Of a stretch of DNA of 64,000 bases, positions 1 through 64,000 are shown piece after piece (the stretch's first letter is position 1; every line of letters starts with the position of its first letter). The position numbers and the translations under genes are program-made. The stretch spans positions 1,674,001 to 1,738,000 of the forward strand of contig NZ_CP020946.1 in assembly GCF_002208115.1 (NCBI RefSeq), written 5' to 3'. Below the pieces are notes generated by a model, which had not been told where the DNA came from, did no database searches, and saw only the letters and a program-made list of their open reading frames with translations. Origin of the DNA: Bdellovibrio bacteriovorus (lineage in GTDB: Bacteria > Bdellovibrionota > Bdellovibrionia > Bdellovibrionales > Bdellovibrionaceae).

Positions 1-2
1 AC

Positions 3-299
3 GGGGCGGTGATCGGGGCACAGATGCCGGTGGCGGGACTGCGAATCTGGGGCGGATACATCTTTGGCGGTGATCTGGATCCGGAAGAGGACGGGGGCGT
101 GGACGTGAAGTTCGAAGGTGCCAAGGGGCCCAAAGTGGGGGTTGGTATCAAGATCCTGATCGTCAGTCTGAATCTTGAGTACATGGATCTGGAATACGGC
201 ACCTCCAAATTGGAAGAGGCCGGTCCGGTGACCGGGGAGCTGGGCAAGTTCAAGAATAAGGTCGGTCTGCTGAGTGTGAGCTTTCCTCTGACATTCTAA
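3..299 (+). CDS. Outer-membrane beta-barrel-like protein, C-terminal fragment
   Basis: The frame is open to the left edge of the window, so only the last 98 codons before the stop are seen and the true start lies outside. The fragment shows alternating hydrophobic strand-like segments (VGVGIKILIVSLNLEY, KVGLLSVSFPLTF) and ends in a C-terminal Phe, the usual BAM-recognised signature of outer-membrane barrels. Acidic loops (DLDPEEDGG) lie between strands. No specific family can be named from this piece. A rho-independent terminator follows 16 nt after the stop. Confidence 0.6.
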   Translation, partial: GAVIGAQMPVAGLRIWGGYIFGGDLDPEEDGGVDVKFEGAKGPKVGVGIKILIVSLNLEYMDLEYGTSKLEEAGPVTGELGKFKNKVGLLSVSFPLTF

Positions 300-314
300 G
301 TTTTAAGACGAAAG

Positions 315-345
315 AAAGGCCCGGTTTTGACCGGGTCTTTCCCTT
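315..345 (+). terminator. Rho-independent terminator
   Basis: A 10-bp stem (AAAGGCCCGG with CCGGGTCTTT, one G-T pair) and a 6-nt loop is followed by a short pyrimidine/T-rich run. It closes the outer-membrane protein gene. Confidence 0.8.
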
Positions 346-446
346 TTGCCTTTTCAGTCCAGTTGGACTAGATTGGCTGTGCTTTGTGTTCGATACTTTG
401 TCGGAAAGCGCAGTTTATTTTAAGGCAAGAGGGTCTTGAGGCTGAA

Positions 447-1943
447 ATGAGAAGAGAGTTTTATATCGCATTTGCGGTGGCATTGGGTCTGAATGTGTTG
501 TTCTATCTGTATTGGACGCCAGGACTTTATTCCCTGTTTTTGTTTGTGCCTTTCTTCCTGCTGGGATTCCGCGACATTCATCAAAATCGCCACGCGATCA
601 AGGCGAATTTCCCGGTGTTCGGTCACTTCCGTTATATTCTGGAATCCATCCGACCTGAAATAAATCAATACTTTATCGAATCCAACACCGATGGAAAGCC
701 GTTCAATCGGGAACAGCGATCCGTGGTTTATCAGCGCGCGAAGAAAGTGTTGGACACTGTTCCCTTTGGAACCCAGCACAATGTTTATGCGCAAGGGTAT
801 GAGTTTGTGACCCATTCCATGTACCCGAAGCATGTGGACCGCAAAGACCTGCGTGTGACCATCGGGACGGATTTGTGCAAACAGCCGTATTCCATGTCGC
901 TTTTGAATATTTCCGCGATGAGTTTTGGTTCTCTTTCCACGGCCAGTATTCTGGCGCTGAATGGCGGTGCCAAAGACGGTGGTTTTGCGCACAACACCGG
1001 TGAGGGCGGTATTTCCCCTTACCATTTGGAGCCGGGCGGCGATCTGATCTGGCAGATCGGGACGGGGTATTTCGGTTGCCGCACGCATGACGGTGACTTT
1101 GATCCTGAGTTGTTCAGAAAAAATGCATCTCACCCCCAGGTGAAAATGATTGAGATCAAACTTTCTCAAGGTGCGAAGCCAGGGCACGGCGGTATGCTGT
1201 CCGGGAAAAAGGTAACTCAGGAAATTGCCAATATTCGTAACGTGCCAATGGGTAAGGATGTGATTTCGCCTCCGGGCCACAAGGCCTTCAGCGACAGCCG
1301 TGGCATGCTGGCCTTTATCACGAAACTGCGTGAGCTTTCCGGGGGAAAACCCATCGGTATCAAACTGTGCCTGGGTCACCGCAATGAATTTGAAGAGCTG
1401 GTCAGTCTGATGACTGTTGAAAAAGTGTATCCAGACTTTATCGTCGTGGATGGTGCCGAAGGTGGAACGGGTGCTGCTCCGTTGGAGTTCACCAACTATA
1501 TCGGTATGCCAGGTATGGATGCTTTGGTGATTGTTGTCGACACGCTGAAAAAAGCGGGCTTGAAGGATAAGATCAAGGTCATCGCTACCGGTAAAATCAC
1601 CACGGCATTTGATATCATCAAGTTGTTGTGCCTGGGCGCAGATGCGACTTACGCGGCAAGATCCATGCTGCTGGCATTGGGTTGTATCCAGGCCCTTCGC
1701 TGTAACAACAATAAATGTCCTACGGGTGTTGCCACCCAGGATCCAAACTTGGTTCGTGGCCTGCACATTCCGACAAAACGCGTGCGCGTAAAGAATTTCC
1801 ATCAGGAAACACTTGAGTCCGTTGCACACGTGATTGGCGCAATGGGTGTGGCTCGTCACCAAGACTTGAACCGAAGCCACCTGTACAAGCGTGTCGAAGA
1901 CGACACCATCAAAACTTACGCCCAAATTCACCCAGGCGTTTAA
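447..1943 (+). CDS. FMN-binding glutamate synthase-like family protein, membrane-anchored
   Basis: This 498-residue protein belongs to the stand-alone glutamate synthase central/FMN-domain family (GltB2-like). Two hydrophobic segments at residues about 7-45 suggest a membrane anchor. A conserved N-terminal region (VFGHFRYILESIRPE) is followed by the TIM-barrel with GEGGISPYH, a long glycine-rich stretch (VVDGAEGGTGAAP), and a cysteine pair at 419 and 424 (CNNNKCPTG), where glutamate synthases carry their cluster and FMN contacts. It lacks the glutaminase domain, so whether it makes glutamate is unknown; it may be a redox enzyme using ferredoxin. ATG 447 is preferred over the upstream TTG at 384 because GAGG lies just ahead and the family starts here. 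Confidence 0.85.
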   Translation: MRREFYIAFAVALGLNVLFYLYWTPGLYSLFLFVPFFLLGFRDIHQNRHAIKANFPVFGHFRYILESIRPEINQYFIESNTDGKPFNREQRSVVYQRAKKVLDTVPFGTQHNVYAQGYEFVTHSMYPKHVDRKDLRVTIGTDLCKQPYSMSLLNISAMSFGSLSTASILALNGGAKDGGFAHNTGEGGISPYHLEPGGDLIWQIGTGYFGCRTHDGDFDPELFRKNASHPQVKMIEIKLSQGAKPGHGGMLSGKKVTQEIANIRNVPMGKDVISPPGHKAFSDSRGMLAFITKLRELSGGKPIGIKLCLGHRNEFEELVSLMTVEKVYPDFIVVDGAEGGTGAAPLEFTNYIGMPGMDALVIVVDTLKKAGLKDKIKVIATGKITTAFDIIKLLCLGADATYAARSMLLALGCIQALRCNNNKCPTGVATQDPNLVRGLHIPTKRVRVKNFHQETLESVAHVIGAMGVARHQDLNRSHLYKRVEDDTIKTYAQIHPGV

Positions 1944-1978
1944 AATAAATCTAAATACAAATTACTTCGAGCGGAGGC

Positions 1979-2125
1979 GGGGCTTGGGCAGAGTCCTAAA
2001 AGCCCGCCGCTACAGCGGGCACGCGTCCGTGCTCAGTCGGTGCCGGGACTGCGTCCCGGTTCGCGCATCCATGCGCCACCGAAGGCCCGCTTTCGGGCAG
2101 GCTTTTAGGACTCTGCCCAAGCCCC
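1979..2125. repeat. Large palindromic repeat element, multi-hairpin
   Basis: A perfect 26-bp inverted repeat (1979-2004 with 2100-2125) encloses at least three smaller hairpins: a CCCGCTGTAGCGGG-type arm near 2003-2020, CCGGGACTGCGTCCCGG near 2043-2059, and a GCGCATCCATGCGC arm near 2063-2076. The region between two convergent genes (1944-2448) holds no credible coding sequence; the frames across it have no ribosome site or family resemblance. A T-rich run at 2141-2215 with a CG-repeat patch follows. It resembles REP/BIME-type intergenic palindromes and probably acts as a bidirectional transcription or supercoiling barrier. Confidence 0.8.
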
Positions 2126-2241
2126 TCGGTGCTAGATACAATTTCTCTTTCGTTTTTTTAAACGTGCCCGCGCGCGCGACTCTCGGTTTTTTTGCTTTTA
2201 TTTTTTTTGCACTGAGCTTTGTGGGTTGGCGCTGAAAATCA

Positions 2242-2439
2242 GGGTCGTTGATCATTCATAAATAGCAAAATTTGGGGAGCGAGGAAGGGCCCTGGCGGCC
2301 AGAGAGAGGCCTTCGCGGGGCCTGGATGGCCCTCCGCCGAAGGCGGAAGCGACGAGGCAGGATGCCGTGCCGAACGGCGCGCCGACAGGGCCCTTGCTCG
2401 GGCCCCAAATCGTCGTGTCTAAGCAGGATCAACGATCCC
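2242..2439. repeat. Second palindromic element with nested inverted repeats
   Basis: Outer arms GGG-TCGTTGATC (2242-2253) and its complement (2427-2439) differ by a single inserted base. Inside, a 24-nt imperfect inverted repeat (2271-2294 with 2386-2409) encloses GC-rich hairpins including CCTCCGCCGAAGGCGG near 2331-2346. The element fills the rest of the gap before the convergent lipoprotein gene. Its sequence differs from the neighbouring element at 1979 but has the same nested design, so they look like two members of one class rather than copies. Confidence 0.75.
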
Positions 2440-2448
2440 GCTTATTTC

Positions 2449-2871
2449 TTACATGCATTTGAATTTCATTTCTACGTTGTAGCCGTTACCCAGAACTCCG
2501 TCGGCGACGGCGCCGCCCAGGCCTACGATGCCGCCAGCGGTGGATTCAGTTTGGCCGCCCAAAACGTAAGTAGCGCTGCCAAGGACTTGGGCTGCCTTGC
2601 TGGCTTTTTTTGCGTTTTTATAGGTTTTTTCGTCGTAGTCGCCGTTGTATTTGGAAGACTCATTGATGAAGGCTGCGGTCTGATTGCGTTCTTTGCAGAA
2701 GCTGTTGGCTTGGCGGATGGCTTCGCGGGAACCTTGATCGGTGTCTTCGCTGGCAATGACGACACGGTGAATGCCGTCAGCTCCGGCGCGAACATCCGGG
2801 TGGTGGGCGCAGGCTGCGGTGAAAATTGTGGCTGCTGTGATCAAACCGAAACGAAGATAAACCTTGTTCAT
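2449..2871 (-). CDS. Small lipoprotein of unknown function
   Basis: The 140-residue product starts with a signal peptide (MNKVYLRFGLITAATIFTAAC) ending in a lipobox-like TAAC, so it should be lipidated and periplasm-facing. The mature part has a central charged segment, then a Gly/Ala-rich stretch (GGIVGLGGAVADGVLG) like a glycine-zipper, and ends KFKCM. The start at 2871 has AAGGAA upstream and places the signal peptide correctly; an upstream in-frame ATG at 2901 would add ten non-signal residues. Function cannot be assigned; glycine-zipper lipoproteins often interact with the envelope. Confidence 0.75.
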   Translation of the reverse strand: MNKVYLRFGLITAATIFTAACAHHPDVRAGADGIHRVVIASEDTDQGSREAIRQANSFCKERNQTAAFINESSKYNGDYDEKTYKNAKKASKAAQVLGSATYVLGGQTESTAGGIVGLGGAVADGVLGNGYNVEMKFKCM

Positions 2872-2941
2872 GTGAGCATTCCTTTTGTTGTGAAATAACA
2901 ATCATAGGAGACGCTGAACTATGCAAACAGTCCAGATCTTT

Positions 2942-3790
2942 TTAAAGGCTTAGAAGCAAAGCTCCAAGTCCGATGGTGGTCGCGCCCAGAATCTGTGTCC
3001 GGGTCAGGGACTCTTTTAAAAAGACCGAGAATACAACCGCAAAAAAGATGGAAGAGTTTCTAAGCGAGATTGCAAAGCCGGGGGCCGAGACCTTTAAGCC
3101 ATACAAAAAGATTAAAAACGATGCCGTGGCGAAGGTGCCACACAAAAGAACCCGCACCGGGTGTGAGGTCATGGTTGCCTTGATTCGCGGCCAAGGGGCG
3201 CTGCGGATTCCGTAAAGCAAAAACGGCAAAGACACAACCATCGCCACTAAAAAGAGCGGCTTGGGGTCGGTGTTTTCGGTCAGAGCCTCATGATAGGCCA
3301 GGTGATAGCCGGCGATAAAGACGGCGCTGATATAGGCCCAGATGTCGTTTTTCAAACTCTGTCTTTTTCCTTTTAGCAGGTCCTGGAAGTTCATCGCCAG
3401 AATTCCTAAAAGAACAAAAACAGCTCCCAGGAACTGCAGGCCGTGGGCGCGTTCCCCCAAAAGGACGGTGGAATACAGCCACACCAGCACCATGGCACCT
3501 CCGCGCATGATGGCGTAAGATTTGCCAAGACTTGAAGCTCGCAATGCTTTGGACAACGTCAGAAAATAGAACCCCTCAAAAATACCTGAAAGAACTGCGA
3601 TCGCAAAGGCGCGGTTGTCCGGAAAAATGAACCCCGTCCCGCTGATCGGCAGACTGACCGCTGTCAGCAAACCGCTCAGTAAAATGGTCAGAAAAAGGAA
3701 GCTTTCCTTGTCTTTAGAAGCCTTGGCCAGGCCATTCCAGGCGGCGTGAAGCAGGGCAGAGAGTAAAAGTAACAGGGGTCCTAAAGTCAT
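2942..3790 (-). CDS. EamA/DMT-family transporter
   Basis: This 282-residue integral membrane protein has about ten hydrophobic segments arranged as two five-helix halves, the pattern of the drug/metabolite transporter (EamA) superfamily. The N-terminal half begins TLGPLLLLLSALLHAAWNGLAKAS, typical of this family, and the second half has the matching SLRNSSIFFAVVFSVFLKESL segment before the last helices. Such proteins export amino acids, nucleotides or similar small metabolites; the substrate cannot be told. It is a single gene, divergent from queA with a short shared upstream region. Confidence 0.85.
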   Translation of the reverse strand: MTLGPLLLLLSALLHAAWNGLAKASKDKESFLFLTILLSGLLTAVSLPISGTGFIFPDNRAFAIAVLSGIFEGFYFLTLSKALRASSLGKSYAIMRGGAMVLVWLYSTVLLGERAHGLQFLGAVFVLLGILAMNFQDLLKGKRQSLKNDIWAYISAVFIAGYHLAYHEALTENTDPKPLFLVAMVVSLPFLLYGIRSAPWPRIKATMTSHPVRVLLCGTFATASFLIFLYGLKVSAPGFAISLRNSSIFFAVVFSVFLKESLTRTQILGATTIGLGALLLSL

Positions 3791-3874
3791 GGTTGTTGTT
3801 TTAAACCCTTTCCATGGGTCGAAGCCACAAAAAAACTGCCTCGTATGGGGGTTTTATGGTATCAGAACCCACCT

Positions 3875-6095
<2,221 letters not shown>

Positions 6096-6107
6096 AGCCG
6101 ATGAAGG

Positions 6108-6135
6108 CCCTCCGCCTTGCATCCGAACCTTTTTG
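6108..6135. repeat. Short dispersed repeat copy shared with the 12.2-kb element
   Basis: The 14-nt string CTCCGCCTTGCATC at 6110-6123 recurs exactly at 12264-12277, and in both places it is followed within a few bases by TTTTTGA. It lies in the tgt-yajC gap. This looks like a remnant of the same intergenic repeat family that forms the palindrome at 12.2 kb, without the full hairpin. Confidence 0.5.
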
Positions 6136-6222
6136 ATCGACTTTCTACTAAAGTATTGATTCTTCCCAAGAATAATGCTGAATTTTAACGTCAGTTAGAA
6201 TTGTAAGTTTATGGAGGAATCA

Positions 6223-6564
6223 ATGTTATACGGACTTCTTGTATCCACAGCTCACGCACAATCAGCGGCTCCTGGCGGTCAGCCATCAGCTTTCGAAATG
6301 TTTGTGCCGTTCATCTTTATCTTCGTCATCTTCTATTTCCTTATTATTCGCCCTCAGTCCAAACGTCAGAAAGAACACCAGAAGTTCCTGACTGAAATTA
6401 AAAGAGGTGACGAAGTTGTCACTTCCTCCGGCATTCTGGGCCGTGTAGAAGGCATCACTGAGCAATTTGTGACTTTGGAGATCGCAGACGGCGTTAAGGT
6501 GAAAATGCTTCGCAGCCAGATCGCAACATCTCAGAAAGCAGCAACTCAAGAGGAAAAGAAATAA
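6223..6564 (+). CDS. yajC: Sec translocon accessory protein YajC
   Basis: YajC is the small inner-membrane partner of SecD-SecF in the Sec holotranslocon. The 113-residue product has an N-terminal hydrophobic helix (FVPFIFIFVIFYFLIIRPQSKR), the family hallmark IRPQ motif directly after it, and the cytoplasmic domain with RGDEVVTSSGILGRV. ATG 6223 is chosen because GGAGG sits 5 nt upstream at 6213-6217; the in-frame ATG at 6211 lies in front of that site. Its stop overlaps the secD start by one base (TAATG), implying translational coupling. Confidence 0.95.
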   Translation: MLYGLLVSTAHAQSAAPGGQPSAFEMFVPFIFIFVIFYFLIIRPQSKRQKEHQKFLTEIKRGDEVVTSSGILGRVEGITEQFVTLEIADGVKVKMLRSQIATSQKAATQEEKK

Positions 6565-8258
6565 TGGAAGGTCTTCGCTGGAGAACGTTTGTAGCAGTAT
6601 TGGGCGTTGCCGCATCTTTGGTGTGGGTATTGCCTAACTTGGTTAACTTGTCGGAAGTGTCCTGGTGGCCTTCCAAGCAAAAGCTGAATTATGGTCTGGA
6701 CATCCAGGGTGGTTTGCACCTTGTTATGGGTGTGGATGTTGACGGCGTGGTGAAAGAATCCACAACTCGTCTGATCAGCACTATGAAAGCGGAAATGACC
6801 AAGGAAAACGTGGCTTATGCTGACGTTAAATCCGAAAAGCCAGAATCCGGAGAGGTTCAGGTTGTGGTGGCTGATGCTGCGGGCAAGGCTGCTGTCGAAA
6901 AGTTCATCTCTGACAAATATTCCACTGTTTTGCAGGTTGTTGGTTCCACTGACACTTCTGTGACGGCTCGTTATTTTGATGCTTACCTGAATGACTACAA
7001 AAACCGCGTTATTCAGCAGTCCATCGAAACAATCCGTAACCGTATCGATGAATTCGGTGTGGCCGAGCCTTCTATTTCCCAGCAGGGTGCCAACCGCATC
7101 CTGATCCAGTTGCCTGGTATGGCTGACGCTGAAAAAGCGAAACAGCTTATCAATACAACTGCGAAACTGGATTTCATGATCGTGTCTAATGAAAAGACAC
7201 CTCAGGAACTTCAGGTGATGATTGCTGAGGCGGAAAAAGCTGGCAATTTCAACATGGAAAACACCAAGTACTCTGACTATGTGACTCGCGTGAATGAGGC
7301 TTTGAAAGGAAAACTTCCAGAGAAAACGGCAGTTTACTTTGAAAAAGCACCAAATGCGGCGACGATCGATGCCGGCGCAATTCCTTACCTGCTAAGAACT
7401 GACACTGATCTTGGTGGTGGTGCTTTGGATGACGCTTTCGTGGGTTATGACCAATACGGTTCTCCACAAGTGTCTTTGCAGTTCAACTCTGCGGGTGCTC
7501 AGAAATTCGCTGATTTGACTGGCAACAACGTGGGCAAACAGATGGCCATCGTTCTTGATAAAGTTGTTAAATCCGCTCCAAGCATCCGTGACCGTATTGC
7601 GGGTGGTTCTGCTGTCATCACATTGGGTGGTGGTCGTGACCGTAACGGCATGATGGATGAAGCAAAAATGATCTCCACTTCTTTGCGTGCGGGTGCTTTG
7701 CCTGCTTCTTTGGAGCAGTTGGAAGAGCGTCGCGTGGGTCCAACTTTGGGTGCTGATGCTATCGGTAAAGCCAAACTTGGTTCCTATGTGGGTGCGGCGA
7801 TCATCGTGATCTTCATGCTGGTTTACTACAAATCAATGGGAGCAGTGGCGTCCGTGGCTTTGGGGTTGAACATCCTGGGCATCTTCGCTTTGCTGACGAC
7901 TTTCGGTGCAACTCTGACTTTACCGGGTATTGCGGGTATCGCATTGACCGTGGGCTTTGCGGTTGACGCCAACGTTCTGATCAATGAGCGGATCCGGGAG
8001 GAACTGCGAATGGGTCACGGAATCAAGGTGGCTGTCGCTGAAGGTTACAACCGTGCGATGTCTGCGATCATCGATGCCAACGTGACGACGGCGGCGACGG
8101 CGGTGGTTCTGTTGTACTTCGGTACGGGCCCGGTGCGTGGTTTCGCGGTGACCTTGTTGATCGGTATCGTGACTTCCATGTTCGCAAACGTGTTCGTTTC
8201 CAAAGTTATCGTTGATACTTTGGTGAATAAATTCAACTTCAAGAAGTTGTCGGTTTAG
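6564..8258 (+). CDS. secD: Protein translocase subunit SecD
   Basis: SecD and SecF form the proton-driven RND-like complex that pulls preproteins through SecYEG. The 564-residue protein has TM1 at about 7-27, the D1 signature LDIQGGLHLVMGV, a periplasmic P1 domain with IRNRIDEFGVAEP, and five C-terminal helices with FAVDANVLINERIREE. It is shorter than E. coli SecD (615). It overlaps yajC by one base and is followed by secF after 9 bp, so the three are made together. Confidence 0.97.
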   Translation: MEGLRWRTFVAVLGVAASLVWVLPNLVNLSEVSWWPSKQKLNYGLDIQGGLHLVMGVDVDGVVKESTTRLISTMKAEMTKENVAYADVKSEKPESGEVQVVVADAAGKAAVEKFISDKYSTVLQVVGSTDTSVTARYFDAYLNDYKNRVIQQSIETIRNRIDEFGVAEPSISQQGANRILIQLPGMADAEKAKQLINTTAKLDFMIVSNEKTPQELQVMIAEAEKAGNFNMENTKYSDYVTRVNEALKGKLPEKTAVYFEKAPNAATIDAGAIPYLLRTDTDLGGGALDDAFVGYDQYGSPQVSLQFNSAGAQKFADLTGNNVGKQMAIVLDKVVKSAPSIRDRIAGGSAVITLGGGRDRNGMMDEAKMISTSLRAGALPASLEQLEERRVGPTLGADAIGKAKLGSYVGAAIIVIFMLVYYKSMGAVASVALGLNILGIFALLTTFGATLTLPGIAGIALTVGFAVDANVLINERIREELRMGHGIKVAVAEGYNRAMSAIIDANVTTAATAVVLLYFGTGPVRGFAVTLLIGIVTSMFANVFVSKVIVDTLVNKFNFKKLSV

Positions 8259-8267
8259 TAGGTATAT

Positions 8268-9206
8268 ATGGCTAATAAAAATACAGAATCATTTGGACGT
8301 TTTGATTTCGTCGGTAAAGCCTGGTTCTTCGGGGGCGTGTCCCTGATCCTGGTTGTTGCTTCTTTGATTTATCTTGCGGTTCACGGGATCAACTACGGTA
8401 TCGACTTTAAGGGTGGTACCGAGATCCAGGTGAAATTTGACCAGGGTGTGACCATTGATCAGGTTCGTGACTCCGTGGCGAGTCTGGACTTGGGTGAAGT
8501 GGGTGTTCAGTCCTTCGGTGAAGGCAACGAATTCATCATTCGTTTCCAGGGCCGTGAAGGTAAAACGGACAAAGAGACGAATGAGATTTTGAATGCGGAC
8601 CTGACCAAGGTTCGTGGCATCATCACCGAGAAATTCCAGGCTTCCAATCCGGACATCCGCCGTATTGATACCGTGGGTCCTCAGGTGGGTGCGGAGTTGA
8701 AGCGTAACGGTTTGCTGGCAGTATTCTATTGCTTGCTGGTGATCCTGATCTACGTGGCACTTCGTTTTGATTACAAGTTTGCTCCGGGCGCAGTACTTTG
8801 CTTGTTCCACGATGCGGTGATCACTTTGGCGGTCTTCGTTCTTGTGGGTAAAGAAGTGAATGTGTCTATTTTGGCTGCGATCATGACGCTGATTGGTTTC
8901 TCTCTGAATGATACCATCGTCGTGTTTGACCGTATCCGTGAGATCGACACTGGAAACCACGATAAGGGCTTCAAGTTCGTTATCAACAAGTCCATCAACG
9001 AAATGTTGGTGCGTACTTTGATTACGTCCGGTACCACTTTCGTTTCCGCGCTTTGCCTGTACATCTTTGCTGATGGTACAGTTGAGGACATCGCGTTCTC
9101 TATCTGTGTGGGTATCTTCTTCGGTACTTACTCTTCTATCTACGTAGCGGCTCCTTTCGTTCTTTTGATGGACAAGCTCCAGTTCAAAAAAGCTAAAGCG
9201 GCGTAA
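8268..9206 (+). CDS. secF: Protein translocase subunit SecF
   Basis: The 312-residue partner of SecD carries the matching IDFKGGTEIQVKF motif after TM1, a short periplasmic domain ending VGPQVGAELKRNG, and the SecF signature FSLNDTIVVFDRIRE in the C-terminal membrane domain. It acts in the inner membrane. recJ begins 8 nt after its stop with an AAGGATTTTC ribosome site, so this operon continues into DNA repair and queuosine genes. Confidence 0.97.
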   Translation: MANKNTESFGRFDFVGKAWFFGGVSLILVVASLIYLAVHGINYGIDFKGGTEIQVKFDQGVTIDQVRDSVASLDLGEVGVQSFGEGNEFIIRFQGREGKTDKETNEILNADLTKVRGIITEKFQASNPDIRRIDTVGPQVGAELKRNGLLAVFYCLLVILIYVALRFDYKFAPGAVLCLFHDAVITLAVFVLVGKEVNVSILAAIMTLIGFSLNDTIVVFDRIREIDTGNHDKGFKFVINKSINEMLVRTLITSGTTFVSALCLYIFADGTVEDIAFSICVGIFFGTYSSIYVAAPFVLLMDKLQFKKAKAA

Positions 9207-9214
9207 GGATTTTC

Positions 9215-10942
9215 ATGAATCCTTTGTGGACGCTGCGGGAATCTGAGAATGAGCCAGTCATCCCCTCGAATGTCGAGGGGCAATGGCCGAAGCTCATCAC
9301 AAAGGTTCTTGCAGCCCGCGGTTTTGCTGAAGCTTCCCATGTTGAGAAGCTTCTATTCCCGAAGCTCGCTGATTTGAAAGATCCTCTTGTGCTTAAGGGG
9401 ATGTCTCAAGCTCTTGAGCGCCTGGGTCAGGCGTACCTGAATAAAGAAAAAATCTGCATCTATGCTGACTTCGATCTGGATGGAACTTCCGGTCTTGCAT
9501 TGCTGAAAACCGGCATGCTGGCTTTGGGGTTCCCGGATGTTTTGCACTATCAGCCAAAACGCCTGGCCGAAGGTTACGGCTTCCACGCCCATGCGGTCGA
9601 GGAGTTGAAAAAGCAAGGTGTCAGTCTGATCATCACCGTCGATGTGGGTATCACCGCGCACGCGGCGATTGATAAAGCCAATGAACTGGGTGTGGATGTA
9701 ATTCTGACGGATCACCATTTGCCAGCAGAAACAATTCCTGCGGCATTTGTGGTGGTGAACCCCAATCAAGGGGATTGTCCGTCGGGATTGGGTTATCTTT
9801 GTGGGGCGGGTGTTGCCTTCTATCTTTTGCGTGGATTGAAACGTCACTTCCACGATCATCCACAACTGCCTAAAAATAATTGGGATTTAAAAGAAGTATT
9901 GGATTACTTTACCATCGGTACGCTGACGGACATGGTTCCGCTGGTGGATGACAACCGCGTGCTGGTAAAGCATGGTCTGGTGAAGCTTGCTGAAACCAAG
10001 CGTGCCGGACTTCGAGCCTTGCTTGAAGAATTAGACCTGACCGGAAGACCGCTGACCAGTCAGGATGTGGCGATTCGTTTTGCGCCAAAGCTGAATGCGC
10101 TTTCTCGTATGGAATCCGGCATTCTTCCGATTGATATATTCTTGTTGGATGATCCCAGCCAAGCCCGCGATATGGTTCGACAAGTGATGAAGAATAATTC
10201 CACCCGCGTGCAATTGCAGGGGGATGCGGAAGCAGAAGCTCAACAATTACTTCAAGGCTGGCCTCATCAGGATTTCGTGTTTGTCGCTTCCAAAAACTTC
10301 CACCGCGGAGTTCTTGGGTTGATCGCGACGAAGCTGACTCAAGTCTATAACAAACCAGCCTTTGTGGGGGCGGTGGGTGATGACGGCATGATCGTGGGCA
10401 GTGCGCGTTTGCCGCAAGGTCAGGAAGCCTGTCTTGTGGAAGCAATGTCTTCTGCACAGGAATTGCTAAGCCGCTTCGGTGGTCATTCGGCCGCGGCGGG
10501 TTTTGAGATTGCGGAAACCAAGGTTTCCACTTTCGTGGGTAAGCTGGCGGATCATTTCTCGGATTTGCGTGAAAAGCCAAAACCGCTGGAAATCTTCTAT
10601 GATGTTGAAGCGGGACTTTCCGAGGTCAGTGAAGGTTTGATGAAGTGGTATGACTTCGTCGGTCCTTTCGGCGCGGGGTTCTCGATTCCTTTGATTCATT
10701 TCACGAATGTTCAGGTCTTGTCCAAACGCGAACTCAAGGGCGGGCATCTTCGTCTGAAAATTGCTGATGCTGATGGCGGGGCTTCTGCGGAAGCGTTGTT
10801 GTTTACTCCGACACCGCGCCAGTTGGATACTTTGACCAATGTGCCGGGGTTCTACCATGTTCTGGGTGAACTGCAGTGGAACTATTTTGCCGGGCAAAAG
10901 ACAGTTCAGATTCTTATTCGGGATTTAAAGGCAGCCACATGA
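9215..10942 (+). CDS. recJ: Single-stranded-DNA-specific 5'-3' exonuclease RecJ
   Basis: RecJ degrades 5' single-stranded DNA in recombination and mismatch repair. The 575-residue protein has the DHH phosphoesterase motifs: I as ADFDLDGTSG, then VDVGITAHAA, the DHH motif as TDHHLP around residue 165, and the DHHA1 part with HRGVLGLIATKL and GGHSAAAGFEI. Length is normal for the family. It follows secF closely and its stop overlaps the queC start as ATGA (10939-10942). Confidence 0.95.
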   Translation: MNPLWTLRESENEPVIPSNVEGQWPKLITKVLAARGFAEASHVEKLLFPKLADLKDPLVLKGMSQALERLGQAYLNKEKICIYADFDLDGTSGLALLKTGMLALGFPDVLHYQPKRLAEGYGFHAHAVEELKKQGVSLIITVDVGITAHAAIDKANELGVDVILTDHHLPAETIPAAFVVVNPNQGDCPSGLGYLCGAGVAFYLLRGLKRHFHDHPQLPKNNWDLKEVLDYFTIGTLTDMVPLVDDNRVLVKHGLVKLAETKRAGLRALLEELDLTGRPLTSQDVAIRFAPKLNALSRMESGILPIDIFLLDDPSQARDMVRQVMKNNSTRVQLQGDAEAEAQQLLQGWPHQDFVFVASKNFHRGVLGLIATKLTQVYNKPAFVGAVGDDGMIVGSARLPQGQEACLVEAMSSAQELLSRFGGHSAAAGFEIAETKVSTFVGKLADHFSDLREKPKPLEIFYDVEAGLSEVSEGLMKWYDFVGPFGAGFSIPLIHFTNVQVLSKRELKGGHLRLKIADADGGASAEALLFTPTPRQLDTLTNVPGFYHVLGELQWNYFAGQKTVQILIRDLKAAT

Positions 10943-11634
10943 AAAAAAACAAAAAGGTCGTAGTGCTTTTATCGGCGGGGTTGGACTCGACGGTGAATGC
11001 GTATGAGGCTATCAAACACCACCATGAAATTGTTCTGGCTTTGACTTTCAATTACGGGCAGCGTGCCGCGAAGAAAGAGCTGGAGGCTTCCGCAAATATC
11101 GCAAAACACCTGGGGGTTCCACACAAAGTGGTCGAGCTTCCATGGTTCAAGGACTTTAACAAGTCGTCTTTGCTGGTCGAGGATCAGACGGTCCCTACCG
11201 GGGCGGCAGTGGAAATCGACAATCAGCAAAAATCGGAAGAAACCGCGAAGTCAGTGTGGGTTCCCAATCGCAACGGGATCTTTTTGAACATTGCGGCGGC
11301 TTACGCAGAAGCTTTAGGTGCTGATGCGGTCATCCCGGGATTCAACGCTGAAGAGGCGGCAACTTTCCCGGACAATTCCCGCGAGTTCCTTGAGCAGGCC
11401 ACCAAGTCCCTGTGGTATTCCACGTCCAATCATGTGACGGTGGGGTGTTACACGGCTCATTTGAAAAAGCCTGATATCGTGCGGTTGGGGCAGGGGCTGA
11501 AGATTCCCTGGGAATTGATTTGGCCTTGCTATTTCTCGGGCGACAAGTGGTGCGGGCAGTGTGAGTCCTGTCTTCGTTCCAAGCGGGCTTTTGCTTCAGC
11601 CAACATTGATGTGAAACATCTTTTTAAGGAGTAG
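10939..11634 (+). CDS. queC: 7-cyano-7-deazaguanine synthase
   Basis: QueC converts 7-carboxy-7-deazaguanine, ammonia and ATP into preQ0, the queuosine precursor. The 231-residue product has the ATP pyrophosphatase P-loop LLSAGLDSTVN near residue 12 (SAGLDS rather than the commoner SGGLDS), the VPNRNGIFLNIAAAYAE segment, and the zinc-binding CGQCESC cluster near the C-terminus. The start at 10939 overlaps the recJ stop in ATGA. It completes a functional link with queA and tgt 6 kb upstream. Confidence 0.95.
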   Translation: MKKNKKVVVLLSAGLDSTVNAYEAIKHHHEIVLALTFNYGQRAAKKELEASANIAKHLGVPHKVVELPWFKDFNKSSLLVEDQTVPTGAAVEIDNQQKSEETAKSVWVPNRNGIFLNIAAAYAEALGADAVIPGFNAEEAATFPDNSREFLEQATKSLWYSTSNHVTVGCYTAHLKKPDIVRLGQGLKIPWELIWPCYFSGDKWCGQCESCLRSKRAFASANIDVKHLFKE

Positions 11635-11639
11635 TGCGG

Positions 11640-12209
11640 ATGGAAGCTTCATTTATTGAAAAGAAATTTGCCTATGACGGTTCTCAGCTTCGCTCGCTGT
11701 TTGCCTATCTGGAACACGGAATTTTGGGACCTTCCATTGTTTCCTGGGTGGGTGCCTGCTCGATCCCTTTTGATCACATGGTGGACGGCGAAGATCTGCT
11801 TGAAAAGGCCGTGATCCAGTCCGATGAAATGCTTCATTTTATTATTGAAGTCTTTGATCGTGATTTGTTTTCGGGCGTGGCGTTACAGCGCCTGTTTGCC
11901 TCGATCGCGAAAGATTATGTGCAGTCTCACGGGAAGGGTCTTCTGACGGGTAAATCGGTTCGTCGCGACGGGGATGATATTTACCTGGATACCAAAAAGT
12001 TAAGCATTAGCATTGCGACTCGCTCACCAGTGTCGGTGATGGTTCATTTCGCCATGAACGTCACCAACAAGGGCACTCCGGTTGAAACCCTGTCTTTGCA
12101 GGATCTGGAGCTGGATCCAGTGCGCGTGGCCGAAGACCTGATGTCCCTGTTCCGCCGCGAATTCGAATCGATCACCGTAGCCACCCAAAAAGTCCGCCCC
12201 GTTCCTTAG
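11640..12209 (+). CDS. DUF366-like conserved protein
   Basis: The 189-residue protein resembles the uncharacterised DUF366/COG2029 family (recalled, not searched). Visible features are FAYDGSQLRSLFAYLEHGILGPSIVSWVGAC near the N-terminus, SDEMLHFIIEVFD in the middle, and a C-terminal FRREFESITVATQKVRP. There is no signal peptide or membrane helix, so it should be cytoplasmic. ATG 11640 is chosen because AAGGAG lies at 11626-11631, 8 nt upstream; a GTG at 11634 is too close. Its position after queC suggests, but does not prove, a role in nucleotide or queuosine metabolism. Confidence 0.65.
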   Translation: MEASFIEKKFAYDGSQLRSLFAYLEHGILGPSIVSWVGACSIPFDHMVDGEDLLEKAVIQSDEMLHFIIEVFDRDLFSGVALQRLFASIAKDYVQSHGKGLLTGKSVRRDGDDIYLDTKKLSISIATRSPVSVMVHFAMNVTNKGTPVETLSLQDLELDPVRVAEDLMSLFRREFESITVATQKVRPVP

Positions 12210-12305
12210 GCGGACCTTCTCGCTTCGACGTGCTTAAAGCACGCCTGCACTGCGAAGGTCCGCCTCCGCCTTGCATCTGGGGCTTTTTGAGTCGCCTAAG
12301 CCCCA
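12192..12305. repeat. Palindromic repeat element at a convergent junction
   Basis: Arms AGGCGGACCTTC (12208-12219) and GAAGGTCCGCCT (12254-12265) enclose a CGTGCTTAAAGCACG hairpin (12229-12243). A second hairpin pairs TGGGGCTT (12278-12285) with AAGCCCCA (12298-12305). The left arm begins inside the stop codon of the upstream gene. A GTCCGCC at 12192 can pair alternatively with GGCGGAC at 12209, so two mutually exclusive folds exist. The 14-nt string CTCCGCCTTGCATC inside it recurs at 6110. Confidence 0.75.
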
Positions 12306-12318
12306 GCACGTTTTTCGC

Positions 12319-12747
12319 TTAGTGGTGGTGGGAGTGGTCTTCTTTTTTGGATTCCTTCTTGGATTCTTTGAAGACAGGAAGAGGGAGCTTGTAGATGGCT
12401 TCGTTACCTACGGCTTTTTCTCTTGTTGCCTGAATAATCAAATTTGTTTTTGCCGGAACTTTTCCATTCGGAATGCAGTGATAGTGGTCAGTGCCCATCA
12501 CGGAGCATGTGTATTTTACTTCTGATTTTTTATTTTTTGCTGTCACCGCTACGGATGAATCTTTGATGGTTGGGTTTTCAAAGTTCATATCCAGCAGGTA
12601 AACGTGAACGCTCTGGTCTTTGTCCACGGTGATTTCCGTGTGGAAAGCTCCCGGCATTTGGACATGGCCACCATGCGGACCTGGTTTGTCTTCGCCATGG
12701 GCCCAGGAAAGCGCGGGAAGAAGGATAAGAGTTGCTAGCAGTTTCAT
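12319..12747 (-). CDS. Periplasmic His-rich protein of the metal-efflux cluster
   Basis: The 142-residue product has a short signal peptide (MKLLATLILLPALSWA), then HGEDKPGPHGGHVQMPG, which is an HGG-type metal-site motif, a beta-rich middle with two cysteines (KYTCSV, YHCIPNG), and a Lys/Glu tail ending in DHSHHH. HGG-containing domains of this type occur at the N-terminus of CzcB/CusB-like adaptors. It is the last gene of the RND cluster, 10 bp after the TolC gene. A periplasmic metal chaperone or buffer is likely; the metal is not known. Confidence 0.65.
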   Translation of the reverse strand: MKLLATLILLPALSWAHGEDKPGPHGGHVQMPGAFHTEITVDKDQSVHVYLLDMNFENPTIKDSSVAVTAKNKKSEVKYTCSVMGTDHYHCIPNGKVPAKTNLIIQATREKAVGNEAIYKLPLPVFKESKKESKKEDHSHHH

Positions 12748-12757
12748 GTTGTTCTCC

Positions 12758-13972
12758 TTAGATAGTCAGTTCGTCAAATTTCAATTTCAGGATTGCAAGT
12801 TCTTTTTGTACTTCCAGCAGGCGGGTGCGGTTGTCAAAAAGGCTGTTGGTGGCGCTGGCAAGGTCTGAAGAGTTTTTTACTCCACGACGGTATTCAGACA
12901 ATGTCAGGTCATAGTATTTCTGAGTCAGTGTCTGGCGTTTCTCCAGCAACGTGCGCAGTTGTAAAAGTTCCCGGGCTTTGTTGCGCAGGCTGGAAACTTG
13001 CGTATCCAGTTGCAGGCGGGTGCTGGTTTTCTCCAGGCCTTGAGCTTTTTCGATTTCTTTCGCAGCGGCGCTTTTAAAGCGCGTGTCAAGACCCGAGAAC
13101 AGCGTCCAGGTCATCAGCACCGACACACGGGACTCGCTTGCTTCCAGAGGGTCGTCGTATTGTGGAACCAGGCGACCGTACTGAGCATTCACATCAATGC
13201 TGGGAAGGTACGCCCCTTGGGTCTGCTGGCGGCGCAGTTGTGAGCTTTGCTCGAGCGCTTCCTGCTTCTGTAAAGTGGGGTTGCCAGCTAGGTCCGACTT
13301 TGCAAAATCAGCTTCGCTGATGCGCGGGAAAGTTTCTTTTGTGGTCAATTGCACGGGTTCTGAGCTGTTGATCAGGGTTTTGATCACATCTTTTGAAACC
13401 TGCAGATCGGTCTTATGAGTTTCGATTTCCGCTGACAGTGTGCTTTCTTCCAGGTCCAGTTCAATGGCATCCACGTTCGACGTCAGACCGGCATTGATTT
13501 TTTTCTGAGCCATGGCGCGCTGGTTGTGCAGGAACTGCAGTTTTTCCGAATCCACAGCAATAAAATGCGTGTTGAGCAAAGCTTCGTAGTACGCTTCCCC
13601 CAGCTCGCGGTGCAGGCGGCGCGAGGTGATTTCAAAGTCGAAGTCTGCAATGCGGCTTTCCTGAGTGGCAACGCTTTTTGCCTTCCAGTCCTGGCCGCCG
13701 CGATACAGGTTCCAGCGTCCGCTGAGATAGCCGACATATCCATCATCTTTGTCATGCAAAGTGCTTTCTTTGCCATAACCGGCCGAGGCGGATATCTCTG
13801 GCAGGAACGGACTCCATTGGCTTTTTGCCTGACTCTGGCTGGCTTGTTGACGAGCGGCGCTGGCCCGCAATTCCGGGTTGTTGCTGACCAGTTGCTGTTG
13901 CAGGCTGGTCAGGTTTTGCGCGTTCGTTGTTAGACTGAAGAACAGGGCCGTCAAACCCCATTGCCACTTCAT
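12758..13972 (-). CDS. TolC-family outer-membrane efflux protein
   Basis: This 404-residue protein has a signal peptide (MKWQWGLTALFFSLTTNAQ) and the duplicated long-helix organisation of TolC/CusC channels, with Gln/Ala-rich coiled segments (ARQQASQSQAKSQW) and strand pairs such as EISASAGYGKES and SVLMTWTLFSGLD. Such proteins form the trimeric tunnel across the outer membrane for RND pumps. Its place directly after the RND pump gene shows it is the outlet of that system. No lipobox is visible. Confidence 0.85.
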   Translation of the reverse strand: MKWQWGLTALFFSLTTNAQNLTSLQQQLVSNNPELRASAARQQASQSQAKSQWSPFLPEISASAGYGKESTLHDKDDGYVGYLSGRWNLYRGGQDWKAKSVATQESRIADFDFEITSRRLHRELGEAYYEALLNTHFIAVDSEKLQFLHNQRAMAQKKINAGLTSNVDAIELDLEESTLSAEIETHKTDLQVSKDVIKTLINSSEPVQLTTKETFPRISEADFAKSDLAGNPTLQKQEALEQSSQLRRQQTQGAYLPSIDVNAQYGRLVPQYDDPLEASESRVSVLMTWTLFSGLDTRFKSAAAKEIEKAQGLEKTSTRLQLDTQVSSLRNKARELLQLRTLLEKRQTLTQKYYDLTLSEYRRGVKNSSDLASATNSLFDNRTRLLEVQKELAILKLKFDELTI

Positions 13973-13983
13973 AGAAACTCCTT

Positions 13984-14382
13984 TTATTTTTCCACCAGAA
14001 ACTTGAAGGTGTCAGATTTACCTTCATAGTCGACTTTGATCTCAAGATTTACGCGGTGGGAACCCTGGAAATCCACAGTCGTGTCGAAAGAATTGGCGTT
14101 GGCGGTAAATTGCAATGGGGCCGCTTTGCCCTTGGGGGACTTGGCAGTGCCGCTGATTTTGATGTTTTTGGTGTCCAGGCTTTCGCCCTCGTGAGCGCGC
14201 GGGAAGAATTGAACCTTGGTTTCGATTGCCAGCATTTCCATATTGAACAGTTTTCCGGTTTTTGGAATACCCCCATGCTGGGCTTTCAAAGTGCCTGGCA
14301 CATCATGGCCTTCATGCGCCATGGCCACAGGGGAGAGGGTCAGTGATGCCAGCAGAATCAGGCTTTTCAGGGTGCGTTTCAT
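13984..14382 (-). CDS. Small periplasmic protein linked to the HME-RND pump
   Basis: The 132-residue product has a signal peptide (LILLASLTLSPVAMA) followed at once by HEGHDVPG and AQHGGIPKTG, a His/HGG motif like that of the other small protein of the cluster. The rest is a compact beta-sandwich-like domain (ISGTAKSPKGKAAPLQF, HRVNLEIKVDYEG). It resembles the free N-terminal domain found in CzcB-type adaptors. Its start overlaps the RND gene stop by 4 nt (ATGA), so the two are translationally coupled and probably act together. Confidence 0.65.
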   Translation of the reverse strand: MKRTLKSLILLASLTLSPVAMAHEGHDVPGTLKAQHGGIPKTGKLFNMEMLAIETKVQFFPRAHEGESLDTKNIKISGTAKSPKGKAAPLQFTANANSFDTTVDFQGSHRVNLEIKVDYEGKSDTFKFLVEK

Positions 14383-17300
14383 GAAAGGACTCCTTGTTTT
14401 TCGTTTTCTTCAATATGTTTTAAAGCGGACTGTTTACCAAACTTCCAGAATATCGCCGGAGTCAGATACATATCAAGCAAAGTGCTGCTTAATAGACCGC
14501 CGACAATCACGATAGCCACCGGATGCAGAATTTCCCGTCCCGGAGCTCCCGGCGAAAGAGCCAAAGGCAGCAATCCAAGAATGGCCGTCAAAGCAGTCAT
14601 CAGAACCGGAACCAGGCGCTCTAAAGAGCCGCGCACGACCATGTGTTTGGAGAACTCCTCGCCCTCGTGCTTCATCAGATGCAAATAGTGTGAAATCATC
14701 ATGATGCCATTGCGGGATGCAATACCACATAATGTGACGAAGGCCACAAGGCTGGCGATGCTCAGAGTGCCGCCCGTTATGTAAATCGCGATGATGCCGC
14801 CAATGAAGGCCATGGGGATATTGAGCATAATCTGAATCGAAATAAAGGTGGATTTGAAATGAGCATACAGAACCAGGAAGATCGTCAGGATTGAGATCAC
14901 TCCCAGAATGGCCATCATATCAGAGGCCTGTTGCTGGCTTTCAAACTGGCCGCCATAAACCACATAGTATCCGGCAGGCATTTCCACTTTGGATTCGATG
15001 TTCTTTCTAATATCGGCAATGATGGCATCCAAAGAACGGTCGGTGGAGTTCGCCTGAACCACGATTCTTCTTTGTGCATTTTCACGCTGGATAATATTGG
15101 GGCCGGTGGATTCGTAAACGTCCGCGACCTTTTCAACTGTGATGCGGCTTCCGTCCGGCATAATTTTCACCGGTGTGCGTTTGATAAGCTCAAGGTCCGT
15201 ACGGGACTTGTCATCAAAACGCATAAACACATCCACTGTCTTATGGCCCTCAAGAATCTGTCCGACCACTTCGCCCTGCAGCGCTTTTTCAAGCAACTGG
15301 GCCAGATCGCCGACCGTGATGCCATAGCGGGCAGCCTCATCGCGCAGAAGATGTATCTTCACCTGGGGAATCAGAACCTGCTGTTCAACCTGAAGGTCGA
15401 CAAGGCCGGGAACATCTTTGATGGCCTGATAAACTTCCGCCCCTTTGGCGCGCAAGGTGGAAAGCTCAGGTCCAAAGACCTTAATGGCAATCTGCGCGCG
15501 CACGCCGGACAGAAGGTGATCCAGGCGGTGAGAAATCGGCTGACCGACGTTCACACCCACGTTCGGGATGGCTTCCAGATTTTTACGAATCTCTTCCAGC
15601 ACCACTTCGCGGGGGCGGCCTTCGTCTTTAAAGTCCACTTCAATTTCCGAAGTGTTCACGCCCTCGGCGTGTTCATCCAGTTCGGCGCGTCCCGTTCGGC
15701 GCGACACGGTCACGACTTCCGGAGTTTTTAGAACGATCAATTCAGCCTGGGTTCCAATTTTATTGGACTCTGCCAAAGAGATTCCCGGGGGAGCCACAAC
15801 GCTGATCATCGCCGAGCCTTCATTAAAGTGCGGCAGGAAGTCGCGTCCGATGATCAGAGACAATGCGATCGAGCCGGCAAACAGCAGGCCGGAGGCCCAC
15901 AGAACTGGCTTTGGATTATCCAGGGTTTTGTTAAGCAGCTTTTCCTGATGTTTTTTCAGCCAGCGCACCAAGGCGCCGTCTTTATGTTCCAGCAGTTCGC
16001 CTTTGGAAAGGAAGTACGAACACAGCGCCGGAGTCACGGTCAGCGAAACCACCATGGAGGCCAGCAGTGAAACGATGTAAGAAATCCCGAGTGGTACAAA
16101 CAGGCGGCCTTCAATTCCACCCATGCTAAACAGCGGCACAAACACCAGCACCACAATCAAAGTCGCAATGACGATGGAGTTACGAACCTCTGACGAGGCC
16201 TCATAAATCACTACCAGAGGATTGCGGGGATTCGCCAGAAGTTTGTTCTCGCGAAGGCGGCGATAGACGTTTTCCACGTCGACAATGGCATCGTCCACCA
16301 GCTCACCGATGGCAATGGCCAGCCCCCCCAGGGTCATGGTGTTGACGGAAAGATCAAAGAACTTAAACACGATGGCTGTCAGAACGAAAGACAGGGGAAT
16401 GGCTGTCATCGTGATCGCCGTTGTGCGGAAGTTCATCAGGAACAGGAACAGAACGATGAAGACCAGGAACACCCCATCGCGCAGGGCCATTTTTACGTTG
16501 TCGATGGCGGTCTCAATGAACAAGGACTGTTTGAAAAGGTTGGGTTGCAGCTCGACACCCGCAGGAAGAGTGGTGGCGAACTGCTTTAAGGCCTCGTCGA
16601 TTTTTTCTGTCAGCTCCAAAGTGTTGGCGCCGGGCTGTTTTTGAATGGAAAGAATAACCCCGGGTTTTCCGTTGATGCTGCCGTCACCGCGTTTGGTTTG
16701 CGGGCCTTCAACGACGTCAGCGATTTCTTTGACCAGAACCGGGCGGCCCAGATGCATGCCGACGACCGAGTTCATGATCTCTTCCTTTTCCTTTACCGCG
16801 CCGATGTTGCGGATCAGGAACTCCTGTCCTTCAAGATCAATAAAACCGCCGGTCGAGTTTTGCGATACATCTGAAAGGTTGTGTTCAACCTCGTCCATGG
16901 TCAGTTGCAGCTTTTGCAATTTTTCTGCGGAAATCAGAATCTGATACTGGCGGACTCCGCCACCAATGGAGATAACCTGCGACACGCCCGGAATGCTCAT
17001 CAGGCGGGGGCGCAGTGTCCAGTCAGCCAGAGTGCGCAGATCCATGCCGGACACCTTGTTGTCAGGTGAACTTAAACCCACAAACTGGATTTCGCCCATA
17101 ATGGATGAAATGGGTCCGAGGGTGGGGGAGATGTTCTTAGGCAGCTTTTCTTTGGCCAGAGCAATTTTTTCCTGAACCATCTGGCGGTTGCGATAGATGT
17201 CGGTATCCCAGCCGAACTCAACATAGATCACACTGAGTCCCACGCCTGAAGAAGACCGAACTCGTTCGACTCCGGGCAGACCATTCAGGGCGGTTTCCAG

Positions 17301-17504
17301 CGGGAAGGTGACCAGGGTTTCGACTTCTTCCGGAGCCAGGCCATGGGCTTCCGTCATAATATTAACGGTGGGGCGATTCAGATCTGGAAAGACGTCCACT
17401 GGCAGATGAACCAGGGCCCAGCCTCCATAGGCCACCATTAAAGCAGCGACTGCGATCACAATGAGACGATGAGTCAGAGAGTATTTAATAATTCTATCAA
17501 GCAT
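14379..17504 (-). CDS. Heavy-metal efflux RND transporter (CusA/CzcA family)
   Basis: The 1041-residue protein has the RND layout: TM1, a large periplasmic domain, TM2-6, a second periplasmic domain, and TM7-12. The N-terminus (FPDLNRPTVNIMTEAHGL, EEVETLVTFPLETALNG) is that of heavy-metal RND pumps. The TM4 motif reads GELVDDAIVDVENV, the subtype with paired acidic residues rather than the DFG of Zn/Co CzcA. It moves metal from periplasm or cytoplasm through TolC. Unusually, no membrane-fusion protein gene is present beside it. A CsoR-like palindrome lies 25-45 nt upstream of the start. The ion is probably copper, inferred from the divergent csoR-copA. Confidence 0.85.
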   Translation of the reverse strand: MLDRIIKYSLTHRLIVIAVAALMVAYGGWALVHLPVDVFPDLNRPTVNIMTEAHGLAPEEVETLVTFPLETALNGLPGVERVRSSSGVGLSVIYVEFGWDTDIYRNRQMVQEKIALAKEKLPKNISPTLGPISSIMGEIQFVGLSSPDNKVSGMDLRTLADWTLRPRLMSIPGVSQVISIGGGVRQYQILISAEKLQKLQLTMDEVEHNLSDVSQNSTGGFIDLEGQEFLIRNIGAVKEKEEIMNSVVGMHLGRPVLVKEIADVVEGPQTKRGDGSINGKPGVILSIQKQPGANTLELTEKIDEALKQFATTLPAGVELQPNLFKQSLFIETAIDNVKMALRDGVFLVFIVLFLFLMNFRTTAITMTAIPLSFVLTAIVFKFFDLSVNTMTLGGLAIAIGELVDDAIVDVENVYRRLRENKLLANPRNPLVVIYEASSEVRNSIVIATLIVVLVFVPLFSMGGIEGRLFVPLGISYIVSLLASMVVSLTVTPALCSYFLSKGELLEHKDGALVRWLKKHQEKLLNKTLDNPKPVLWASGLLFAGSIALSLIIGRDFLPHFNEGSAMISVVAPPGISLAESNKIGTQAELIVLKTPEVVTVSRRTGRAELDEHAEGVNTSEIEVDFKDEGRPREVVLEEIRKNLEAIPNVGVNVGQPISHRLDHLLSGVRAQIAIKVFGPELSTLRAKGAEVYQAIKDVPGLVDLQVEQQVLIPQVKIHLLRDEAARYGITVGDLAQLLEKALQGEVVGQILEGHKTVDVFMRFDDKSRTDLELIKRTPVKIMPDGSRITVEKVADVYESTGPNIIQRENAQRRIVVQANSTDRSLDAIIADIRKNIESKVEMPAGYYVVYGGQFESQQQASDMMAILGVISILTIFLVLYAHFKSTFISIQIMLNIPMAFIGGIIAIYITGGTLSIASLVAFVTLCGIASRNGIMMISHYLHLMKHEGEEFSKHMVVRGSLERLVPVLMTALTAILGLLPLALSPGAPGREILHPVAIVIVGGLLSSTLLDMYLTPAIFWKFGKQSALKHIEENEKQGVLS

Positions 17505-17528
17505 AGGTCTACTTTAATGCCTCCGCAC

Positions 17529-17548
17529 ACCCTACTAGGAGGGGGTAT
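17529..17548 (-). promoter_or_regulatory. Candidate CsoR operator for the RND operon
   Basis: The string ACCCTACTAGGAGGGGGTAT has the G-tract/C-tract pseudo-palindrome and terminal GGGGGTAT of CsoR operators. It sits 25-45 nt upstream of the RND start codon. The same GGGGGTAT end appears in the operator on the csoR side. Confidence 0.55.
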
Positions 17549-17594
17549 CCGGCCTTGTGACAATCCGAGGAAAAATATTTTTCTTCAAGGCCCC

Positions 17595-17625
17595 TTGAAA
17601 TACATACCCCAGGGGGGTATATACT
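17595..17625 (+). promoter_or_regulatory. csoR-copA promoter with embedded CsoR-like operator
   Basis: A -35 TTGAAA (17595-17600) and a -10 TATACT (17620-17625) are separated by 19 bp. The palindrome ATACCCCAGGGGGGTAT (17604-17620) fills the spacer and touches the -10. Repressor on this site would block polymerase, and copper-loaded CsoR would release it; this is inferred from known CsoR promoters. Confidence 0.7.
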
Positions 17626-17647
17626 GGAACTGAAATCGAGGTGTGTC

Positions 17648-17929
17648 ATGAAAAAAGAATCCGGTCAGCATCCCGACCACAGTGGTCATTTAAAGCGTCT
17701 CAACCGTGTCCGCGGTCAGTTGGATGGCATTCAGAACATGATCGAAGAACGTCGTTATTGTCCTGACATAGTTTTCCAGATCCGCGCGGCCGCAAAAGCG
17801 CTGCAGGCGATGGAAAATGAGATTATGCGGACCCATGTCCACGGTTGCGTAAAGACCGCGATCAAATCCAAGGACGAAAAAGAAATCTCTAAAAAAATCG
17901 ACGAGATCATGAATCTCGTCAGTAAGTAG
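17648..17929 (+). CDS. csoR: CsoR-family copper-sensing repressor
   Basis: The 93-residue all-helical protein belongs to the CsoR/RcnR (DUF156) family. The Cu(I) ligands of CsoR are visible with correct spacing: Cys38 (RRYCPD), His63 and Cys67 (THVHGC), i.e. 25 and 4 residues apart, as in the CsoR type rather than the RcnR nickel/cobalt type. It is divergent from the RND operon and precedes copA by 6 bp, so it probably autoregulates and controls both units through the two palindromes between them. Confidence 0.9.
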   Translation: MKKESGQHPDHSGHLKRLNRVRGQLDGIQNMIEERRYCPDIVFQIRAAAKALQAMENEIMRTHVHGCVKTAIKSKDEKEISKKIDEIMNLVSK

Positions 17930-17935
17930 GTCGTT

Positions 17936-20110
17936 ATGGAAACACAAAACAACAGTACCGAGTTGCAACTTATTGGCATGTCCTGTGTGAATTGTGCAGG
18001 CAAGATTGAAAAGACATTAAATGGTTTGCCGGGTGTGACGGCAACAGTGAACTTTGCCACAGAAAAAGCCCAGGTGAATCTGGGGGACAGTCCCCTGACA
18101 GTTGAAAACCTGATTAAAACCATCCAGGAGTTGGGGTATCAGGCTTTTGAAGTGAACTCAGAAGTCGACGCCCAAAAGCTGAAAGAGGAGGCTGCGGCTG
18201 AGTACCGCAAAGAACTGCGTCTGTTCATTATCTCAGCGATTCTGACGGCGCCCTTTCTGGTTGAGATGGCCGTGATGCTGAGTGGGGCGGGTCATGAAAT
18301 GATTCCGCGCTGGGTGCAGTGGATTTTGGCGACGCCGGTTCAGTTCTGGGTCGGGTGGAGATTTTATCGTGGATCTTATTACGCCTTGAAGTCGGGCAGC
18401 GCCAATATGGATGTGCTGGTGGCCTTGGGGACGACGATGGCATATGGCTTGAGTGCGGTGATGACGGCCATGAGCTGGCATCATCATCACGTTTATTTCG
18501 AGGCCAGCACTGCGGTCATTACCTTGATTCTGCTGGGTAAGTTAATGGAAAGCCGCGCGAAGGGGAAAACCTCGGAAGCGGTGGAAGGTCTGCTGCGCCT
18601 GCAGCCGAAAAAGGCCATGGTGGAAAGAAACGGCGAAGTGGTTTCTTTGGATATCAGCGAACTGGTGGCCGGTGACATCGTGGTGGTGAAAAATGGCGAA
18701 TCCATTCCGGTGGATGGTGTGGTGGTGCAGGGACTTTCGACTGTGGATGAGTCGATGCTGACCGGCGAAAGTATGCCGGTACAAAAGGCTGTCGATGATC
18801 ACGTTTATGCAGCGACTCTGAATCAGGATGGCAGTCTGCGCATTAAAGCCACGGGTGTGGGCAGCAAGACTCAGTTAGCGCAAATCATTAAGATAGTGAC
18901 GACGGCTCAAGGTTCGAAAGCTCCTATTCAGCGTCTTGCGGATAAGATTTCAGCGGTCTTTGTGCCCGTGGTCGTTGCTATCAGCGTGCTGACATTCTTT
19001 GGGACCTGGCTGTGGACCGGGGATTTGACGATGGCGTTTATTTCGTCCGTTTCGGTCCTGGTTATTGCCTGTCCGTGTGCTTTGGGTTTGGCAACGCCGA
19101 CCGCCGTGGTTGTGGGAATTGGCAAGGGCGCTCAGGCCGGAGTTTTGTTCCGCGACGCCAAAGCCTTGGAGCTGGCCGAAAAAATTGATGTTCTGGTCTT
19201 GGATAAAACCGGCACTATCACGGAAGGAAAGCCCGTGGTCACAGAAATTCATGTGACTTCCGGTCAGGATAAAAAAGAGGTGCTGACTTTTGCGGCAAGT
19301 CTTGAGGCGGGATCGTCGCATCCTTTGGCTCACGCTATTTTGGAAGAAGCCAAAAAAGAGGGATTGTCCCTGGTTCAGGTTGAAAATTTCCAAAGCGTGA
19401 TGGGGCAGGGTGTGGAAGGCCGCATTCAGGGACGCTCACTGAAGCTGGGTAAGAGCGGCTGGGTGGCGCCGGAGTTTTCCTTGAATCAGGAGCTTTTAAA
19501 GACTCTTGAATCCAAAGGTCAGACTTTGATGGTGCTCGCGGATGACGCTCGTGTCCTGGGGTATATCGCGGTGGCCGACCGTATCCGTGAAAGCTCGAAA
19601 GAAGCCATCGCCGATATTCAAAAGCGCGGTGTGAAAGTCATGATGCTTACCGGGGACAACGAAGGCACTGCCAAAGAAATCTCCCGTCAGGCAGGAATCA
19701 CTGACTACAAACACAGCGTGAAACCCGCCGACAAAGCCAATGTCATTGTGACCCTGAAACGCAAAAAACTGCGTGTGGCGATGGTGGGTGACGGTATCAA
19801 TGATGCTCCGGCATTGGCGATGGCTGATGTCAGCTTCTCCATGTCTTCTGGAACTGATATTGCGATTGAAACTGCAGATGTCACTTTGATGAAGAATGAT
19901 CTGAAGTCCGTGGCGCAGGCCATTGAACTGTCACATCTGACATTAAAGAAAATCCGTCAGAACCTGTTCTTTGCTTTCATCTACAACGTTCTGGGGATCC
20001 CACTGGCCGCATTAGGAATGCTCAACCCTGTCATCGCAGGGGCGGCCATGGCCATGAGCTCAGTCTCTGTAGTCAGCAACTCGTTGTTGCTGAAAAGAAA
20101 GAAGATCTAA
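17936..20110 (+). CDS. copA: Cu(I)-translocating P1B-type ATPase
   Basis: CopA pumps Cu(I) from the cytoplasm to the periplasm. The 724-residue protein has one N-terminal HMA domain with GMSCVNC (Cys17, Cys20), eight predicted membrane helices, the ion-binding CPC at 379-381, the phosphorylated Asp423 in DKTGT, the SSHP motif of the N-domain, and [11 protein letters not shown] in the hinge region. A His-rich loop (WHHHHVY, about 181-187) between early helices is a further possible metal contact. It lies 6 bp after csoR and forms a two-gene operon. Confidence 0.93.
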
Positions 20111-20123
20111 AAGAACCAGGAAC

Positions 20124-21713
20124 TTATTTTTCTTTGGTTTTGATGTAGGCTTCGCGCAGCCAGAGGCGGATGTGTTTTAGATAGTAGTCTTTCATTCCGA
20201 AGAAGACGAAGTGGTTCAGGAAGTAGTTTCCGCCACCTTTGTCTTTTTCGGTGTAATTCACGGTGCCGATGATTTCCGGGGTTTCCAGTTCTTCCGGGCG
20301 CCACAGGACGAATTCACGGAAGGCCCCGATACTGATCTCGCGATAGTATTTCATGATCAAGCCCGCTTCGGAAATCTGGGTGATCTCAACGGGATTGGCC
20401 ACTTTCAGGGCGCTGCTGTCCTTGCGGCTGGCGATAGTGGTTTCGGTTTTGTTCACCAGCGAAGTTTTTGTCTTCAGCAGTTTTTTGAATATGTAAGTTT
20501 TGTCCAGCGGGGTGAAGAAAATTTCTTTGGTCCATGCGGACAAGGCCTTTACCTCATCAATGATCAAACGCTTGCGAGAGATCATGTAAAGCTCCGGGGC
20601 CTCGCTGAATTCCTGGTTGTAGATTTTGCAGCGATCTTTCAGGTATTGCTGAATCTGTTCCCATTTTTTCTGTTTTTCAATTTCAAAGTCAGCATAGTTC
20701 ACAAAGACCATGTCAAACTGGGCCGGCAGCTCCTGGCGGTTCGGAGTTTCCTTGTTGGCAAGATCTGACAGCAATTGGCCAAAGTTGGAATAAGTGAAGA
20801 CTTCGGTGTTTTCAAATCTTTCTGCCAGAAAGGTTTTCATTTCGATGGCCAAAGGCACATCTTCATCCAGCACCAGAATGCGGTTCTTGTTACCCAGAGA
20901 GTTTTTGATTGGTTCCTGAGAATGAGTTTTGTCCGTCAGGATATTTTTTCGAATCTGGCTGAGCTGCTGGTTGTCAGCGCCGAAGAACATGAATTCACAC
21001 AGAAACTCTTTCGGAGAGATTTCTTTGCACGAGTGGCAGTACGCCAGCACCGAACGCTTGTGGTCCGTGGTGAAGGATTCGCTGTAATACTTGGTCATGG
21101 CACCAATGCGAATCTCGTGGTTGTTGATGGTGGTAAAGCCAATTTCGCTGATGCTGTGAAGCTCAACTTCTTTCAGCATTTCGATGGTTGAGCTGATCTG
21201 CATGGAGGCCACGGCGGTGGAGCTGACCGGGTGGTGGCCTGACAGGGCAAACTCCAGATGCTGGCGCAGAATCAGTTTGTCGAAGGGTTTAAAGATCACA
21301 TTGTTGATAATGCGCTCTTCAGCCAGAGAGATATCAAAATCCGGGCTGTCAAAAGCCGTGATGATCAGGGCTGTGGGTTCTTGTGCCGAGCACATTTTCT
21401 TGCGCAGGAAGAACTCACGGGCGCGTTTGATCAGGCCCATGTTCTGCACGCCCAGGAATTCGTTTTTGGCGATCACCAGGCGAAGTTCGTGGGTGCTTGC
21501 GGGTGTCACATCCGGAGACGTGTCATCAGCATGGCGACGACCGCCGCCAGCCAGTGCTTTTGGCCCCTCAGTAACCGAAATTTTCAGCCATTCGTGGAAT
21601 TCAGCCAGGTTCAGGAAAAAGCGAATAGAAAGCCCGGAATCTATGCTTTTTAAGGTCTCAAATAGATCCTTCTGTATGCGTTCATCATCTTCCAGGACAT
21701 AAATGAACTTCAT
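20124..21713 (-). CDS. Duplicated pseudo-receiver / PilZ-like protein
   Basis: The 529-residue cytoplasmic protein has a repeated architecture: receiver-like (1-157, with an insert at about 50-75), PilZ-like (170-260), receiver-like (277-415), PilZ-like (440-520). Repeat signs are ISEIGF/ISEAGL and FMFFGADNQQLSQIR/FVFFGMKDYYLKHIR. Receiver 1 keeps EDDE and Lys142 (FKPFD) but has no Asp at the phosphorylation strand (RLVIAKNEF). Receiver 2 has Asn339 (VFVNY) there and Thr401 instead of Lys. The PilZ-like parts have an SxxG turn but I see no RxxxR. So neither phosphorylation nor c-di-GMP binding is assured. Convergent with copA, 13 bp apart. Confidence 0.6.
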   Translation of the reverse strand: MKFIYVLEDDERIQKDLFETLKSIDSGLSIRFFLNLAEFHEWLKISVTEGPKALAGGGRRHADDTSPDVTPASTHELRLVIAKNEFLGVQNMGLIKRAREFFLRKKMCSAQEPTALIITAFDSPDFDISLAEERIINNVIFKPFDKLILRQHLEFALSGHHPVSSTAVASMQISSTIEMLKEVELHSISEIGFTTINNHEIRIGAMTKYYSESFTTDHKRSVLAYCHSCKEISPKEFLCEFMFFGADNQQLSQIRKNILTDKTHSQEPIKNSLGNKNRILVLDEDVPLAIEMKTFLAERFENTEVFTYSNFGQLLSDLANKETPNRQELPAQFDMVFVNYADFEIEKQKKWEQIQQYLKDRCKIYNQEFSEAPELYMISRKRLIIDEVKALSAWTKEIFFTPLDKTYIFKKLLKTKTSLVNKTETTIASRKDSSALKVANPVEITQISEAGLIMKYYREISIGAFREFVLWRPEELETPEIIGTVNYTEKDKGGGNYFLNHFVFFGMKDYYLKHIRLWLREAYIKTKEK

Positions 21714-21756
21714 ACTTTAATCGTATCCTAAAATGAGGCAAATAAGGGATTTATTT

Positions 21757-22104
21757 TTAAGGACTGCGAAAAATGAAATAAACCGCCCCCACAAGGCATA
21801 GGCCCGCCCAGAGGAAGTCCAGCTTCAGGGACTGTTTCATATAGAGAACCGAAAAGCCCGCAAAGACCACCATGGTGATCACTTCCTGCATGATTTTAAG
21901 CTGTGGCAGGGAATAGTAATCAGAGCCCAGGCGGTTGGCCGGAACCTGAAACACATATTCAAAGAAAGCCACGCCCCAACTGATCAGAATCACCAGCCAC
22001 AGTGCCGAGGACTTCAGAGTCTTCAGATGACCGTACCAGGCAAATGTCATAAAGATGTTGGAAATGATCAGCAGACCAATAGGGGCAATAGCGTTATTCA
22101 TCAT
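21757..22104 (-). CDS. DUF486/DMT-like small membrane protein
   Basis: The 115-residue product has four hydrophobic helices and the sequence ISNIFMTFAWYGHLK, AFFEYVFQVPANRLG and LPQLKIMQEVIT, characteristic of the DUF486 (COG3169) family of half-size DMT-like proteins. Function is unknown. The start at 22104 overlaps the stop of the upstream Na/Pi cotransporter gene as ATGA, so it is probably translated by coupling. Confidence 0.8.
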   Translation of the reverse strand: MMNNAIAPIGLLIISNIFMTFAWYGHLKTLKSSALWLVILISWGVAFFEYVFQVPANRLGSDYYSLPQLKIMQEVITMVVFAGFSVLYMKQSLKLDFLWAGLCLVGAVYFIFRSP

Positions 22105-23708
22105 GACTGGGACCTTTGATTGTAAGCATGGTTGCACAGAAGACTTGCGATACGACGGTATTCACTCAGCAGATCCAGGTGAATGGAGCTGGTGTTGATC
22201 GACGTGTTCAAGCCACGGTTCAGACGACTGATATGGTTTTCACGCAAAGAGATCTCGGTTTTTGCCAGGTCCCGCTTCAACTGAATGGCGGCTTCCGCCA
22301 GCTCTTTATTCTGATAGGCATTGATGGCCATGGAGGCCACTTTCACCACTTGTTCGTGCATTTGACGGATCTCTGCCCAGCCTTCATCAGAGAACTCCAG
22401 TTTCAGGGCGTTCTTTTTGATCGCCAGGGCCAGGATGTTGATGTCAATGGCGTCTGCCGCACGCTCAACGTCACTCAGGAACATAATCATGTTCATGACG
22501 TTCTGATGTACCACTGTGGTGGATTTGTTCGCGTGGTCCAGAAGGAACATCTTGGTTTCGCGATAAAGGAAATCGACCTTGTTGTCGCGGTCCTTGATAG
22601 AATCAAAGTCTTTCGGGTCATTCGTTTCAAACAAACGAAGGGAGTCCTTGATCATGCCCAGAACAATGTCCGCCGTGCGCATGATTTCGCGGTTGGCATA
22701 AGAGATGGCCAGAGCTGAACTTTGATAGTTGTTCATGTTCACGAACTCGGTTCCAAATTCTTCAGAGGCTGCTTTCGGGAACATCTTTTCGATCAGTTCA
22801 GCACCCTTGTTGATGAACGGGAAGAAGATGATCGAAGACAGGACGTTGAAGATCAGATGCGCGTTGGCGATCGACCGGGACTGGGTGGTGTCAAATGTCA
22901 TCAGGAAGTCGATAAAGATCTGCGTGAATGGATAGAAGATCACCACGCTCAATGTTTTATAGAAGAAATGCGCCCAGGCCACCTGGCGGCCGATGTAGTT
23001 TCCACCGGCTGCGGCAATCAATGCCACAGAAGTCGTTCCGATGTTCGCACCATACACCCACAGCATGGCATCATAGAAGGTGATCGCTTTGACGGTTGCC
23101 AAACTCATGGCAAGACCAATTGTTACAGCCGAACTTTGCACGAAGGCACAGAACACCACAGAGATCAGCAGGGAATATCCAGGGTTGTCACGCAGGCTTT
23201 GGAAAACCTCGGTCAGCATTGGATTTTCAGCAAAGTGATGGGAGGAAATCGAAATCAGCTTCATCCCGAAGAACAGCAAGCCAAACCCCATAAAGACCAG
23301 GGACAGGTTCTTGAAGACTGTTTTCTTGGCTTTGAAATAGAATGCAAATGCCACGGTGAACACTGGCAGGGCGTACTGGGTCAGATCCAAAGAGATCAAT
23401 TGAACCGTCAGGGTCGTACCGATGGCGGTTCCGATAATCACGCCCATCACCTGGCGCAGGTTGACCACGCGGGCAGAGCCCAAACCGACCAGCATGGACG
23501 TCACCGCCCCCGAGCTTTGCATCAGGGTGGTCAGAATCACCCCGGTCAGGATGGCCAGAAATTTACTTTGCGAAAGATGATTCAAGAGGCCGGTGATTTT
23601 TCCGGCCATCAGTTTCTCCAAAGAGCTGGAGGCCATGCTCATTCCGTAAAGGAAGAGTGCCACCCCGCTGACGAGGAGAATGAAGTACGAGTTGCCCGAG
23701 TCGATCAT
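22101..23708 (-). CDS. Na+/phosphate cotransporter with PhoU-like C-terminus
   Basis: This 535-residue protein belongs to the NptA/YjbB Na/Pi cotransporter family. The membrane half has the inverted duplication with QSSGAVTS and QSSAVTIG, the paired QSS motifs that form the sodium/phosphate site. After about residue 320 the protein becomes a soluble helical PhoU-like domain (REIMRTADIVLGMIKDSLRL, DVERAADAIDINILA). It moves phosphate across the inner membrane; direction (import or efflux) is not clear, and YjbB-like members export. It is cotranscribed with the DUF486 gene. Confidence 0.88.
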   Translation of the reverse strand: MIDSGNSYFILLVSGVALFLYGMSMASSSLEKLMAGKITGLLNHLSQSKFLAILTGVILTTLMQSSGAVTSMLVGLGSARVVNLRQVMGVIIGTAIGTTLTVQLISLDLTQYALPVFTVAFAFYFKAKKTVFKNLSLVFMGFGLLFFGMKLISISSHHFAENPMLTEVFQSLRDNPGYSLLISVVFCAFVQSSAVTIGLAMSLATVKAITFYDAMLWVYGANIGTTSVALIAAAGGNYIGRQVAWAHFFYKTLSVVIFYPFTQIFIDFLMTFDTTQSRSIANAHLIFNVLSSIIFFPFINKGAELIEKMFPKAASEEFGTEFVNMNNYQSSALAISYANREIMRTADIVLGMIKDSLRLFETNDPKDFDSIKDRDNKVDFLYRETKMFLLDHANKSTTVVHQNVMNMIMFLSDVERAADAIDINILALAIKKNALKLEFSDEGWAEIRQMHEQVVKVASMAINAYQNKELAEAAIQLKRDLAKTEISLRENHISRLNRGLNTSINTSSIHLDLLSEYRRIASLLCNHAYNQRSQS

Positions 23709-23857
23709 GATGCGTGTTCCCTCAAAACTCTGATGTTATCAAGGGGCTTCAATTTAAGGAAGCACCAATACTGTGCGTGAATCTTTCTTAGAGTAAAACA
23801 AATCCTTAAAAAACTCAAAAACCGCTTATATACTTTGGTCTTACAAAAGGAAATCTC

Positions 23858-24277
23858 ATGACCAAGCAGCCGGTGTTAGTCGTCGCCGCCGTGATTCAAA
23901 GACAGGAAGACCCTGAAGGGCGAATTCTTGTGGTTCGCAGAGGCCCCGGCCAGTCCGGAGCAGGTTTTTGGGAGTTTCCAGGCGGGAAGGTGGAGGCCGG
24001 CGAGGCTCCCGAGCAGGCCCTGGTCCGCGAGATCATGGAAGAGCTGGCCCTCAGTGTCCGGGTGCATGAGCTGATTGGTGAAGAGGACTTTGCCTATCCG
24101 TCAAAAACCATCCGGCTTCGGGTGTATTGGGCATCGGTGAAGGGCGGCGAGGATCTGGTTCTGAGTGAGCATGACGACTTCAAATGGCAGCGGCCTGAAG
24201 AGATCGATGTGATGGCACTTTCGGCGGCGGATCGTCCGTTTGTTGAGTTGATTCAAAAAACTTACGGCAAAAGGTAA
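23858..24277 (+). CDS. NUDIX hydrolase, MutT-like
   Basis: The 139-residue protein has the complete NUDIX box (GGKVEAGEAPEQALVREI then MEEL) at about residues 43-65 and an N-terminal VVAAVIQRQED typical of MutT/8-oxo-dGTP diphosphatase-like enzymes. It probably cleaves oxidised or other nucleoside diphosphate derivatives. The start has AAAAGGAAA upstream. Its last 16 nt overlap the convergent DCC-protein gene. Confidence 0.88.
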   Translation: MTKQPVLVVAAVIQRQEDPEGRILVVRRGPGQSGAGFWEFPGGKVEAGEAPEQALVREIMEELALSVRVHELIGEEDFAYPSKTIRLRVYWASVKGGEDLVLSEHDDFKWQRPEEIDVMALSAADRPFVELIQKTYGKR

Positions 24278-24651
24278 GAACGTTCCGCCGGGGTTGGAAG
24301 GCGACAAAACTCACGTTCGCCAAACCACGAGTGGCGGTTCTTGGCGATCAGTTTGTAAAACACATCACGCAAAGGGCCGGGGATGATCCAGGCCAGCGCA
24401 AAAAGTTTGTAGGCTCCACCGAGGCCGGTGAGGATCTTCAGGATTGCGGCAGAACGGTAATAAAGTTTGCCTGACTCAAAGTAAATCACTGTATCAAGAT
24501 TGGTCCGGTCCTGAGCACTCAGAACCTCTTCGGCGGTTGTTCCTTGCAGAGGAGCAAAGAGATAAGTGTGGTTTTTGTCCCTGCTGATCACAGCATCGAC
24601 AAAACCATTGCAAAGGTGGCAGACGCCATCAAAAAAGACCACATTTCGCAT
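24262..24651 (-). CDS. Thiol-disulfide oxidoreductase DCC family protein (DUF393)
   Basis: The 129-residue protein has the diagnostic N-terminal VVFFDGVCHLCNGFVD, containing the DxxCxxC redox motif of the DCC family, and later the LTGLGGAYKLFALAWIIPGPLRD region. It is cytoplasmic or membrane-associated and its substrate is unknown. ATG 24651 has GGTGGA 8 nt upstream; the in-frame ATG at 24672 has no good site. Tail-to-tail overlap of 16 nt with the NUDIX gene. Confidence 0.88.
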   Translation of the reverse strand: MRNVVFFDGVCHLCNGFVDAVISRDKNHTYLFAPLQGTTAEEVLSAQDRTNLDTVIYFESGKLYYRSAAILKILTGLGGAYKLFALAWIIPGPLRDVFYKLIAKNRHSWFGEREFCRLPTPAERSYLLP

Positions 24652-24730
24652 TGATATATCCACCTTTTCCATAGCAATTACAGGCTACAGTCCTTATAAT
24701 CAAAGTTCAAGCAAGAGGAGTCGTGTTCGC

Positions 24731-25348
24731 ATGGAAGTCTTTCTTTTTCCTCTAGTCAATGTGACCTTGTTCCCAAGGACCACCAAGCCTCTGAACATTT
24801 TTGAGCCCCGCTATCTTTCCATGATCAAGGAAGCTGTGGAAACCCAGACCCCGATTGCCGTGGGGTTTATTGAGGATCCCGCGAAGGTGATACCTGTGCG
24901 TCCAGGGGAGACAGTTCCCTTTGTGCGTGAGGTGGCCGGATACGGGTATGCTCAGATTATCGAAGAGCGCCTGAACGGCACTCTTTTGGTCTTTATTCAG
25001 GGACAGGGCAAGTTACGTCTGGGAAAGGTCCTTGATCGAGGAACCCCGTACATGGTTTGTGAGGCGCAGATTATTCCAGAGAAAACCGTGCTTGAGCCCA
25101 GCCTAAGGTTGGAGCTGAATTCGCTGCACAAGATTCTGACCCGTTGGATCCAGACGCATATTCCGGACCCGGCTCAGAGGGATATTTTCATGAGAAATCT
25201 GACTCACCCCGAGGAAATCGTGGGGAGTTTTGCTTCCTATCTGGTGCGCGACTATGATTTGCAGCAGATGGTATTGGAGTACGACGACATCAACGAGAAG
25301 GTGCATTTCCTGCACCGTCTGATGGAGTCCAACGAACTGACTACGTAA
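24731..25348 (+). CDS. LON N-terminal (substrate-binding) domain protein
   Basis: The 205-residue protein starts EVFLFPLVNVTLFPRTTKPLNIFEPRYLSMI, the beginning of the ATP-dependent protease La N-domain, and runs through the domain (GYAQIIEERLNGTLLVFIQGQGKLRL) with no AAA+ or protease part. Such stand-alone LON domains may select substrates or bind other partners. ATG 24731 follows AGAGGAG by 10 nt. Its 3' end overlaps the convergent ctaA by 8 bp. Confidence 0.85.
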   Translation: MEVFLFPLVNVTLFPRTTKPLNIFEPRYLSMIKEAVETQTPIAVGFIEDPAKVIPVRPGETVPFVREVAGYGYAQIIEERLNGTLLVFIQGQGKLRLGKVLDRGTPYMVCEAQIIPEKTVLEPSLRLELNSLHKILTRWIQTHIPDPAQRDIFMRNLTHPEEIVGSFASYLVRDYDLQQMVLEYDDINEKVHFLHRLMESNELTT

Positions 25349-26249
25349 GTTTGTTGCTGCGGATGAAGAACACCCATTGCAGCAACACCACCCAGATACA
25401 GTGAGCCAGTGCCAAGTGCACGATCTTCATCCACACCGGCGCATGCAGAAGCAGCGTCGCAATTCCGAACAAAATCCCCGCAATCAAAAGACCCGTCATT
25501 TGCACCGAACGCTTTTGCACGAGCTGTGATTCGGTTGTCTGTGCCTTCAGCCAGAAGAACAGCGCAAGGCTGCCGCCGCCCAACAATGCCAGCACCGGGT
25601 GGAAACCGCGAATGCGCACCAGGAAGTGGGATTCGCTTGAGAAATCATCCAGCAACCCCTGGAGCAGGTTGTCCGTCGGGAAAAGAGAATTTGAAAGAGA
25701 TGCCCAGGCGCCGGTGATGCCGATAACGACAATCACCCAGGGAAGCAGACGATAACGGCGGTCCTGGGTTGTGGGAACTCGCAAGTCTTCAGTTAACAAG
25801 GCGGCGGCATAGGTCAGTGCCACCGATCCCGTCAGCAGGAAAGAGTTGATCTGGTGTAACGCCATGATGAACGCGCGATAGGGAGTGTCGTTCGTGGTGA
25901 CCAGGCCGAACAAAACCAGTTTTGCTCCCAGCAGAGCTTCTGAAATTGTGAAGATCAAAGTGGCCAGGGCCGCTTTGCGGGCATAGTGACCTTTTGGGTA
26001 AAGCTTGCGGGACACCCACCAGAAGTAAATCACCACCAAACCGTAAATTCCCGACATCAGACGATGGCCGTATTCAACCCAGGTTTTTCCGCGTTCAGCT
26101 TCCGGGATCAGTTGCCCGTGGCACAGCGGCCAGGTGTCGCCGCAACCATCACCAGAATGAGAAATCCTCACCCAAGCACCCCAAAGGATCACCAGAAGGG
26201 TGTAAACGAGCAGGCCAAATGCAAATTGCTTGTATTGAGAGCGTTTCAT
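25341..26249 (-). CDS. ctaA: Heme A synthase (COX15/CtaA family)
   Basis: CtaA oxidises heme O to heme A for aa3-type cytochrome oxidase. The 302-residue product has about eight hydrophobic helices in two four-helix halves, the N-terminal GCGDTWPLCHGQLIP with its cysteine pair, and helix histidines in EYGHRLMSG, HQINSFLL and VHLALAH. ATG 26249 gives the normal N-terminus; a frame start at 26288 adds 13 polar residues. It is divergent from the CDF gene. Confidence 0.85.
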   Translation of the reverse strand: MKRSQYKQFAFGLLVYTLLVILWGAWVRISHSGDGCGDTWPLCHGQLIPEAERGKTWVEYGHRLMSGIYGLVVIYFWWVSRKLYPKGHYARKAALATLIFTISEALLGAKLVLFGLVTTNDTPYRAFIMALHQINSFLLTGSVALTYAAALLTEDLRVPTTQDRRYRLLPWVIVVIGITGAWASLSNSLFPTDNLLQGLLDDFSSESHFLVRIRGFHPVLALLGGGSLALFFWLKAQTTESQLVQKRSVQMTGLLIAGILFGIATLLLHAPVWMKIVHLALAHCIWVVLLQWVFFIRSNKLT

Positions 26250-26303
26250 AGTGATTTTTGAAGTATCACGCCCGTTGGAGGGGGTCAATTCAAGGCTGTT
26301 CGA

Positions 26304-26333
26304 TTGACTTCCAATCCCAGAAAAGCGTTAAAT
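26304..26333 (+). promoter_or_regulatory. Promoter of the CDF gene, probably leaderless
   Basis: TTGACT (26304-26309), an 18-bp spacer, and TTAAAT (26328-26333) lead to the ATG at 26339, only 5 nt after the -10. No Shine-Dalgarno fits before the ATG, so transcription would begin at or next to the start codon. Confidence 0.5.
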
Positions 26334-26338
26334 GAGCT

Positions 26339-27271
26339 ATGTCTGAATCCAAGCACGCTCATCATCACCATTCGCATTCTCACGGCCACCACCATCATCA
26401 TTCCCATGGCGCGGCGGTGGGGCGCATGACCTTTGCTTTGGTGCTGAATCTGACTTTCGCGGTGATTGAACTGATCGGCGGGCTTTGGACGAACTCGGTG
26501 GCGATTCTTTCAGATGCGCTTCATGATTTCGGTGACGCCATCGCGATGCTTTTGGCGATCATTCTGGAAAAGGTGTCGCACAAACAAAGTGATGGCAAGT
26601 TTTCCTATGGTTATCGTCGTTTTTCCACCCTCGGGGCGGTGATCACCGGTCTGATTTTGGTCTTGGGTTCGATCTTCATTCTGGTCGAGGCTGTACCGCG
26701 TTTGTTCGCCCCTCAGCAGCCCCATGCCGACGGCATGATTTTGCTGGCTTTTTTGGGAGTGGCGGTGAATGGTTTTGCGGCCTACCGCGTATCCAAGGGC
26801 GAGTCGCTGAATGAAAAAATGCTGATGTGGCATATGATCGAAGATGTTTTGGGCTGGGTGATGGTCCTTGTCGGCGCGCTGGTCATGAAATTTTTTGATG
26901 TGCCACAACTGGATGCGGGGATGGCGATCGCCCTAGCGTCGTGGATTTTGTACAATGTGGTTCGCAACTTGCGGGAGGCCTTGAAGGTGTTCCTGATGGC
27001 TTCGCCAAGTCATATTCAGGTGGCGGATGTGGAAAAAGCCATTTTGGAAGTGGATCAGGTGGTGGGTGTGCACCATGCGCATCTGTGGTCTTTGGATGGT
27101 GAAAGCCACATCTTTACAGGGCATGTAGTTGTGGCCAGCGGTGCGGGGGCTGCGGATATTGAAAAAATCAAAAATGAGGTCAAAAAAAGGGTGCGTGATT
27201 TCGGCATTGTCGAAGCCACCATCGAAACGGAATCTGATGGCACTCACTGCGCGGATCCGGAACACCACTAA
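26339..27271 (+). CDS. Cation diffusion facilitator (CzcD/ZitB-like)
   Basis: CDF proteins export Zn2+ or similar ions in exchange for protons. The 310-residue protein has a His-rich N-terminal tail (12 or more His in the first 25 residues), six membrane helices, the TM2 site ALHDFGDA, the TM5 site HMIEDVLGW, and a C-terminal cytoplasmic domain with VVGVHHAHLWSL. Metal specificity is not certain; the HD-HD site suggests zinc. A perfect terminator hairpin follows. Confidence 0.92.
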   Translation: MSESKHAHHHHSHSHGHHHHHSHGAAVGRMTFALVLNLTFAVIELIGGLWTNSVAILSDALHDFGDAIAMLLAIILEKVSHKQSDGKFSYGYRRFSTLGAVITGLILVLGSIFILVEAVPRLFAPQQPHADGMILLAFLGVAVNGFAAYRVSKGESLNEKMLMWHMIEDVLGWVMVLVGALVMKFFDVPQLDAGMAIALASWILYNVVRNLREALKVFLMASPSHIQVADVEKAILEVDQVVGVHHAHLWSLDGESHIFTGHVVVASGAGAADIEKIKNEVKKRVRDFGIVEATIETESDGTHCADPEHH

Positions 27272-27297
27272 GACTGTTTACAAATGAAACGTTTTTT

Positions 27298-27326
27298 AAG
27301 CCCGGCCCAGCCGGGCTTTTTCTTTT
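27298..27326 (+). terminator. Rho-independent terminator
   Basis: A 9-bp perfect stem (AAGCCCGGC with GCCGGGCTT), a 3-nt loop and a run TTTTCTTTT end the CDF transcript. Confidence 0.9.
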
Positions 27327-27415
27327 CCACAATCTCTGTCTGAGTCAGCTTCATTCCACAGTCGGCGCACTTCGCTTCAGCGTGAGACACGGCTTCATTT
27401 CAAATTCATAAAACT

Positions 27416-27445
27416 TTGTGATTTCCATCAGTTTTTTCATATAAT
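27416..27445 (+). promoter_or_regulatory. Sigma70-like promoter of the pseudopilin operon
   Basis: TTGTGA (27416-27421), an 18-bp spacer and a consensus TATAAT (27440-27445) precede the first pseudopilin gene; predicted leader about 35 nt with AAGGAA before the ATG at 27487. This is one of the best promoter matches in the window. Confidence 0.7.
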
Positions 27446-27486
27446 TACCGATAAAGGTACGGGTCGTAGAAAATAAGGAACCATTT

Positions 27487-30400
27487 ATGCTGAATACGGT
27501 ACGTAACACCAAAGGTAATATTTTGCTGCAAATTCTCGCGGCCACCGCGGTGATGAGCACGTCCTTTTACTTTCTAACGAATTACGTGATCGGGCAAAGG
27601 CAGCAGGTCAGTAAGACCTCCAACGTCGTAAACCTGCGATTTGCTTTGAACAGTGCCATGGATTACGTGATTTTCGGGGTCCGTCAGAAGTACTGCTTCT
27701 CCAGCGACAATCTGCTGATGAATGACCTGGGGGCTGAGTGTAACCTGGCGCACACGGGAAGTGTTGAGCGTCTGATTATGTCCACTGAGCAGGAAAACTT
27801 CATTCGTCAGTTGGTGAATGACGGAAAAAATGTGGGCCCGCTGGAGTCCAACGCGCTGACTCAGAACAAGATTCGTCTGAAAACAATTGTGCGCCTGCTG
27901 GAAGTTGGCAAGGCAACAACAACGCATCCCTTATTCCCTGTCCTTGAAAGCTTAAAAACAGTTCGCAATGAAAACGGTGAAGTTGTCAAAGTCGCAGCTA
28001 TTCGTGTGACGTTGACTCGCAATGAAAGCATCAACCTGCCAAAGGCAGGTCGTGAGGTGTATGTTGATTCCCGTGTCGATCTGGTGGATTCCCTTGGCAA
28101 TGTTAAGCCGATTAAAGTGGGCAATAAAGAGCTAAGTCTGAAATCCCAGATCGTTATTTACCCGCGTGAGGTGGGATCTTTTGCCTTGCTAGTGCCGCAG
28201 GATCTGTACATGGACCGCTCGTGGGATTCGCCGATGAATGCCGGGGATGTGGCTTTGCACAAGTTCTCCAGCCGCAAAGAAATGGCGGGAAGCTCTGGCC
28301 TTGTTTTCCAGAGTCCGGTGTTTGTAAATCGCAATATCTATTTGCCTACGGATGAGTCGGGTGATGATGCTTCTCCGGATTCCATCAATTATGCCGGTGT
28401 GACGTTTGCTGACCGGGTGTATATGGGGAACGGTGATATCATGACTTCCAAAGGGAAGTTTTCGCCGAGATCCTCGGGCCAGATGGGAGACCGTTTCTGG
28501 GCGGATGTTCGCACCTTTGGGGGATTCCTCAAAGGGGTTGAAAACGACGGGGGGCTTGATGCCGGTCTCGTCTATCTTTCTGATAAAACCAAAAGCATTA
28601 ATGTTGATAAAACTTTGATGGCCAAGTGTCAGGACATGAGCACCAAGCAGGCGGATAAAACCAGCGTTTACCGTTCAGAGTTGGGCGCTCGCAGGACCGA
28701 TGACGGCTATAATGAAGCCGATTACCGTCTTTATCTGTCGAACTGGAACTATTTCAGTCGTCAGAGTAATGCCCTGCAGGTCGATAAAACAAGATGGGGT
28801 AACGGAAAAGTCGAGGTCGACTCCAATGATTACAATGATGCGGTCGTGAAGATTATGCTGGCCGTGGGTGATCGCGTTGTTGAGGCCCAGTTGCCTCGCA
28901 CGGGGTCTGTGACCTTCACTCCTGAAGTGGGATCTGCGGCATTTGAATCCGCGTTGAGGAGCAAAGTCAAAGCCTCTCAGACGACTTATGATGCTGCTGT
29001 AAAGGCGGAATCCGATCTGACTGACTCCCTGGCTTCTTATCGTGCGGATCTTAAGGATAAAGAGGCTGATCTTTCCGCTGAAATGGCTAAACCCGTGAAG
29101 GGCAGTCTTGCTGGTGGCAGCACAGGCTCCGGATCAGGTTCTGGCACGGGTACCGGCACTGGTACTGGAAGTGGCACCGGCAGCGGTGGCACTAAGACAG
29201 TTGAAAAAACTTTGGAATCAGAATCGACAGTGGAAGATTCTGGCGTAGCGGACTCAGGCTCTGGTTCCGGTTCCGGCTCCACAGGTACGGGCGGAACCAA
29301 AATTGACTATCGCGATGAAAAACTCGTGGCAGAGCTGGAAAGAGCAATCAGTGATCTTAAAAAAATTATCAGCGATTTGAACAATAATAAAATTCCGGCC
29401 CAGTCTTCGGTGGTGAATCTGGCATCCAAACAACTGGATACAGACAAAACTGCTTTGAATACTTATGAGCTGCAAAAAGCCAATCCGCCAAAAATTACGG
29501 TGGAGGTTTCCAAGGCTTCTAACGCCTATTACTTTGACAAGCTCAATCTGGAAGTGTCTGCGAAAAACGTGCAGAACATGATTGATAAAAACGGGAACTA
29601 TTCTGAACCGGTCATCGGTGTTCAGGCCTACGACAGTACATACTATAAAAGTAACCCGATCGATCCAAAGAACGAGAACACCAAATTGTTGGGTTACATC
29701 AACATGACCTTCAATAATAACAAGACCCAGTTGAATTTCCCTTCGAATATTTCCCGCGAACCAAAAGGCGGATCAGCGGTTCAATTGGCCGAGGACAATG
29801 ACCTTGAGACCATGATGACCGAATGTTCGAAAGCCTATGGTACGATGACCTCGGCTTCCTTTGGTGGTGCCGGCTGGGATGTCAGCTTTGCGCCTACTGC
29901 ACGAACCTCCTGGAACTTTGCGGGGGCGGATGACAGCAAGGATATGAAGGCCGACCCGGCATTGGCCACTTTTGAGTTCGACAACATGACCCAGGCAAAT
30001 GCGACCTTCCAGGTGCGCTCTATCGTCGGGAAATGTGTGATCAAGGCCAGTACGACTTTTGTTACCGGCTTTATGACCTGTGATGAACTTCACATTGAGG
30101 CCAGAAGTGCTCCTCTAAGAATTATCGGGACCTTTATTGTGGGTCGAATGAAAATTCATCCGACCGCCATCAAATCCGGGATCAACTGGAGCAGCGTCTA
30201 TCATCCTCAGGCCACCCGCGAATTGCGAGCGGCAGGAAATCCACGAATTCTTCGTTCATTCAGTGGCACGGACTGTAATGCGACCAGCAATGAACCTATT
30301 TGGCATCCCATCCCTTCAATCAAGGCCGTGGCCGATCGTATGAATTGCAATACGATCAGTCTTCGTGCCAAGGCTGATCCATTCCAGTGGACTTCAGTGG

Positions 30401-30507
30401 ATCCGGATTGTGGTATTGCGGCGGGAACCATGGCATCCAACACCACATGTAAACGCCGTTTGGTTCGATTCTTCGTGGTTGAACAGTCCCGCGAGGGAGG
30501 TATTTAA
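27487..30507 (+). CDS. Giant pseudopilin-like protein with coiled coils and Gly/Ser/Thr linker
   Basis: The 1006-residue product begins like a type IV pseudopilin: a basic leader ending KG (Gly10), then a hydrophobic helix (NILLQILAATAVMSTSFYFL). Position +5 of the mature chain is Gln, not the usual Glu, as in PilX/GspK-type tip pseudopilins. A globular domain of about 450 residues follows, with Cys70 and Cys85. A coiled-coil-like segment (about 490-535) leads into a Gly/Ser/Thr low-complexity linker (about 539-605), then a second Lys/Glu/Leu coil (606-670). The C-terminal domain contains several Cys and a right-handed-helix-like SAPLRIIGTFIVGRMKI. PilX-like role is inferred. TAATG overlap with the next gene. 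Confidence 0.7.
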   Translation: MLNTVRNTKGNILLQILAATAVMSTSFYFLTNYVIGQRQQVSKTSNVVNLRFALNSAMDYVIFGVRQKYCFSSDNLLMNDLGAECNLAHTGSVERLIMSTEQENFIRQLVNDGKNVGPLESNALTQNKIRLKTIVRLLEVGKATTTHPLFPVLESLKTVRNENGEVVKVAAIRVTLTRNESINLPKAGREVYVDSRVDLVDSLGNVKPIKVGNKELSLKSQIVIYPREVGSFALLVPQDLYMDRSWDSPMNAGDVALHKFSSRKEMAGSSGLVFQSPVFVNRNIYLPTDESGDDASPDSINYAGVTFADRVYMGNGDIMTSKGKFSPRSSGQMGDRFWADVRTFGGFLKGVENDGGLDAGLVYLSDKTKSINVDKTLMAKCQDMSTKQADKTSVYRSELGARRTDDGYNEADYRLYLSNWNYFSRQSNALQVDKTRWGNGKVEVDSNDYNDAVVKIMLAVGDRVVEAQLPRTGSVTFTPEVGSAAFESALRSKVKASQTTYDAAVKAESDLTDSLASYRADLKDKEADLSAEMAKPVKGSLAGGSTGSGSGSGTGTGTGTGSGTGSGGTKTVEKTLESESTVEDSGVADSGSGSGSGSTGTGGTKIDYRDEKLVAELERAISDLKKIISDLNNNKIPAQSSVVNLASKQLDTDKTALNTYELQKANPPKITVEVSKASNAYYFDKLNLEVSAKNVQNMIDKNGNYSEPVIGVQAYDSTYYKSNPIDPKNENTKLLGYINMTFNNNKTQLNFPSNISREPKGGSAVQLAEDNDLETMMTECSKAYGTMTSASFGGAGWDVSFAPTARTSWNFAGADDSKDMKADPALATFEFDNMTQANATFQVRSIVGKCVIKASTTFVTGFMTCDELHIEARSAPLRIIGTFIVGRMKIHPTAIKSGINWSSVYHPQATRELRAAGNPRILRSFSGTDCNATSNEPIWHPIPSIKAVADRMNCNTISLRAKADPFQWTSVDPDCGIAAGTMASNTTCKRRLVRFFVVEQSREGGI

Positions 30508-30968
30508 TGAAAATGCAGAACGTAATTGGCAATCAGAAAGGTCAGACCATTGTTGAAGCCATTGTGGGCTTTGGTTTGATTACCATGGTGGGATTGACCT
30601 TCGTTGGCGGAATGGTGTCCCTGCGTAACACCACGAAAAGCACAATCCTGCTTTCTTCCACTGACAAGCAGGTGACTGATATTGCTGAAAACATCAAAGC
30701 AGGTGTTGAAAACTATCAGATCAATTATGACTCCAATCGCAGTGTGTCCGAACTGTTGAATCCGGATAATCTGCCGATGGCATGGGATAACGGAAAGGTG
30801 GCTTTGCGCAAGGAATGTGAAACCTGCCAGGGCACCTATGGCTATGTGATCCAGCCTTATCCAGAATTCCGCGGACTTTATAAAGTGACTTTGCGAGTGA
30901 CTCATAAGTCGTGGATTGAAAAGGGTGAGGCCTTTAAAGACTATCATTTCGTGGTGAGTGCAAAATGA
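30507..30968 (+). CDS. PilV/GspI-like minor pseudopilin
   Basis: The 153-residue protein has the type III signal NQKG followed by QTIVEAIVGFGLITMVG: cleavage after Gly12 leaves Glu at +5, the canonical pseudopilin feature. The globular part is short and carries a CxxC pair (Cys104, Cys107). It overlaps the 1006-residue gene by one base and the next gene by four (ATGA), so stoichiometric coupled translation is likely. Function as a minor pilin is inferred from signal peptide and position. Confidence 0.75.
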   Translation: MKMQNVIGNQKGQTIVEAIVGFGLITMVGLTFVGGMVSLRNTTKSTILLSSTDKQVTDIAENIKAGVENYQINYDSNRSVSELLNPDNLPMAWDNGKVALRKECETCQGTYGYVIQPYPEFRGLYKVTLRVTHKSWIEKGEAFKDYHFVVSAK

Positions 30969-31951
30969 AGAATTTAAACAATCACGGTTTAACGGCAGTT
31001 GAATTGGTTATCGGGGTGGGGTTGGTCGCCATTCTGACAAGTGTCGTTGTAACGACGCAGCTGACTGTTACCAAAGATCAAGTGAAGATGACCAAAGAGC
31101 TGGAAGACTCCATTGATACCAAGCTGGCAGAACGAATTCTGTTCAGTGATTTTAACAATGTGGATCCTTCCTATAACAATCTGACCGTGAAGGATGATTC
31201 CGGGAAGATGTTTTTTGACTATTACCCTGATGTTCCTGCCAACGCCATTAAAAATGGACTTGAAAGGAATGCGACTCTTTCTCTGACGGGCAGAAAAGAA
31301 TTCGTGATCATGACACAGGATCCGGCAGCCGGTGGCGTGCTGGTGTACGACCCGGTTTTTGCTTATGAGGTCGGACCCGCTCCGGATGATTTCAATGTGG
31401 CTGCAAGTCTTACATTCAAGGGTTTGAATTATAACGATAAGGTGGCTTCCCAAAGACCTGCGATGTGGAATACTGGTCGTACCGTCATGCTGGATACGCC
31501 GGCCCGACTGCGCCCGCTGGTTAATGGCGTGGCCAATATGCAGGTGGCGCCGCGAAGTCCCATTTACGTGGGTACAGTTCATGGAATCAGCACGGTTTCA
31601 GACTCTAATATCAGTACGTACGTGAATATGAATCACCCGGAAACAGGCGAACATCTGGCTTCTGCGGACTTGTTCCTGCGTCGAGCACCTTCCATTGGGG
31701 GTGGTCAAAGTCTGATTCGTCTGCGCGCGGTGCATTTGATCAAATACTATCTGGAAGAAATGAAAGAAACCGGCAGTACTCAGCGTATGGCAAGACTGTA
31801 CAAGGTGAGTTATGCAGAGGGGCGTTGGGGAACGCCGGTTCTGCTGGCCGATCGGGTGGAGAAATTAAGTCTTCGCCGCGATTCGATTCTGAAACGAATG
31901 ATTTATTTTAAAGTTAAGAAAGTTGATACGACTAAGACCGCAAGTCTGTAG
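30965..31951 (+). CDS. PilW-like minor pseudopilin
   Basis: The 328-residue product has a type III leader NNHG followed by LTAVELVIGVGLVAILTSVVV, with Glu at +5 after cleavage at Gly8. A long soluble domain without cysteines follows. Length and position match PilW-type minor pilins that form a tip complex with PilX and PilV proteins. It is coupled upstream by ATGA and is followed 19 nt later by the secreted calcium-module gene. Confidence 0.75.
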   Translation: MKNLNNHGLTAVELVIGVGLVAILTSVVVTTQLTVTKDQVKMTKELEDSIDTKLAERILFSDFNNVDPSYNNLTVKDDSGKMFFDYYPDVPANAIKNGLERNATLSLTGRKEFVIMTQDPAAGGVLVYDPVFAYEVGPAPDDFNVAASLTFKGLNYNDKVASQRPAMWNTGRTVMLDTPARLRPLVNGVANMQVAPRSPIYVGTVHGISTVSDSNISTYVNMNHPETGEHLASADLFLRRAPSIGGGQSLIRLRAVHLIKYYLEEMKETGSTQRMARLYKVSYAEGRWGTPVLLADRVEKLSLRRDSILKRMIYFKVKKVDTTKTASL

Positions 31952-31970
31952 TTGTTTTCAGGGGGAAATT

Positions 31971-33215
31971 ATGGGGAACAATAAATTCAAAATGATCGTA
32001 GTCGCGGGGATGTTGATCTCTGGCGCAGCTCAGGCTGAAGACAAAGACTTCCCGATGTCGGTGAACAGTGCCAGTTCCGGTGAAACGGTGACGGCGGCGC
32101 CTGCTTCCGGCATGGTCAGTCGCGCAGCAAAGGACACAGTCACAGTTAGGTTGAATAACTCTTGTTTCCCAACGAATCTTCGCGGGGTGACAAATCCTTT
32201 GGCTGCGACGGCAATTATCACAGCGCAGTTTACCCTGGTGCTTGGTGGTAAGGACTATGCATTCACAGTGAAGTACCCCAGTGACCTGGTTCTGAAAACA
32301 GGAATGACGACAGGAACTCCGGCGCCGATGGCGGCGGACAAATTTGTTGTCAGTGGCGCTTCCGGCACGGCAGCTCTGTTTGGAAACACAGTTTTGATGA
32401 AAACAAAAGTTCCGACCACGGTCAGTGTTGATGACGAGGGGCAGGTGATGATCCCTGAAAAAGGTGACGTATCCCTGAAATCCTCAAGCTTCGTGCAGAC
32501 TGTGAACTGTGATGGCTCGGCAGCGGTATACGGTCAATACGGCTATTCCTCTTATACTCCCACCCGCAAATGCGGTGACTATATGGGTAAGGACGGCGCC
32601 ATTACAGCGTCTTTCGGTGGAATTTCAGTGTCAGCGGATAAATCGGTGGTGGACATCAACGTGTCCTTCCCGGGTGAAACAGGTTTCTGCGGTGGTTACT
32701 GGTCGCCGTTGATGGTCTTCTTTGACGATCAAAGACCAAACTTCAATAACATGAGCGACTTCCCGTTGAATCCGATTGGCAAAACGCACTGGCCGGAAGC
32801 CAACGCTCCAGGCTGGTTCGTGGCTTTGGACCGTGACAAATCCGGAAAAATCGACCAGAAGGATGAGCTCTTCGGTGACAATGCGTCTCAGGTGAACGGA
32901 TTTGAGGTGCTAAGAGCCTTTGATTCCAACAAAGATGGTGTGATCGATCACCGTGACAAGGGCTTCAAAAAGCTGGTGATGTGGCAGGATAAAAACGGCG
33001 ATGGCATCTCTCAGAAAGACGAGATGATCCCGCTGCACACCAAAGTCACCAAGATCTCATTGAACTATGAAAAGGGTGTGGTAAGTCCGATTGGTGCTTA
33101 TGCCGAGGCCCGCGAGCGTGCGGATTTCTGGTATAAAGACGGCAAGAAGATCAAAAAAGGCAAGATCGTGGATATCTGGCTGGCTCCGGCAGAAACGAAG
33201 CTCAGTCAAAGATAG
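31971..33215 (+). CDS. Secreted protein with RTX/EF-hand calcium module
   Basis: The 414-residue protein has a Sec signal peptide (MIVVAGMLISGAAQA) and a Ser/Thr/Ala-rich N-terminal domain with Cys65, Cys180, Cys201 and Cys240. Residues 287-351 form a three-loop calcium module: D287RDKSGKIDQKD, D318SNKDGVIDHRD, and WQDKNGDGISQKDE. This loop set, with the VMWQDKNGDG spacing and a following KISLNY, is typical of RTX toxins and large adhesins. ATG 31971 follows GGGGGAAAT; an in-frame start at 31923 would spoil the signal. It ends 1 bp from a convergent gene. Ca2+ binding is inferred from the motif. Confidence 0.75.
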   Translation: MGNNKFKMIVVAGMLISGAAQAEDKDFPMSVNSASSGETVTAAPASGMVSRAAKDTVTVRLNNSCFPTNLRGVTNPLAATAIITAQFTLVLGGKDYAFTVKYPSDLVLKTGMTTGTPAPMAADKFVVSGASGTAALFGNTVLMKTKVPTTVSVDDEGQVMIPEKGDVSLKSSSFVQTVNCDGSAAVYGQYGYSSYTPTRKCGDYMGKDGAITASFGGISVSADKSVVDINVSFPGETGFCGGYWSPLMVFFDDQRPNFNNMSDFPLNPIGKTHWPEANAPGWFVALDRDKSGKIDQKDELFGDNASQVNGFEVLRAFDSNKDGVIDHRDKGFKKLVMWQDKNGDGISQKDEMIPLHTKVTKISLNYEKGVVSPIGAYAEARERADFWYKDGKKIKKGKIVDIWLAPAETKLSQR

Positions 33216-33216
33216 G

Positions 33217-33705
33217 TCACTGCTTTAAAAGTTCCTGAATTTTCTTTTCCAAAGCCTGTGAGTTTTTTTCGTCATAACCACGATAAAAAACCACAGGCTT
33301 TAACTTTTTATCAAACACATAAAGTGTCGGCAAAGCGAGAACTTTAAAGTCCTCCAGAACCAGACGTCCCTGGTCGTGATAAAGCGGGAACTCAAGTTTG
33401 ACGGTCTTTAAAAAGGCCTCGCGTTCAGCGACCTCTTCGTCTTCGTTCACTCCCAGCACCACCAGTCCCTGACTGCGATACTTTTTATAGAGGCTGTTAT
33501 AGTGCGGCAAAGCGGCTTTGCACGGCTCACACCAAGCCGCCCAGAAGTCCACCAGAACAACCTTACCCTGAAGGTCCTTGAGTGTTTTGATATCGCTTTT
33601 ATTCAAAGCCACCGTCGGCAGTCGTTTGAATTCCACGGTGGAGGGCATTTCTTTGGCAAAGACCGAAGAGGCGCAAAGCAAAAGCAATACAGGCAGAAAT
33701 CTCAT
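33217..33705 (-). CDS. TlpA/ResA-like periplasmic thioredoxin
   Basis: The 162-residue protein has a signal peptide (MRFLPVLLLLCASSVFA) and a thioredoxin fold with active-site WCEPCK near residue 58 and cis-proline ALPTLYVF. It reduces or transfers disulfides in the periplasm, often in cytochrome c maturation. Its start directly abuts the stop of the upstream ABC1 kinase gene (TAAATG), so both form one operon. Confidence 0.88.
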   Translation of the reverse strand: MRFLPVLLLLCASSVFAKEMPSTVEFKRLPTVALNKSDIKTLKDLQGKVVLVDFWAAWCEPCKAALPHYNSLYKKYRSQGLVVLGVNEDEEVAEREAFLKTVKLEFPLYHDQGRLVLEDFKVLALPTLYVFDKKLKPVVFYRGYDEKNSQALEKKIQELLKQ

Positions 33706-35106
33706 TTAAGAGATCCTTTCAATATACTTTAAAAGCAAATCCCGCCCGCGCACCTTGGCCCGCAGGACCGCGAGGAAGATAAACACCCCGCCGGTCTTGC
33801 GATCCAGGAAAATGATTTCCCGCGGAGGCGTGCGGAAATGGAAGCCACGGATGATCTGAAATACTTTTTTGGAAAGTCGCTGGGGCAGGGTGGTGTTTTT
33901 CCAGTCATAAGTTCCATCCGCTGCAATCTGTCCCTGGTTGTTGCGGGGATCGGTGTATTCAATAAACGGCTCGACCGTTTCAAAGCAAAATTCTTCAAAC
34001 ACCTGCTTTAAGACCGGATCATCATTGTCATGGACGAACTTTAAATCCATGGCCGCCTTCATAAACAGAGCCCGGTCGTTCAGCAGTGAGCCCTTGACCA
34101 TGCGGCGATAAGGAGTCAGGAAGTCCAGATCATAGGAACGGGTCGCGCCGAAATCAAAAAGAACCAACTGATCCCGCCCCTGGGGATCAATGCGGATGCG
34201 ATAGTTGCCGGCGTGAGGATCGGTTTGAACGACGCCCCACTCAAAGATTTCTTTGAAGTAAAGATCCAGGAAATTCAATGCCAAGCGGTTGCGGCGTTCC
34301 TGTGGCAGGCTTTGAATCAGGGAATCATCGGCGCGCAGGCCTCTTTCAAAGGTGGTGGCCAGAATGCGGGGCCCTGAAAATTCACGAATGACTTTGGGAA
34401 CCACAAAGCGGCTGTCGCCAGCCAGGCGGTTGTGAAAATCCTCTGTCAGAGTGGCTTCCATCTCATAGTCGGTTTCCTGCACCAGCATTTCCCGAACCTC
34501 GGCAAACACCGGATCCATATTGAAATCCTTGGGCAGAAGTTTCAAGGTGCCCAGAAGTGTCTTGATCGCGCGAAGATCACTGTCGATGGCGCGGTCCACA
34601 TTCGGGTACTGGATTTTCAGCACAATGCTTTCGCCCGTGGCCTTGATGCGCGCACGGTGAACCTGACCCATTGAAGCGGAGGCTAGGGCTTCTTTTTCAA
34701 TTTCCAGAAGCTCCAGCTTTTCCGGAGGCAGTTGCTTTTTCAAAGTCGGCTCGATCGCCTCCCAAGAAAGAGGTGGGGAATCATGCTGCAGGGACTTCAA
34801 CAGGTCATTGGCTTCCGGAGGCAGAAAATGTTCGCCATACATGGAAAGCATCTGGCCGGCCTTCATCAGGCTGCCTTTAAGTTCACCCAGTTCCGCACTG
34901 ATGCTTTGAGCCTGGTTTTGCAAAAGCTGTTTCCAGGTTTCCTCTTTGGACTCTTTGGATTTTAAAGCGGTGGTGACCCCGTGCTGGGCGATGGAGGCTC
35001 CGGCTTGGATGGTTAATTTGGCCAGAGAAAGACTGCGCGAAAAGACCGAGGATTTGATCTTCTCAATCTTTTTTGTATGTTTTTTGGCAGACTTTTTTTC
35101 GTCCAT
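33706..35106 (-). CDS. ABC1/UbiB-family atypical kinase
   Basis: The 466-residue protein has the ABC1 hallmarks: KxGQ as MKAGQML, the Ala-rich loop ASASMGQVHRA, the ATP Lys in VLKIQYP, QTDPHAGNY as catalytic loop, and DFG as LFDFGATR. Members support ubiquinone or lipid metabolism; the exact role here is unknown. A Lys-rich N-terminal tail precedes the domain. It is divergent from the photolyase gene and cotranscribed with the thioredoxin. Confidence 0.88.
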   Translation of the reverse strand: MDEKKSAKKHTKKIEKIKSSVFSRSLSLAKLTIQAGASIAQHGVTTALKSKESKEETWKQLLQNQAQSISAELGELKGSLMKAGQMLSMYGEHFLPPEANDLLKSLQHDSPPLSWEAIEPTLKKQLPPEKLELLEIEKEALASASMGQVHRARIKATGESIVLKIQYPNVDRAIDSDLRAIKTLLGTLKLLPKDFNMDPVFAEVREMLVQETDYEMEATLTEDFHNRLAGDSRFVVPKVIREFSGPRILATTFERGLRADDSLIQSLPQERRNRLALNFLDLYFKEIFEWGVVQTDPHAGNYRIRIDPQGRDQLVLFDFGATRSYDLDFLTPYRRMVKGSLLNDRALFMKAAMDLKFVHDNDDPVLKQVFEEFCFETVEPFIEYTDPRNNQGQIAADGTYDWKNTTLPQRLSKKVFQIIRGFHFRTPPREIIFLDRKTGGVFIFLAVLRAKVRGRDLLLKYIERIS

Positions 35107-35154
35107 AGAATCCCAATTTACCTTAAGTAGGTGAAATGTTAAACTTTTATTCCT

Positions 35155-36462
35155 ATGTCAAAAGTCACAGTTTTTTGGTTCCGCCGCGATCTCCGTCTAG
35201 ATGATAATGCGGGGCTGTATCACGCCCTTAAAGAACGCTCTGCGGTGTTGCCGCTGTTTATCTTTGATTCTGAAATCCTGGAAAAACTCGACGACCCCGC
35301 AGATGCGCGAGTGACATTCATTTATGATCAGATTCAGGATCTTAAACAGCAATTGAAAGCCAAAAAATCGGATTTGCTGGTTCGCCATGGCAAACCTCTG
35401 GAGGTCCTTAAAGACCTGTCAGCCGAAATGACAATTGAAGCCATTTACACCAATCATGACTATGAGCCGGCGGCCCGCAAACGGGATGAGAAGGTGGCAG
35501 CCTGGGCGGCGAAAGAGCACATTGCGTTTTTAACTTTCAAGGATCAGTGCCTGTTTGAAAAAGACGAGATCCTGACCGATGCGCGAAAGCCCTACACCGT
35601 GTATACGCCTTACAAAAACAAGGTGCTGGCGAACCTGACTCCGTTTTATCTGAAGTCGTATCCCAATGAGCTGTATGAAAGCAGTTACGCCAAAGTCAAA
35701 AAAACCGAGGCGATGCCGACGTTGAAAAGTCTGGGCTTTGAGCGCAGCCAGATCGAGTTCCCGCCGATGGAACTATCCACAAAAATGTTGAAGACCTATC
35801 AGGCGACGCGGGACTTTCCGGCCAACGAAAAGGGCACATCCCACCTGGGACTGCATCTGCGCTTCGGGACTTTAAGTGTGCGTGAACTGGCACGCGAAGC
35901 CAAAAAGTATTCACCCGTTTGGTTGAGCGAACTGATCTGGCGTGATTTCTTTATGCAGATTCTGTGGCATTTTCCCCAAGTGGAAAAACAGAGTTTCCGT
36001 CCCGAGTACGACAAAATCGCCTGGCGTACGTCCAAGGCCGATTTTCAGAGGTGGTGTGAGGGGCAAACCGGGTACCCTCTGGTGGATGCAGGTATGCGGG
36101 AACTGAATGCCACTGGATATATGCACAACCGCGTGCGCATGGTGGTGGCAAGTTTCCTGTGCAAGCACCTTTTGATTCATTGGTATGAAGGCGAACGGTA
36201 CTTTGCCAAAAAGCTTTTGGACTATGATTTATCAGCCAACAATGGCAACTGGCAGTGGGCGGCAGGATCAGGTTGTGATGCGGCTCCGTACTTTAGAATC
36301 TTCAACCCGCAAACTCAGTTTGAGAAGTTTGATCCGGATGGCAAGTATGTGCAAAAATGGGTTCCAGAGTACGGAACGGATGCATATCCAGAGCCCATGG
36401 TGGATCACAACGAAGCCCGCGGGCGCTGTTTACAGGCATTCACCAAGGTTTTGAAAAAGTAG
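35155..36462 (+). CDS. phrB: Deoxyribodipyrimidine photolyase
   Basis: This 435-residue class I CPD photolyase repairs UV-induced pyrimidine dimers with blue light. The N-terminal Rossmann antenna-binding half starts VFWFRRDLRLDDNAGL. The C-terminal FAD half has WRDFFMQILWHFP, DAGMRELNATGYMHNRVRM and NNGNWQWAAGSGCDAAPYFR. Length is close to the usual 450-470. A 10-bp gap separates it from the SDR-fusion gene, which has AGGAGG upstream. Confidence 0.92.
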   Translation: MSKVTVFWFRRDLRLDDNAGLYHALKERSAVLPLFIFDSEILEKLDDPADARVTFIYDQIQDLKQQLKAKKSDLLVRHGKPLEVLKDLSAEMTIEAIYTNHDYEPAARKRDEKVAAWAAKEHIAFLTFKDQCLFEKDEILTDARKPYTVYTPYKNKVLANLTPFYLKSYPNELYESSYAKVKKTEAMPTLKSLGFERSQIEFPPMELSTKMLKTYQATRDFPANEKGTSHLGLHLRFGTLSVRELAREAKKYSPVWLSELIWRDFFMQILWHFPQVEKQSFRPEYDKIAWRTSKADFQRWCEGQTGYPLVDAGMRELNATGYMHNRVRMVVASFLCKHLLIHWYEGERYFAKKLLDYDLSANNGNWQWAAGSGCDAAPYFRIFNPQTQFEKFDPDGKYVQKWVPEYGTDAYPEPMVDHNEARGRCLQAFTKVLKK

Positions 36463-36471
36463 GAGGCAGTC

Positions 36472-37842
36472 ATGCGAATTCTGATGACCGGAGCGACGGG
36501 ATTGATCGGACGGGAGCTGGGGAAAGTTCTGGCGGAAAAAGGCCATGACCTTTATGTCGTCAGTCGTGATCAGGCCAAGGCCCGCGAACAGCTCCCTTTT
36601 CCCTGTGAAATCATTGAAGGGGATTTAAATACAAATCCGCTGCATGATTCCCGTCTGGCCAAGGTTGAGGTCGTCTTCAACCTGATGGGCGAATCCATTG
36701 CGGGTGAACGCTGGAGCGAGGAAAAGAAAAAGCGCATTTATCAGTCCCGGGTCATGGGCACGCGCCATTTGGTGCAAAGCCTGCCCGAAAACTTGAAGTG
36801 TTTTATTTCTTCTTCCGCGATGGGGATTTACGGGGATCAAAGTGACACCCCACTGACTGAGGATTCTTCGCACGGAGAGGATTTCCTGGCCAACGTCTGC
36901 AAAGAATGGGAAGCCGAAGCCGCCAAGGCGCCGGGTCGTTCGGTCTTTGTGCGTACCGGGATTGTGCTGGCCAGGCAGGGCGGGGCATTGGATCAGATGC
37001 TATTCCCGTTCCGCAGCGGTGTCGGTGGGGTCCTTGGTGACGGCAAGCAGTGGATGAGCTGGATCCACTTAAAGGATATTGTCGGTCTTTATCTTTTTGC
37101 TCTGGAACATCATGATGTGGAAGGTGCGTTGAATGCGGGGGCTCCGCATCCAGTCACCAATCGAGAGTTCTCTGAAACTCTGGTGCAGTCTTTGGGGACC
37201 CGTCTGGGGCCGGCCGTGCCTCTTTTTGCCTTGAATGTGTTATTCGGTGAACTGGCGAAGTCCTTGGTGGCCTCGGCTCGTATGGTTCCGGAAAAAGCGC
37301 AGCGTTTGGGATACAAGTTCCACTATGAAAACCTGCTGGAGGCGCTGAACGAAATCTGTCTGCCATTCAAGATGGGGGAAGAGATTTTCGTGGCTGAGCA
37401 GTTTGTCCCGGCACCTCCGGAAAAGCTGTTTCCGTTTTTCAAGGATGCCCACAATCTGGAGCGCATCACGCCGCCCACACTGAATTTTTTGATTGAGAAA
37501 ATGTCGACACCGGAAATCGGGCAGGGGACCCTGATAGATTACCGGCTGAAGATTCACGGTGTTCCCGCCAAATGGAAAACCGAAATCGACGAGTGGCAGC
37601 CGCCCTTTAAGTTCGTCGACAATCAGTTGAAAGGCCCTTACCGGCTTTGGCATCACACGCATGAATTCCGTCCATTCTGCGGGGGGACTTTGCTGGTGGA
37701 TCGGGTTCGCTACCGCATGCCGATGGGCTTTTTGGGATGGCTGGTGGCAAATCGTTTCGTCAGAAAAGATGTGGAAAACATCTTTGCCTTTCGTCGCAAG
37801 TACATCGCCAATATGGGAACGTTGCCAACCAAGACCGACTGA
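36472..37842 (+). CDS. TIGR01777-type SDR epimerase fused to an SRPBCC domain
   Basis: The 456-residue protein has an NAD(P)-binding epimerase-like domain of the TIGR01777/SULA-like family (MTGATGLIGRELGKVL, VFNLMGESIAGERWS, SSSAMGIYG, SWIHLKDIVGLY) for residues 1-300, then a C-terminal START-like SRPBCC domain (AEQFVPAPPEKLFPFF, DYRLKIHGVPAKWKTEI). Substrate unknown; the SRPBCC part may bind a lipid or aromatic ligand. It follows phrB, a neighbour seen in other bacteria. Its stop touches the convergent gloB stop with no gap. Confidence 0.88.
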   Translation: MRILMTGATGLIGRELGKVLAEKGHDLYVVSRDQAKAREQLPFPCEIIEGDLNTNPLHDSRLAKVEVVFNLMGESIAGERWSEEKKKRIYQSRVMGTRHLVQSLPENLKCFISSSAMGIYGDQSDTPLTEDSSHGEDFLANVCKEWEAEAAKAPGRSVFVRTGIVLARQGGALDQMLFPFRSGVGGVLGDGKQWMSWIHLKDIVGLYLFALEHHDVEGALNAGAPHPVTNREFSETLVQSLGTRLGPAVPLFALNVLFGELAKSLVASARMVPEKAQRLGYKFHYENLLEALNEICLPFKMGEEIFVAEQFVPAPPEKLFPFFKDAHNLERITPPTLNFLIEKMSTPEIGQGTLIDYRLKIHGVPAKWKTEIDEWQPPFKFVDNQLKGPYRLWHHTHEFRPFCGGTLLVDRVRYRMPMGFLGWLVANRFVRKDVENIFAFRRKYIANMGTLPTKTD

Positions 37843-38598
37843 TCACTGACGGTTGCGCAGCTCGCGCAGGTATCGGAACTGTTCAGCGTCTTGGGCCAGC
37901 AAAAAAGGATTCGTGCTTTCTTCGATGGAAAGTTTCAAAGGAACGCTGGGAAGCCCCAGGTCCCGGCGATTGGACAGTTCGTTGGCGTAAAGTTCCAGCG
38001 CTTCGGAATCGCCGGTGATGGGGGTGTTGTCCTGATTTGTCAGAATCCGGCAGAAGTCCAGGTTGCGTTCGGTGTATTCATGCGTGCAGTAAATCAGCGT
38101 CTGGGGCGGAAGCTTCTTGATGCGCTGAAGACTTGCATAGCCCTGTTCGTGGCTGCCTTCAAACAATCTTCCGCAACCCAGCCCGAAAATCACATCGCCG
38201 GAAAAAAGCCATTTGTGCTGTTGATCCCAGTAAGCGATATGCCCCAGAGTGTGACCGGGAAGCTCCAGAATGGTGAATTCCCAAGGGGACAGTTTCACCA
38301 CATCGCCTTCTTTCAGCCAGTGATCTGCCTGGGGGATCTGCTTCTGATTTTTTTCAGGGGCATACACCGGACAGCCGAAGGTGTTCTTCAGGGCAGCGAC
38401 TCCGCCAATGTGATCTGAATGATGATGAGTCACTAAAATGGCTGTGAGGTCGAGCTTTTTTGCGCGCAGAAACTCGGTGACCGGCCCCGCATCGCCCGGA
38501 TCAACAACAACGGCCTTTTTCCCCGCGTTGTCGATCAGGACAAAGACGTAGTTATCGTCAAAGATGGGGATCAGCTCTACATGCTCGTTTTTCATCAT
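37843..38598 (-). CDS. gloB: Hydroxyacylglutathione hydrolase (glyoxalase II)
   Basis: The 251-residue metallo-beta-lactamase-fold enzyme has THHHSDHIGG, with the metal-binding HxHxDH, then LPGHTLGHIAYW, the central metal ligand region FSGDVIFGLGCGRLFEG, and CTHEYTERNLDF. It hydrolyses S-lactoylglutathione to lactate in methylglyoxal detoxification. The start may be 38598 or 38595 (adjacent Met codons). Convergent with the SDR fusion, no intergenic base. Confidence 0.92.
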   Translation of the reverse strand: MMKNEHVELIPIFDDNYVFVLIDNAGKKAVVVDPGDAGPVTEFLRAKKLDLTAILVTHHHSDHIGGVAALKNTFGCPVYAPEKNQKQIPQADHWLKEGDVVKLSPWEFTILELPGHTLGHIAYWDQQHKWLFSGDVIFGLGCGRLFEGSHEQGYASLQRIKKLPPQTLIYCTHEYTERNLDFCRILTNQDNTPITGDSEALELYANELSNRRDLGLPSVPLKLSIEESTNPFLLAQDAEQFRYLRELRNRQ

Positions 38599-38667
38599 GT
38601 CTTATTCTTGCAGTTGTACGGGGCTTCGACAAGACCAAGGTGGGTTTGATTAACAGCACAACTGGCC

Positions 38668-38696
38668 TTGGGAAAACCGGGCGTTTCCTCTAAACT
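38668..38696 (+). promoter_or_regulatory. Promoter of the ferredoxin-like gene
   Basis: TTGGGA (38668-38673), a 17-bp spacer and TAAACT (38691-38696) precede the ATG at 38708 by 11 nt. No Shine-Dalgarno is visible; a very short leader is predicted. Confidence 0.4.
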
Positions 38697-38707
38697 TAGA
38701 GCTTATT

Positions 38708-39145
38708 ATGAAGATCAAAGTAGAGCTTGAAGGCCGTGATTTTATTGAAGTTCAGTGCCAGGGGGACAACGCCCAGGCACCAGGCCCTGTTGAAAAGGTT
38801 TCGATCATGGGTTGTTCCCAGTTTATGGATATGATGCAGACAATGCGCAAAAACTTCGGGGCCGACCTGAAAAAGTGGCCGTTGCCGGAAGCTCAGGATC
38901 ATTCCAGCCTGCTGTTGCGGGAAATGATTTTACGTCTGCGTGGAGAGTGGGCTTTCCCTTATTGTGAGGAAGAGCTTTGTCATTGCCGTTCTGTTTCTGC
39001 GCACACCGTGGATCAGGCGATCATCGCCGGGGCTCATTCCACGGAAGTGGTCAGCCGTCAAACCAACGCCAGCACCAACTGCGGGACCTGTCGTCCTGAG
39101 GTTCAAAAGATCATTGATTTCCGATTGGGTAAAAAGACCGCCTAG
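38708..39145 (+). CDS. BFD-type [2Fe-2S] protein with an N-terminal extra domain
   Basis: The 145-residue protein ends in a BFD-like [2Fe-2S] domain: Cys91 and Cys93 (LCHC), then Cys125 and Cys128 (CGTC), with the helical AHTVDQAIIAGAHS between. The first 85 residues form an extra domain of unknown function, with a GCSQFMDMMQTMRKNFG segment and two more Cys. A redox or iron-sulfur transfer role is inferred. Its last 4 bp overlap a second, convergent BFD-like gene. Confidence 0.75.
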   Translation: MKIKVELEGRDFIEVQCQGDNAQAPGPVEKVSIMGCSQFMDMMQTMRKNFGADLKKWPLPEAQDHSSLLLREMILRLRGEWAFPYCEEELCHCRSVSAHTVDQAIIAGAHSTEVVSRQTNASTNCGTCRPEVQKIIDFRLGKKTA

Positions 39146-39405
39146 GTGTCTTTTTTCGGGGGGACCGGGGCTTTTCCGGTCAGGTCCTCGGTGATCTTGT
39201 CCGGGAAGGTTCCATTTTTCAGATAATAATCCAAAAGAGGCCCCAGCTTGCGGCGGCAAGACCCCCCGCAGGGTCCAACCCCGGCCGACGTGGTGTCGAA
39301 GATGTCATTCAGGGTCGTGGCGCCGTTTTTAATAGCCTGCTCAATGGTCTCTCGACTCACGTTATTGCAACGGCAGATGATTTCGGTCTTTTTCTTAGCG
39401 CCCAT
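39142..39405 (-). CDS. Bacterioferritin-associated ferredoxin-like [2Fe-2S] protein
   Basis: The 87-residue protein has the BFD architecture: Cys11 and Cys13 (ICRCNNV), helix ETIEQAIKNGATTLNDI, then Cys46 and Cys50 (PCGGSC) which gives a CX3C rather than the usual CX2C. It is convergent with the larger BFD-domain gene, overlapping by 4 bp. The unusual spacing may alter the cluster. Partner unknown. Confidence 0.75.
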   Translation of the reverse strand: MGAKKKTEIICRCNNVSRETIEQAIKNGATTLNDIFDTTSAGVGPCGGSCRRKLGPLLDYYLKNGTFPDKITEDLTGKAPVPPKKDT

Positions 39406-39478
39406 GGACTAATTGTAATGCCCCGCATCCGAAAAGGATACTTCTGAACCCTTAGTATTGCTAAGCGTCATAAGTGCA

Positions 39479-39507
39479 TTGAAAAGCCCGCGGGAATCCT
39501 GTAAAAC
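39479..39507 (+). promoter_or_regulatory. greA promoter
   Basis: TTGAAA (39479-39484), a 17-bp spacer and TAAAAC (39502-39507) precede greA, with GGAG 7 nt ahead of the ATG at 39535. A convincing sigma70-like pattern. Confidence 0.6.
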
Positions 39508-39534
39508 AAATGTCCTTCTAACACTGGAGCTGAA

Positions 39535-40023
39535 ATGGCTATTGCTACACCTGATAAACTTCCTATGACCATCCGCGGAAAAGCGCTGCTGGATGCAGAG
39601 TTGAAAAAGCTTCTGTTGGAAGAAAGACCGTCCGTGATTCTGGCGATCGAAGAAGCTCGCGCTCAAGGCGATATCTCTGAGAACGCTGAGTATGAAGCAG
39701 CTAAAGAGCGCCAGGCCATGATTGAAGGTCGTATTGCTGAAATTCAGGGCAAACTGGCGGGTGCAGATGTTATCGACACTGCGCAAATCAAAGCAGACCG
39801 TATCGTATTCGGTGCGGTTGTTAAGATCGTAGACACTGAGTCCGAAGAAGAATTCCAATACCAAATCGTGGGTGTGGATGAAGCGGACGTGAAAAAAGGC
39901 ATGATCTCCATCCTGTCTCCTTTGGCGCGCGCGTTGATCGGTAAAAAAGACAGCGACACCGTGACCGTACAAAGCCCTAAAGGCGACAAAGAGTTCGAAA
40001 TCATCTCCTTCGAGTATAAGTAA
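39535..40023 (+). CDS. greA: Transcription elongation factor GreA
   Basis: GreA rescues backtracked RNA polymerase by stimulating transcript cleavage. The 162-residue protein has the N-terminal coiled coil with EARAQGDISENAEYEAAKERQ, whose acidic tip residues are the cleavage-stimulating ones, and the C-terminal FKBP-like domain (VGVDEADVKKGMISILSPLARALIGKK). Length is typical (158-165). Confidence 0.97.
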   Translation: MAIATPDKLPMTIRGKALLDAELKKLLLEERPSVILAIEEARAQGDISENAEYEAAKERQAMIEGRIAEIQGKLAGADVIDTAQIKADRIVFGAVVKIVDTESEEEFQYQIVGVDEADVKKGMISILSPLARALIGKKDSDTVTVQSPKGDKEFEIISFEYK

Positions 40024-40036
40024 TTTTCTTGTCGGT

Positions 40037-40067
40037 CCATGACCTTCTCTGTGAGAATGGGTCATGG
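40037..40067 (+). other. Hairpin covering the start of the AsmA-like gene
   Basis: CCATGACC (40037-40044) pairs with GGTCATGG (40060-40067), and TTCTC (40045-40049) with GAGAA (40053-40057), with a 2-nt bulge and a TGT loop. The right arm contains the ATG at 40064 and the preceding GAGAATGGG. No T-run follows, so it is a poor terminator. Confidence 0.6.
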
Positions 40068-42019
40068 ACTCGCGCAGACGCCTCTCAGACCGACATCTTA
40101 TTGCTGAACAACCTGGAATGACCATTCTTCTGACCGGTCTGATTCTGGCGTTTCTTCTTGGTTACACCACCAAATCCCTGCTGTCGCCGGCCCGGCTGGC
40201 AGCGCGAATTGAAAAAGCCGCAAGCCACATTCATAAAGACGTTAAAGTCAGCTTTGGTTCCGCTCACGTCAGTTTGAGCAACGGCATTCTGCCACGCTTC
40301 GCAGTGATCATCTCCAATGTGCGTATGGAATCCAGTCAGACCTGCTGGGCTGCGCCCGTGATGGAAATTGACGAGCTTCGCCTGCCATTGTCGTTCTTGA
40401 ATCTGATTCAAGGCAGGGCCCCCGTGCGGGTGGTGGAGGCCAACAGCGTGACTCTGACTTTGCGAGACGACTTCAAAGACTGTGACCCCACTGATCCGGA
40501 ACAGATCCCGGCCAGCCGCCCAAGACCGGCCGTGACGCTGTCGCCTTCAGAACAAAGTCAGAAATACCGTAACGATGTGCGGGGGATTTCGGTTCGCACC
40601 CTGAAGATCACTTCAGCAAAACATCCGCAGTATTCAACAGAGCTGATGAATTTTGCAGTGAAAGTAAAATCCTTTGAACCCAAAGTGATTGAAGTCACCG
40701 CAAAAACCCATCTGATGAAAGACAGTCAGGTCGGGGATTATCTGTCCCACGCAAATCTGTATCTGCAATACAAAGAGTCCCCGGAAGCGGCAGTGCAGGC
40801 CCACTTCTTTGGAAACTGGCGTGAAGGCCACTACAGTGTGATTGCCAATTACACTTTGGGCGACCAGTTGCTGGCTGTGGAAACTGATTTGAAGCACATC
40901 CCCTTAAGTCAGATTCTGGCTATTCTGCAAAAATATCAGTTGGCTTCCCGCGATTTGAACGGCCGTCAGGTGTGGATGTCTTCCAAAGCCCGCATGGCGG
41001 GGCCGGTGGATGAAATCCGCACGCTGCCTTTGGAGATCCGCGATCTGCGCCTGGAGGGCGACTTGGGGGAAATGCATGTTGAAAAAATCAACATCGGTTC
41101 GCTGGAACCTTTGAAGTATGAACCGATCCTTGTCGATGTGAAGAAACTGGACATCGAAAAATTGCTGGTGCTTTTAAATCGCACCAAGCAGACCAGCATC
41201 CTGGGGCACCTGGGAAGCTTCACCGGACGTGCGGAGATCGTGTCGGATCAAAAAATGCGCATGAGAGGGGAGCATGCCGGGCTTGAGTTTGTCTTTTCAA
41301 ATAAAGGCCAGCGGGAGCTTCAGGTGATTGAAAGCATGGTCGGCGACATTGCTTTGGATCAGGATCAATGGAGTTTCCAGATTAAACGAGTCGAGCCCCG
41401 TGGCGGTGTCTTTGTCGGGGATTTAAGTCTGCGTGCCGATCGTGATTTCAAAGCGGTGGCGGTGAAAACCCACATCGATGAACTGCAACTGGCTTTGCCA
41501 GTGCAAAAGCTGATGACCAACGGAGGCGAGATCGGCCTGATGAGTCTTGACGGCGATTTGCGTTTTGGAGAAGGCAAAGTGCAGTCCTTAAAAGGTCTGC
41601 TGCGCTTGAACTCCATGAATGTTGAGGGTGTGGGCCTGGGGAAAACCCGAGCCTCCTTTGACTGGAGCAAGGGGGAGGTTTTGCTGAACGCCCAGGTGCA
41701 GTCCATGAAGGTTTCACCCAACTCTCCAACAGCCGAGGTGCTGCGTCCGGTGACTTTGAACTCGTGGTGGCATGACGGTGTTTTGAATCTTTCTGGTTTA
41801 ACCGGGCAGTTGGGTGCAAAAAGCGCGAAAGACTTCTCTTGGAAGGGGTTCCAGGCGCAGGCCTCCAAAACCGGAAAGCTTAGCACCGAGGGATCCTGGA
41901 ATGAAGAAGCGCGCTTAAAAGGACACGTGCAGGTCAAAGACGGCAAGATCCAGCGTCGCTGGCAGATTCAGGGAACGCGCGAGCTTCCGCAGTTTGTGGA
42001 AGAAAAGGCGCGGCGCTGA
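40064..42019 (+). CDS. AsmA-like envelope protein
   Basis: The 651-residue protein has one N-terminal membrane helix (MTILLTGLILAFLLGY) and a long beta-rich periplasmic body with repeated strand patterns (VSFGSAHVSLSNGILPRFAVIISNVRM, VMEIDELRLPLSFLNLIQG, LNSMNVEGVGLGKTRASFDW) of AsmA/TamB-like proteins, which help assemble or transfer lipids to the outer membrane. The start may be ATG 40064 or the internal Met at 40118 just before the helix; neither has a strong ribosome site. Its stop overlaps the next start (TGATG). Confidence 0.6.
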   Translation: MDSRRRLSDRHLIAEQPGMTILLTGLILAFLLGYTTKSLLSPARLAARIEKAASHIHKDVKVSFGSAHVSLSNGILPRFAVIISNVRMESSQTCWAAPVMEIDELRLPLSFLNLIQGRAPVRVVEANSVTLTLRDDFKDCDPTDPEQIPASRPRPAVTLSPSEQSQKYRNDVRGISVRTLKITSAKHPQYSTELMNFAVKVKSFEPKVIEVTAKTHLMKDSQVGDYLSHANLYLQYKESPEAAVQAHFFGNWREGHYSVIANYTLGDQLLAVETDLKHIPLSQILAILQKYQLASRDLNGRQVWMSSKARMAGPVDEIRTLPLEIRDLRLEGDLGEMHVEKINIGSLEPLKYEPILVDVKKLDIEKLLVLLNRTKQTSILGHLGSFTGRAEIVSDQKMRMRGEHAGLEFVFSNKGQRELQVIESMVGDIALDQDQWSFQIKRVEPRGGVFVGDLSLRADRDFKAVAVKTHIDELQLALPVQKLMTNGGEIGLMSLDGDLRFGEGKVQSLKGLLRLNSMNVEGVGLGKTRASFDWSKGEVLLNAQVQSMKVSPNSPTAEVLRPVTLNSWWHDGVLNLSGLTGQLGAKSAKDFSWKGFQAQASKTGKLSTEGSWNEEARLKGHVQVKDGKIQRRWQIQGTRELPQFVEEKARR

Positions 42020-42816
42020 TGATGGCCGTGGTGCTGGTCCTGGCCGTGGCAGGATTCTTGTTATATCGCCATAAAACCTGGAAGGCGCAAAGCTGGCCAG
42101 CCGAAGGGGTGAGGCCCCCTGCCTGGCAGGCGCATCGCGGATTCTGGAAAGCCGGTGCCCAGGAAAATTCCTATTCGTCCTTTGTGAAGGCCCGTGAGAT
42201 GGGTTTTCAGATGTTTGAGCTGGATGTGCGGCTGTCAAAAGATGAAGTGCCAGTGGTGTTTCATGACGGCGATTTAAAACGAATTGCGCAAAAAGATCTG
42301 CGCGTGACGGATGTGGCCGCCGCAGATCTGAAGGCCTGGGCCGGAGCCTGCACGCTGGAAGAAGTGCTGGCGTCCCAAGACATCCCTGCCACGATAAATA
42401 TAGAAATCAAAAGCAATGCGGTATTCGATTCCCGTCTGGAAAAACGGGTGGCTCAGCTTGTGCGAAAATATCACCGCGAAAAAGAGGTGATGTTTTCAAG
42501 TTTCAACCCGGCTTCGATCTGGCGACTGGGGCGTCTGTTGCCACAAGTGCCGCGGGCACTGCTGGCGACCGGGGAAGACGATCCGGAAAATAAAATCTAT
42601 CTGAAAAAACTCTGGCTGGCTCCGTACATTGGAGCCAACGCTTTGAATCTCGATTATCGCTTTGTGACTCCAAACGAAGTGCGCGCCTACAAAGAACGCG
42701 GGATTCCGGTGGCTTTGTGGACAGTGAATGATCTGGATCGTGGGAAAGCTTACCTTCAGGCCGGGGCCATCAGTATTATTTCTGATGTAGAGAAAGCAGC
42801 GGATTCATTTTCTTAA
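42019..42816 (+). CDS. Glycerophosphodiester phosphodiesterase
   Basis: The 265-residue protein has an N-terminal hydrophobic helix (MAVVLVLAVAGFLLY), so it is membrane-tethered or exported, then the GDPD barrel with AHRGFWKAGAQENS, ELDVRLSKDEVPVVFHD and the C-terminal PVALWTVND. It cleaves glycerophosphodiesters to glycerol-3-phosphate. It is coupled to the AsmA-like gene and ends with a 41-bp overlap with the convergent alkB-like gene. Confidence 0.88.
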   Translation: MMAVVLVLAVAGFLLYRHKTWKAQSWPAEGVRPPAWQAHRGFWKAGAQENSYSSFVKAREMGFQMFELDVRLSKDEVPVVFHDGDLKRIAQKDLRVTDVAAADLKAWAGACTLEEVLASQDIPATINIEIKSNAVFDSRLEKRVAQLVRKYHREKEVMFSSFNPASIWRLGRLLPQVPRALLATGEDDPENKIYLKKLWLAPYIGANALNLDYRFVTPNEVRAYKERGIPVALWTVNDLDRGKAYLQAGAISIISDVEKAADSFS

Positions 42817-43798
42817 AGTACAAAGGCGGCACAAAAGCCAAAAGGGCCATGGTTGAATAGCCGTGGGGAAGTTTCATGGCACCGGGCTGTTCCTGTAATT
42901 CAGTGAACGGCAAAGTGGCTTTCAGGTGATGATGGGAATGGTATCCCAGATTGATCAGACTGTAGTTGGTGATGACCTGATAACTGTCCCAGGAATGTTG
43001 GGCCTTGGCGCCTTCATAGAATCCGTCTTCTTTTTTAGTGCGCATCAATCCATAGTGCTCAATATAGTCCGCAGTCTGAAGCAAAGTCACACCCACGAAC
43101 CCCTGACCCAGCCAGAACAGAAGGGCTGAGTTTCCGTAAAGCCCATGCACCGCTAGACACAACACCAACTGCAAAAGAAGATACCACACAATGCGATGGC
43201 GAAACCGCTGCCAGACGGGCTTGCTTTTCAAGCGTTTATTTTCAAACTTGAAAGCATCTATCAGGCCGCCAAGGAACGAGCGGAAGTGATATGTGTAGAT
43301 CCATTCATTCTTGCGGGCGGTGGCGGGGTCTTCCGGTGTTGCCACGTTTTTGTGATGCCCGTAAACATGCTCAATGGCGTAGTGAGCAAAGTTCGCCAGC
43401 AACAACAGTCCAACACCCAAGCCGCGCAGGGGTTTTTCACGACGATGCACTAACTCGTGAGCCGTATTGATGGCCAGCACTCCGGTGATGGCGCCGAAGG
43501 AAAGAACAAGGCCTGTCAGTTCCAAAGCCGTGGCATCCAGTGAATGGATGACTCCGGTAAATAAGAACACCGACATAAATGGAAGAGCGAAAATCAACAG
43601 GGCATCGGGCAGGCGACTTTTGGGGCGGGCTTGGGGCACATGTCTTGTGCGCAGAACGTGATCCCAGATCGGGTGGATCACAAAAAGCCCAATGACTCCC
43701 AAAAAGGTCCATGCACCACCCAGGGCGGCTCCGAGCAAAGCCAGCAGGGCAAAGAGATAAGCAAGACTGTAGCGGGAATAAAATAAAAAAGCCTTCAT
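42776..43798 (-). CDS. AlkB-like alkane/fatty-acid monooxygenase
   Basis: The 340-residue membrane protein has the diiron histidine clusters of the AlkB branch of the fatty-acid desaturase/hydroxylase superfamily: HELVHRREKP, HVYGHHKNVATPEDPATA, a QTADYIEHYGL region and NLGYHSHHHLKATLPF. Several hydrophobic helices separate them. It would hydroxylate alkanes or lipid chains at the inner membrane with rubredoxin-type electron supply; no rubredoxin gene is nearby. Start ATG lies inside a hairpin. Confidence 0.85.
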   Translation of the reverse strand: MKAFLFYSRYSLAYLFALLALLGAALGGAWTFLGVIGLFVIHPIWDHVLRTRHVPQARPKSRLPDALLIFALPFMSVFLFTGVIHSLDATALELTGLVLSFGAITGVLAINTAHELVHRREKPLRGLGVGLLLLANFAHYAIEHVYGHHKNVATPEDPATARKNEWIYTYHFRSFLGGLIDAFKFENKRLKSKPVWQRFRHRIVWYLLLQLVLCLAVHGLYGNSALLFWLGQGFVGVTLLQTADYIEHYGLMRTKKEDGFYEGAKAQHSWDSYQVITNYSLINLGYHSHHHLKATLPFTELQEQPGAMKLPHGYSTMALLAFVPPLYFKKMNPLLSLHQK

Positions 43799-43833
43799 GG
43801 TTCTAAGTAAAGCTTAGCTCCAGGAAGGCTTTT
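43787..43833 (-). other. Hairpin overlapping the alkB-like start
   Basis: A perfect 10-bp stem (43787-43796 with 43824-43833) contains, on the minus strand, the end of a T-run and the beginning of the alkB-like gene. The ATG (43796-43798) sits at the base of the arm. An inner 5-bp stem (CTAAG with CTTAG) lies in the loop. Read on the minus strand the second arm is followed by six T residues, so it also resembles a terminator for tatA. Confidence 0.6.
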
Positions 43834-43856
43834 AAGAGAAACAAAAAAACTAAAAC

Positions 43857-44096
43857 TTAGGAGTTTTGGTTTTCGCCTTGTTTCTGAGTTTGACCCATAG
43901 ACTGTTTGTTCTGATGGGAAACTTGTTGGTTGTCGTGAATGTCTTTGGCATCAACGTCGATTTCATTCAGGCCTTGTTTGAAACCACGGATGGCTTTACC
44001 CATGGACTGACCCAATTGTGGCAGACGGCTTGGACCGAAGAAGATCAAAAAGATAACTGCAAGAAGCAGAATGTGCGTAAGGCTAAACTCACCCAT
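43857..44096 (-). CDS. tatA: Sec-independent translocase subunit TatA
   Basis: The 79-residue protein has the TatA signature: a short N-terminal membrane helix (LTHILLLAVIFLIFF), the FGP hinge, and the amphipathic helix RLPQLGQSMGKAIRGFKQG. The C-terminal tail is Gln/Asn-rich (SHQNKQSMGQTQKQGENQNS). TatA oligomers form the Tat pore for folded proteins. No tatB or tatC is adjacent. GGGAGGA lies upstream of the ATG. Confidence 0.93.
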   Translation of the reverse strand: MGEFSLTHILLLAVIFLIFFGPSRLPQLGQSMGKAIRGFKQGLNEIDVDAKDIHDNQQVSHQNKQSMGQTQKQGENQNS

Positions 44097-44100
44097 GGGG

Positions 44101-44151
44101 TTCCTCCCAAATTTCTTAAAGTGTACACTTTTTAGACCTGTCTGGGAGGAA
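44101..44151 (-). promoter_or_regulatory. tatA leader palindrome and promoter
   Basis: TTCCTCCCA (44101-44109) and TGGGAGGAA (44143-44151) form a 9-bp perfect inverted repeat; on the minus strand the proximal arm is the tatA ribosome site GGGAGGA. In the loop is a 14-nt perfect palindrome AAAGTGTACACTTT (44118-44131). A minus-strand promoter TTGATT (44152-44157), 17 bp, TAAAAA (44129-44134) overlaps it, so transcription may start in the palindrome. Confidence 0.55.
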
Positions 44152-44170
44152 AATCAATGCTTGTCTGGCT

Positions 44171-44644
44171 TTATTCCACTGGCATGTCGATAATTTCGAC
44201 CTGATCTGCGTCAGCGGCTTCTTTCTCAAGACCGTCAGTTTCTTCTGAACCCACGGCAACGACTTTTGTCCCTTCAGTCACGGTTTGTACTGGGATAGCT
44301 TCAGAGCTCTGAGCTTTGCCTGGGAGCTGCTTTGCGATGCCCTTGGTTGGTACAGGAGCCTGGACTTCACGAGCGACCGGAGCGGCTTTGGCGGCCTTTT
44401 TGGCGTTGCCATTACCCATCTTCTTAAGCTCTTTGTCGTACTTGGACTTCAGATCAGACAGCTCTTTTTGATAATTTTTTCGGATTTCCTCAACCTGCGT
44501 GTTGCGCGCTTCAGTAATGCAGGAAGAGTAGGTCTGGAGAGCCATCTCTTTGGCCTGGGCGCGGCAAGTCAGCTCTGCAGCAGTTTGTGGCATGGCTGAA
44601 AGCGAGAACATAATAGTGGCAAAGAAAGAGAATACGGTTTTCAT
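44171..44644 (-). CDS. Small secreted protein with coiled-coil
   Basis: The 157-residue product has a signal peptide (MKTVFSFFATIMFSLSAMPQTAA), two cysteines 14 residues apart (LTCRAQ, SSCITEA), and a Lys/Glu-rich helix (EEIRKNYQKELSDLKSKYDKE) predicted to coil. The second half is Pro/Ala/Val-rich and acidic, probably disordered. No family is recognised. Periplasmic location is inferred from the signal. Confidence 0.65.
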   Translation of the reverse strand: MKTVFSFFATIMFSLSAMPQTAAELTCRAQAKEMALQTYSSCITEARNTQVEEIRKNYQKELSDLKSKYDKELKKMGNGNAKKAAKAAPVAREVQAPVPTKGIAKQLPGKAQSSEAIPVQTVTEGTKVVAVGSEETDGLEKEAADADQVEIIDMPVE

Positions 44645-44663
44645 ATCAACCCCATTTATCTAT

Positions 44664-44713
44664 AGCCCCCTATAACAAGATCCGTGCCGGGCTTGCTCCA
44701 AACCAAGGGGGCT
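44664..44713. other. Hairpin in a gene-free gap
   Basis: AGCCCCC (44664-44670) pairs with GGGGGCT (44707-44713) over a 36-nt loop. It lies between divergent genes and might be part of a leader. I see nothing else in 44645-44830, no tRNA or gene. Confidence 0.3.
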
Positions 44714-44846
44714 TTGAGGTCGGGGGATCTTACCTTTTTACATCCTTGATCAGTCTTTTGTCGGCACCTGCCGAACGCGAAGAAGGGTCAAATTACATAT
44801 GGTGCCCGCAGCTCAGGGGAGTAAATTAAAACCAGAGGAGGGCGCC

Positions 44847-45746
44847 GTGATACCTCTGACCTGCATACTTCTTCCTATGTTACTGACACTGGGCTGGGCC
44901 CAGACATCTCCGGTCGTCACCGAGAAAATCACCGTCCCCTGGGCCGTCACTGATTGGGAGCCCTACTACATATTGGAAGGTGCCAATGCCAAGTCCGGCA
45001 GGGTCGATCGCCTGCGTCGCGTGCTGGAAGATCATCTGAAAGGCTATCAGTTCACTGATATGTATGCGGATATGCCAAAAACAATGGAGCTGTGGAAGCT
45101 GGGTAAAAACATTTGTTCAGGCTCTGCCTTGATGACCGCAGAGCGGGAAAAGCTGGCGTATTTTTCGGCACTGTCATTTCAGGTTCCCCATGAATATGTG
45201 CTGGTGACGGCTAATACAAAAATGGTGGAAGATCTGCCGGCGGAAATTTCTTTAAAAGATATTATGAAGAATAAAAAATGGACGGGCCTCTTCGTCAAAG
45301 ACCGTTCCTATGGTTCCGAGATCGATGCTCTGGTGAAAAGTGTTTCCCCGCGCGACAAACATCTGATGCTGAAGAAAAATGTGACTGAAGGCTACACTTC
45401 GCTGCTAAAGATGCTGGAAAAAAAGCGCTTTGATTACATGATCGAATACGAAGCCGTGGTGCGGGCGTATAACGAAAAGATCTTTCCGGCGAAACCGCTT
45501 GCGACCCGTATAGTGAAAGAATCTTATCCGTCGGCGGTGTTTTATCTGGCGTGCACCAAAAATCCATGGGGCCGGGATGTTGTTCGTCGGGCGGATCAGG
45601 CCTTGCAGAAAATGGCTTTGACCAGTGAATACCAGCGCGCCGTGGAATCCTGGCTGGCGCCGGACCTGCAAAAGAAAAGTCGAAAAATTCTGGATGAATT
45701 CTATCAGAAAAGAGCACAGGGACCGTGGATGACGGCCCCCTGGTGA
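44847..45746 (+). CDS. Periplasmic solute-binding-like protein (TIGR02285-type)
   Basis: The 299-residue protein has a Sec signal peptide (ILLPMLLTLGWAQ), then VPWAVTDWEPYYILEG and GSALMTAEREKLAYFS, matching the SBP_bac_3-like TIGR02285 family often found as lone binding proteins. Translation starts at GTG 44847, with AGAGGAGG at 44834-44841, 5 nt ahead. No permease is encoded next to it. The ligand is unknown. Ends 3 bp from the convergent oppC. Confidence 0.7.
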   Translation: MIPLTCILLPMLLTLGWAQTSPVVTEKITVPWAVTDWEPYYILEGANAKSGRVDRLRRVLEDHLKGYQFTDMYADMPKTMELWKLGKNICSGSALMTAEREKLAYFSALSFQVPHEYVLVTANTKMVEDLPAEISLKDIMKNKKWTGLFVKDRSYGSEIDALVKSVSPRDKHLMLKKNVTEGYTSLLKMLEKKRFDYMIEYEAVVRAYNEKIFPAKPLATRIVKESYPSAVFYLACTKNPWGRDVVRRADQALQKMALTSEYQRAVESWLAPDLQKKSRKILDEFYQKRAQGPWMTAPW

Positions 45747-45749
45747 AAA

Positions 45750-46964
45750 CTAGCGACGGATCGCTTTTGGATCGATGGCGTCCTGAAGACCATCACCCAG
45801 ATAGTTGAAGCTGACTGTCGTCAGGAAAATCAACAGACCCGGAAGAACTGCCAGGAACGGAGCCTGATAAATCAGCTCTTGAGCATTGTTCAGCATGTTA
45901 CCCCAGCTTGGTGTCGGAGGCATGATCCCCAGACCTAAGAAACTCAAAGCCGCTTCAAACAAGATGGATTCACCCACACCCAAAGTGATCGCCACCAGCA
46001 TTGGGGCAATCACGTTCGGGAACATGTGGCGGACGATGATTGTGCTGTCTTTCGCGCCCAAAGTTTTTGCCGCCAGTACGAATTCGCGTTCACGAATGGA
46101 CAGAATACTTCCGCGCACCAGACGAGCCACCGACATCCACGAGAACAGGCACAGGATGATGATCATCTTGAAGATGCTTTCGTTGGACGTGCTGATGATA
46201 GCTTTCAGCCATGGGATCTTGGAAAGATCAATGGCGGCGATAACAATCAGAACCGGGATGTGTGGCAGGGACAACAAAGCATCCGTCACGCGCATCAGGA
46301 AGGTGTCAATCATGCCGCCATAGAAGCCCGCAATACTGCCGATCAGAAGACCGATCAAGGCAGAAGCAATCGCCACCAGAACACCCACACCCATGGAAAC
46401 ACGGGTGCCGTAAACCAGGCGGATAAAGACATCACGGCCCAGTTCGTCGGTGCCGAACAGGTGGAAGGTTTCAAAGTTGTTGAACATGGAAACCAGACCC
46501 GCTGTTTCAGCGATGTTCAGGCTTTTCAGATCCGACAGGGCTTTGGATATTTCCTGGGCACCCAGTTCATAGATCGCGTCAGCTTCCGCCACCGCAACGA
46601 TGCCTTTTTCAACCAAAGCTTTTTGCACAACATCGGCCGCTTCGGGGTTGTCCGTGATGAAGCGTTCAATTTCAGTTTCACGAACATCCAGGCCCACAGA
46701 GGCGGTGGTCATTGGTGCCAGATAACGGTTCCCCACGTTTTGGGCATCCGGATCAAGGCCGGTCACGGCCTGAATGGTGCCGGCAAACACAGCCACCAGC
46801 AGGAAGATGCTGATGATCACAGCGCCAGCCACAGCCAGTTTGTGATCCATAAACTGCGACAGAACCATCTTCCACATCGGCTGGGCTTTTTCCAGCTCCG
46901 CACGATCCTTGGCTGACAGTTGGTTGGAATCAATTTCAATTTCGTTCATGGTCATTTCGCTCAT
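45750..46964 (-). CDS. oppC: Oligopeptide ABC transporter permease OppC with a periplasmic insertion
   Basis: This is a typical OppC-type permease (FGTDELGRDVFIRLVYG, the EAA region LVRGSILSIREREFVLAAKTLGA, and last helices) but has 404 residues instead of about 300. Between the first helix plus DPDAQNVGNRYLAP (to about 84) and FGTDELGRD (about 170) lie about 80 extra residues, Ala/Glu/Asp-rich and probably helical. That region should face the periplasm, where the binding protein docks. Last gene of the opp operon. Confidence 0.88.
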   Translation of the reverse strand: MSEMTMNEIEIDSNQLSAKDRAELEKAQPMWKMVLSQFMDHKLAVAGAVIISIFLLVAVFAGTIQAVTGLDPDAQNVGNRYLAPMTTASVGLDVRETEIERFITDNPEAADVVQKALVEKGIVAVAEADAIYELGAQEISKALSDLKSLNIAETAGLVSMFNNFETFHLFGTDELGRDVFIRLVYGTRVSMGVGVLVAIASALIGLLIGSIAGFYGGMIDTFLMRVTDALLSLPHIPVLIVIAAIDLSKIPWLKAIISTSNESIFKMIIILCLFSWMSVARLVRGSILSIREREFVLAAKTLGAKDSTIIVRHMFPNVIAPMLVAITLGVGESILFEAALSFLGLGIMPPTPSWGNMLNNAQELIYQAPFLAVLPGLLIFLTTVSFNYLGDGLQDAIDPKAIRR

Positions 46965-46975
46965 ACTTTATGATC

Positions 46976-47947
46976 CTATTGGTAAGAGATGCGAGGATCC
47001 GCAAAGCCGTACATGATGTCCGCGACCAGATTCATCAGCAAAACCATGCTGACGGAAATCACGAAAGAGATCATGGCCACGTTGTAGTCATTACCGATGA
47101 TGGAGTCGTAAACAAGTTTACCCACGCCCTGATAAGCAAAGACAGTCTCTGTCAGAATGGCGCCGGAGAACAATCCCGAGAAGCTCAAAGCCAGGATCGT
47201 GATCAGCGGGATCAGGGCATTACGGAAGCCGTGCTGCCAGATCACTGTTTTGCGGGAAAGGCCTTTGGCTCTTGCCGTGCGGATGAAATCATTGCGCATG
47301 GCTTCGAGCATGGTGGAACGGGTGAATCTTGAGAAGCGTCCGATCTGCTGAATGGACAGACTCAAGACAGGAAGAATCAGATAGATAGAGCGGTCTTTGA
47401 TATCAGCCCAAAGGCCCATATCTGAAGCTCCGATGGTTTGTGTGCCCCCGGCCGGTAAGATGGGGAATTTCACGGCAAAAAGAATAATCAAGACGATGGC
47501 CAGCCAGAATGAGGGGATGGAAATGCCCCCGAACGAGAACAGATTCACAATGTAATCGGTTCGGCTTCCCGGCTTCAGCGCCGAGATCACGCCCAGAGGA
47601 ATGGCAATGGCAATGGAAAGGGTCAAAGAAATTGCAGAAAGCAGGAAGGTGTTCCACAGACGGGGACCCATCAGTTCCTGAACCGGAACACGATAGGTAC
47701 GGCTGTAACCAAGATCACCCTGAAGGATGGAGCCCATCCAACTGGCGTAACGTTTATAGACCGGCTGGTCCAAACCGTACAACGATTTCAGACGGGCCAC
47801 GTCTTCAGCGGTGATTTTGGGATTGGAGGCCACCATCATGTCCACCGGGTCACCGGGCATTAAGCTCATCAGATAGAAACACACGTAGGACAGGATCACT
47901 ATCACAGCGAGTGTCTGCAAAATGCGGCGGGTGATGAATGTAGTCAT
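46976..47947 (-). CDS. oppB: Oligopeptide ABC transporter permease OppB
   Basis: The 323-residue permease has N-terminal ITRRILQTLAVIVILSYVCFYLMSLMPGDPVD, six membrane segments and the EAA loop with FTRSTMLEAMRNDFIRTARAKGLS. It forms the channel heterodimer with OppC. Eleven bp separate it from oppC and 26 bp from oppA. Length is normal for OppB. Confidence 0.93.
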   Translation of the reverse strand: MTTFITRRILQTLAVIVILSYVCFYLMSLMPGDPVDMMVASNPKITAEDVARLKSLYGLDQPVYKRYASWMGSILQGDLGYSRTYRVPVQELMGPRLWNTFLLSAISLTLSIAIAIPLGVISALKPGSRTDYIVNLFSFGGISIPSFWLAIVLIILFAVKFPILPAGGTQTIGASDMGLWADIKDRSIYLILPVLSLSIQQIGRFSRFTRSTMLEAMRNDFIRTARAKGLSRKTVIWQHGFRNALIPLITILALSFSGLFSGAILTETVFAYQGVGKLVYDSIIGNDYNVAMISFVISVSMVLLMNLVADIMYGFADPRISYQ

Positions 47948-47973
47948 AACAGGGGTCCTCCAGAGTCAGGGAT

Positions 47974-49665
47974 CTAGTTCAGGTTCCAGTCTTCGATGTT
48001 GTTTGTCTCGTAGAACTGGTGACCAGCCATTTTGTAACCCTTCAAGTTTTTCGGAGTCACAGAAATGTCAGAGCGGTAGTAAAGTGGCAAAACCGGAACT
48101 TCCGCAGTGTAAAGCTTCAGGATTTCATGAACCAGGTCGGCGCGTTTCTTCGCGTTGAATTCAAGATCCAGAGCGTCCAGGTTTTTATCAACAGTTGCGT
48201 TTGTCCAACCGTGATAGTTCTGACCGGACCAGCCGTTGCTGTTGTTCGGAATAGCTTTGGAATAAACCGTAGAACGCGGGCTGTTTTCCGGAGAAGAAAC
48301 CCAGGCAAACAAGGCCATGCCCTCGAACTTGCGTTTGGACATGGTTTCACCGAAGAACACACGTGCTGGTTCATTCTTGATCAGCACTTCGATACCAGCC
48401 TGTTTCCATTGGTTTTGCAGGTAAACCTGAACCAGCTCACGGGTTTTGTTGCCCGCAGTTGTCTGGAAGACGATGGAAAGCTTTTTGCCGTCTTTGTAGC
48501 GGTAGCCATCTTTACCCATTGTCCAGCCAGCAGCATCCAGAAGTTTTCCGGCTTCACGCTTGGAGTAACGGTACACAGTGATCTCTTTTGGATCCGCAGT
48601 GAACCAAGGATCTTTCGGGGATACGTTGTGCAAAGCCACTTGTTGTTTGTTCTCGAACAACGCTTTCACCAGGTCGTCGCGGTTGATGGAATACAACAAC
48701 GCTTTACGAACGTTCACATCTTTCAGGATTGGATTGTCCAAACGAAGGTCGATGTGCTCGTAAGTCACGGACGGAACGAAATGAACCACGTAAGGCAGGT
48801 TCTCAGACTTGTTTTTCTTGTCGAAAGCAAGTGCCTGATCCAGATCCAGACCCAAAGTGGAGATCATGTCGATGGTGCCGGAGCGAAGGTTGGCTTCCAT
48901 AGTTCCGGTGTTCGGGATCAGCTTCACGATCACCTTTTTGATGTTCGGCTGTTTGCCATAGAAGTTCGGGTTGGCTGCAAATGCCACGTGAGAACCCAAT
49001 TTGACTTCGCTGATCACATAAGGACCGTTGTAAAGGCCCGGATTGGTCGGGTTGCGAACATAATTGGAATTCTTCTCGTAGCCTTCTTTTTGCTTGGAGT
49101 GTTTGTCAAACACAGGTTTTTCCAGGTGAGTTGGCACCGGGAAGAACTGAGCCAATGTGAAGAAGTCCCATTTGGCTTTTTCGTATTTGAATGTGCACTT
49201 CTTTGGATTTTTAGGATCGATGTCGATCTTTTCCACCTGAGTCCACTGTTCTTTTTCACCCACGCTCACAGTCGGGCTGGTCGCGATGGTGTGGGAAGTG
49301 ATGAAGTCCTGGCAGATAACCGGTTTACCGTCGCCCCATTTGGCGCTTTCGATGATTTCCCAGTTGGCTACAATCTTCTTTTTGCCGCCTTCTTCGATGA
49401 TCTTCGCAGTGCCTTTGTCCAAAGAAGGAATTTCTTTGGCAAGCTGAGTGACCCATTTGCCTTCAGGAGTCAGAACCACCAAAGAACGGCCCACCATGCG
49501 GTACATGTAAGCAGAAGCAGACATGGACATGATCAGCGGATTCATGGTTTCGAATTCCTGAGAGATACCGATTTTAAGTTCGGTGTTGGACGGAGCTGCC
49601 ACAGCCTGGACACTCATGCCCAAACCTGCAACCACGCAGAGACCTTTCGCAAACTTTTTCAACAT
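47974..49665 (-). CDS. oppA: Peptide-binding protein OppA (SBP_bac_5 family)
   Basis: The 563-residue periplasmic binding protein has a Sec signal peptide (MLKKFAKGLCVVAGLGMSVQAVA) with no lipobox. The family 5 SBP pattern follows, including NVRKALLYSINRDDLVKALF near residue 335. It captures oligopeptides for OppBC. ATG 49665 has AAGGAGA upstream; the longer frame to 49863 is not used. A long frame on the plus strand across it is a shadow. Confidence 0.92.
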   Translation of the reverse strand: MLKKFAKGLCVVAGLGMSVQAVAAPSNTELKIGISQEFETMNPLIMSMSASAYMYRMVGRSLVVLTPEGKWVTQLAKEIPSLDKGTAKIIEEGGKKKIVANWEIIESAKWGDGKPVICQDFITSHTIATSPTVSVGEKEQWTQVEKIDIDPKNPKKCTFKYEKAKWDFFTLAQFFPVPTHLEKPVFDKHSKQKEGYEKNSNYVRNPTNPGLYNGPYVISEVKLGSHVAFAANPNFYGKQPNIKKVIVKLIPNTGTMEANLRSGTIDMISTLGLDLDQALAFDKKNKSENLPYVVHFVPSVTYEHIDLRLDNPILKDVNVRKALLYSINRDDLVKALFENKQQVALHNVSPKDPWFTADPKEITVYRYSKREAGKLLDAAGWTMGKDGYRYKDGKKLSIVFQTTAGNKTRELVQVYLQNQWKQAGIEVLIKNEPARVFFGETMSKRKFEGMALFAWVSSPENSPRSTVYSKAIPNNSNGWSGQNYHGWTNATVDKNLDALDLEFNAKKRADLVHEILKLYTAEVPVLPLYYRSDISVTPKNLKGYKMAGHQFYETNNIEDWNLN

Positions 49666-49699
49666 CACTTTCTCCTTGTTGATTAACTTTAAAACAAAA

Positions 49700-50683
49700 C
49701 TAAACCGACATCTTTGGTGCGGACTCAAGCCAGCACGCCTTCTGATGATTTCCCTGGCCTTCCAAAACCGGGGTCTTTTGCGAACAGATGTCCATTTTAT
49801 AAGGACATCTTGTGTGGAAAGAGCAGCCGGAAGGCGGGTTGATCGGGCTTGGCACTTCGCCACCCAGGGATTTTTTCATTTTCTTTTTACCGTGACCCAC
49901 GCGCGGGATTGCGCCGATCAAAGCCTGCGTGTACGGGTGCTGAGGATTTTTGAAAAGCTCATCACGCGGGGCGATTTCGACAATCTTACCCAGGTACATC
50001 ACGGCGATACGGTCACAGGTGTGCTCGATCACGGAAAGATCGTGGGAGATAAACACATAAGTCAGTTTCAGCTTTTCCTGCAGGTCTTTCAGTAGATTCA
50101 GAATCTGCGCCTGAATGGAAACATCCAGGGCGCTGACCGGCTCGTCACAAATGATCAGTTCCGGATTCAAAGCAATCGCACGGGCGATGGAAATACGCTG
50201 GCGCTGACCCCCGGAAAATTCATGCGGGTAACGATTCACATGACCTTTGCGCAGGCCCACGACTTCGATCAGTTCCAAAACGCGCTGAGTGCGCTCTTCC
50301 GCAGTGCCGACGTTATGAATATCCATAGGCTGGCGGATGATTTGACCCACGGTCATGCGTGGATCCAAAGACGCATACGGATCCTGGAAGATCATCTGCA
50401 TGTTCTTGCGTTTTTTGCGCAAAGCTTCGCCTTTAAGTTTCAGGAAATCCTGACCATCAAAGTTGATGTCACCGGCTGTCGGTTCATAAAGACGGATCAA
50501 AGTTCTGCCCAAAGTGGACTTGCCGCAACCGGATTCACCCACCAGACCTAAAGTTTCACCTTTGCGAACGTACAGGGAAACATCGTCCACGGCCTTAACG
50601 CTGGCCACTTCACGCAACAACAGACCCTTTTTGATAGGGAAGTGTTTTTTGATATTTTTGGCTTCAAGAATGATTTCGTTCAT
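49700..50683 (-). CDS. oppF: Oligopeptide ABC transporter ATPase OppF
   Basis: The 327-residue ATP-binding subunit has Walker [12 protein letters not shown], the ABC signature [15 protein letters not shown], and Walker [13 protein letters not shown], then the oligopeptide/dipeptide C-terminal extension with [14 protein letters not shown]. It energises OppBC from the cytoplasm. Lies 34 bp before oppA and 18 bp after oppD. Confidence 0.93.
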
Positions 50684-50701
50684 CTTTATTATTCCCGAAC
50701 C

Positions 50702-51670
50702 TTAAAGAGGGTTGAAGCAGGCCACTTTATGACCCGGTCTGATTTCTACCAAAGGCGGCTTGGTGCCGGCGCATTCACTTTTTACGCGAGAACAACGGTT
50801 CACAAAAGGGCAGCCTTTCGGCAGTTCGTACGGTGCCGGGACCGAACCTTCAATGGTGGTCAGGCGGCTGACGCGTTCGCCGAATTTAGGGCGGGATGCG
50901 ATCAATGCCGCTGTATAAGGATGGCTTGGGTTCAGGAACAGTTCAGAGGTGTCTGCTTGTTCGCAAGTCTGGCCACCGTACATAACCATCACCCGGTCCG
51001 AAATCTCGGAAATTACACCCAGGTCGTGGGTGATAAACTGAACAGTCATGTTCAGCTTTTCCTGCAAGCCTTGGATCAGCTCCAGGATTTGGGCCTGAAT
51101 CGTCACGTCCAACGCGGTCGTTGGTTCATCGGCGATCAGGAATGTTGGGTCGCAGGAAAGAGCCATGGCAATCATGGCTCTTTGTCTCATGCCGCCGGAC
51201 AGTTGGTGAGGGTAAGCCTCATAACGTTCTTCCGGGGAAGGGATGCCCACCAGGCGAAGCATTTCAATGGCACGTTCGCGGGACTCTTTCGGTCCGCACT
51301 TTTTGTGCTTCATGATCTGTTCATCCATCTGGAACCCGATGGTCAGAACCGGGTTCAGGGCCGTCATCGGCTCCTGAAAGATCATCGCCATCTCGCCGCC
51401 GCGAACTTCGGCCATTTCCGGTTCAGAAAGTTTCAAAATATCACGGCCATTCAGCAGGACCTGGCCGCCGGTAACTTTTCCCGGTTTTTCAATCAGACGC
51501 ATCAAAGAATAGGAAGTGACAGATTTGCCGCAACCGGATTCGCCCACGATCCCCAGGGTTTGACCTTTATAGATGTCATAACTGACGTTGTTGACGGCGC
51601 GGACCGGGCCCATCTTTGTGTGAAAGGTGGTTTCCAGATTCTTAACTTCAAGTATTGGTTGAATAGCCAC
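50702..51670 (-). CDS. oppD: Oligopeptide ABC transporter ATPase OppD
   Basis: The 322-residue paralogue of OppF has Walker [15 protein letters not shown], signature [15 protein letters not shown] and Walker [13 protein letters not shown], with the C-terminal Cys-containing motif [14 protein letters not shown]. It pairs with OppF. It begins 13 bp after the sohB stop, so sohB and opp may share a transcript. Confidence 0.93.
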
Positions 51671-51683
51671 TATTTAAGTCCTC

Positions 51684-52703
51684 TTAAAGAAAGCGTCTTG
51701 TTTCAAGTTCTTCCATGGCAGAAAGGGCGCCTTTTTTTAGGGCCTTTCCCAAAACGCCGGTCAGCTTGTCGCTTAAGCTTTCGTGGTGTTCAAATTTTAC
51801 TTTAACTACCTGATGCTTTTCAGAAAGGGTCAGAAGGTAGTCATCGCTGGTGCGGATTTCATCAACCAGCAGTTTTGTCAGGGCTTGTTCGCCGTACCAG
51901 TATTCGCCGGTGGCTACTTCAGACAGATTCATCTGTGGACGGAAGCGGCTGACAAAGCTCTTGAACAGCACATGCGTGTCTTCAAGCTGTTGTTTGAACT
52001 TTTCTTCGCCCTTGTCAGTGATTTCACCCAAAAGGCTCACAGTTCGCTTGAACTCTCCAGCGGTGTATTCTTTGTAGTCTACATCGTGCTTTTTCAACAG
52101 ACGGTGCAGGTTTGGAAGCTGGGCCACCACACCGATAGAGCCAACAATGGCAAACGGGGCGCACAGGATTTTGTTCGCGGTCACAGACATCAGGTAACCG
52201 CCGCTGGCAGCCACTTTGTCCACGCAAACAGTCAATGGAATGCCTTTTTCACGGATGCGCAAAAGCTGGCTTGCGGCCAGGCCGTAACCATGAACGACAC
52301 CGCCCGGGCTTTCCACGCGAACGACAACTTCGTCAGACGGGGTGGCCAGGGTCAAAACAGCCGTGACTTCTTCGCGCAGGTTTTCAACCGCAGACGCTTT
52401 CACGTCGCCTTCAAAGTCGATCACGAAGATTTTTTTGTCGCCATCGCTGGATTTGGATTCAAGGGCTTTGCGCTCTTCTTTCAACTTTTTCTTGAGCTCT
52501 TTGCGCTCGGACTTGGTGACGGTGTGGGCTTTCAGAAGATGACGGAAGTTTTTGTAGCGCTTATGCAGAAGTTCGATTTGAATTTCGGATTTGTGACTTG
52601 CCTTGGCAGCCAGCAGGGCGATGACCAGAATCACCGCAAGGACGGCGAAAAGGATCAAAAAGGTCTGTGCTGCGAAAACTCCGATGCTCTGCAATGCGTC
52701 CAT
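51684..52703 (-). CDS. sohB: SohB-like S49 inner-membrane protease
   Basis: The 339-residue protein has one N-terminal membrane helix (QTFLILFAVLAVILVIALL), a coiled Lys/Glu segment (ERKELKKKLKEERKALE), and the S49 domain with RVESPGGVVHGYG, the catalytic Ser in VAASGGYLM, IVGSIGVVAQ and the catalytic Lys region TAGEFKRTVS. It cleaves membrane or signal peptides in the periplasm. Start at 52703 has AAGGAG upstream. Confidence 0.9.
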   Translation of the reverse strand: MDALQSIGVFAAQTFLILFAVLAVILVIALLAAKASHKSEIQIELLHKRYKNFRHLLKAHTVTKSERKELKKKLKEERKALESKSSDGDKKIFVIDFEGDVKASAVENLREEVTAVLTLATPSDEVVVRVESPGGVVHGYGLAASQLLRIREKGIPLTVCVDKVAASGGYLMSVTANKILCAPFAIVGSIGVVAQLPNLHRLLKKHDVDYKEYTAGEFKRTVSLLGEITDKGEEKFKQQLEDTHVLFKSFVSRFRPQMNLSEVATGEYWYGEQALTKLLVDEIRTSDDYLLTLSEKHQVVKVKFEHHESLSDKLTGVLGKALKKGALSAMEELETRRFL

Positions 52704-52813
52704 AGTACTCCTTAGGGGCAAGTTGGTACGTTATTGAGAAAACAGACAAAGGTCGAGCATCTTTTTTGTTTGCTCAAAAAAAACCGGGAGCCCTGATAGA
52801 CTCGGAAGTACGA

Positions 52814-53563
52814 ATGAAACCTTCAGGGCGTCTGACCTCTCTTCTTCTGCTTAGTTTTTTTGCTTCCTCTGCATGGGGGGAAAGCCCGGAAGAGGCTCGT
52901 CTAAAGGGTTTTGCTCAGCATCATAAGGCGCAGGATCGCTTTGAACAGGCTCGTCAGCAGGGCGAGCGTGCCTATCTTGAAGAAGAAGAGCAGTGGGAAC
53001 GTCAGAAAGACCGCCAGCTTGAAGAATACAAGAAAAACAAAAAATCGATTGTTATGACTGAAGACGGCCCGGAAGCTCAGGCTGATGCGGCTGCTAAGAA
53101 ACGCTGGGACGAATCCTATGAAAAGGAGCGTCGAGTGTATGCGGCCGAAAGTGCGCGCCGCGAATCTTTGGATCGTGGGGCAAAGAATCTGCCGTCTGAA
53201 TCTCAGGAATTGGGTTTGCTTGAAGATCGTCCACGTTACGACTATCGCAAGCGCGCCATGTTCGGCGGTAAGCCCAAGTTCGGCTCCAGTGCCAGCTCGG
53301 GCTCTTCCGGCGGTTCCAGTTTCGGTGGGGGATCTAGCAGTCCCTCATTCCCGCCACCACCAACATTTGATGATTTTGGCGGCGACGGCGGCTATGTGCC
53401 GGCGCCCAATATGCCAGAAGATTACGGTGATATTCCACCACCTCCTCCGCCACCACCACCTCCACCGCCGTTTGGCGATGACTTTGGAGGAGGATTCGGA
53501 GGCGATTCAGACTTCCCACCTCCGCCACCACCCCCACCATTCGAAGGCGGCGGCGACTTCTAA
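52814..53563 (+). CDS. Secreted coiled, Gly- and Pro-rich protein
   Basis: The 249-residue product has a signal peptide (LTSLLLLSFFASSAWG) and then a strongly charged Lys/Glu/Arg helix of about 120 residues, predicted coiled coil. The last 85 residues are Ser/Gly-rich, then alternate two polyproline runs (12 and 8 consecutive Pro) with GGGFGGDSDF-type glycine/aspartate/phenylalanine stretches, ending GGGDF. No known domain. Polyproline segments usually scaffold protein contacts or form wall-spanning rods. Pro-run tracts will need EF-P for translation (known for any such run). Confidence 0.65.
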   Translation: MKPSGRLTSLLLLSFFASSAWGESPEEARLKGFAQHHKAQDRFEQARQQGERAYLEEEEQWERQKDRQLEEYKKNKKSIVMTEDGPEAQADAAAKKRWDESYEKERRVYAAESARRESLDRGAKNLPSESQELGLLEDRPRYDYRKRAMFGGKPKFGSSASSGSSGGSSFGGGSSSPSFPPPPTFDDFGGDGGYVPAPNMPEDYGDIPPPPPPPPPPPPFGDDFGGGFGGDSDFPPPPPPPPFEGGGDF

Positions 53564-53564
53564 G

Positions 53565-53666
53565 CGAAAGCTGGAACTTGCCCAAACTCTGCGTTGCTGC
53601 GTCGGCGGCGTGCTGTTAGCACGCCTTTCTCCTTGCGCCTTGATTTTGGGCAAGTTGCAGCTTTCG
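53565..53666. repeat. Palindromic element at a convergent junction
   Basis: Arms of 22 nt (53565-53586 and 53645-53666) are complementary with one mismatch. They begin right after the stop codon. A second hairpin (GGCGTGCT with AGCACGCC, 53607-53614 and 53618-53625) lies inside. The design resembles the palindromes at 1979 and 12192. It is followed by a T9-G8 run (53678-53696). Confidence 0.75.
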
Positions 53667-53696
53667 TGGTTCCCGGTTTTTTTTTGGGGGGGGCGG

Positions 53697-53789
53697 GCCA
53701 AATGCCTTTGGCATTTGTGCCAAGGGGAGGGGCCAAAACGGCTTTGCCATTTTGAGCCTGGAAGTCAAAGTGCCGAAGGCCTTTGTGCT
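53697..53789. repeat. Tandem array of three related small hairpins
   Basis: Three hairpins follow one another: CAAATGCC-TTT-GGCATTTG near 53699-53718, CAAAACGGC-TTT-GCCATTTTG near 53733-53753, and CAAAGTGCC-GAA-GGCCTTTG near 53766-53785. All share CAAA outer ends, a GCC/GGC core and a three-base loop. They stand between convergent genes. Confidence 0.6.
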
Positions 53790-54503
53790 TTAGTTTTCTT
53801 TTAGGAGTTCTTCGGTGGAGAGGCCGCTGTGTTGTTTAATGCCTCTCATGAGATACCAGAAAATGCCTAGCAGGAAGATCATGGATGGGACCATGATGAT
53901 GGCCATTGACCAGGTGGTCATTTGGGCGATTTGTTCGTTGAGCACTGTGGACTGAGCGTCTGCGGACAGTGTTGAATCAATATTAATGAAAATCTTGCGG
54001 GCCAGTACGAAGTTGCAGACGGCGCTGAAGGCAAATGAGAGTGACAGCCATACGGTGGCGCTCTTCATGTGATCGTGGAATTCTTTTTGTTTGCCCTTTT
54101 CTTTCAGGCGTTCTTCCAGAAGATCCACTTTCATCAGAGAAGGATTCAGGAACAGAGTTTCGATGAATGGTTTTTTGGTGAAAGCTGATCCCAAAACGAA
54201 CAAGCCAACCAGGGCCGGGAAGGCCGCTTCTTTTACGGCGAACCAGAATCCGTGCAGACCCAATAGTGCTAGGCCGCCGGTCAGTAGTACGTTCAAAAGA
54301 CCCAGGGCTGAAAAGGCATTGAATTTTTTGCGTTTGATCAAGTCATAGGCGCCGTATCCCAACGGGAAGGCCAACGCCAAAACCAGTGCCCAGAAAGGTC
54401 CGATAAACTTCGACAGTTTATTCAGGATCAGCACCGGAAGTACGATATTAAAGACGATATTTAAAAGGCCGTTTTCTTTTGGTGGTGCTTCCTGTTTTGA
54501 CAT
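53790..54503 (-). CDS. VC0807-like membrane protein
   Basis: The 237-residue protein has about six hydrophobic helices with NIVFNIVLPVLILNKLSKFIGPFWALVLALAFP and LLNVLLTGGLALLGL, resembling the VC0807-type family of membrane proteins (recalled). Function unknown. ATG 54503 follows AAGGATGC; the frame to 54569 has extra non-conserved residues. It diverges from the histidine kinase gene, 94 bp apart. Confidence 0.6.
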   Translation of the reverse strand: MSKQEAPPKENGLLNIVFNIVLPVLILNKLSKFIGPFWALVLALAFPLGYGAYDLIKRKKFNAFSALGLLNVLLTGGLALLGLHGFWFAVKEAAFPALVGLFVLGSAFTKKPFIETLFLNPSLMKVDLLEERLKEKGKQKEFHDHMKSATVWLSLSFAFSAVCNFVLARKIFINIDSTLSADAQSTVLNEQIAQMTTWSMAIIMVPSMIFLLGIFWYLMRGIKQHSGLSTEELLKEN

Positions 54504-54563
54504 GCATAGCATCCTTGTCGGCTTCGTAGAAAAAGGCAAGTCGGCGCTGTGCATAAAGTTTCG

Positions 54564-54591
54564 TTGCACTCAACGTCCGACCGGGTACAAT
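54564..54591 (+). promoter_or_regulatory. Promoter of the 7TM histidine kinase gene, probably leaderless
   Basis: TTGCAC (54564-54569), 16 bp, TACAAT (54586-54591), and then the ATG at 54598 after only 6 nt. No Shine-Dalgarno fits. Transcription is predicted to begin at or near the start codon. Confidence 0.55.
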
Positions 54592-54597
54592 TTGTCG

Positions 54598-56304
54598 ATG
54601 GCAATTATACTGGTCTTCTTATCCACGGCGCTCAGCTTTCTAATCAGTTCTGTTTTTGCCGTCCGTTCCTGGGCGTACCGCAGATCTTACATTCATAGAC
54701 TGGTGTTTATTATTGAAGTTGGCTATGCCCTGTGGGCTTTTTCCATCATCAGTGTTTTTGCCATTGATGACATGGCATTTAAGATTTTTATGACCCATGT
54801 GCGGATGCTGGGGCTGCCCTTGTTGTTTCCGTCCTGGGCTTTGCTGGGGGCGGGCCTGTTTTTACCAAGGGTGTCGGCGAAGCTTCGTCAGTACTGGTAC
54901 GTGGTTTTTGCCTTTCCGGTGTTGATGATCGTCGGCAATTTGCTGGCGATGGCTGGGCTTCCTGCGGCCTCTCGGTGGATGTATTACGACTTTCAATTGA
55001 TCCCGGGGATGAGTGGCCTTGTGGATTTCACCCGGGGACCGGGGGTGCTGGCGACTTTTGCTTTCGGGGCCGTGGCGATCGCAGTGGGATTTGCGTTCCT
55101 GATCTATGCTGTATGCACCCTTAAAGGGCGTCGTTGGAAATATGCCCTGGTATTTTTGGCAGCAGCATTATGGCCCTTTGCTCTTGAAGGCCTGGTTTTG
55201 CTGAGCCCCGCGGATCTGCATTTGCGTCAGTTGAAAATCGCCGCCCTGTGGCCCTTTATATGGGGCCTTCATTATGCGGCGAACAAGGGCGACGTTCTGG
55301 AAATCACATCCCTGGCGCAGCAAAAAGTTTTCGAGCAGCTTCCGGGGCCCGTAGTGATTTTGAATGCGCGCTCTGAATACTGGGGTGGCAATGCGGCGGC
55401 GTCGGAAGTGCTGGGTCTTAAGGACAGCTGGCAGGGACGTCTTGCGGTGGAAATCCCCGTTCTTCGGGACATCATTTCCGGTGCCGAGCGTTTTCAGATT
55501 CACGGGCTCAGTTATCAGATCCGCCGTCACAATTTGGAAGGCGACAGTCTGGAAAGTCAGGCGCAGGTGTATCTGTTGAATGATGTGACCGAGCTTGAGG
55601 AAAGCAACAAAGCCCTGAAAGATCTGAATGGGGAAATCTTAAAAATGTACAGATTCAACAAACGGGTGCAGACGGTGCTGGCGCATGATTTGACGGGAGC
55701 GCTGGCAGGGACGCAGTTGCTGCTGGGCGGAGTATCCCGTGAAGACGGTGTTCTGACTCCGGATTCGCTGGTTCGCGTGCGGGAAGCTCACAAGGCCTCT
55801 TTGGAGCTATTGAGAAATATTCTGGTCTGGAGTCATGAAGGCGAAAGTCGGGAAAGCGTTGATCTGAAGACGCGTGTCAATGCAGCAGTGGGGCATCTGG
55901 CTCCTCAGATTCTGCAAAAGAATGTTTCGGTGAACGTGGACCTGCCAACTGGGGAAGTTCAATTGTGGGGATCCATTCGTGTTGTTGAAACGATTTTAAG
56001 AAATCTGCTGTCGAATGCGGTGAAGTTCAGTCCTGAGGGGGGAACCATTCAAGTGACGGGCTTGATTATGGGAAATCAGGTTGAATTGACTATTCAGGAT
56101 CAGGGGCCGGGAGTATCGGCGGAAATTATGGCCTCGTTGTCGGATTCAGGTTCGGTGATGTCGTCGCAGGATGATGGCTTCGGGGTGGGGCTTAAATTCA
56201 CCAAGGACTTTGTGAATCAGATGGGCGGGGTTTTGATCTTTGACCCGAATGTTGTGCAGGGCACCCGGGTTTCAGTTCGTTTTCCTATCGGGTTTCCAGT
56301 TTAG
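54598..56304 (+). CDS. Histidine kinase with seven-helix N-terminus
   Basis: The 568-residue protein has about seven hydrophobic helices (1-240), resembling HisKA_7TM-type sensors. A PAS-like segment follows (FEQLPGPVVILNARSEYWGGN), then a HisKA dimerisation helix with His363 in LAHDLTGAL, and an HATPase with ILRNLLSNAVKF, DQGPGVS and GFGVGL. The H-box reads HDLTGA and lacks the usual Pro. No response regulator is adjacent, so it is an orphan kinase. Stimulus unknown. Confidence 0.85.
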   Translation: MAIILVFLSTALSFLISSVFAVRSWAYRRSYIHRLVFIIEVGYALWAFSIISVFAIDDMAFKIFMTHVRMLGLPLLFPSWALLGAGLFLPRVSAKLRQYWYVVFAFPVLMIVGNLLAMAGLPAASRWMYYDFQLIPGMSGLVDFTRGPGVLATFAFGAVAIAVGFAFLIYAVCTLKGRRWKYALVFLAAALWPFALEGLVLLSPADLHLRQLKIAALWPFIWGLHYAANKGDVLEITSLAQQKVFEQLPGPVVILNARSEYWGGNAAASEVLGLKDSWQGRLAVEIPVLRDIISGAERFQIHGLSYQIRRHNLEGDSLESQAQVYLLNDVTELEESNKALKDLNGEILKMYRFNKRVQTVLAHDLTGALAGTQLLLGGVSREDGVLTPDSLVRVREAHKASLELLRNILVWSHEGESRESVDLKTRVNAAVGHLAPQILQKNVSVNVDLPTGEVQLWGSIRVVETILRNLLSNAVKFSPEGGTIQVTGLIMGNQVELTIQDQGPGVSAEIMASLSDSGSVMSSQDDGFGVGLKFTKDFVNQMGGVLIFDPNVVQGTRVSVRFPIGFPV

Positions 56305-56398
56305 GTATTTTAAATAAGATAAGTAAAATTAGGTATTTGCTGGATTCGTCCGCAGCGGGTGAAAAAGTGTGATAAATTGGGCTCACACGAGGTGAGTG

Positions 56399-57211
56399 AT
56401 GCCTGAACTTCCAGAGGTCGAAGTCGTCCGCCGGGGCCTGCAGACCATATTAAAAGACCAGCCGATTTTGGAAAAAGTCGAACTGATGCGCAAAGATCTG
56501 CGCGAGCCGATTCCTGCTAGAAAAATAAGCACCCTTATCGGCCAGCCGCTGACCTCCATCGAGCGTCGCGCTAAGTATTTGCTTTTGTGGACCCCGAAGG
56601 GCGCCATGCTGTCGCACTTGGGAATGACCGGAACCTGGCGGGTGGCGGTGCCGGGGGATGAGCGTCTGCATGACCATATATATCTGCACTTTTCCGGAAA
56701 CCTGCGCCTGGCTTACCGCGATCCGCGCCGTTTTGGCTGTTTTGACTTTGTTCAAGACCCGTTAAAACACCCTAAGTTGGCGGATTTGGGGCCCGAACCG
56801 TTAGAGGCGGAATTCAATGGATCGCTGTTGTGGGAAAAACTGCGCGGCAAGGATGTGGCTTTGAAAGTTGCCCTCATGGATCAGAAGGTTGTCGTGGGTG
56901 TCGGGAATATCTATGCCAGCGAAGCGTTGTTTGCCGCCGGAATTAAACCCACTCTGCCAGCGCGAAAGCTGTCTTTGGAAAGAGCTTCGCTTTTGGTTGG
57001 CGAGATTAAAAAAATTTTATCTCAGTCAATCAAGGCGGGTGGATCTTCCATTAGTGACTTCGCCCAAGCCTCCGGGGAAAGTGGTTATTTTCAGACGAGC
57101 TTTCAGGTTTACGGGCGGGACAAAGAGCCTTGTGTGACTTGCGGGCAACAGGTAAAGTCGAAAGTTCTGGGTGGCCGAAACACCTTCTGGTGTTCGCGTT
57201 GCCAAAAATAA
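56399..57211 (+). CDS. mutM: Formamidopyrimidine-DNA glycosylase
   Basis: MutM removes 8-oxoguanine. The 270-residue protein begins MPELPEVEVVRRGL, with catalytic Pro2 after Met removal and Glu3, and has the Lys of KYLLLW, the QTSFQVYGR loop and the C-terminal zinc finger CVTCGQQV with CSRC. ATG 56399 is chosen over the GTG three bases upstream because Pro must be second; GAGGTGA lies ahead. Confidence 0.96.
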   Translation: MPELPEVEVVRRGLQTILKDQPILEKVELMRKDLREPIPARKISTLIGQPLTSIERRAKYLLLWTPKGAMLSHLGMTGTWRVAVPGDERLHDHIYLHFSGNLRLAYRDPRRFGCFDFVQDPLKHPKLADLGPEPLEAEFNGSLLWEKLRGKDVALKVALMDQKVVVGVGNIYASEALFAAGIKPTLPARKLSLERASLLVGEIKKILSQSIKAGGSSISDFAQASGESGYFQTSFQVYGRDKEPCVTCGQQVKSKVLGGRNTFWCSRCQK

Positions 57212-57348
57212 TTTTGCAAAATTTCGTTTGCTAAGCGGGCCAATTTTTGTGTAACTTAGGCCTTAGTCGAGTTTTAAAACAAACGCGGGCCCACTGTTGG
57301 CAATTAAGTCAACAAGGTCAGCTTAAATAAATAACGAAGGGATCATCA

Positions 57349-57561
57349 ATGAAAGCAATCGTAGTAGCAGCTTTGCTTGCACTATCTTTCACAACTGGCT
57401 TCACTTGCTCTAAAAACCAACCAGAGACAGCTCCTGCTGAAACTGCACCTGCTGCTGAAGCAACTGCTACTGAAGCAGCTCCTGCAGAAGGCACTCCAGC
57501 TGCTACTGAAGCAGCTCCTGCAGCTCCAACTGAAGCAGCTCCAGCTGGCGAAACTAAGTAA
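57349..57561 (+). CDS. Tiny Ala/Pro/Glu/Thr-rich lipoprotein
   Basis: The 70-residue product has a lipoprotein signal (VVAALLALSFTTGFTC), with Cys20 as the lipidated residue, and a mature region made only of Ala, Pro, Glu, Thr and a few Gly (EAAPAEGTPAATEAAPA). The DNA has near-direct repeats of ACTGAAGCAGCTCCTGCAG at 57469 and 57508. Looks like a small surface spacer. AAGGGATC precedes the ATG. Confidence 0.7.
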   Translation: MKAIVVAALLALSFTTGFTCSKNQPETAPAETAPAAEATATEAAPAEGTPAATEAAPAAPTEAAPAGETK

Positions 57562-57594
57562 TTAGCCTTTAGGCTTAGTACTTAAGTTACGACG

Positions 57595-57625
57595 AAAGCC
57601 CTCGAAAGAGGGCTTTTGCTTTTTT
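57595..57625 (+). terminator. Rho-independent terminator
   Basis: A perfect 9-bp stem AAAGCCCTC/GAGGGCTTT with a GAAA tetraloop is followed by TGCTTTTTT. Ends the small lipoprotein transcript. Confidence 0.92.
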
Positions 57626-57660
57626 CCCCTCTGAAGTTTGTGATTTCTCCATCCCCCCGG

Positions 57661-57675
57661 ATCACCCAAGGTGAT
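57661..57675. promoter_or_regulatory. Short perfect palindrome upstream of fadE
   Basis: ATCACC-CAA-GGTGAT is a 6-bp perfect inverted repeat with a 3-bp centre, about 75 bp before the fadE promoter. Its size suits a TetR/GntR-like operator, but no regulator gene is near. Confidence 0.35.
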
Positions 57676-57748
57676 TAGTTCTGCTCCCAAAGGTTAAATC
57701 AATTTCTCCTCATATTCCGTGTATATATAGATAACGGGCCAGATGCGC

Positions 57749-57777
57749 TTGCACATGCTCACATTATTGAGTCTAAT
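57749..57777 (+). promoter_or_regulatory. fadE promoter
   Basis: TTGCAC (57749-57754), a 17-bp spacer and TCTAAT (57772-57777) precede fadE; predicted leader about 25 nt, with AAAGGAGA 6 nt before the GTG start. Confidence 0.6.
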
Positions 57778-57808
57778 TATTGGTGTATTTCAATAAAGGA
57801 GATTCATC

Positions 57809-60259
57809 GTGGATTCTATCAGCTCATTCTATGGAATGTTTTTGGAGAACTACACGGGCCTGTGGGTATTGGGCTCTGTGGTGCTTCTGTTGTTTGTGGG
57901 CTTTTTCTCAAGCCCTCTGATTGTGTGGGCGATTGCCCTGGCCGCAATTCTTGTCGGCTTTGGAGCGCCAACCTGGCTGCTGGCAGTGTACGCTGTCATC
58001 GCCATCATCTTCCTGATCACGCCGCTGCGTGCAGCACTGGTAACATCCGGTTTGCTGGCGTTCATGAAGAAGATGCAGTTCCTTCCGAAAATCTCCGACA
58101 CGGAAAAAGCGGCGTTGGACGCCGGTGCCGTGTGGGTTGAAAAAGATCTTTTCTCCGGCAACCCGAACTTCGGCAATCTTCTGAAAGAAGACTATCCGCA
58201 ATTGACGGCGGAAGAGCAGGCCTTCATGGACGGCCCGGTGAACAACCTGTGTAAGGTTTTGGATCACTGGAAAATCCACAAAGACAAAGACATCCCTAAA
58301 GAAGCCTGGGACATCATCAAGAAAGAAAAATTCTTAGGCATGATCATCCCGAAAGAGTACGGCGGTCTTGGATTCTCTGCGCTGGCGCACTCTGAAGTGA
58401 TCATGAAAATCTCTTCCCGTTCTTTGTCTACGGCAATCACGGTGATGGTTCCAAACTCTTTGGGTCCTGCAGAGCTTCTGGCTCACTACGGAACTGATGC
58501 ACAGAAAAACCGCTATCTTCCACGCCTGGCGACGGGTGAAGAAATCCCTTGCTTCGGTTTGACAGAGCCAACAGCGGGTTCTGATGCGGGTTCTATCACT
58601 TCCACCGGTGTTCTTTTCAAAGGTCCGGATGGCAAACTGCAAATTAAATTGAACTGGAACAAACGCTGGATCACTCTGGCTGCGATCTCCACCACGATCG
58701 GTCTTGCGTTCCGTTTGCGTGACCCTGAAAATCTTTTGGGTAAAGGCGAAGACGTGGGTATCACGTGTGCGTTGATCCCTTCCAGCACTCCGGGTGTTGT
58801 TTTGGGTCGTCGTCATGATCCACTGGGTATTCCGTTCTACAACTGTCCGACTCAAGGTAAAGACGTTATCGTTAACGCAGAAGATGCCATCATCGGTGGT
58901 GTTGCCAATGCCGGTAAGGGCTGGCTGATGTTGATGGAGTGTCTGGCTGCAGGTCGTGGTATCTCCTTGCCAGCTCAGGCAACCGGTGGCGCGAAACTGG
59001 CGGCTCGTGTTGTGTCTGCGCACTCTTTGGTTCGTCGTCAGTTCGGTATGTCCATCGGTCGCTTCGAGGGTGTTGAAGAACCTTTGGCGCGGATCGGGGC
59101 GGCAGCTTACCAGCTTGAAGCCATGAGACGTTACTGCCTTGGTGCCATCGACAAAGGTATCAAGCCGGGCGTTATCACAGCGATGCAAAAGTACTATGCA
59201 ACTGAAATGGGCCGTCATGTGATCAACGACTCCATGGATATCATGGGTGGTGCGGGTATCTCTATGGGTCCTCGCAACGTGCTGGCGGAAATCTATATTG
59301 CGACTCCAATCGGTATCACGGTTGAAGGTGCAAACATCCTGACTCGTACTTTGATGATCTTCGGTCAGGGGGCTCTTCGTGCCCATCCATTTGCTTACGC
59401 GGAAGTTAAAACGGCGGAAGCGGGTGATTTGAAAGGCTTCGACAGAGCATTCTGGGGTCACATCGGTCACGTTGTGCGCAACACTTGCCGCGCGATTCTG
59501 CTTTCTTGTTCCCGTGGTTTCCTGGCGTCCACTCCGGATGTGCACCCGCAAATGAAAGTTTACGTTCGTCGTTTGACTTGGACTTCTGCAACGTTCGCGT
59601 TGTTGTCTGACGTGGCGATGGGTGTTTTGGGTGGTCAGTTGAAAGCAAAACAAAAAATCACCGGTCGTTTCGCGGATATTCTGGCGAATATGTACATGGC
59701 GACAGCAATTCTTCGTCGTTTCGAGTACGAAGGTCGTCGTGAAGAAGACCTGGCGTTTGCTCACTACAACCTGAAACGTTGCATGGCGAACATCCAGACT
59801 GGTTTTGATGGCATCTTCGACAACCTGAAAATCCCGGGTCTGCGTTGGTTCTTCAAAGGCTGGATCGGTGCTTGGTCCCGCATCAACTCCATCGGTTCCC
59901 AGGCTTCTGACGGCTGGTCTCACGCGATCGCGGCTTCCATGCTGAAAGAAGGCGGTATCCGTGAGCGTCTGTCTGATGGTATCTATCTGCCAACAGATAA
60001 AAACGAAGCTATCGGTCGTCTGGAGCACGCATTCTCTGTGACGAACAAAGCTGAAGCGGCCGAGAAAAAAGTGAAAAAAGCCATCCGTGAAGGTGTTCTG
60101 CCTAAAAAGAAAGTTCACTTGTTGCTGGATGAAGCCCTTCAGAAGAATGTGATCACTCAGGACGAACTGAAGCTGATCCAGGAATCCGATGCGGTTCGCT
60201 ACGACGCGATCCTGGTGGATGATTTCTCCCAGGAAGAATACATGTCCCGTCATTCTTAA
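57809..60259 (+). CDS. fadE: Acyl-CoA dehydrogenase FadE
   Basis: The 816-residue protein has the size and layout of gamma-proteobacterial FadE (814 aa): two N-terminal membrane helices (LGSVVLLLFVGFFSSPLIVWAI, about 18-60), the acyl-CoA dehydrogenase core with GLTEPTAGSDAGS and DIMGGAGISMGP, and a long C-terminal part. It catalyses the first step of fatty acid beta-oxidation at the inner membrane. GTG 57809 has a good AAAGGAGA site. A 12-bp terminator follows. Confidence 0.95.
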   Translation: MDSISSFYGMFLENYTGLWVLGSVVLLLFVGFFSSPLIVWAIALAAILVGFGAPTWLLAVYAVIAIIFLITPLRAALVTSGLLAFMKKMQFLPKISDTEKAALDAGAVWVEKDLFSGNPNFGNLLKEDYPQLTAEEQAFMDGPVNNLCKVLDHWKIHKDKDIPKEAWDIIKKEKFLGMIIPKEYGGLGFSALAHSEVIMKISSRSLSTAITVMVPNSLGPAELLAHYGTDAQKNRYLPRLATGEEIPCFGLTEPTAGSDAGSITSTGVLFKGPDGKLQIKLNWNKRWITLAAISTTIGLAFRLRDPENLLGKGEDVGITCALIPSSTPGVVLGRRHDPLGIPFYNCPTQGKDVIVNAEDAIIGGVANAGKGWLMLMECLAAGRGISLPAQATGGAKLAARVVSAHSLVRRQFGMSIGRFEGVEEPLARIGAAAYQLEAMRRYCLGAIDKGIKPGVITAMQKYYATEMGRHVINDSMDIMGGAGISMGPRNVLAEIYIATPIGITVEGANILTRTLMIFGQGALRAHPFAYAEVKTAEAGDLKGFDRAFWGHIGHVVRNTCRAILLSCSRGFLASTPDVHPQMKVYVRRLTWTSATFALLSDVAMGVLGGQLKAKQKITGRFADILANMYMATAILRRFEYEGRREEDLAFAHYNLKRCMANIQTGFDGIFDNLKIPGLRWFFKGWIGAWSRINSIGSQASDGWSHAIAASMLKEGGIRERLSDGIYLPTDKNEAIGRLEHAFSVTNKAEAAEKKVKKAIREGVLPKKKVHLLLDEALQKNVITQDELKLIQESDAVRYDAILVDDFSQEEYMSRHS

Positions 60260-60281
60260 GACGGAACTGATTCCGAAACTT

Positions 60282-60315
60282 AAAACCCCCGTGTGAACCA
60301 CGGGGGTTTTTCTTT
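60282..60315 (+). terminator. Rho-independent terminator of fadE
   Basis: A 12-bp perfect stem (AAAACCCCCGTG with CACGGGGGTTTT), a 5-nt loop and TTTCTTTTT follow the fadE stop. Confidence 0.93.
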
Positions 60316-60324
60316 TTCAAGGGC

Positions 60325-60353
60325 TTGACCACTTGGGGATGCAGGACTAGCGT
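60325..60353 (+). promoter_or_regulatory. Promoter of the CLC antiporter gene
   Basis: TTGACC (60325-60330), 17 bp, TAGCGT (60348-60353), ATG at 60366 after 12 nt. The -10 is weak. Leader would be only a few nt; no riboswitch fits. Confidence 0.4.
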
Positions 60354-60365
60354 CTGATTCCAGGG

Positions 60366-61583
60366 ATGAATTTTCAGATCAGAAGAATACTATTAAGTGC
60401 TGCCGTGGGAGTGATGGCCGGAATGGCCGCCGCAGTGTTCTTAATTGCGTTGAACGCGGCGACCCTGTTGCGGGAGTCATATCCCTGGCTGATATGGCTT
60501 TTACCCGCGGCTGGAGCGGTGATCGGTTATGCCTACTACAAGTATGGACAAGGCACCGACAAGGGCACAGGGTTGATTCTGGAACAAATCCATGACCCAT
60601 CCAATATCATTCCATTTCGTATGGCGCCGATGGTGCTTTTGGGAACCGTGCTGACTCATCTTTTCGGCGGATCGGCGGGGCGGGAAGGCACGGCCGTGCA
60701 GATGGGGGCTAGCCTTGCTGATCAGCTCAACCGTTTTTTTAAGATGTCCCCTGAAGATCGTAAGGCGCTTTTGATTGCGGGGGCCGGGGCGGGTTTTAGT
60801 GCGGCTATTGGCGCACCTTTGGCCGGAGCTTTGTTCGGTCTGGAAGTCATTCAGGTGGGCAGACTTCGCTTGTTCGCCTTGGCAGAATGTCTGGTGGCTT
60901 CGTTTGTGGCCTATTACGTTTGCCGTCTGCTGGGGGCTCCGCATTCTGTGTTCGGCCCGGTCGGGGATGTTTCTTTCAACGCGCTTGGTTTTGTCGCTGT
61001 TGTTGGTGCGGGTTTGGTCTTCGGGCTTGCTGCGAATATTTTCATGCGCTTCACACATTGGATCGAGCGTTGTCAGAAAAGATATATCGGGCATCCGGCA
61101 TTCAGACCCGTTGTGGGAGGCGTGTTGCTGGTGATTCTTTATCAGCTTGAAGGCAGTTTCCGTTTCGTGGGACTGGGAATTCCCGTCATTCAGGATTATT
61201 TCTCGCAAAGTGCTGCCTTTCTGGATCCGGTTTATAAAACCCTTTTCACAGGTTTGACCGTCGGATCAGGGTTTAAAGGGGGAGAGTTTATTCCCCTGGT
61301 CTTTATCGGCTCGGGCCTGGGAAGTGCGCTTTCTGTGGTTTTGCCGGTGTCCGTTTCCTTGTTGGCGGCACTGGGGTTCGCCGCCGTCTTTGGTGCTGCG
61401 GCCAACACTCCGTTGGCTTGTGCGGTGATGGCTTGTGAAATTTTCGGATGGCATATCGCCCCTTATGCATTCTTAGCCTGTCTGGTGGCGTATTTCGTGT
61501 CAGGCCATCTGGGGATTTACAAGAATCAAAAGATCGTGCGCAGCAAGCGCGATCAACTGTTGTGGGTGTTTCGGCGCAAGTAA
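60366..61583 (+). CDS. CLC-family anion antiporter, CLC-F-like
   Basis: This 405-residue membrane protein has the CLC fold with GSAGREGTAVQMG (Glu107 as the gating/proton glutamate), TGLILEQIHDP at the position of the usual GSGIP filter loop, and SGFKGGEFIPL in the later filter region. The absence of GSGIP and the GREGT form recall the fluoride-exporting CLC-F clade. Fluoride/proton antiport is inferred; a chloride transporter cannot be excluded. Confidence 0.7.
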   Translation: MNFQIRRILLSAAVGVMAGMAAAVFLIALNAATLLRESYPWLIWLLPAAGAVIGYAYYKYGQGTDKGTGLILEQIHDPSNIIPFRMAPMVLLGTVLTHLFGGSAGREGTAVQMGASLADQLNRFFKMSPEDRKALLIAGAGAGFSAAIGAPLAGALFGLEVIQVGRLRLFALAECLVASFVAYYVCRLLGAPHSVFGPVGDVSFNALGFVAVVGAGLVFGLAANIFMRFTHWIERCQKRYIGHPAFRPVVGGVLLVILYQLEGSFRFVGLGIPVIQDYFSQSAAFLDPVYKTLFTGLTVGSGFKGGEFIPLVFIGSGLGSALSVVLPVSVSLLAALGFAAVFGAAANTPLACAVMACEIFGWHIAPYAFLACLVAYFVSGHLGIYKNQKIVRSKRDQLLWVFRRK

Positions 61584-61591
61584 GCCGCAAA

Positions 61592-61627
61592 CAAAAAAAG
61601 CCTGAAGACTTTGGGTCTTCAGGCTTA
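61592..61627 (-). terminator. Rho-independent terminator (minus strand)
   Basis: A 12-bp stem (61599-61610 with 61616-61627) is preceded on the plus strand by AAAAAAA, giving a T-run on the minus strand. It ends the small PsiF-like gene and may also stop the CLC transcript. Confidence 0.85.
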
Positions 61628-61679
61628 GAAGAATGTATGAAGGGAAATTCAACACGCTTCTAGTCGAGCTTAAATCAAA

Positions 61680-61874
61680 TTATGTCGTCGCGGATGCTTT
61701 CGCTTTTTCTTTCACGCACTTGCGGATTTCTTTTTTGCTGGCTTTTGGGTTTTCAGATTTGCAAGCCTGGCTGTAAGCTTTCAGTTCTTTCTTAGAGGCT
61801 TTTGCAGCGTAGCCAGGTTGAGTGACAGCAAATGTCAGAGCTAGAGCGAAAAATGCAATCCATTGGGTTTTCAT
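61680..61874 (-). CDS. Small periplasmic PsiF-like protein
   Basis: The 64-residue product has a signal peptide (WIAFFALALTFAVTQPGYA) and one Lys/Ala-rich repeat, YSQACKSENPKASKKEIRKC, with two cysteines about 16 apart, resembling a single PsiF repeat. GGAGT precedes ATG 61874. Function unknown. Oriented divergently from the response regulator. Confidence 0.7.
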   Translation of the reverse strand: MKTQWIAFFALALTFAVTQPGYAAKASKKELKAYSQACKSENPKASKKEIRKCVKEKAKASATT

Positions 61875-61984
61875 CGGGACTCCTTTTTTTTTAAGCCTAG
61901 CAAATGGCAAAGAACCAACAATGGCTGAAAATAAAAAATCTTTTAACATGGAAAATAACTTACAGAGTCGAGTCCGGATTGGGC

Positions 61985-61990
61985 TATAGT
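61985..61990 (+). promoter_or_regulatory. Candidate -10 of the response regulator gene
   Basis: TATAGT (61985-61990) lies 6 nt before the ATG at 61997. A loose TTACAG -35 is 19 bp upstream. The leader would have no ribosome site. Confidence 0.4.
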
Positions 61991-61996
61991 GACGCC

Positions 61997-62674
61997 ATGA
62001 ACATCCTGTTGCTGGAAGACGACGAAGAGATCTGCAAGCGTCTTGTAATCACATTTGAGTCTCAAGGCTGGGCGGTGAAAGCCGTGCAGTCCATTTCAGA
62101 GCTTGTCGCACTTTTAAAAGCAAAATCCTTTTATCCGCAAGTGGTGGTGCAAGACCGCATGATTGCGGGCACCGATTCGGCTCAGTATGTCGAGCGCATC
62201 AAGACGTCCTTTATTGATACAAAGATTCTGGTCCTGTCCGCCATCGATACCAGTAATGAAAAAGCCGGTTTGTTGGACCTGGGGGCTGATGATTATGTGG
62301 CAAAGCCGTATTCAACCTCAGAACTGGTGGCCCGAGTCAAGGCTCTGGGGCGCAGATCCACGCTGGTGGCGTCTAGTCAGTTGATCACCGTGGGAAATCT
62401 AACTGTCGACATGGGACTTCGCCGGGCGGAAGTGGCTGGCGAAGTGGTGAACTTGTCGCAAAAGGAATTTCAACTTTTGTCCTTGTTTGCGCATCATCCG
62501 GGCAAGGTTTTTCCGAAAGAGGTCCTGCTTGAAAAAGTCTGGGACAATAAGGGCGATGTGGAATCCAAAGTGGTTGAAGCCACGGTGAACAATCTGCGCC
62601 GAAAGCTTGAATCCGGGAAATGTTCCTGCGGAATAAAAAACGTGCGCAATGTGGGGTACTGGCTTGAGGCTTAA
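61997..62674 (+). CDS. OmpR-family response regulator
   Basis: The 225-residue protein has a receiver domain with acidic pocket Asp8-Asp9, phospho-acceptor Asp53 (VQDRMIAG), Ser81 and Lys103 (AKPYS), then a winged-helix DNA-binding domain (VNLSQKEFQLLSLFAHHPGK, VVEATVNNLRRKLE). It overlaps its kinase gene by about 11 bp, which makes a two-component pair. Target unknown. Confidence 0.93.
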   Translation: MNILLLEDDEEICKRLVITFESQGWAVKAVQSISELVALLKAKSFYPQVVVQDRMIAGTDSAQYVERIKTSFIDTKILVLSAIDTSNEKAGLLDLGADDYVAKPYSTSELVARVKALGRRSTLVASSQLITVGNLTVDMGLRRAEVAGEVVNLSQKEFQLLSLFAHHPGKVFPKEVLLEKVWDNKGDVESKVVEATVNNLRRKLESGKCSCGIKNVRNVGYWLEA

Positions 62675-64000
62675 GTTTTTTCTTCTGTCACTTCTGACTC
62701 TGGTTTTCACAAGTCTTTGCATCACTTTTTTGCTGGCCTATTTTTATCAAAGCGAGCGTCTGGCTTTTATCGACGATCAGGTTCGGGAAACGGCCACGGC
62801 CATTGTTGATTCAGAATTGTCAGATCTGAAAACCTATGACTACCAGATTGCCAATGCCCTGATTTCTGAAGAACTCGGGCCGGACCGCGTGGGTAAGTTC
62901 TTTATCGTGCGAAACTCCAAGGACGAGATTTTGTTTCAGACTGACAACGTCAGTCTGCTGGATGTCGCCATTCCGCGCAGTCCCCAGTGGGTGACGATCG
63001 AACAAGACGGCAGACTTTTGCGAGTTCTGAATCTAAGTCTGCCCAAATTTCCCAACCGCACGTTGCAGGTCGGAGCTATCACGGACTCTAATTTCATCTT
63101 CTGGTCCACGCTGACGCAAAGATCCGTGGTGTTGATTTCGTTGATCGTGGGAATTGTTCTGGTCATGACCTGGTTCCTGTCAGCCCAGTTGTTTTCACCT
63201 GTGCGGGATCTGGAAGGCTTCCTGCATGAAGCCAGTGCCATGCTTGAAAGTAAAAAGGATATTCCCGAAATCCCGCATCGCCTGTTGTCTCCGCAGATAA
63301 AATATCTGCGCCGCCGGGACGAATTCAAATCTCTGGTCGAGGGTATTTCCCAACTGGTGGGGCGGGTGAATATGAATAACAAATTCACCAAATCTTGGAC
63401 CTTTCAGATGGTCCATGAAATCAAAACCCCATTGACCCTTTTAAACCGCGAGCTGGAACGTCTGCAGGAAAAATACCATTGGGAAGCCAGCGAAAATCAC
63501 GAAGTGCAGCGGCAGTTGAACCGGGTTTCCCGTACCATCACCAATTTCCTGGACTGGGCGGATCTGGCTAACGCCGAAAAACCCCAGAATCTGCACGTTT
63601 TAAAGACTCAAGCCGTGGTGCGCGAAGTATGCAGTTCGATTCAGCGTGCGTATCCGGATCGTCTGAATCTGGATCTTCACGCGGATTTTCAGGTGATGTG
63701 TAATCCACTGCATTTGGAACAGGTGATTGAAAACCTGACGGTGAATGCTCTTCGCTATACAAACGGTCCTGTGAAAGTGATCTTAAAACAGAACCAATTC
63801 ATCGTTCAGGATCAGGGGGACGGAGTTCCGGCGGAAGTGATCGAGCGTCTGGGGACGCCTTTTAACCGCGGACCACACCGCTCCGGGCAGGAAAAAGGCA
63901 GCGGCCTGGGTCTGGCGTGGGTGTTCTCGGTGGCGACGCTTTATGGGTGGAAGTTCACCCTGATCAATGATCAGGGCACTCGGGCCAGGATTGAATTCCC
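62664..64000 (+). CDS. Sensor histidine kinase, C-terminus beyond window
   Basis: The open frame runs to the right edge. It has a first helix (FFLLSLLTLVFTSLCITFLLAY), a periplasmic sensor loop, a second helix (VVLISLIVGIVLVMTWFL), the HisKA His251 in MVHEIKTPLTLL, and HATPase elements VIENLTVNALRY, DQGDGVP and GSGLGLAW. The start may be TTG 62664 (gives MRLKFFLL) or ATG 62649; both overlap the regulator gene. It is the cognate kinase of that regulator. Confidence 0.9.
   Translation, partial: MRLKFFLLSLLTLVFTSLCITFLLAYFYQSERLAFIDDQVRETATAIVDSELSDLKTYDYQIANALISEELGPDRVGKFFIVRNSKDEILFQTDNVSLLDVAIPRSPQWVTIEQDGRLLRVLNLSLPKFPNRTLQVGAITDSNFIFWSTLTQRSVVLISLIVGIVLVMTWFLSAQLFSPVRDLEGFLHEASAMLESKKDIPEIPHRLLSPQIKYLRRRDEFKSLVEGISQLVGRVNMNNKFTKSWTFQMVHEIKTPLTLLNRELERLQEKYHWEASENHEVQRQLNRVSRTITNFLDWADLANAEKPQNLHVLKTQAVVREVCSSIQRAYPDRLNLDLHADFQVMCNPLHLEQVIENLTVNALRYTNGPVKVILKQNQFIVQDQGDGVPAEVIERLGTPFNRGPHRSGQEKGSGLGLAWVFSVATLYGWKFTLINDQGTRARIEF

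Follow-up and report, generated by a model that had tools for sequence, protein, structure and literature searches.

A 64,000-nucleotide stretch of the Bdellovibrio bacteriovorus genome (hereafter the window), which lies within a single contig of 3.77 Mb, contains a minus-strand gene for a 529-aa protein with two receiver (REC) and two PilZ-like domains arranged in alternation. The gene, its domains and its neighbours are listed in Table 1. A chance origin of the open reading frame was rejected. No conserved operon partner or motility-gene neighbour was found outside the genus, and the gene is probably an orphan regulator. Elsewhere in the window, positions 13984-20110 hold an apparent metal-efflux block, comprising the P-type ATPase of Table 1 (plus strand) and an RND-type transporter gene (14379-17504, minus strand). 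At 27487-30507, a 1006-aa reading frame has a pilin-like N-terminus and central Gly/Ser/Thr-rich repeats (GSGSGTGTG...).

Table 1 Features of the tandem REC/PilZ-like gene and its neighbours (window positions; residue numbers refer to the encoded protein)
Feature	Position	Strand	Basis or remark
Whole gene, tandem pseudo-REC/PilZ-like protein, 529 aa	20124..21713	-	Exact ATG-to-stop ORF
REC1, residues 1-159	21237..21713	-	E8/D9, T119 and K142 retained; K83 at phospho-Asp position
Lys83 codon, REC1 phospho-Asp position	21465..21467	-	Profile alignment to intact REC; Lys in 21/23 genus sequences
PilZ-like domain 1, residues 166-268	20910..21218	-	Profile comparison and Pfam matches of relatives
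SISEIGF, residues 187-193, SxxG turn of PilZ-like domain 1	21135..21155	-	Motif
FMFFGADNQQLSQIR, residues 241-255, PilZ-like domain 1	20949..20993	-	Motif
REC2, residues 272-420	20454..20900	-	D283/E284 and S379 retained; N339 for phospho-Asp, T401 for Lys
Asn339 codon, REC2 phospho-Asp position	20697..20699	-	Profile alignment to intact REC
PilZ-like domain 2, residues 430-529	20127..20426	-	Most conserved part: W518, R516, G506
QISEAGL, residues 446-452, SxxG turn of PilZ-like domain 2	20358..20378	-	Motif
FVFFGMKDYYLKHIR, residues 502-516, PilZ-like domain 2	20166..20210	-	Motif
DMT_6/DUF486 membrane protein, upstream neighbour	21757..22137	-	43 bases before the gene; linkage in the genus only
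Na/Pi cotransporter-PhoU protein	22101..23708	-	Neighbour conserved in the genus only
Copper-type P-type ATPase, convergent downstream neighbour	17936..20110	+	Not part of the system

Taken alone, the 529-aa sequence matched nothing in Pfam, NCBIfam or the PDB chains, so its domains are visible only through its relatives. Within the single sequence, alignment of the two halves scored z = 12.7 and that of the PilZ-like parts z = 11.9, values equalled by none of 500 shuffles; a likeness between REC1 and REC2 was undetectable at this level (z = -0.5). Profile-profile comparison over 74 family members gave probabilities of 99.5% for the two PilZ-like domains and 98.8% for the two receivers, against less than 1% in cross-domain controls. 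REC1, REC2 and the REC of a single-unit paralogue encoded in the same genome matched one another at 97-99% (97-98% for the family receivers against the paralogue), and both PilZ-like parts matched the C-terminal half of that paralogue at >99%. The tandem receiver and PilZ-like repeats proposed in the initial annotation are upheld by this homology, and the ISEIGF/ISEAGL and FxFFGxxxxxLxxIR motifs that it listed are present in both halves, the latter as F-M-FFG-ADNQQ-L-SQ-IR (241-255) and F-V-FFG-MKDYY-L-KH-IR (502-516). As judged from the profiles, the protein is two REC-PilZ-like units placed back to back.

The identity of the domains was examined through the same relatives. Among 68 family members, the commonest Pfam match was Response_reg (15 of them), and solved receivers were among its profile matches in the PDB. 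For the PilZ-like pieces, PilZ was the sole recurrent Pfam family (17 of 129, best E 1.1e-4; the runner-up had 2), and their profile matched the 18 ordinary PilZ domains encoded in this genome (E 1.8e-7, compared with 0.26 or worse for receiver controls). Together, the recurrent matches and this alignment identify the PilZ-like parts, at the level of sequence, as divergent PilZ domains. A PDB profile search with these parts returned chance matches only. An AlphaFold model of the whole protein, built from only 3 aligned sequences, was unreliable (pLDDT 42.7), and a model of PilZ-like domain 2 from only 6 sequences reached a pLDDT of 53.6, with a strand-strand-strand-strand-helix order; a Foldseek search with this low-confidence model gave no match. 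The REC and PilZ fold assignments come from the sequence profiles.

The single-unit paralogue provides a frame for reading what the tandem protein has lost. It is a 229-aa protein (L078 1000-1689, also in L002; G000:C1:366760) with a weak match to the query, and it shares with the tandem protein the domain order, the SExG and F(F/V)G...IRxWI motifs and the absence of RxxxR. It differs in having one unit only, a complete REC (D8, D9, D52, T and K105; Pfam Response_reg 8.8e-24) and an adjacent kinase: its gene starts 1 base after that of a hybrid histidine kinase with a receiver of its own (L002 21-1929, G000:C1 about 365500-367200). With its complete REC beside a hybrid kinase, the intact unit looks like an ordinary two-component output, as far as its residues and gene order indicate, and the single-unit form is likely to be ancestral.

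Aligned with the complete receiver of the paralogue, REC1 has Lys83 and REC2 has Asn339 at the phospho-Asp position. The initial annotation had reported this residue as missing from both receivers, with Asn339 in the second, and had named a phospho-Asp recovered by proper alignment as evidence against its reading; none was found in either receiver. All 23 genus sequences have E8, T119 and K142, 22 have D9 and 21 have Lys at position 83. At position 339, 18 have Asn and none has Asp. The REC2 pocket Lys is absent from all 23 (T401 in the window protein, the REC2 of which retains D283, E284 and S379). Across the 74 members, the complete five-residue pocket occurs in one REC1 and in no REC2. The one member with all five REC1 residues (L062 1328-3241, first 150 residues) may, judging by its pocket, still be open to phosphorylation.

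Several distant branches of the family keep Asp at position 83 or 339, usually then without the acidic residue at position 9 (or 284). Of 34 sequences with Lys or Arg at position 83, 32 have an acidic residue 9, compared with 6 of 33 sequences lacking Lys or Arg; the rows share descent, and counted on the tree the pairing amounts to about four independent pairs, for which a sign test was not significant. The pairing suggests that Lys83 could form a salt bridge with the acidic pocket. One Bdellovibrio genome (G004) carries two tandem copies (L019 and L089); the second shares 45% identity with the query and has other residues in place of Lys83 and Asp9.

The complete or near-complete conservation of E8/D9, T119 and K142 within the genus, together with a complete-REC paralogue abutting a hybrid kinase, would fit a residual response regulator that uses a different residue for phosphorylation or activation, or that pairs with an intact receiver. 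We regard this as very unlikely, however: it is established that Lys cannot stand in for Asp in the aspartyl-phosphate pathway, neither receiver has the Asp in the genus, and the rest of the pocket degenerates in the wider family. From the pocket residues, we infer that neither receiver would be phosphorylated.

The canonical c-di-GMP site was likewise absent from the PilZ-like domains. Neither part of the window protein contains RxxxR, and no convincing case at the PilZ position was found among the 74 members, in which chance RxxxR matches fall mostly in the REC helices (L018 and L047 are borderline); the motif is present in 14 of the 18 ordinary PilZ domains that this genome encodes. In the (D/N)xSxxG motif, both parts retain SxxG (SISEIG and QISEAG) and have lost the D/N position, in agreement with the earlier description of a kept SxxG and no clear RxxxR. 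By these residues, neither barrel is predicted to bind c-di-GMP canonically. The claimed loss of c-di-GMP residues holds for the canonical PilZ site and does not extend to c-di-GMP binding through a different set of residues, which is found in some pseudo-receivers of Caulobacter (PMC10333796).

Such binding is the main rival to an adaptor role. The protein would then be a cyclic-dinucleotide sensor, with c-di-GMP or 3',3'-cGAMP held by the pseudo-receivers or the PilZ-like barrels through residues other than RxxxR. Consistent with this, REC1 has a basic helix α3 (LIKRAREFFLRKK) that is conserved in the genus, c-di-GMP is bound by pseudo-receivers in Caulobacter (reviewed in PMC10333796), and Bdellovibrio produces both c-di-GMP and 3',3'-cGAMP, according to one report (PMC9140294). 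The basic helix is, however, poorly kept in distant members and the canonical PilZ site is missing family-wide, and we consider a sensor of this kind unlikely.

Of 60 near genomes, 54 contain a relative of the tandem protein, as do 96 of the 127 genomes of the order Bdellovibrionales; most of these relatives have the same tandem plan, and the PilZ-like profile is almost restricted to this order. An orthologue in another genome (G006, 2118845-2120431) is 92% identical. Comparison with two close relatives gave dN/dS values of 0.03 and 0.05 (0.03-0.06 overall), low in all four domains; conservation is highest in the PilZ-like parts and in β5-α5 of REC1 and lowest in REC2. That the residues defining catalysis and ligand binding have gone could in principle mark a decaying gene without function, but the selection test refutes this: such low dN/dS in every domain shows purifying selection and not decay, and the reading frame is intact nearly order-wide. 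We give decay a negligible probability.

A second type of PilZ gene was encountered in the same genomes. In the window genome, a subtilisin-like protease with a membrane stretch carries an ordinary C-terminal PilZ domain with RxxxR (L103 1-1806, G000:C1 about 1338900-1340750), and a similar frame of 600-700 aa is the top PilZ match in most genomes of the order. At three loci (L139, L155 and L159), such a protease-PilZ gene lies convergent to, and directly beside, the tandem REC-PilZ gene. This adjacency was rejected as a functional link, being seen in one taxonomic family only.

Many relatives carry an insert within REC2. In 38 of the 74 members, 119-231 aa occupy the α2-β3 position at which the query has 19 aa (residues 318-336). 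PAS_3 was the only recurrent Pfam match of this insert (4 of 38, best E 9.3e-5) and its best PDB match was a PAS histidine-kinase chain (E 0.0049), on which grounds we call it, with moderate confidence, a putative PAS-like domain. It is absent from the window protein and its genus. On the tree, its presence requires 6 changes, which may be gains or losses. Three members (L093, L091 and L054) have an insert of comparable size in REC1, where the linker stretch reaches 134-169 aa, with a PAS_9 match at E 0.021 in L093; some relatives may, by these matches, have PAS-like domains in both receivers.

Distribution across the order offered a further lead. Of 112 flagellin-positive genomes, 109 had at least one domain of the family, compared with 0 of 15 flagellin-negative genomes (n = 127; Fisher p 7e-17, with descent disregarded), and the flagellin-positive carriers include genomes of only 1.9-2.5 Mb. 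The three flagellin-positive genomes that lack the family all belong to one other taxonomic family. All 15 flagellin-less genomes are reduced genomes of a single taxonomic family, in which ordinary PilZ proteins are also fewer, so the link to motility is a lead and not a proof. A link to type IV pili is unsupported, since PilM is universal (127 of 127 order genomes), as is one to chemotaxis, since CheW is absent from many genomes that carry the family.

These data are suggestive of a tie between the tandem protein and flagellar motility, and the protein might more specifically be a brake or adaptor at the flagellar motor or pole, like YcgR or the CheY-like Cle proteins, with partners or PAS, and not c-di-GMP, as the regulator. 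The flagellin distribution, extending to the smaller genomes and independent of both CheW and PilM, speaks for such a role, and PilZ proteins commonly affect motility (PMC8316039). Against it, every flagellin-less loss falls in one reduced lineage and may go back to a single event, the family is missing from three flagellin-positive genomes, and no motility genes are conserved as neighbours. A motor or pole function is, on balance, possible but doubtful.

Our best reading, held with about even confidence, is that the protein is a cytoplasmic adaptor blind to both phosphorylation and c-di-GMP, perhaps linked to motility; its role as an adaptor or scaffold and its cytoplasmic location are both inferred. 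In the proposed mechanism, the starting point would be an intact unit in which a histidine kinase phosphorylates the receiver and the receiver acts through the PilZ-like β-barrel. Duplication of this receiver-PilZ unit would have given rise to a signalling adaptor. In the family, the phospho-Asp or other pocket residues have gone from both receivers, and RxxxR, the c-di-GMP site, is absent from both barrels. Lys83 probably occupies the acidic pocket, where it would permanently replace metal and phosphate and so hold the receiver in a single state. Output would be by protein-protein contact, with the barrels, their C-terminal helices (FFG...L..IR.W) and the β5-α5 edge of REC1 as the probable conserved working surfaces. 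In relatives with a PAS-like domain nested in REC2, this domain could provide the signal instead; it is absent from Bdellovibrio.

Known proteins offer partial parallels to such an adaptor. PixA of Myxococcus xanthus likewise joins one PilZ domain to one receiver; it functions in motility without c-di-GMP binding and is active in its D180N form (PMC8316039). Its activity without c-di-GMP binding and in this non-phosphorylatable form shows that REC/PilZ proteins can act without either input. It differs in that the PilZ domain comes first and the receiver last, in a single copy, and in that PixA keeps RxxxR and Asp180 and binds c-di-GMP in vitro (PMC8316039). PilZ proteins that lack the binding site (type IV pilus PilZ and xPilZ) also act without c-di-GMP, by protein contact where this is known (PMC10333796, PMC8316039), but they stand alone or are paired with other PilZ domains and do not alternate with receivers. 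The Caulobacter pseudo-receivers are receiver-like and thought to be phosphorylation-independent (PMC10333796); there the receiver itself binds c-di-GMP, whereas the window protein has Lys or Asn in place of Asp and its receivers alternate with PilZ-like domains.

Pseudo-receivers, PilZ domains without RxxxR and REC/PilZ fusions are each already known separately. An order-wide tandem of both degenerate forms, with Lys for the phospho-Asp and a receiver-nested PAS-like domain, was not found in the literature searched, which covered few subscription papers. The minus-strand orientation, the conserved Lys substitution, the order-wide conservation, the kinase-adjacent paralogue and the PAS-like insert were also absent from the initial annotation. 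In its broadest form, which we offer as speculation and think improbable, the family would be an order-wide Bdellovibrionales regulator: a duplicated two-component output that was cut from phosphorylation and canonical c-di-GMP, was rewired through Lys-locked pseudo-receivers and a REC2-nested PAS domain, and controls either the flagellum or the predatory cycle, perhaps in response to another ligand such as 3',3'-cGAMP.

Bdellovibrio has few c-di-GMP enzymes (PMC3271064) but many PilZ proteins, with 18 Pfam matches in the window genome. Because the tandem protein is invisible to Pfam and NCBIfam, it has probably been missed in earlier PilZ counts. One genome holds a clean evolutionary pair: a kinase-adjacent, intact REC-PilZ unit, and a duplicate version without the phosphate and c-di-GMP sites that is nevertheless strongly selected. 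This pair makes the role of PilZ domains without c-di-GMP directly testable.
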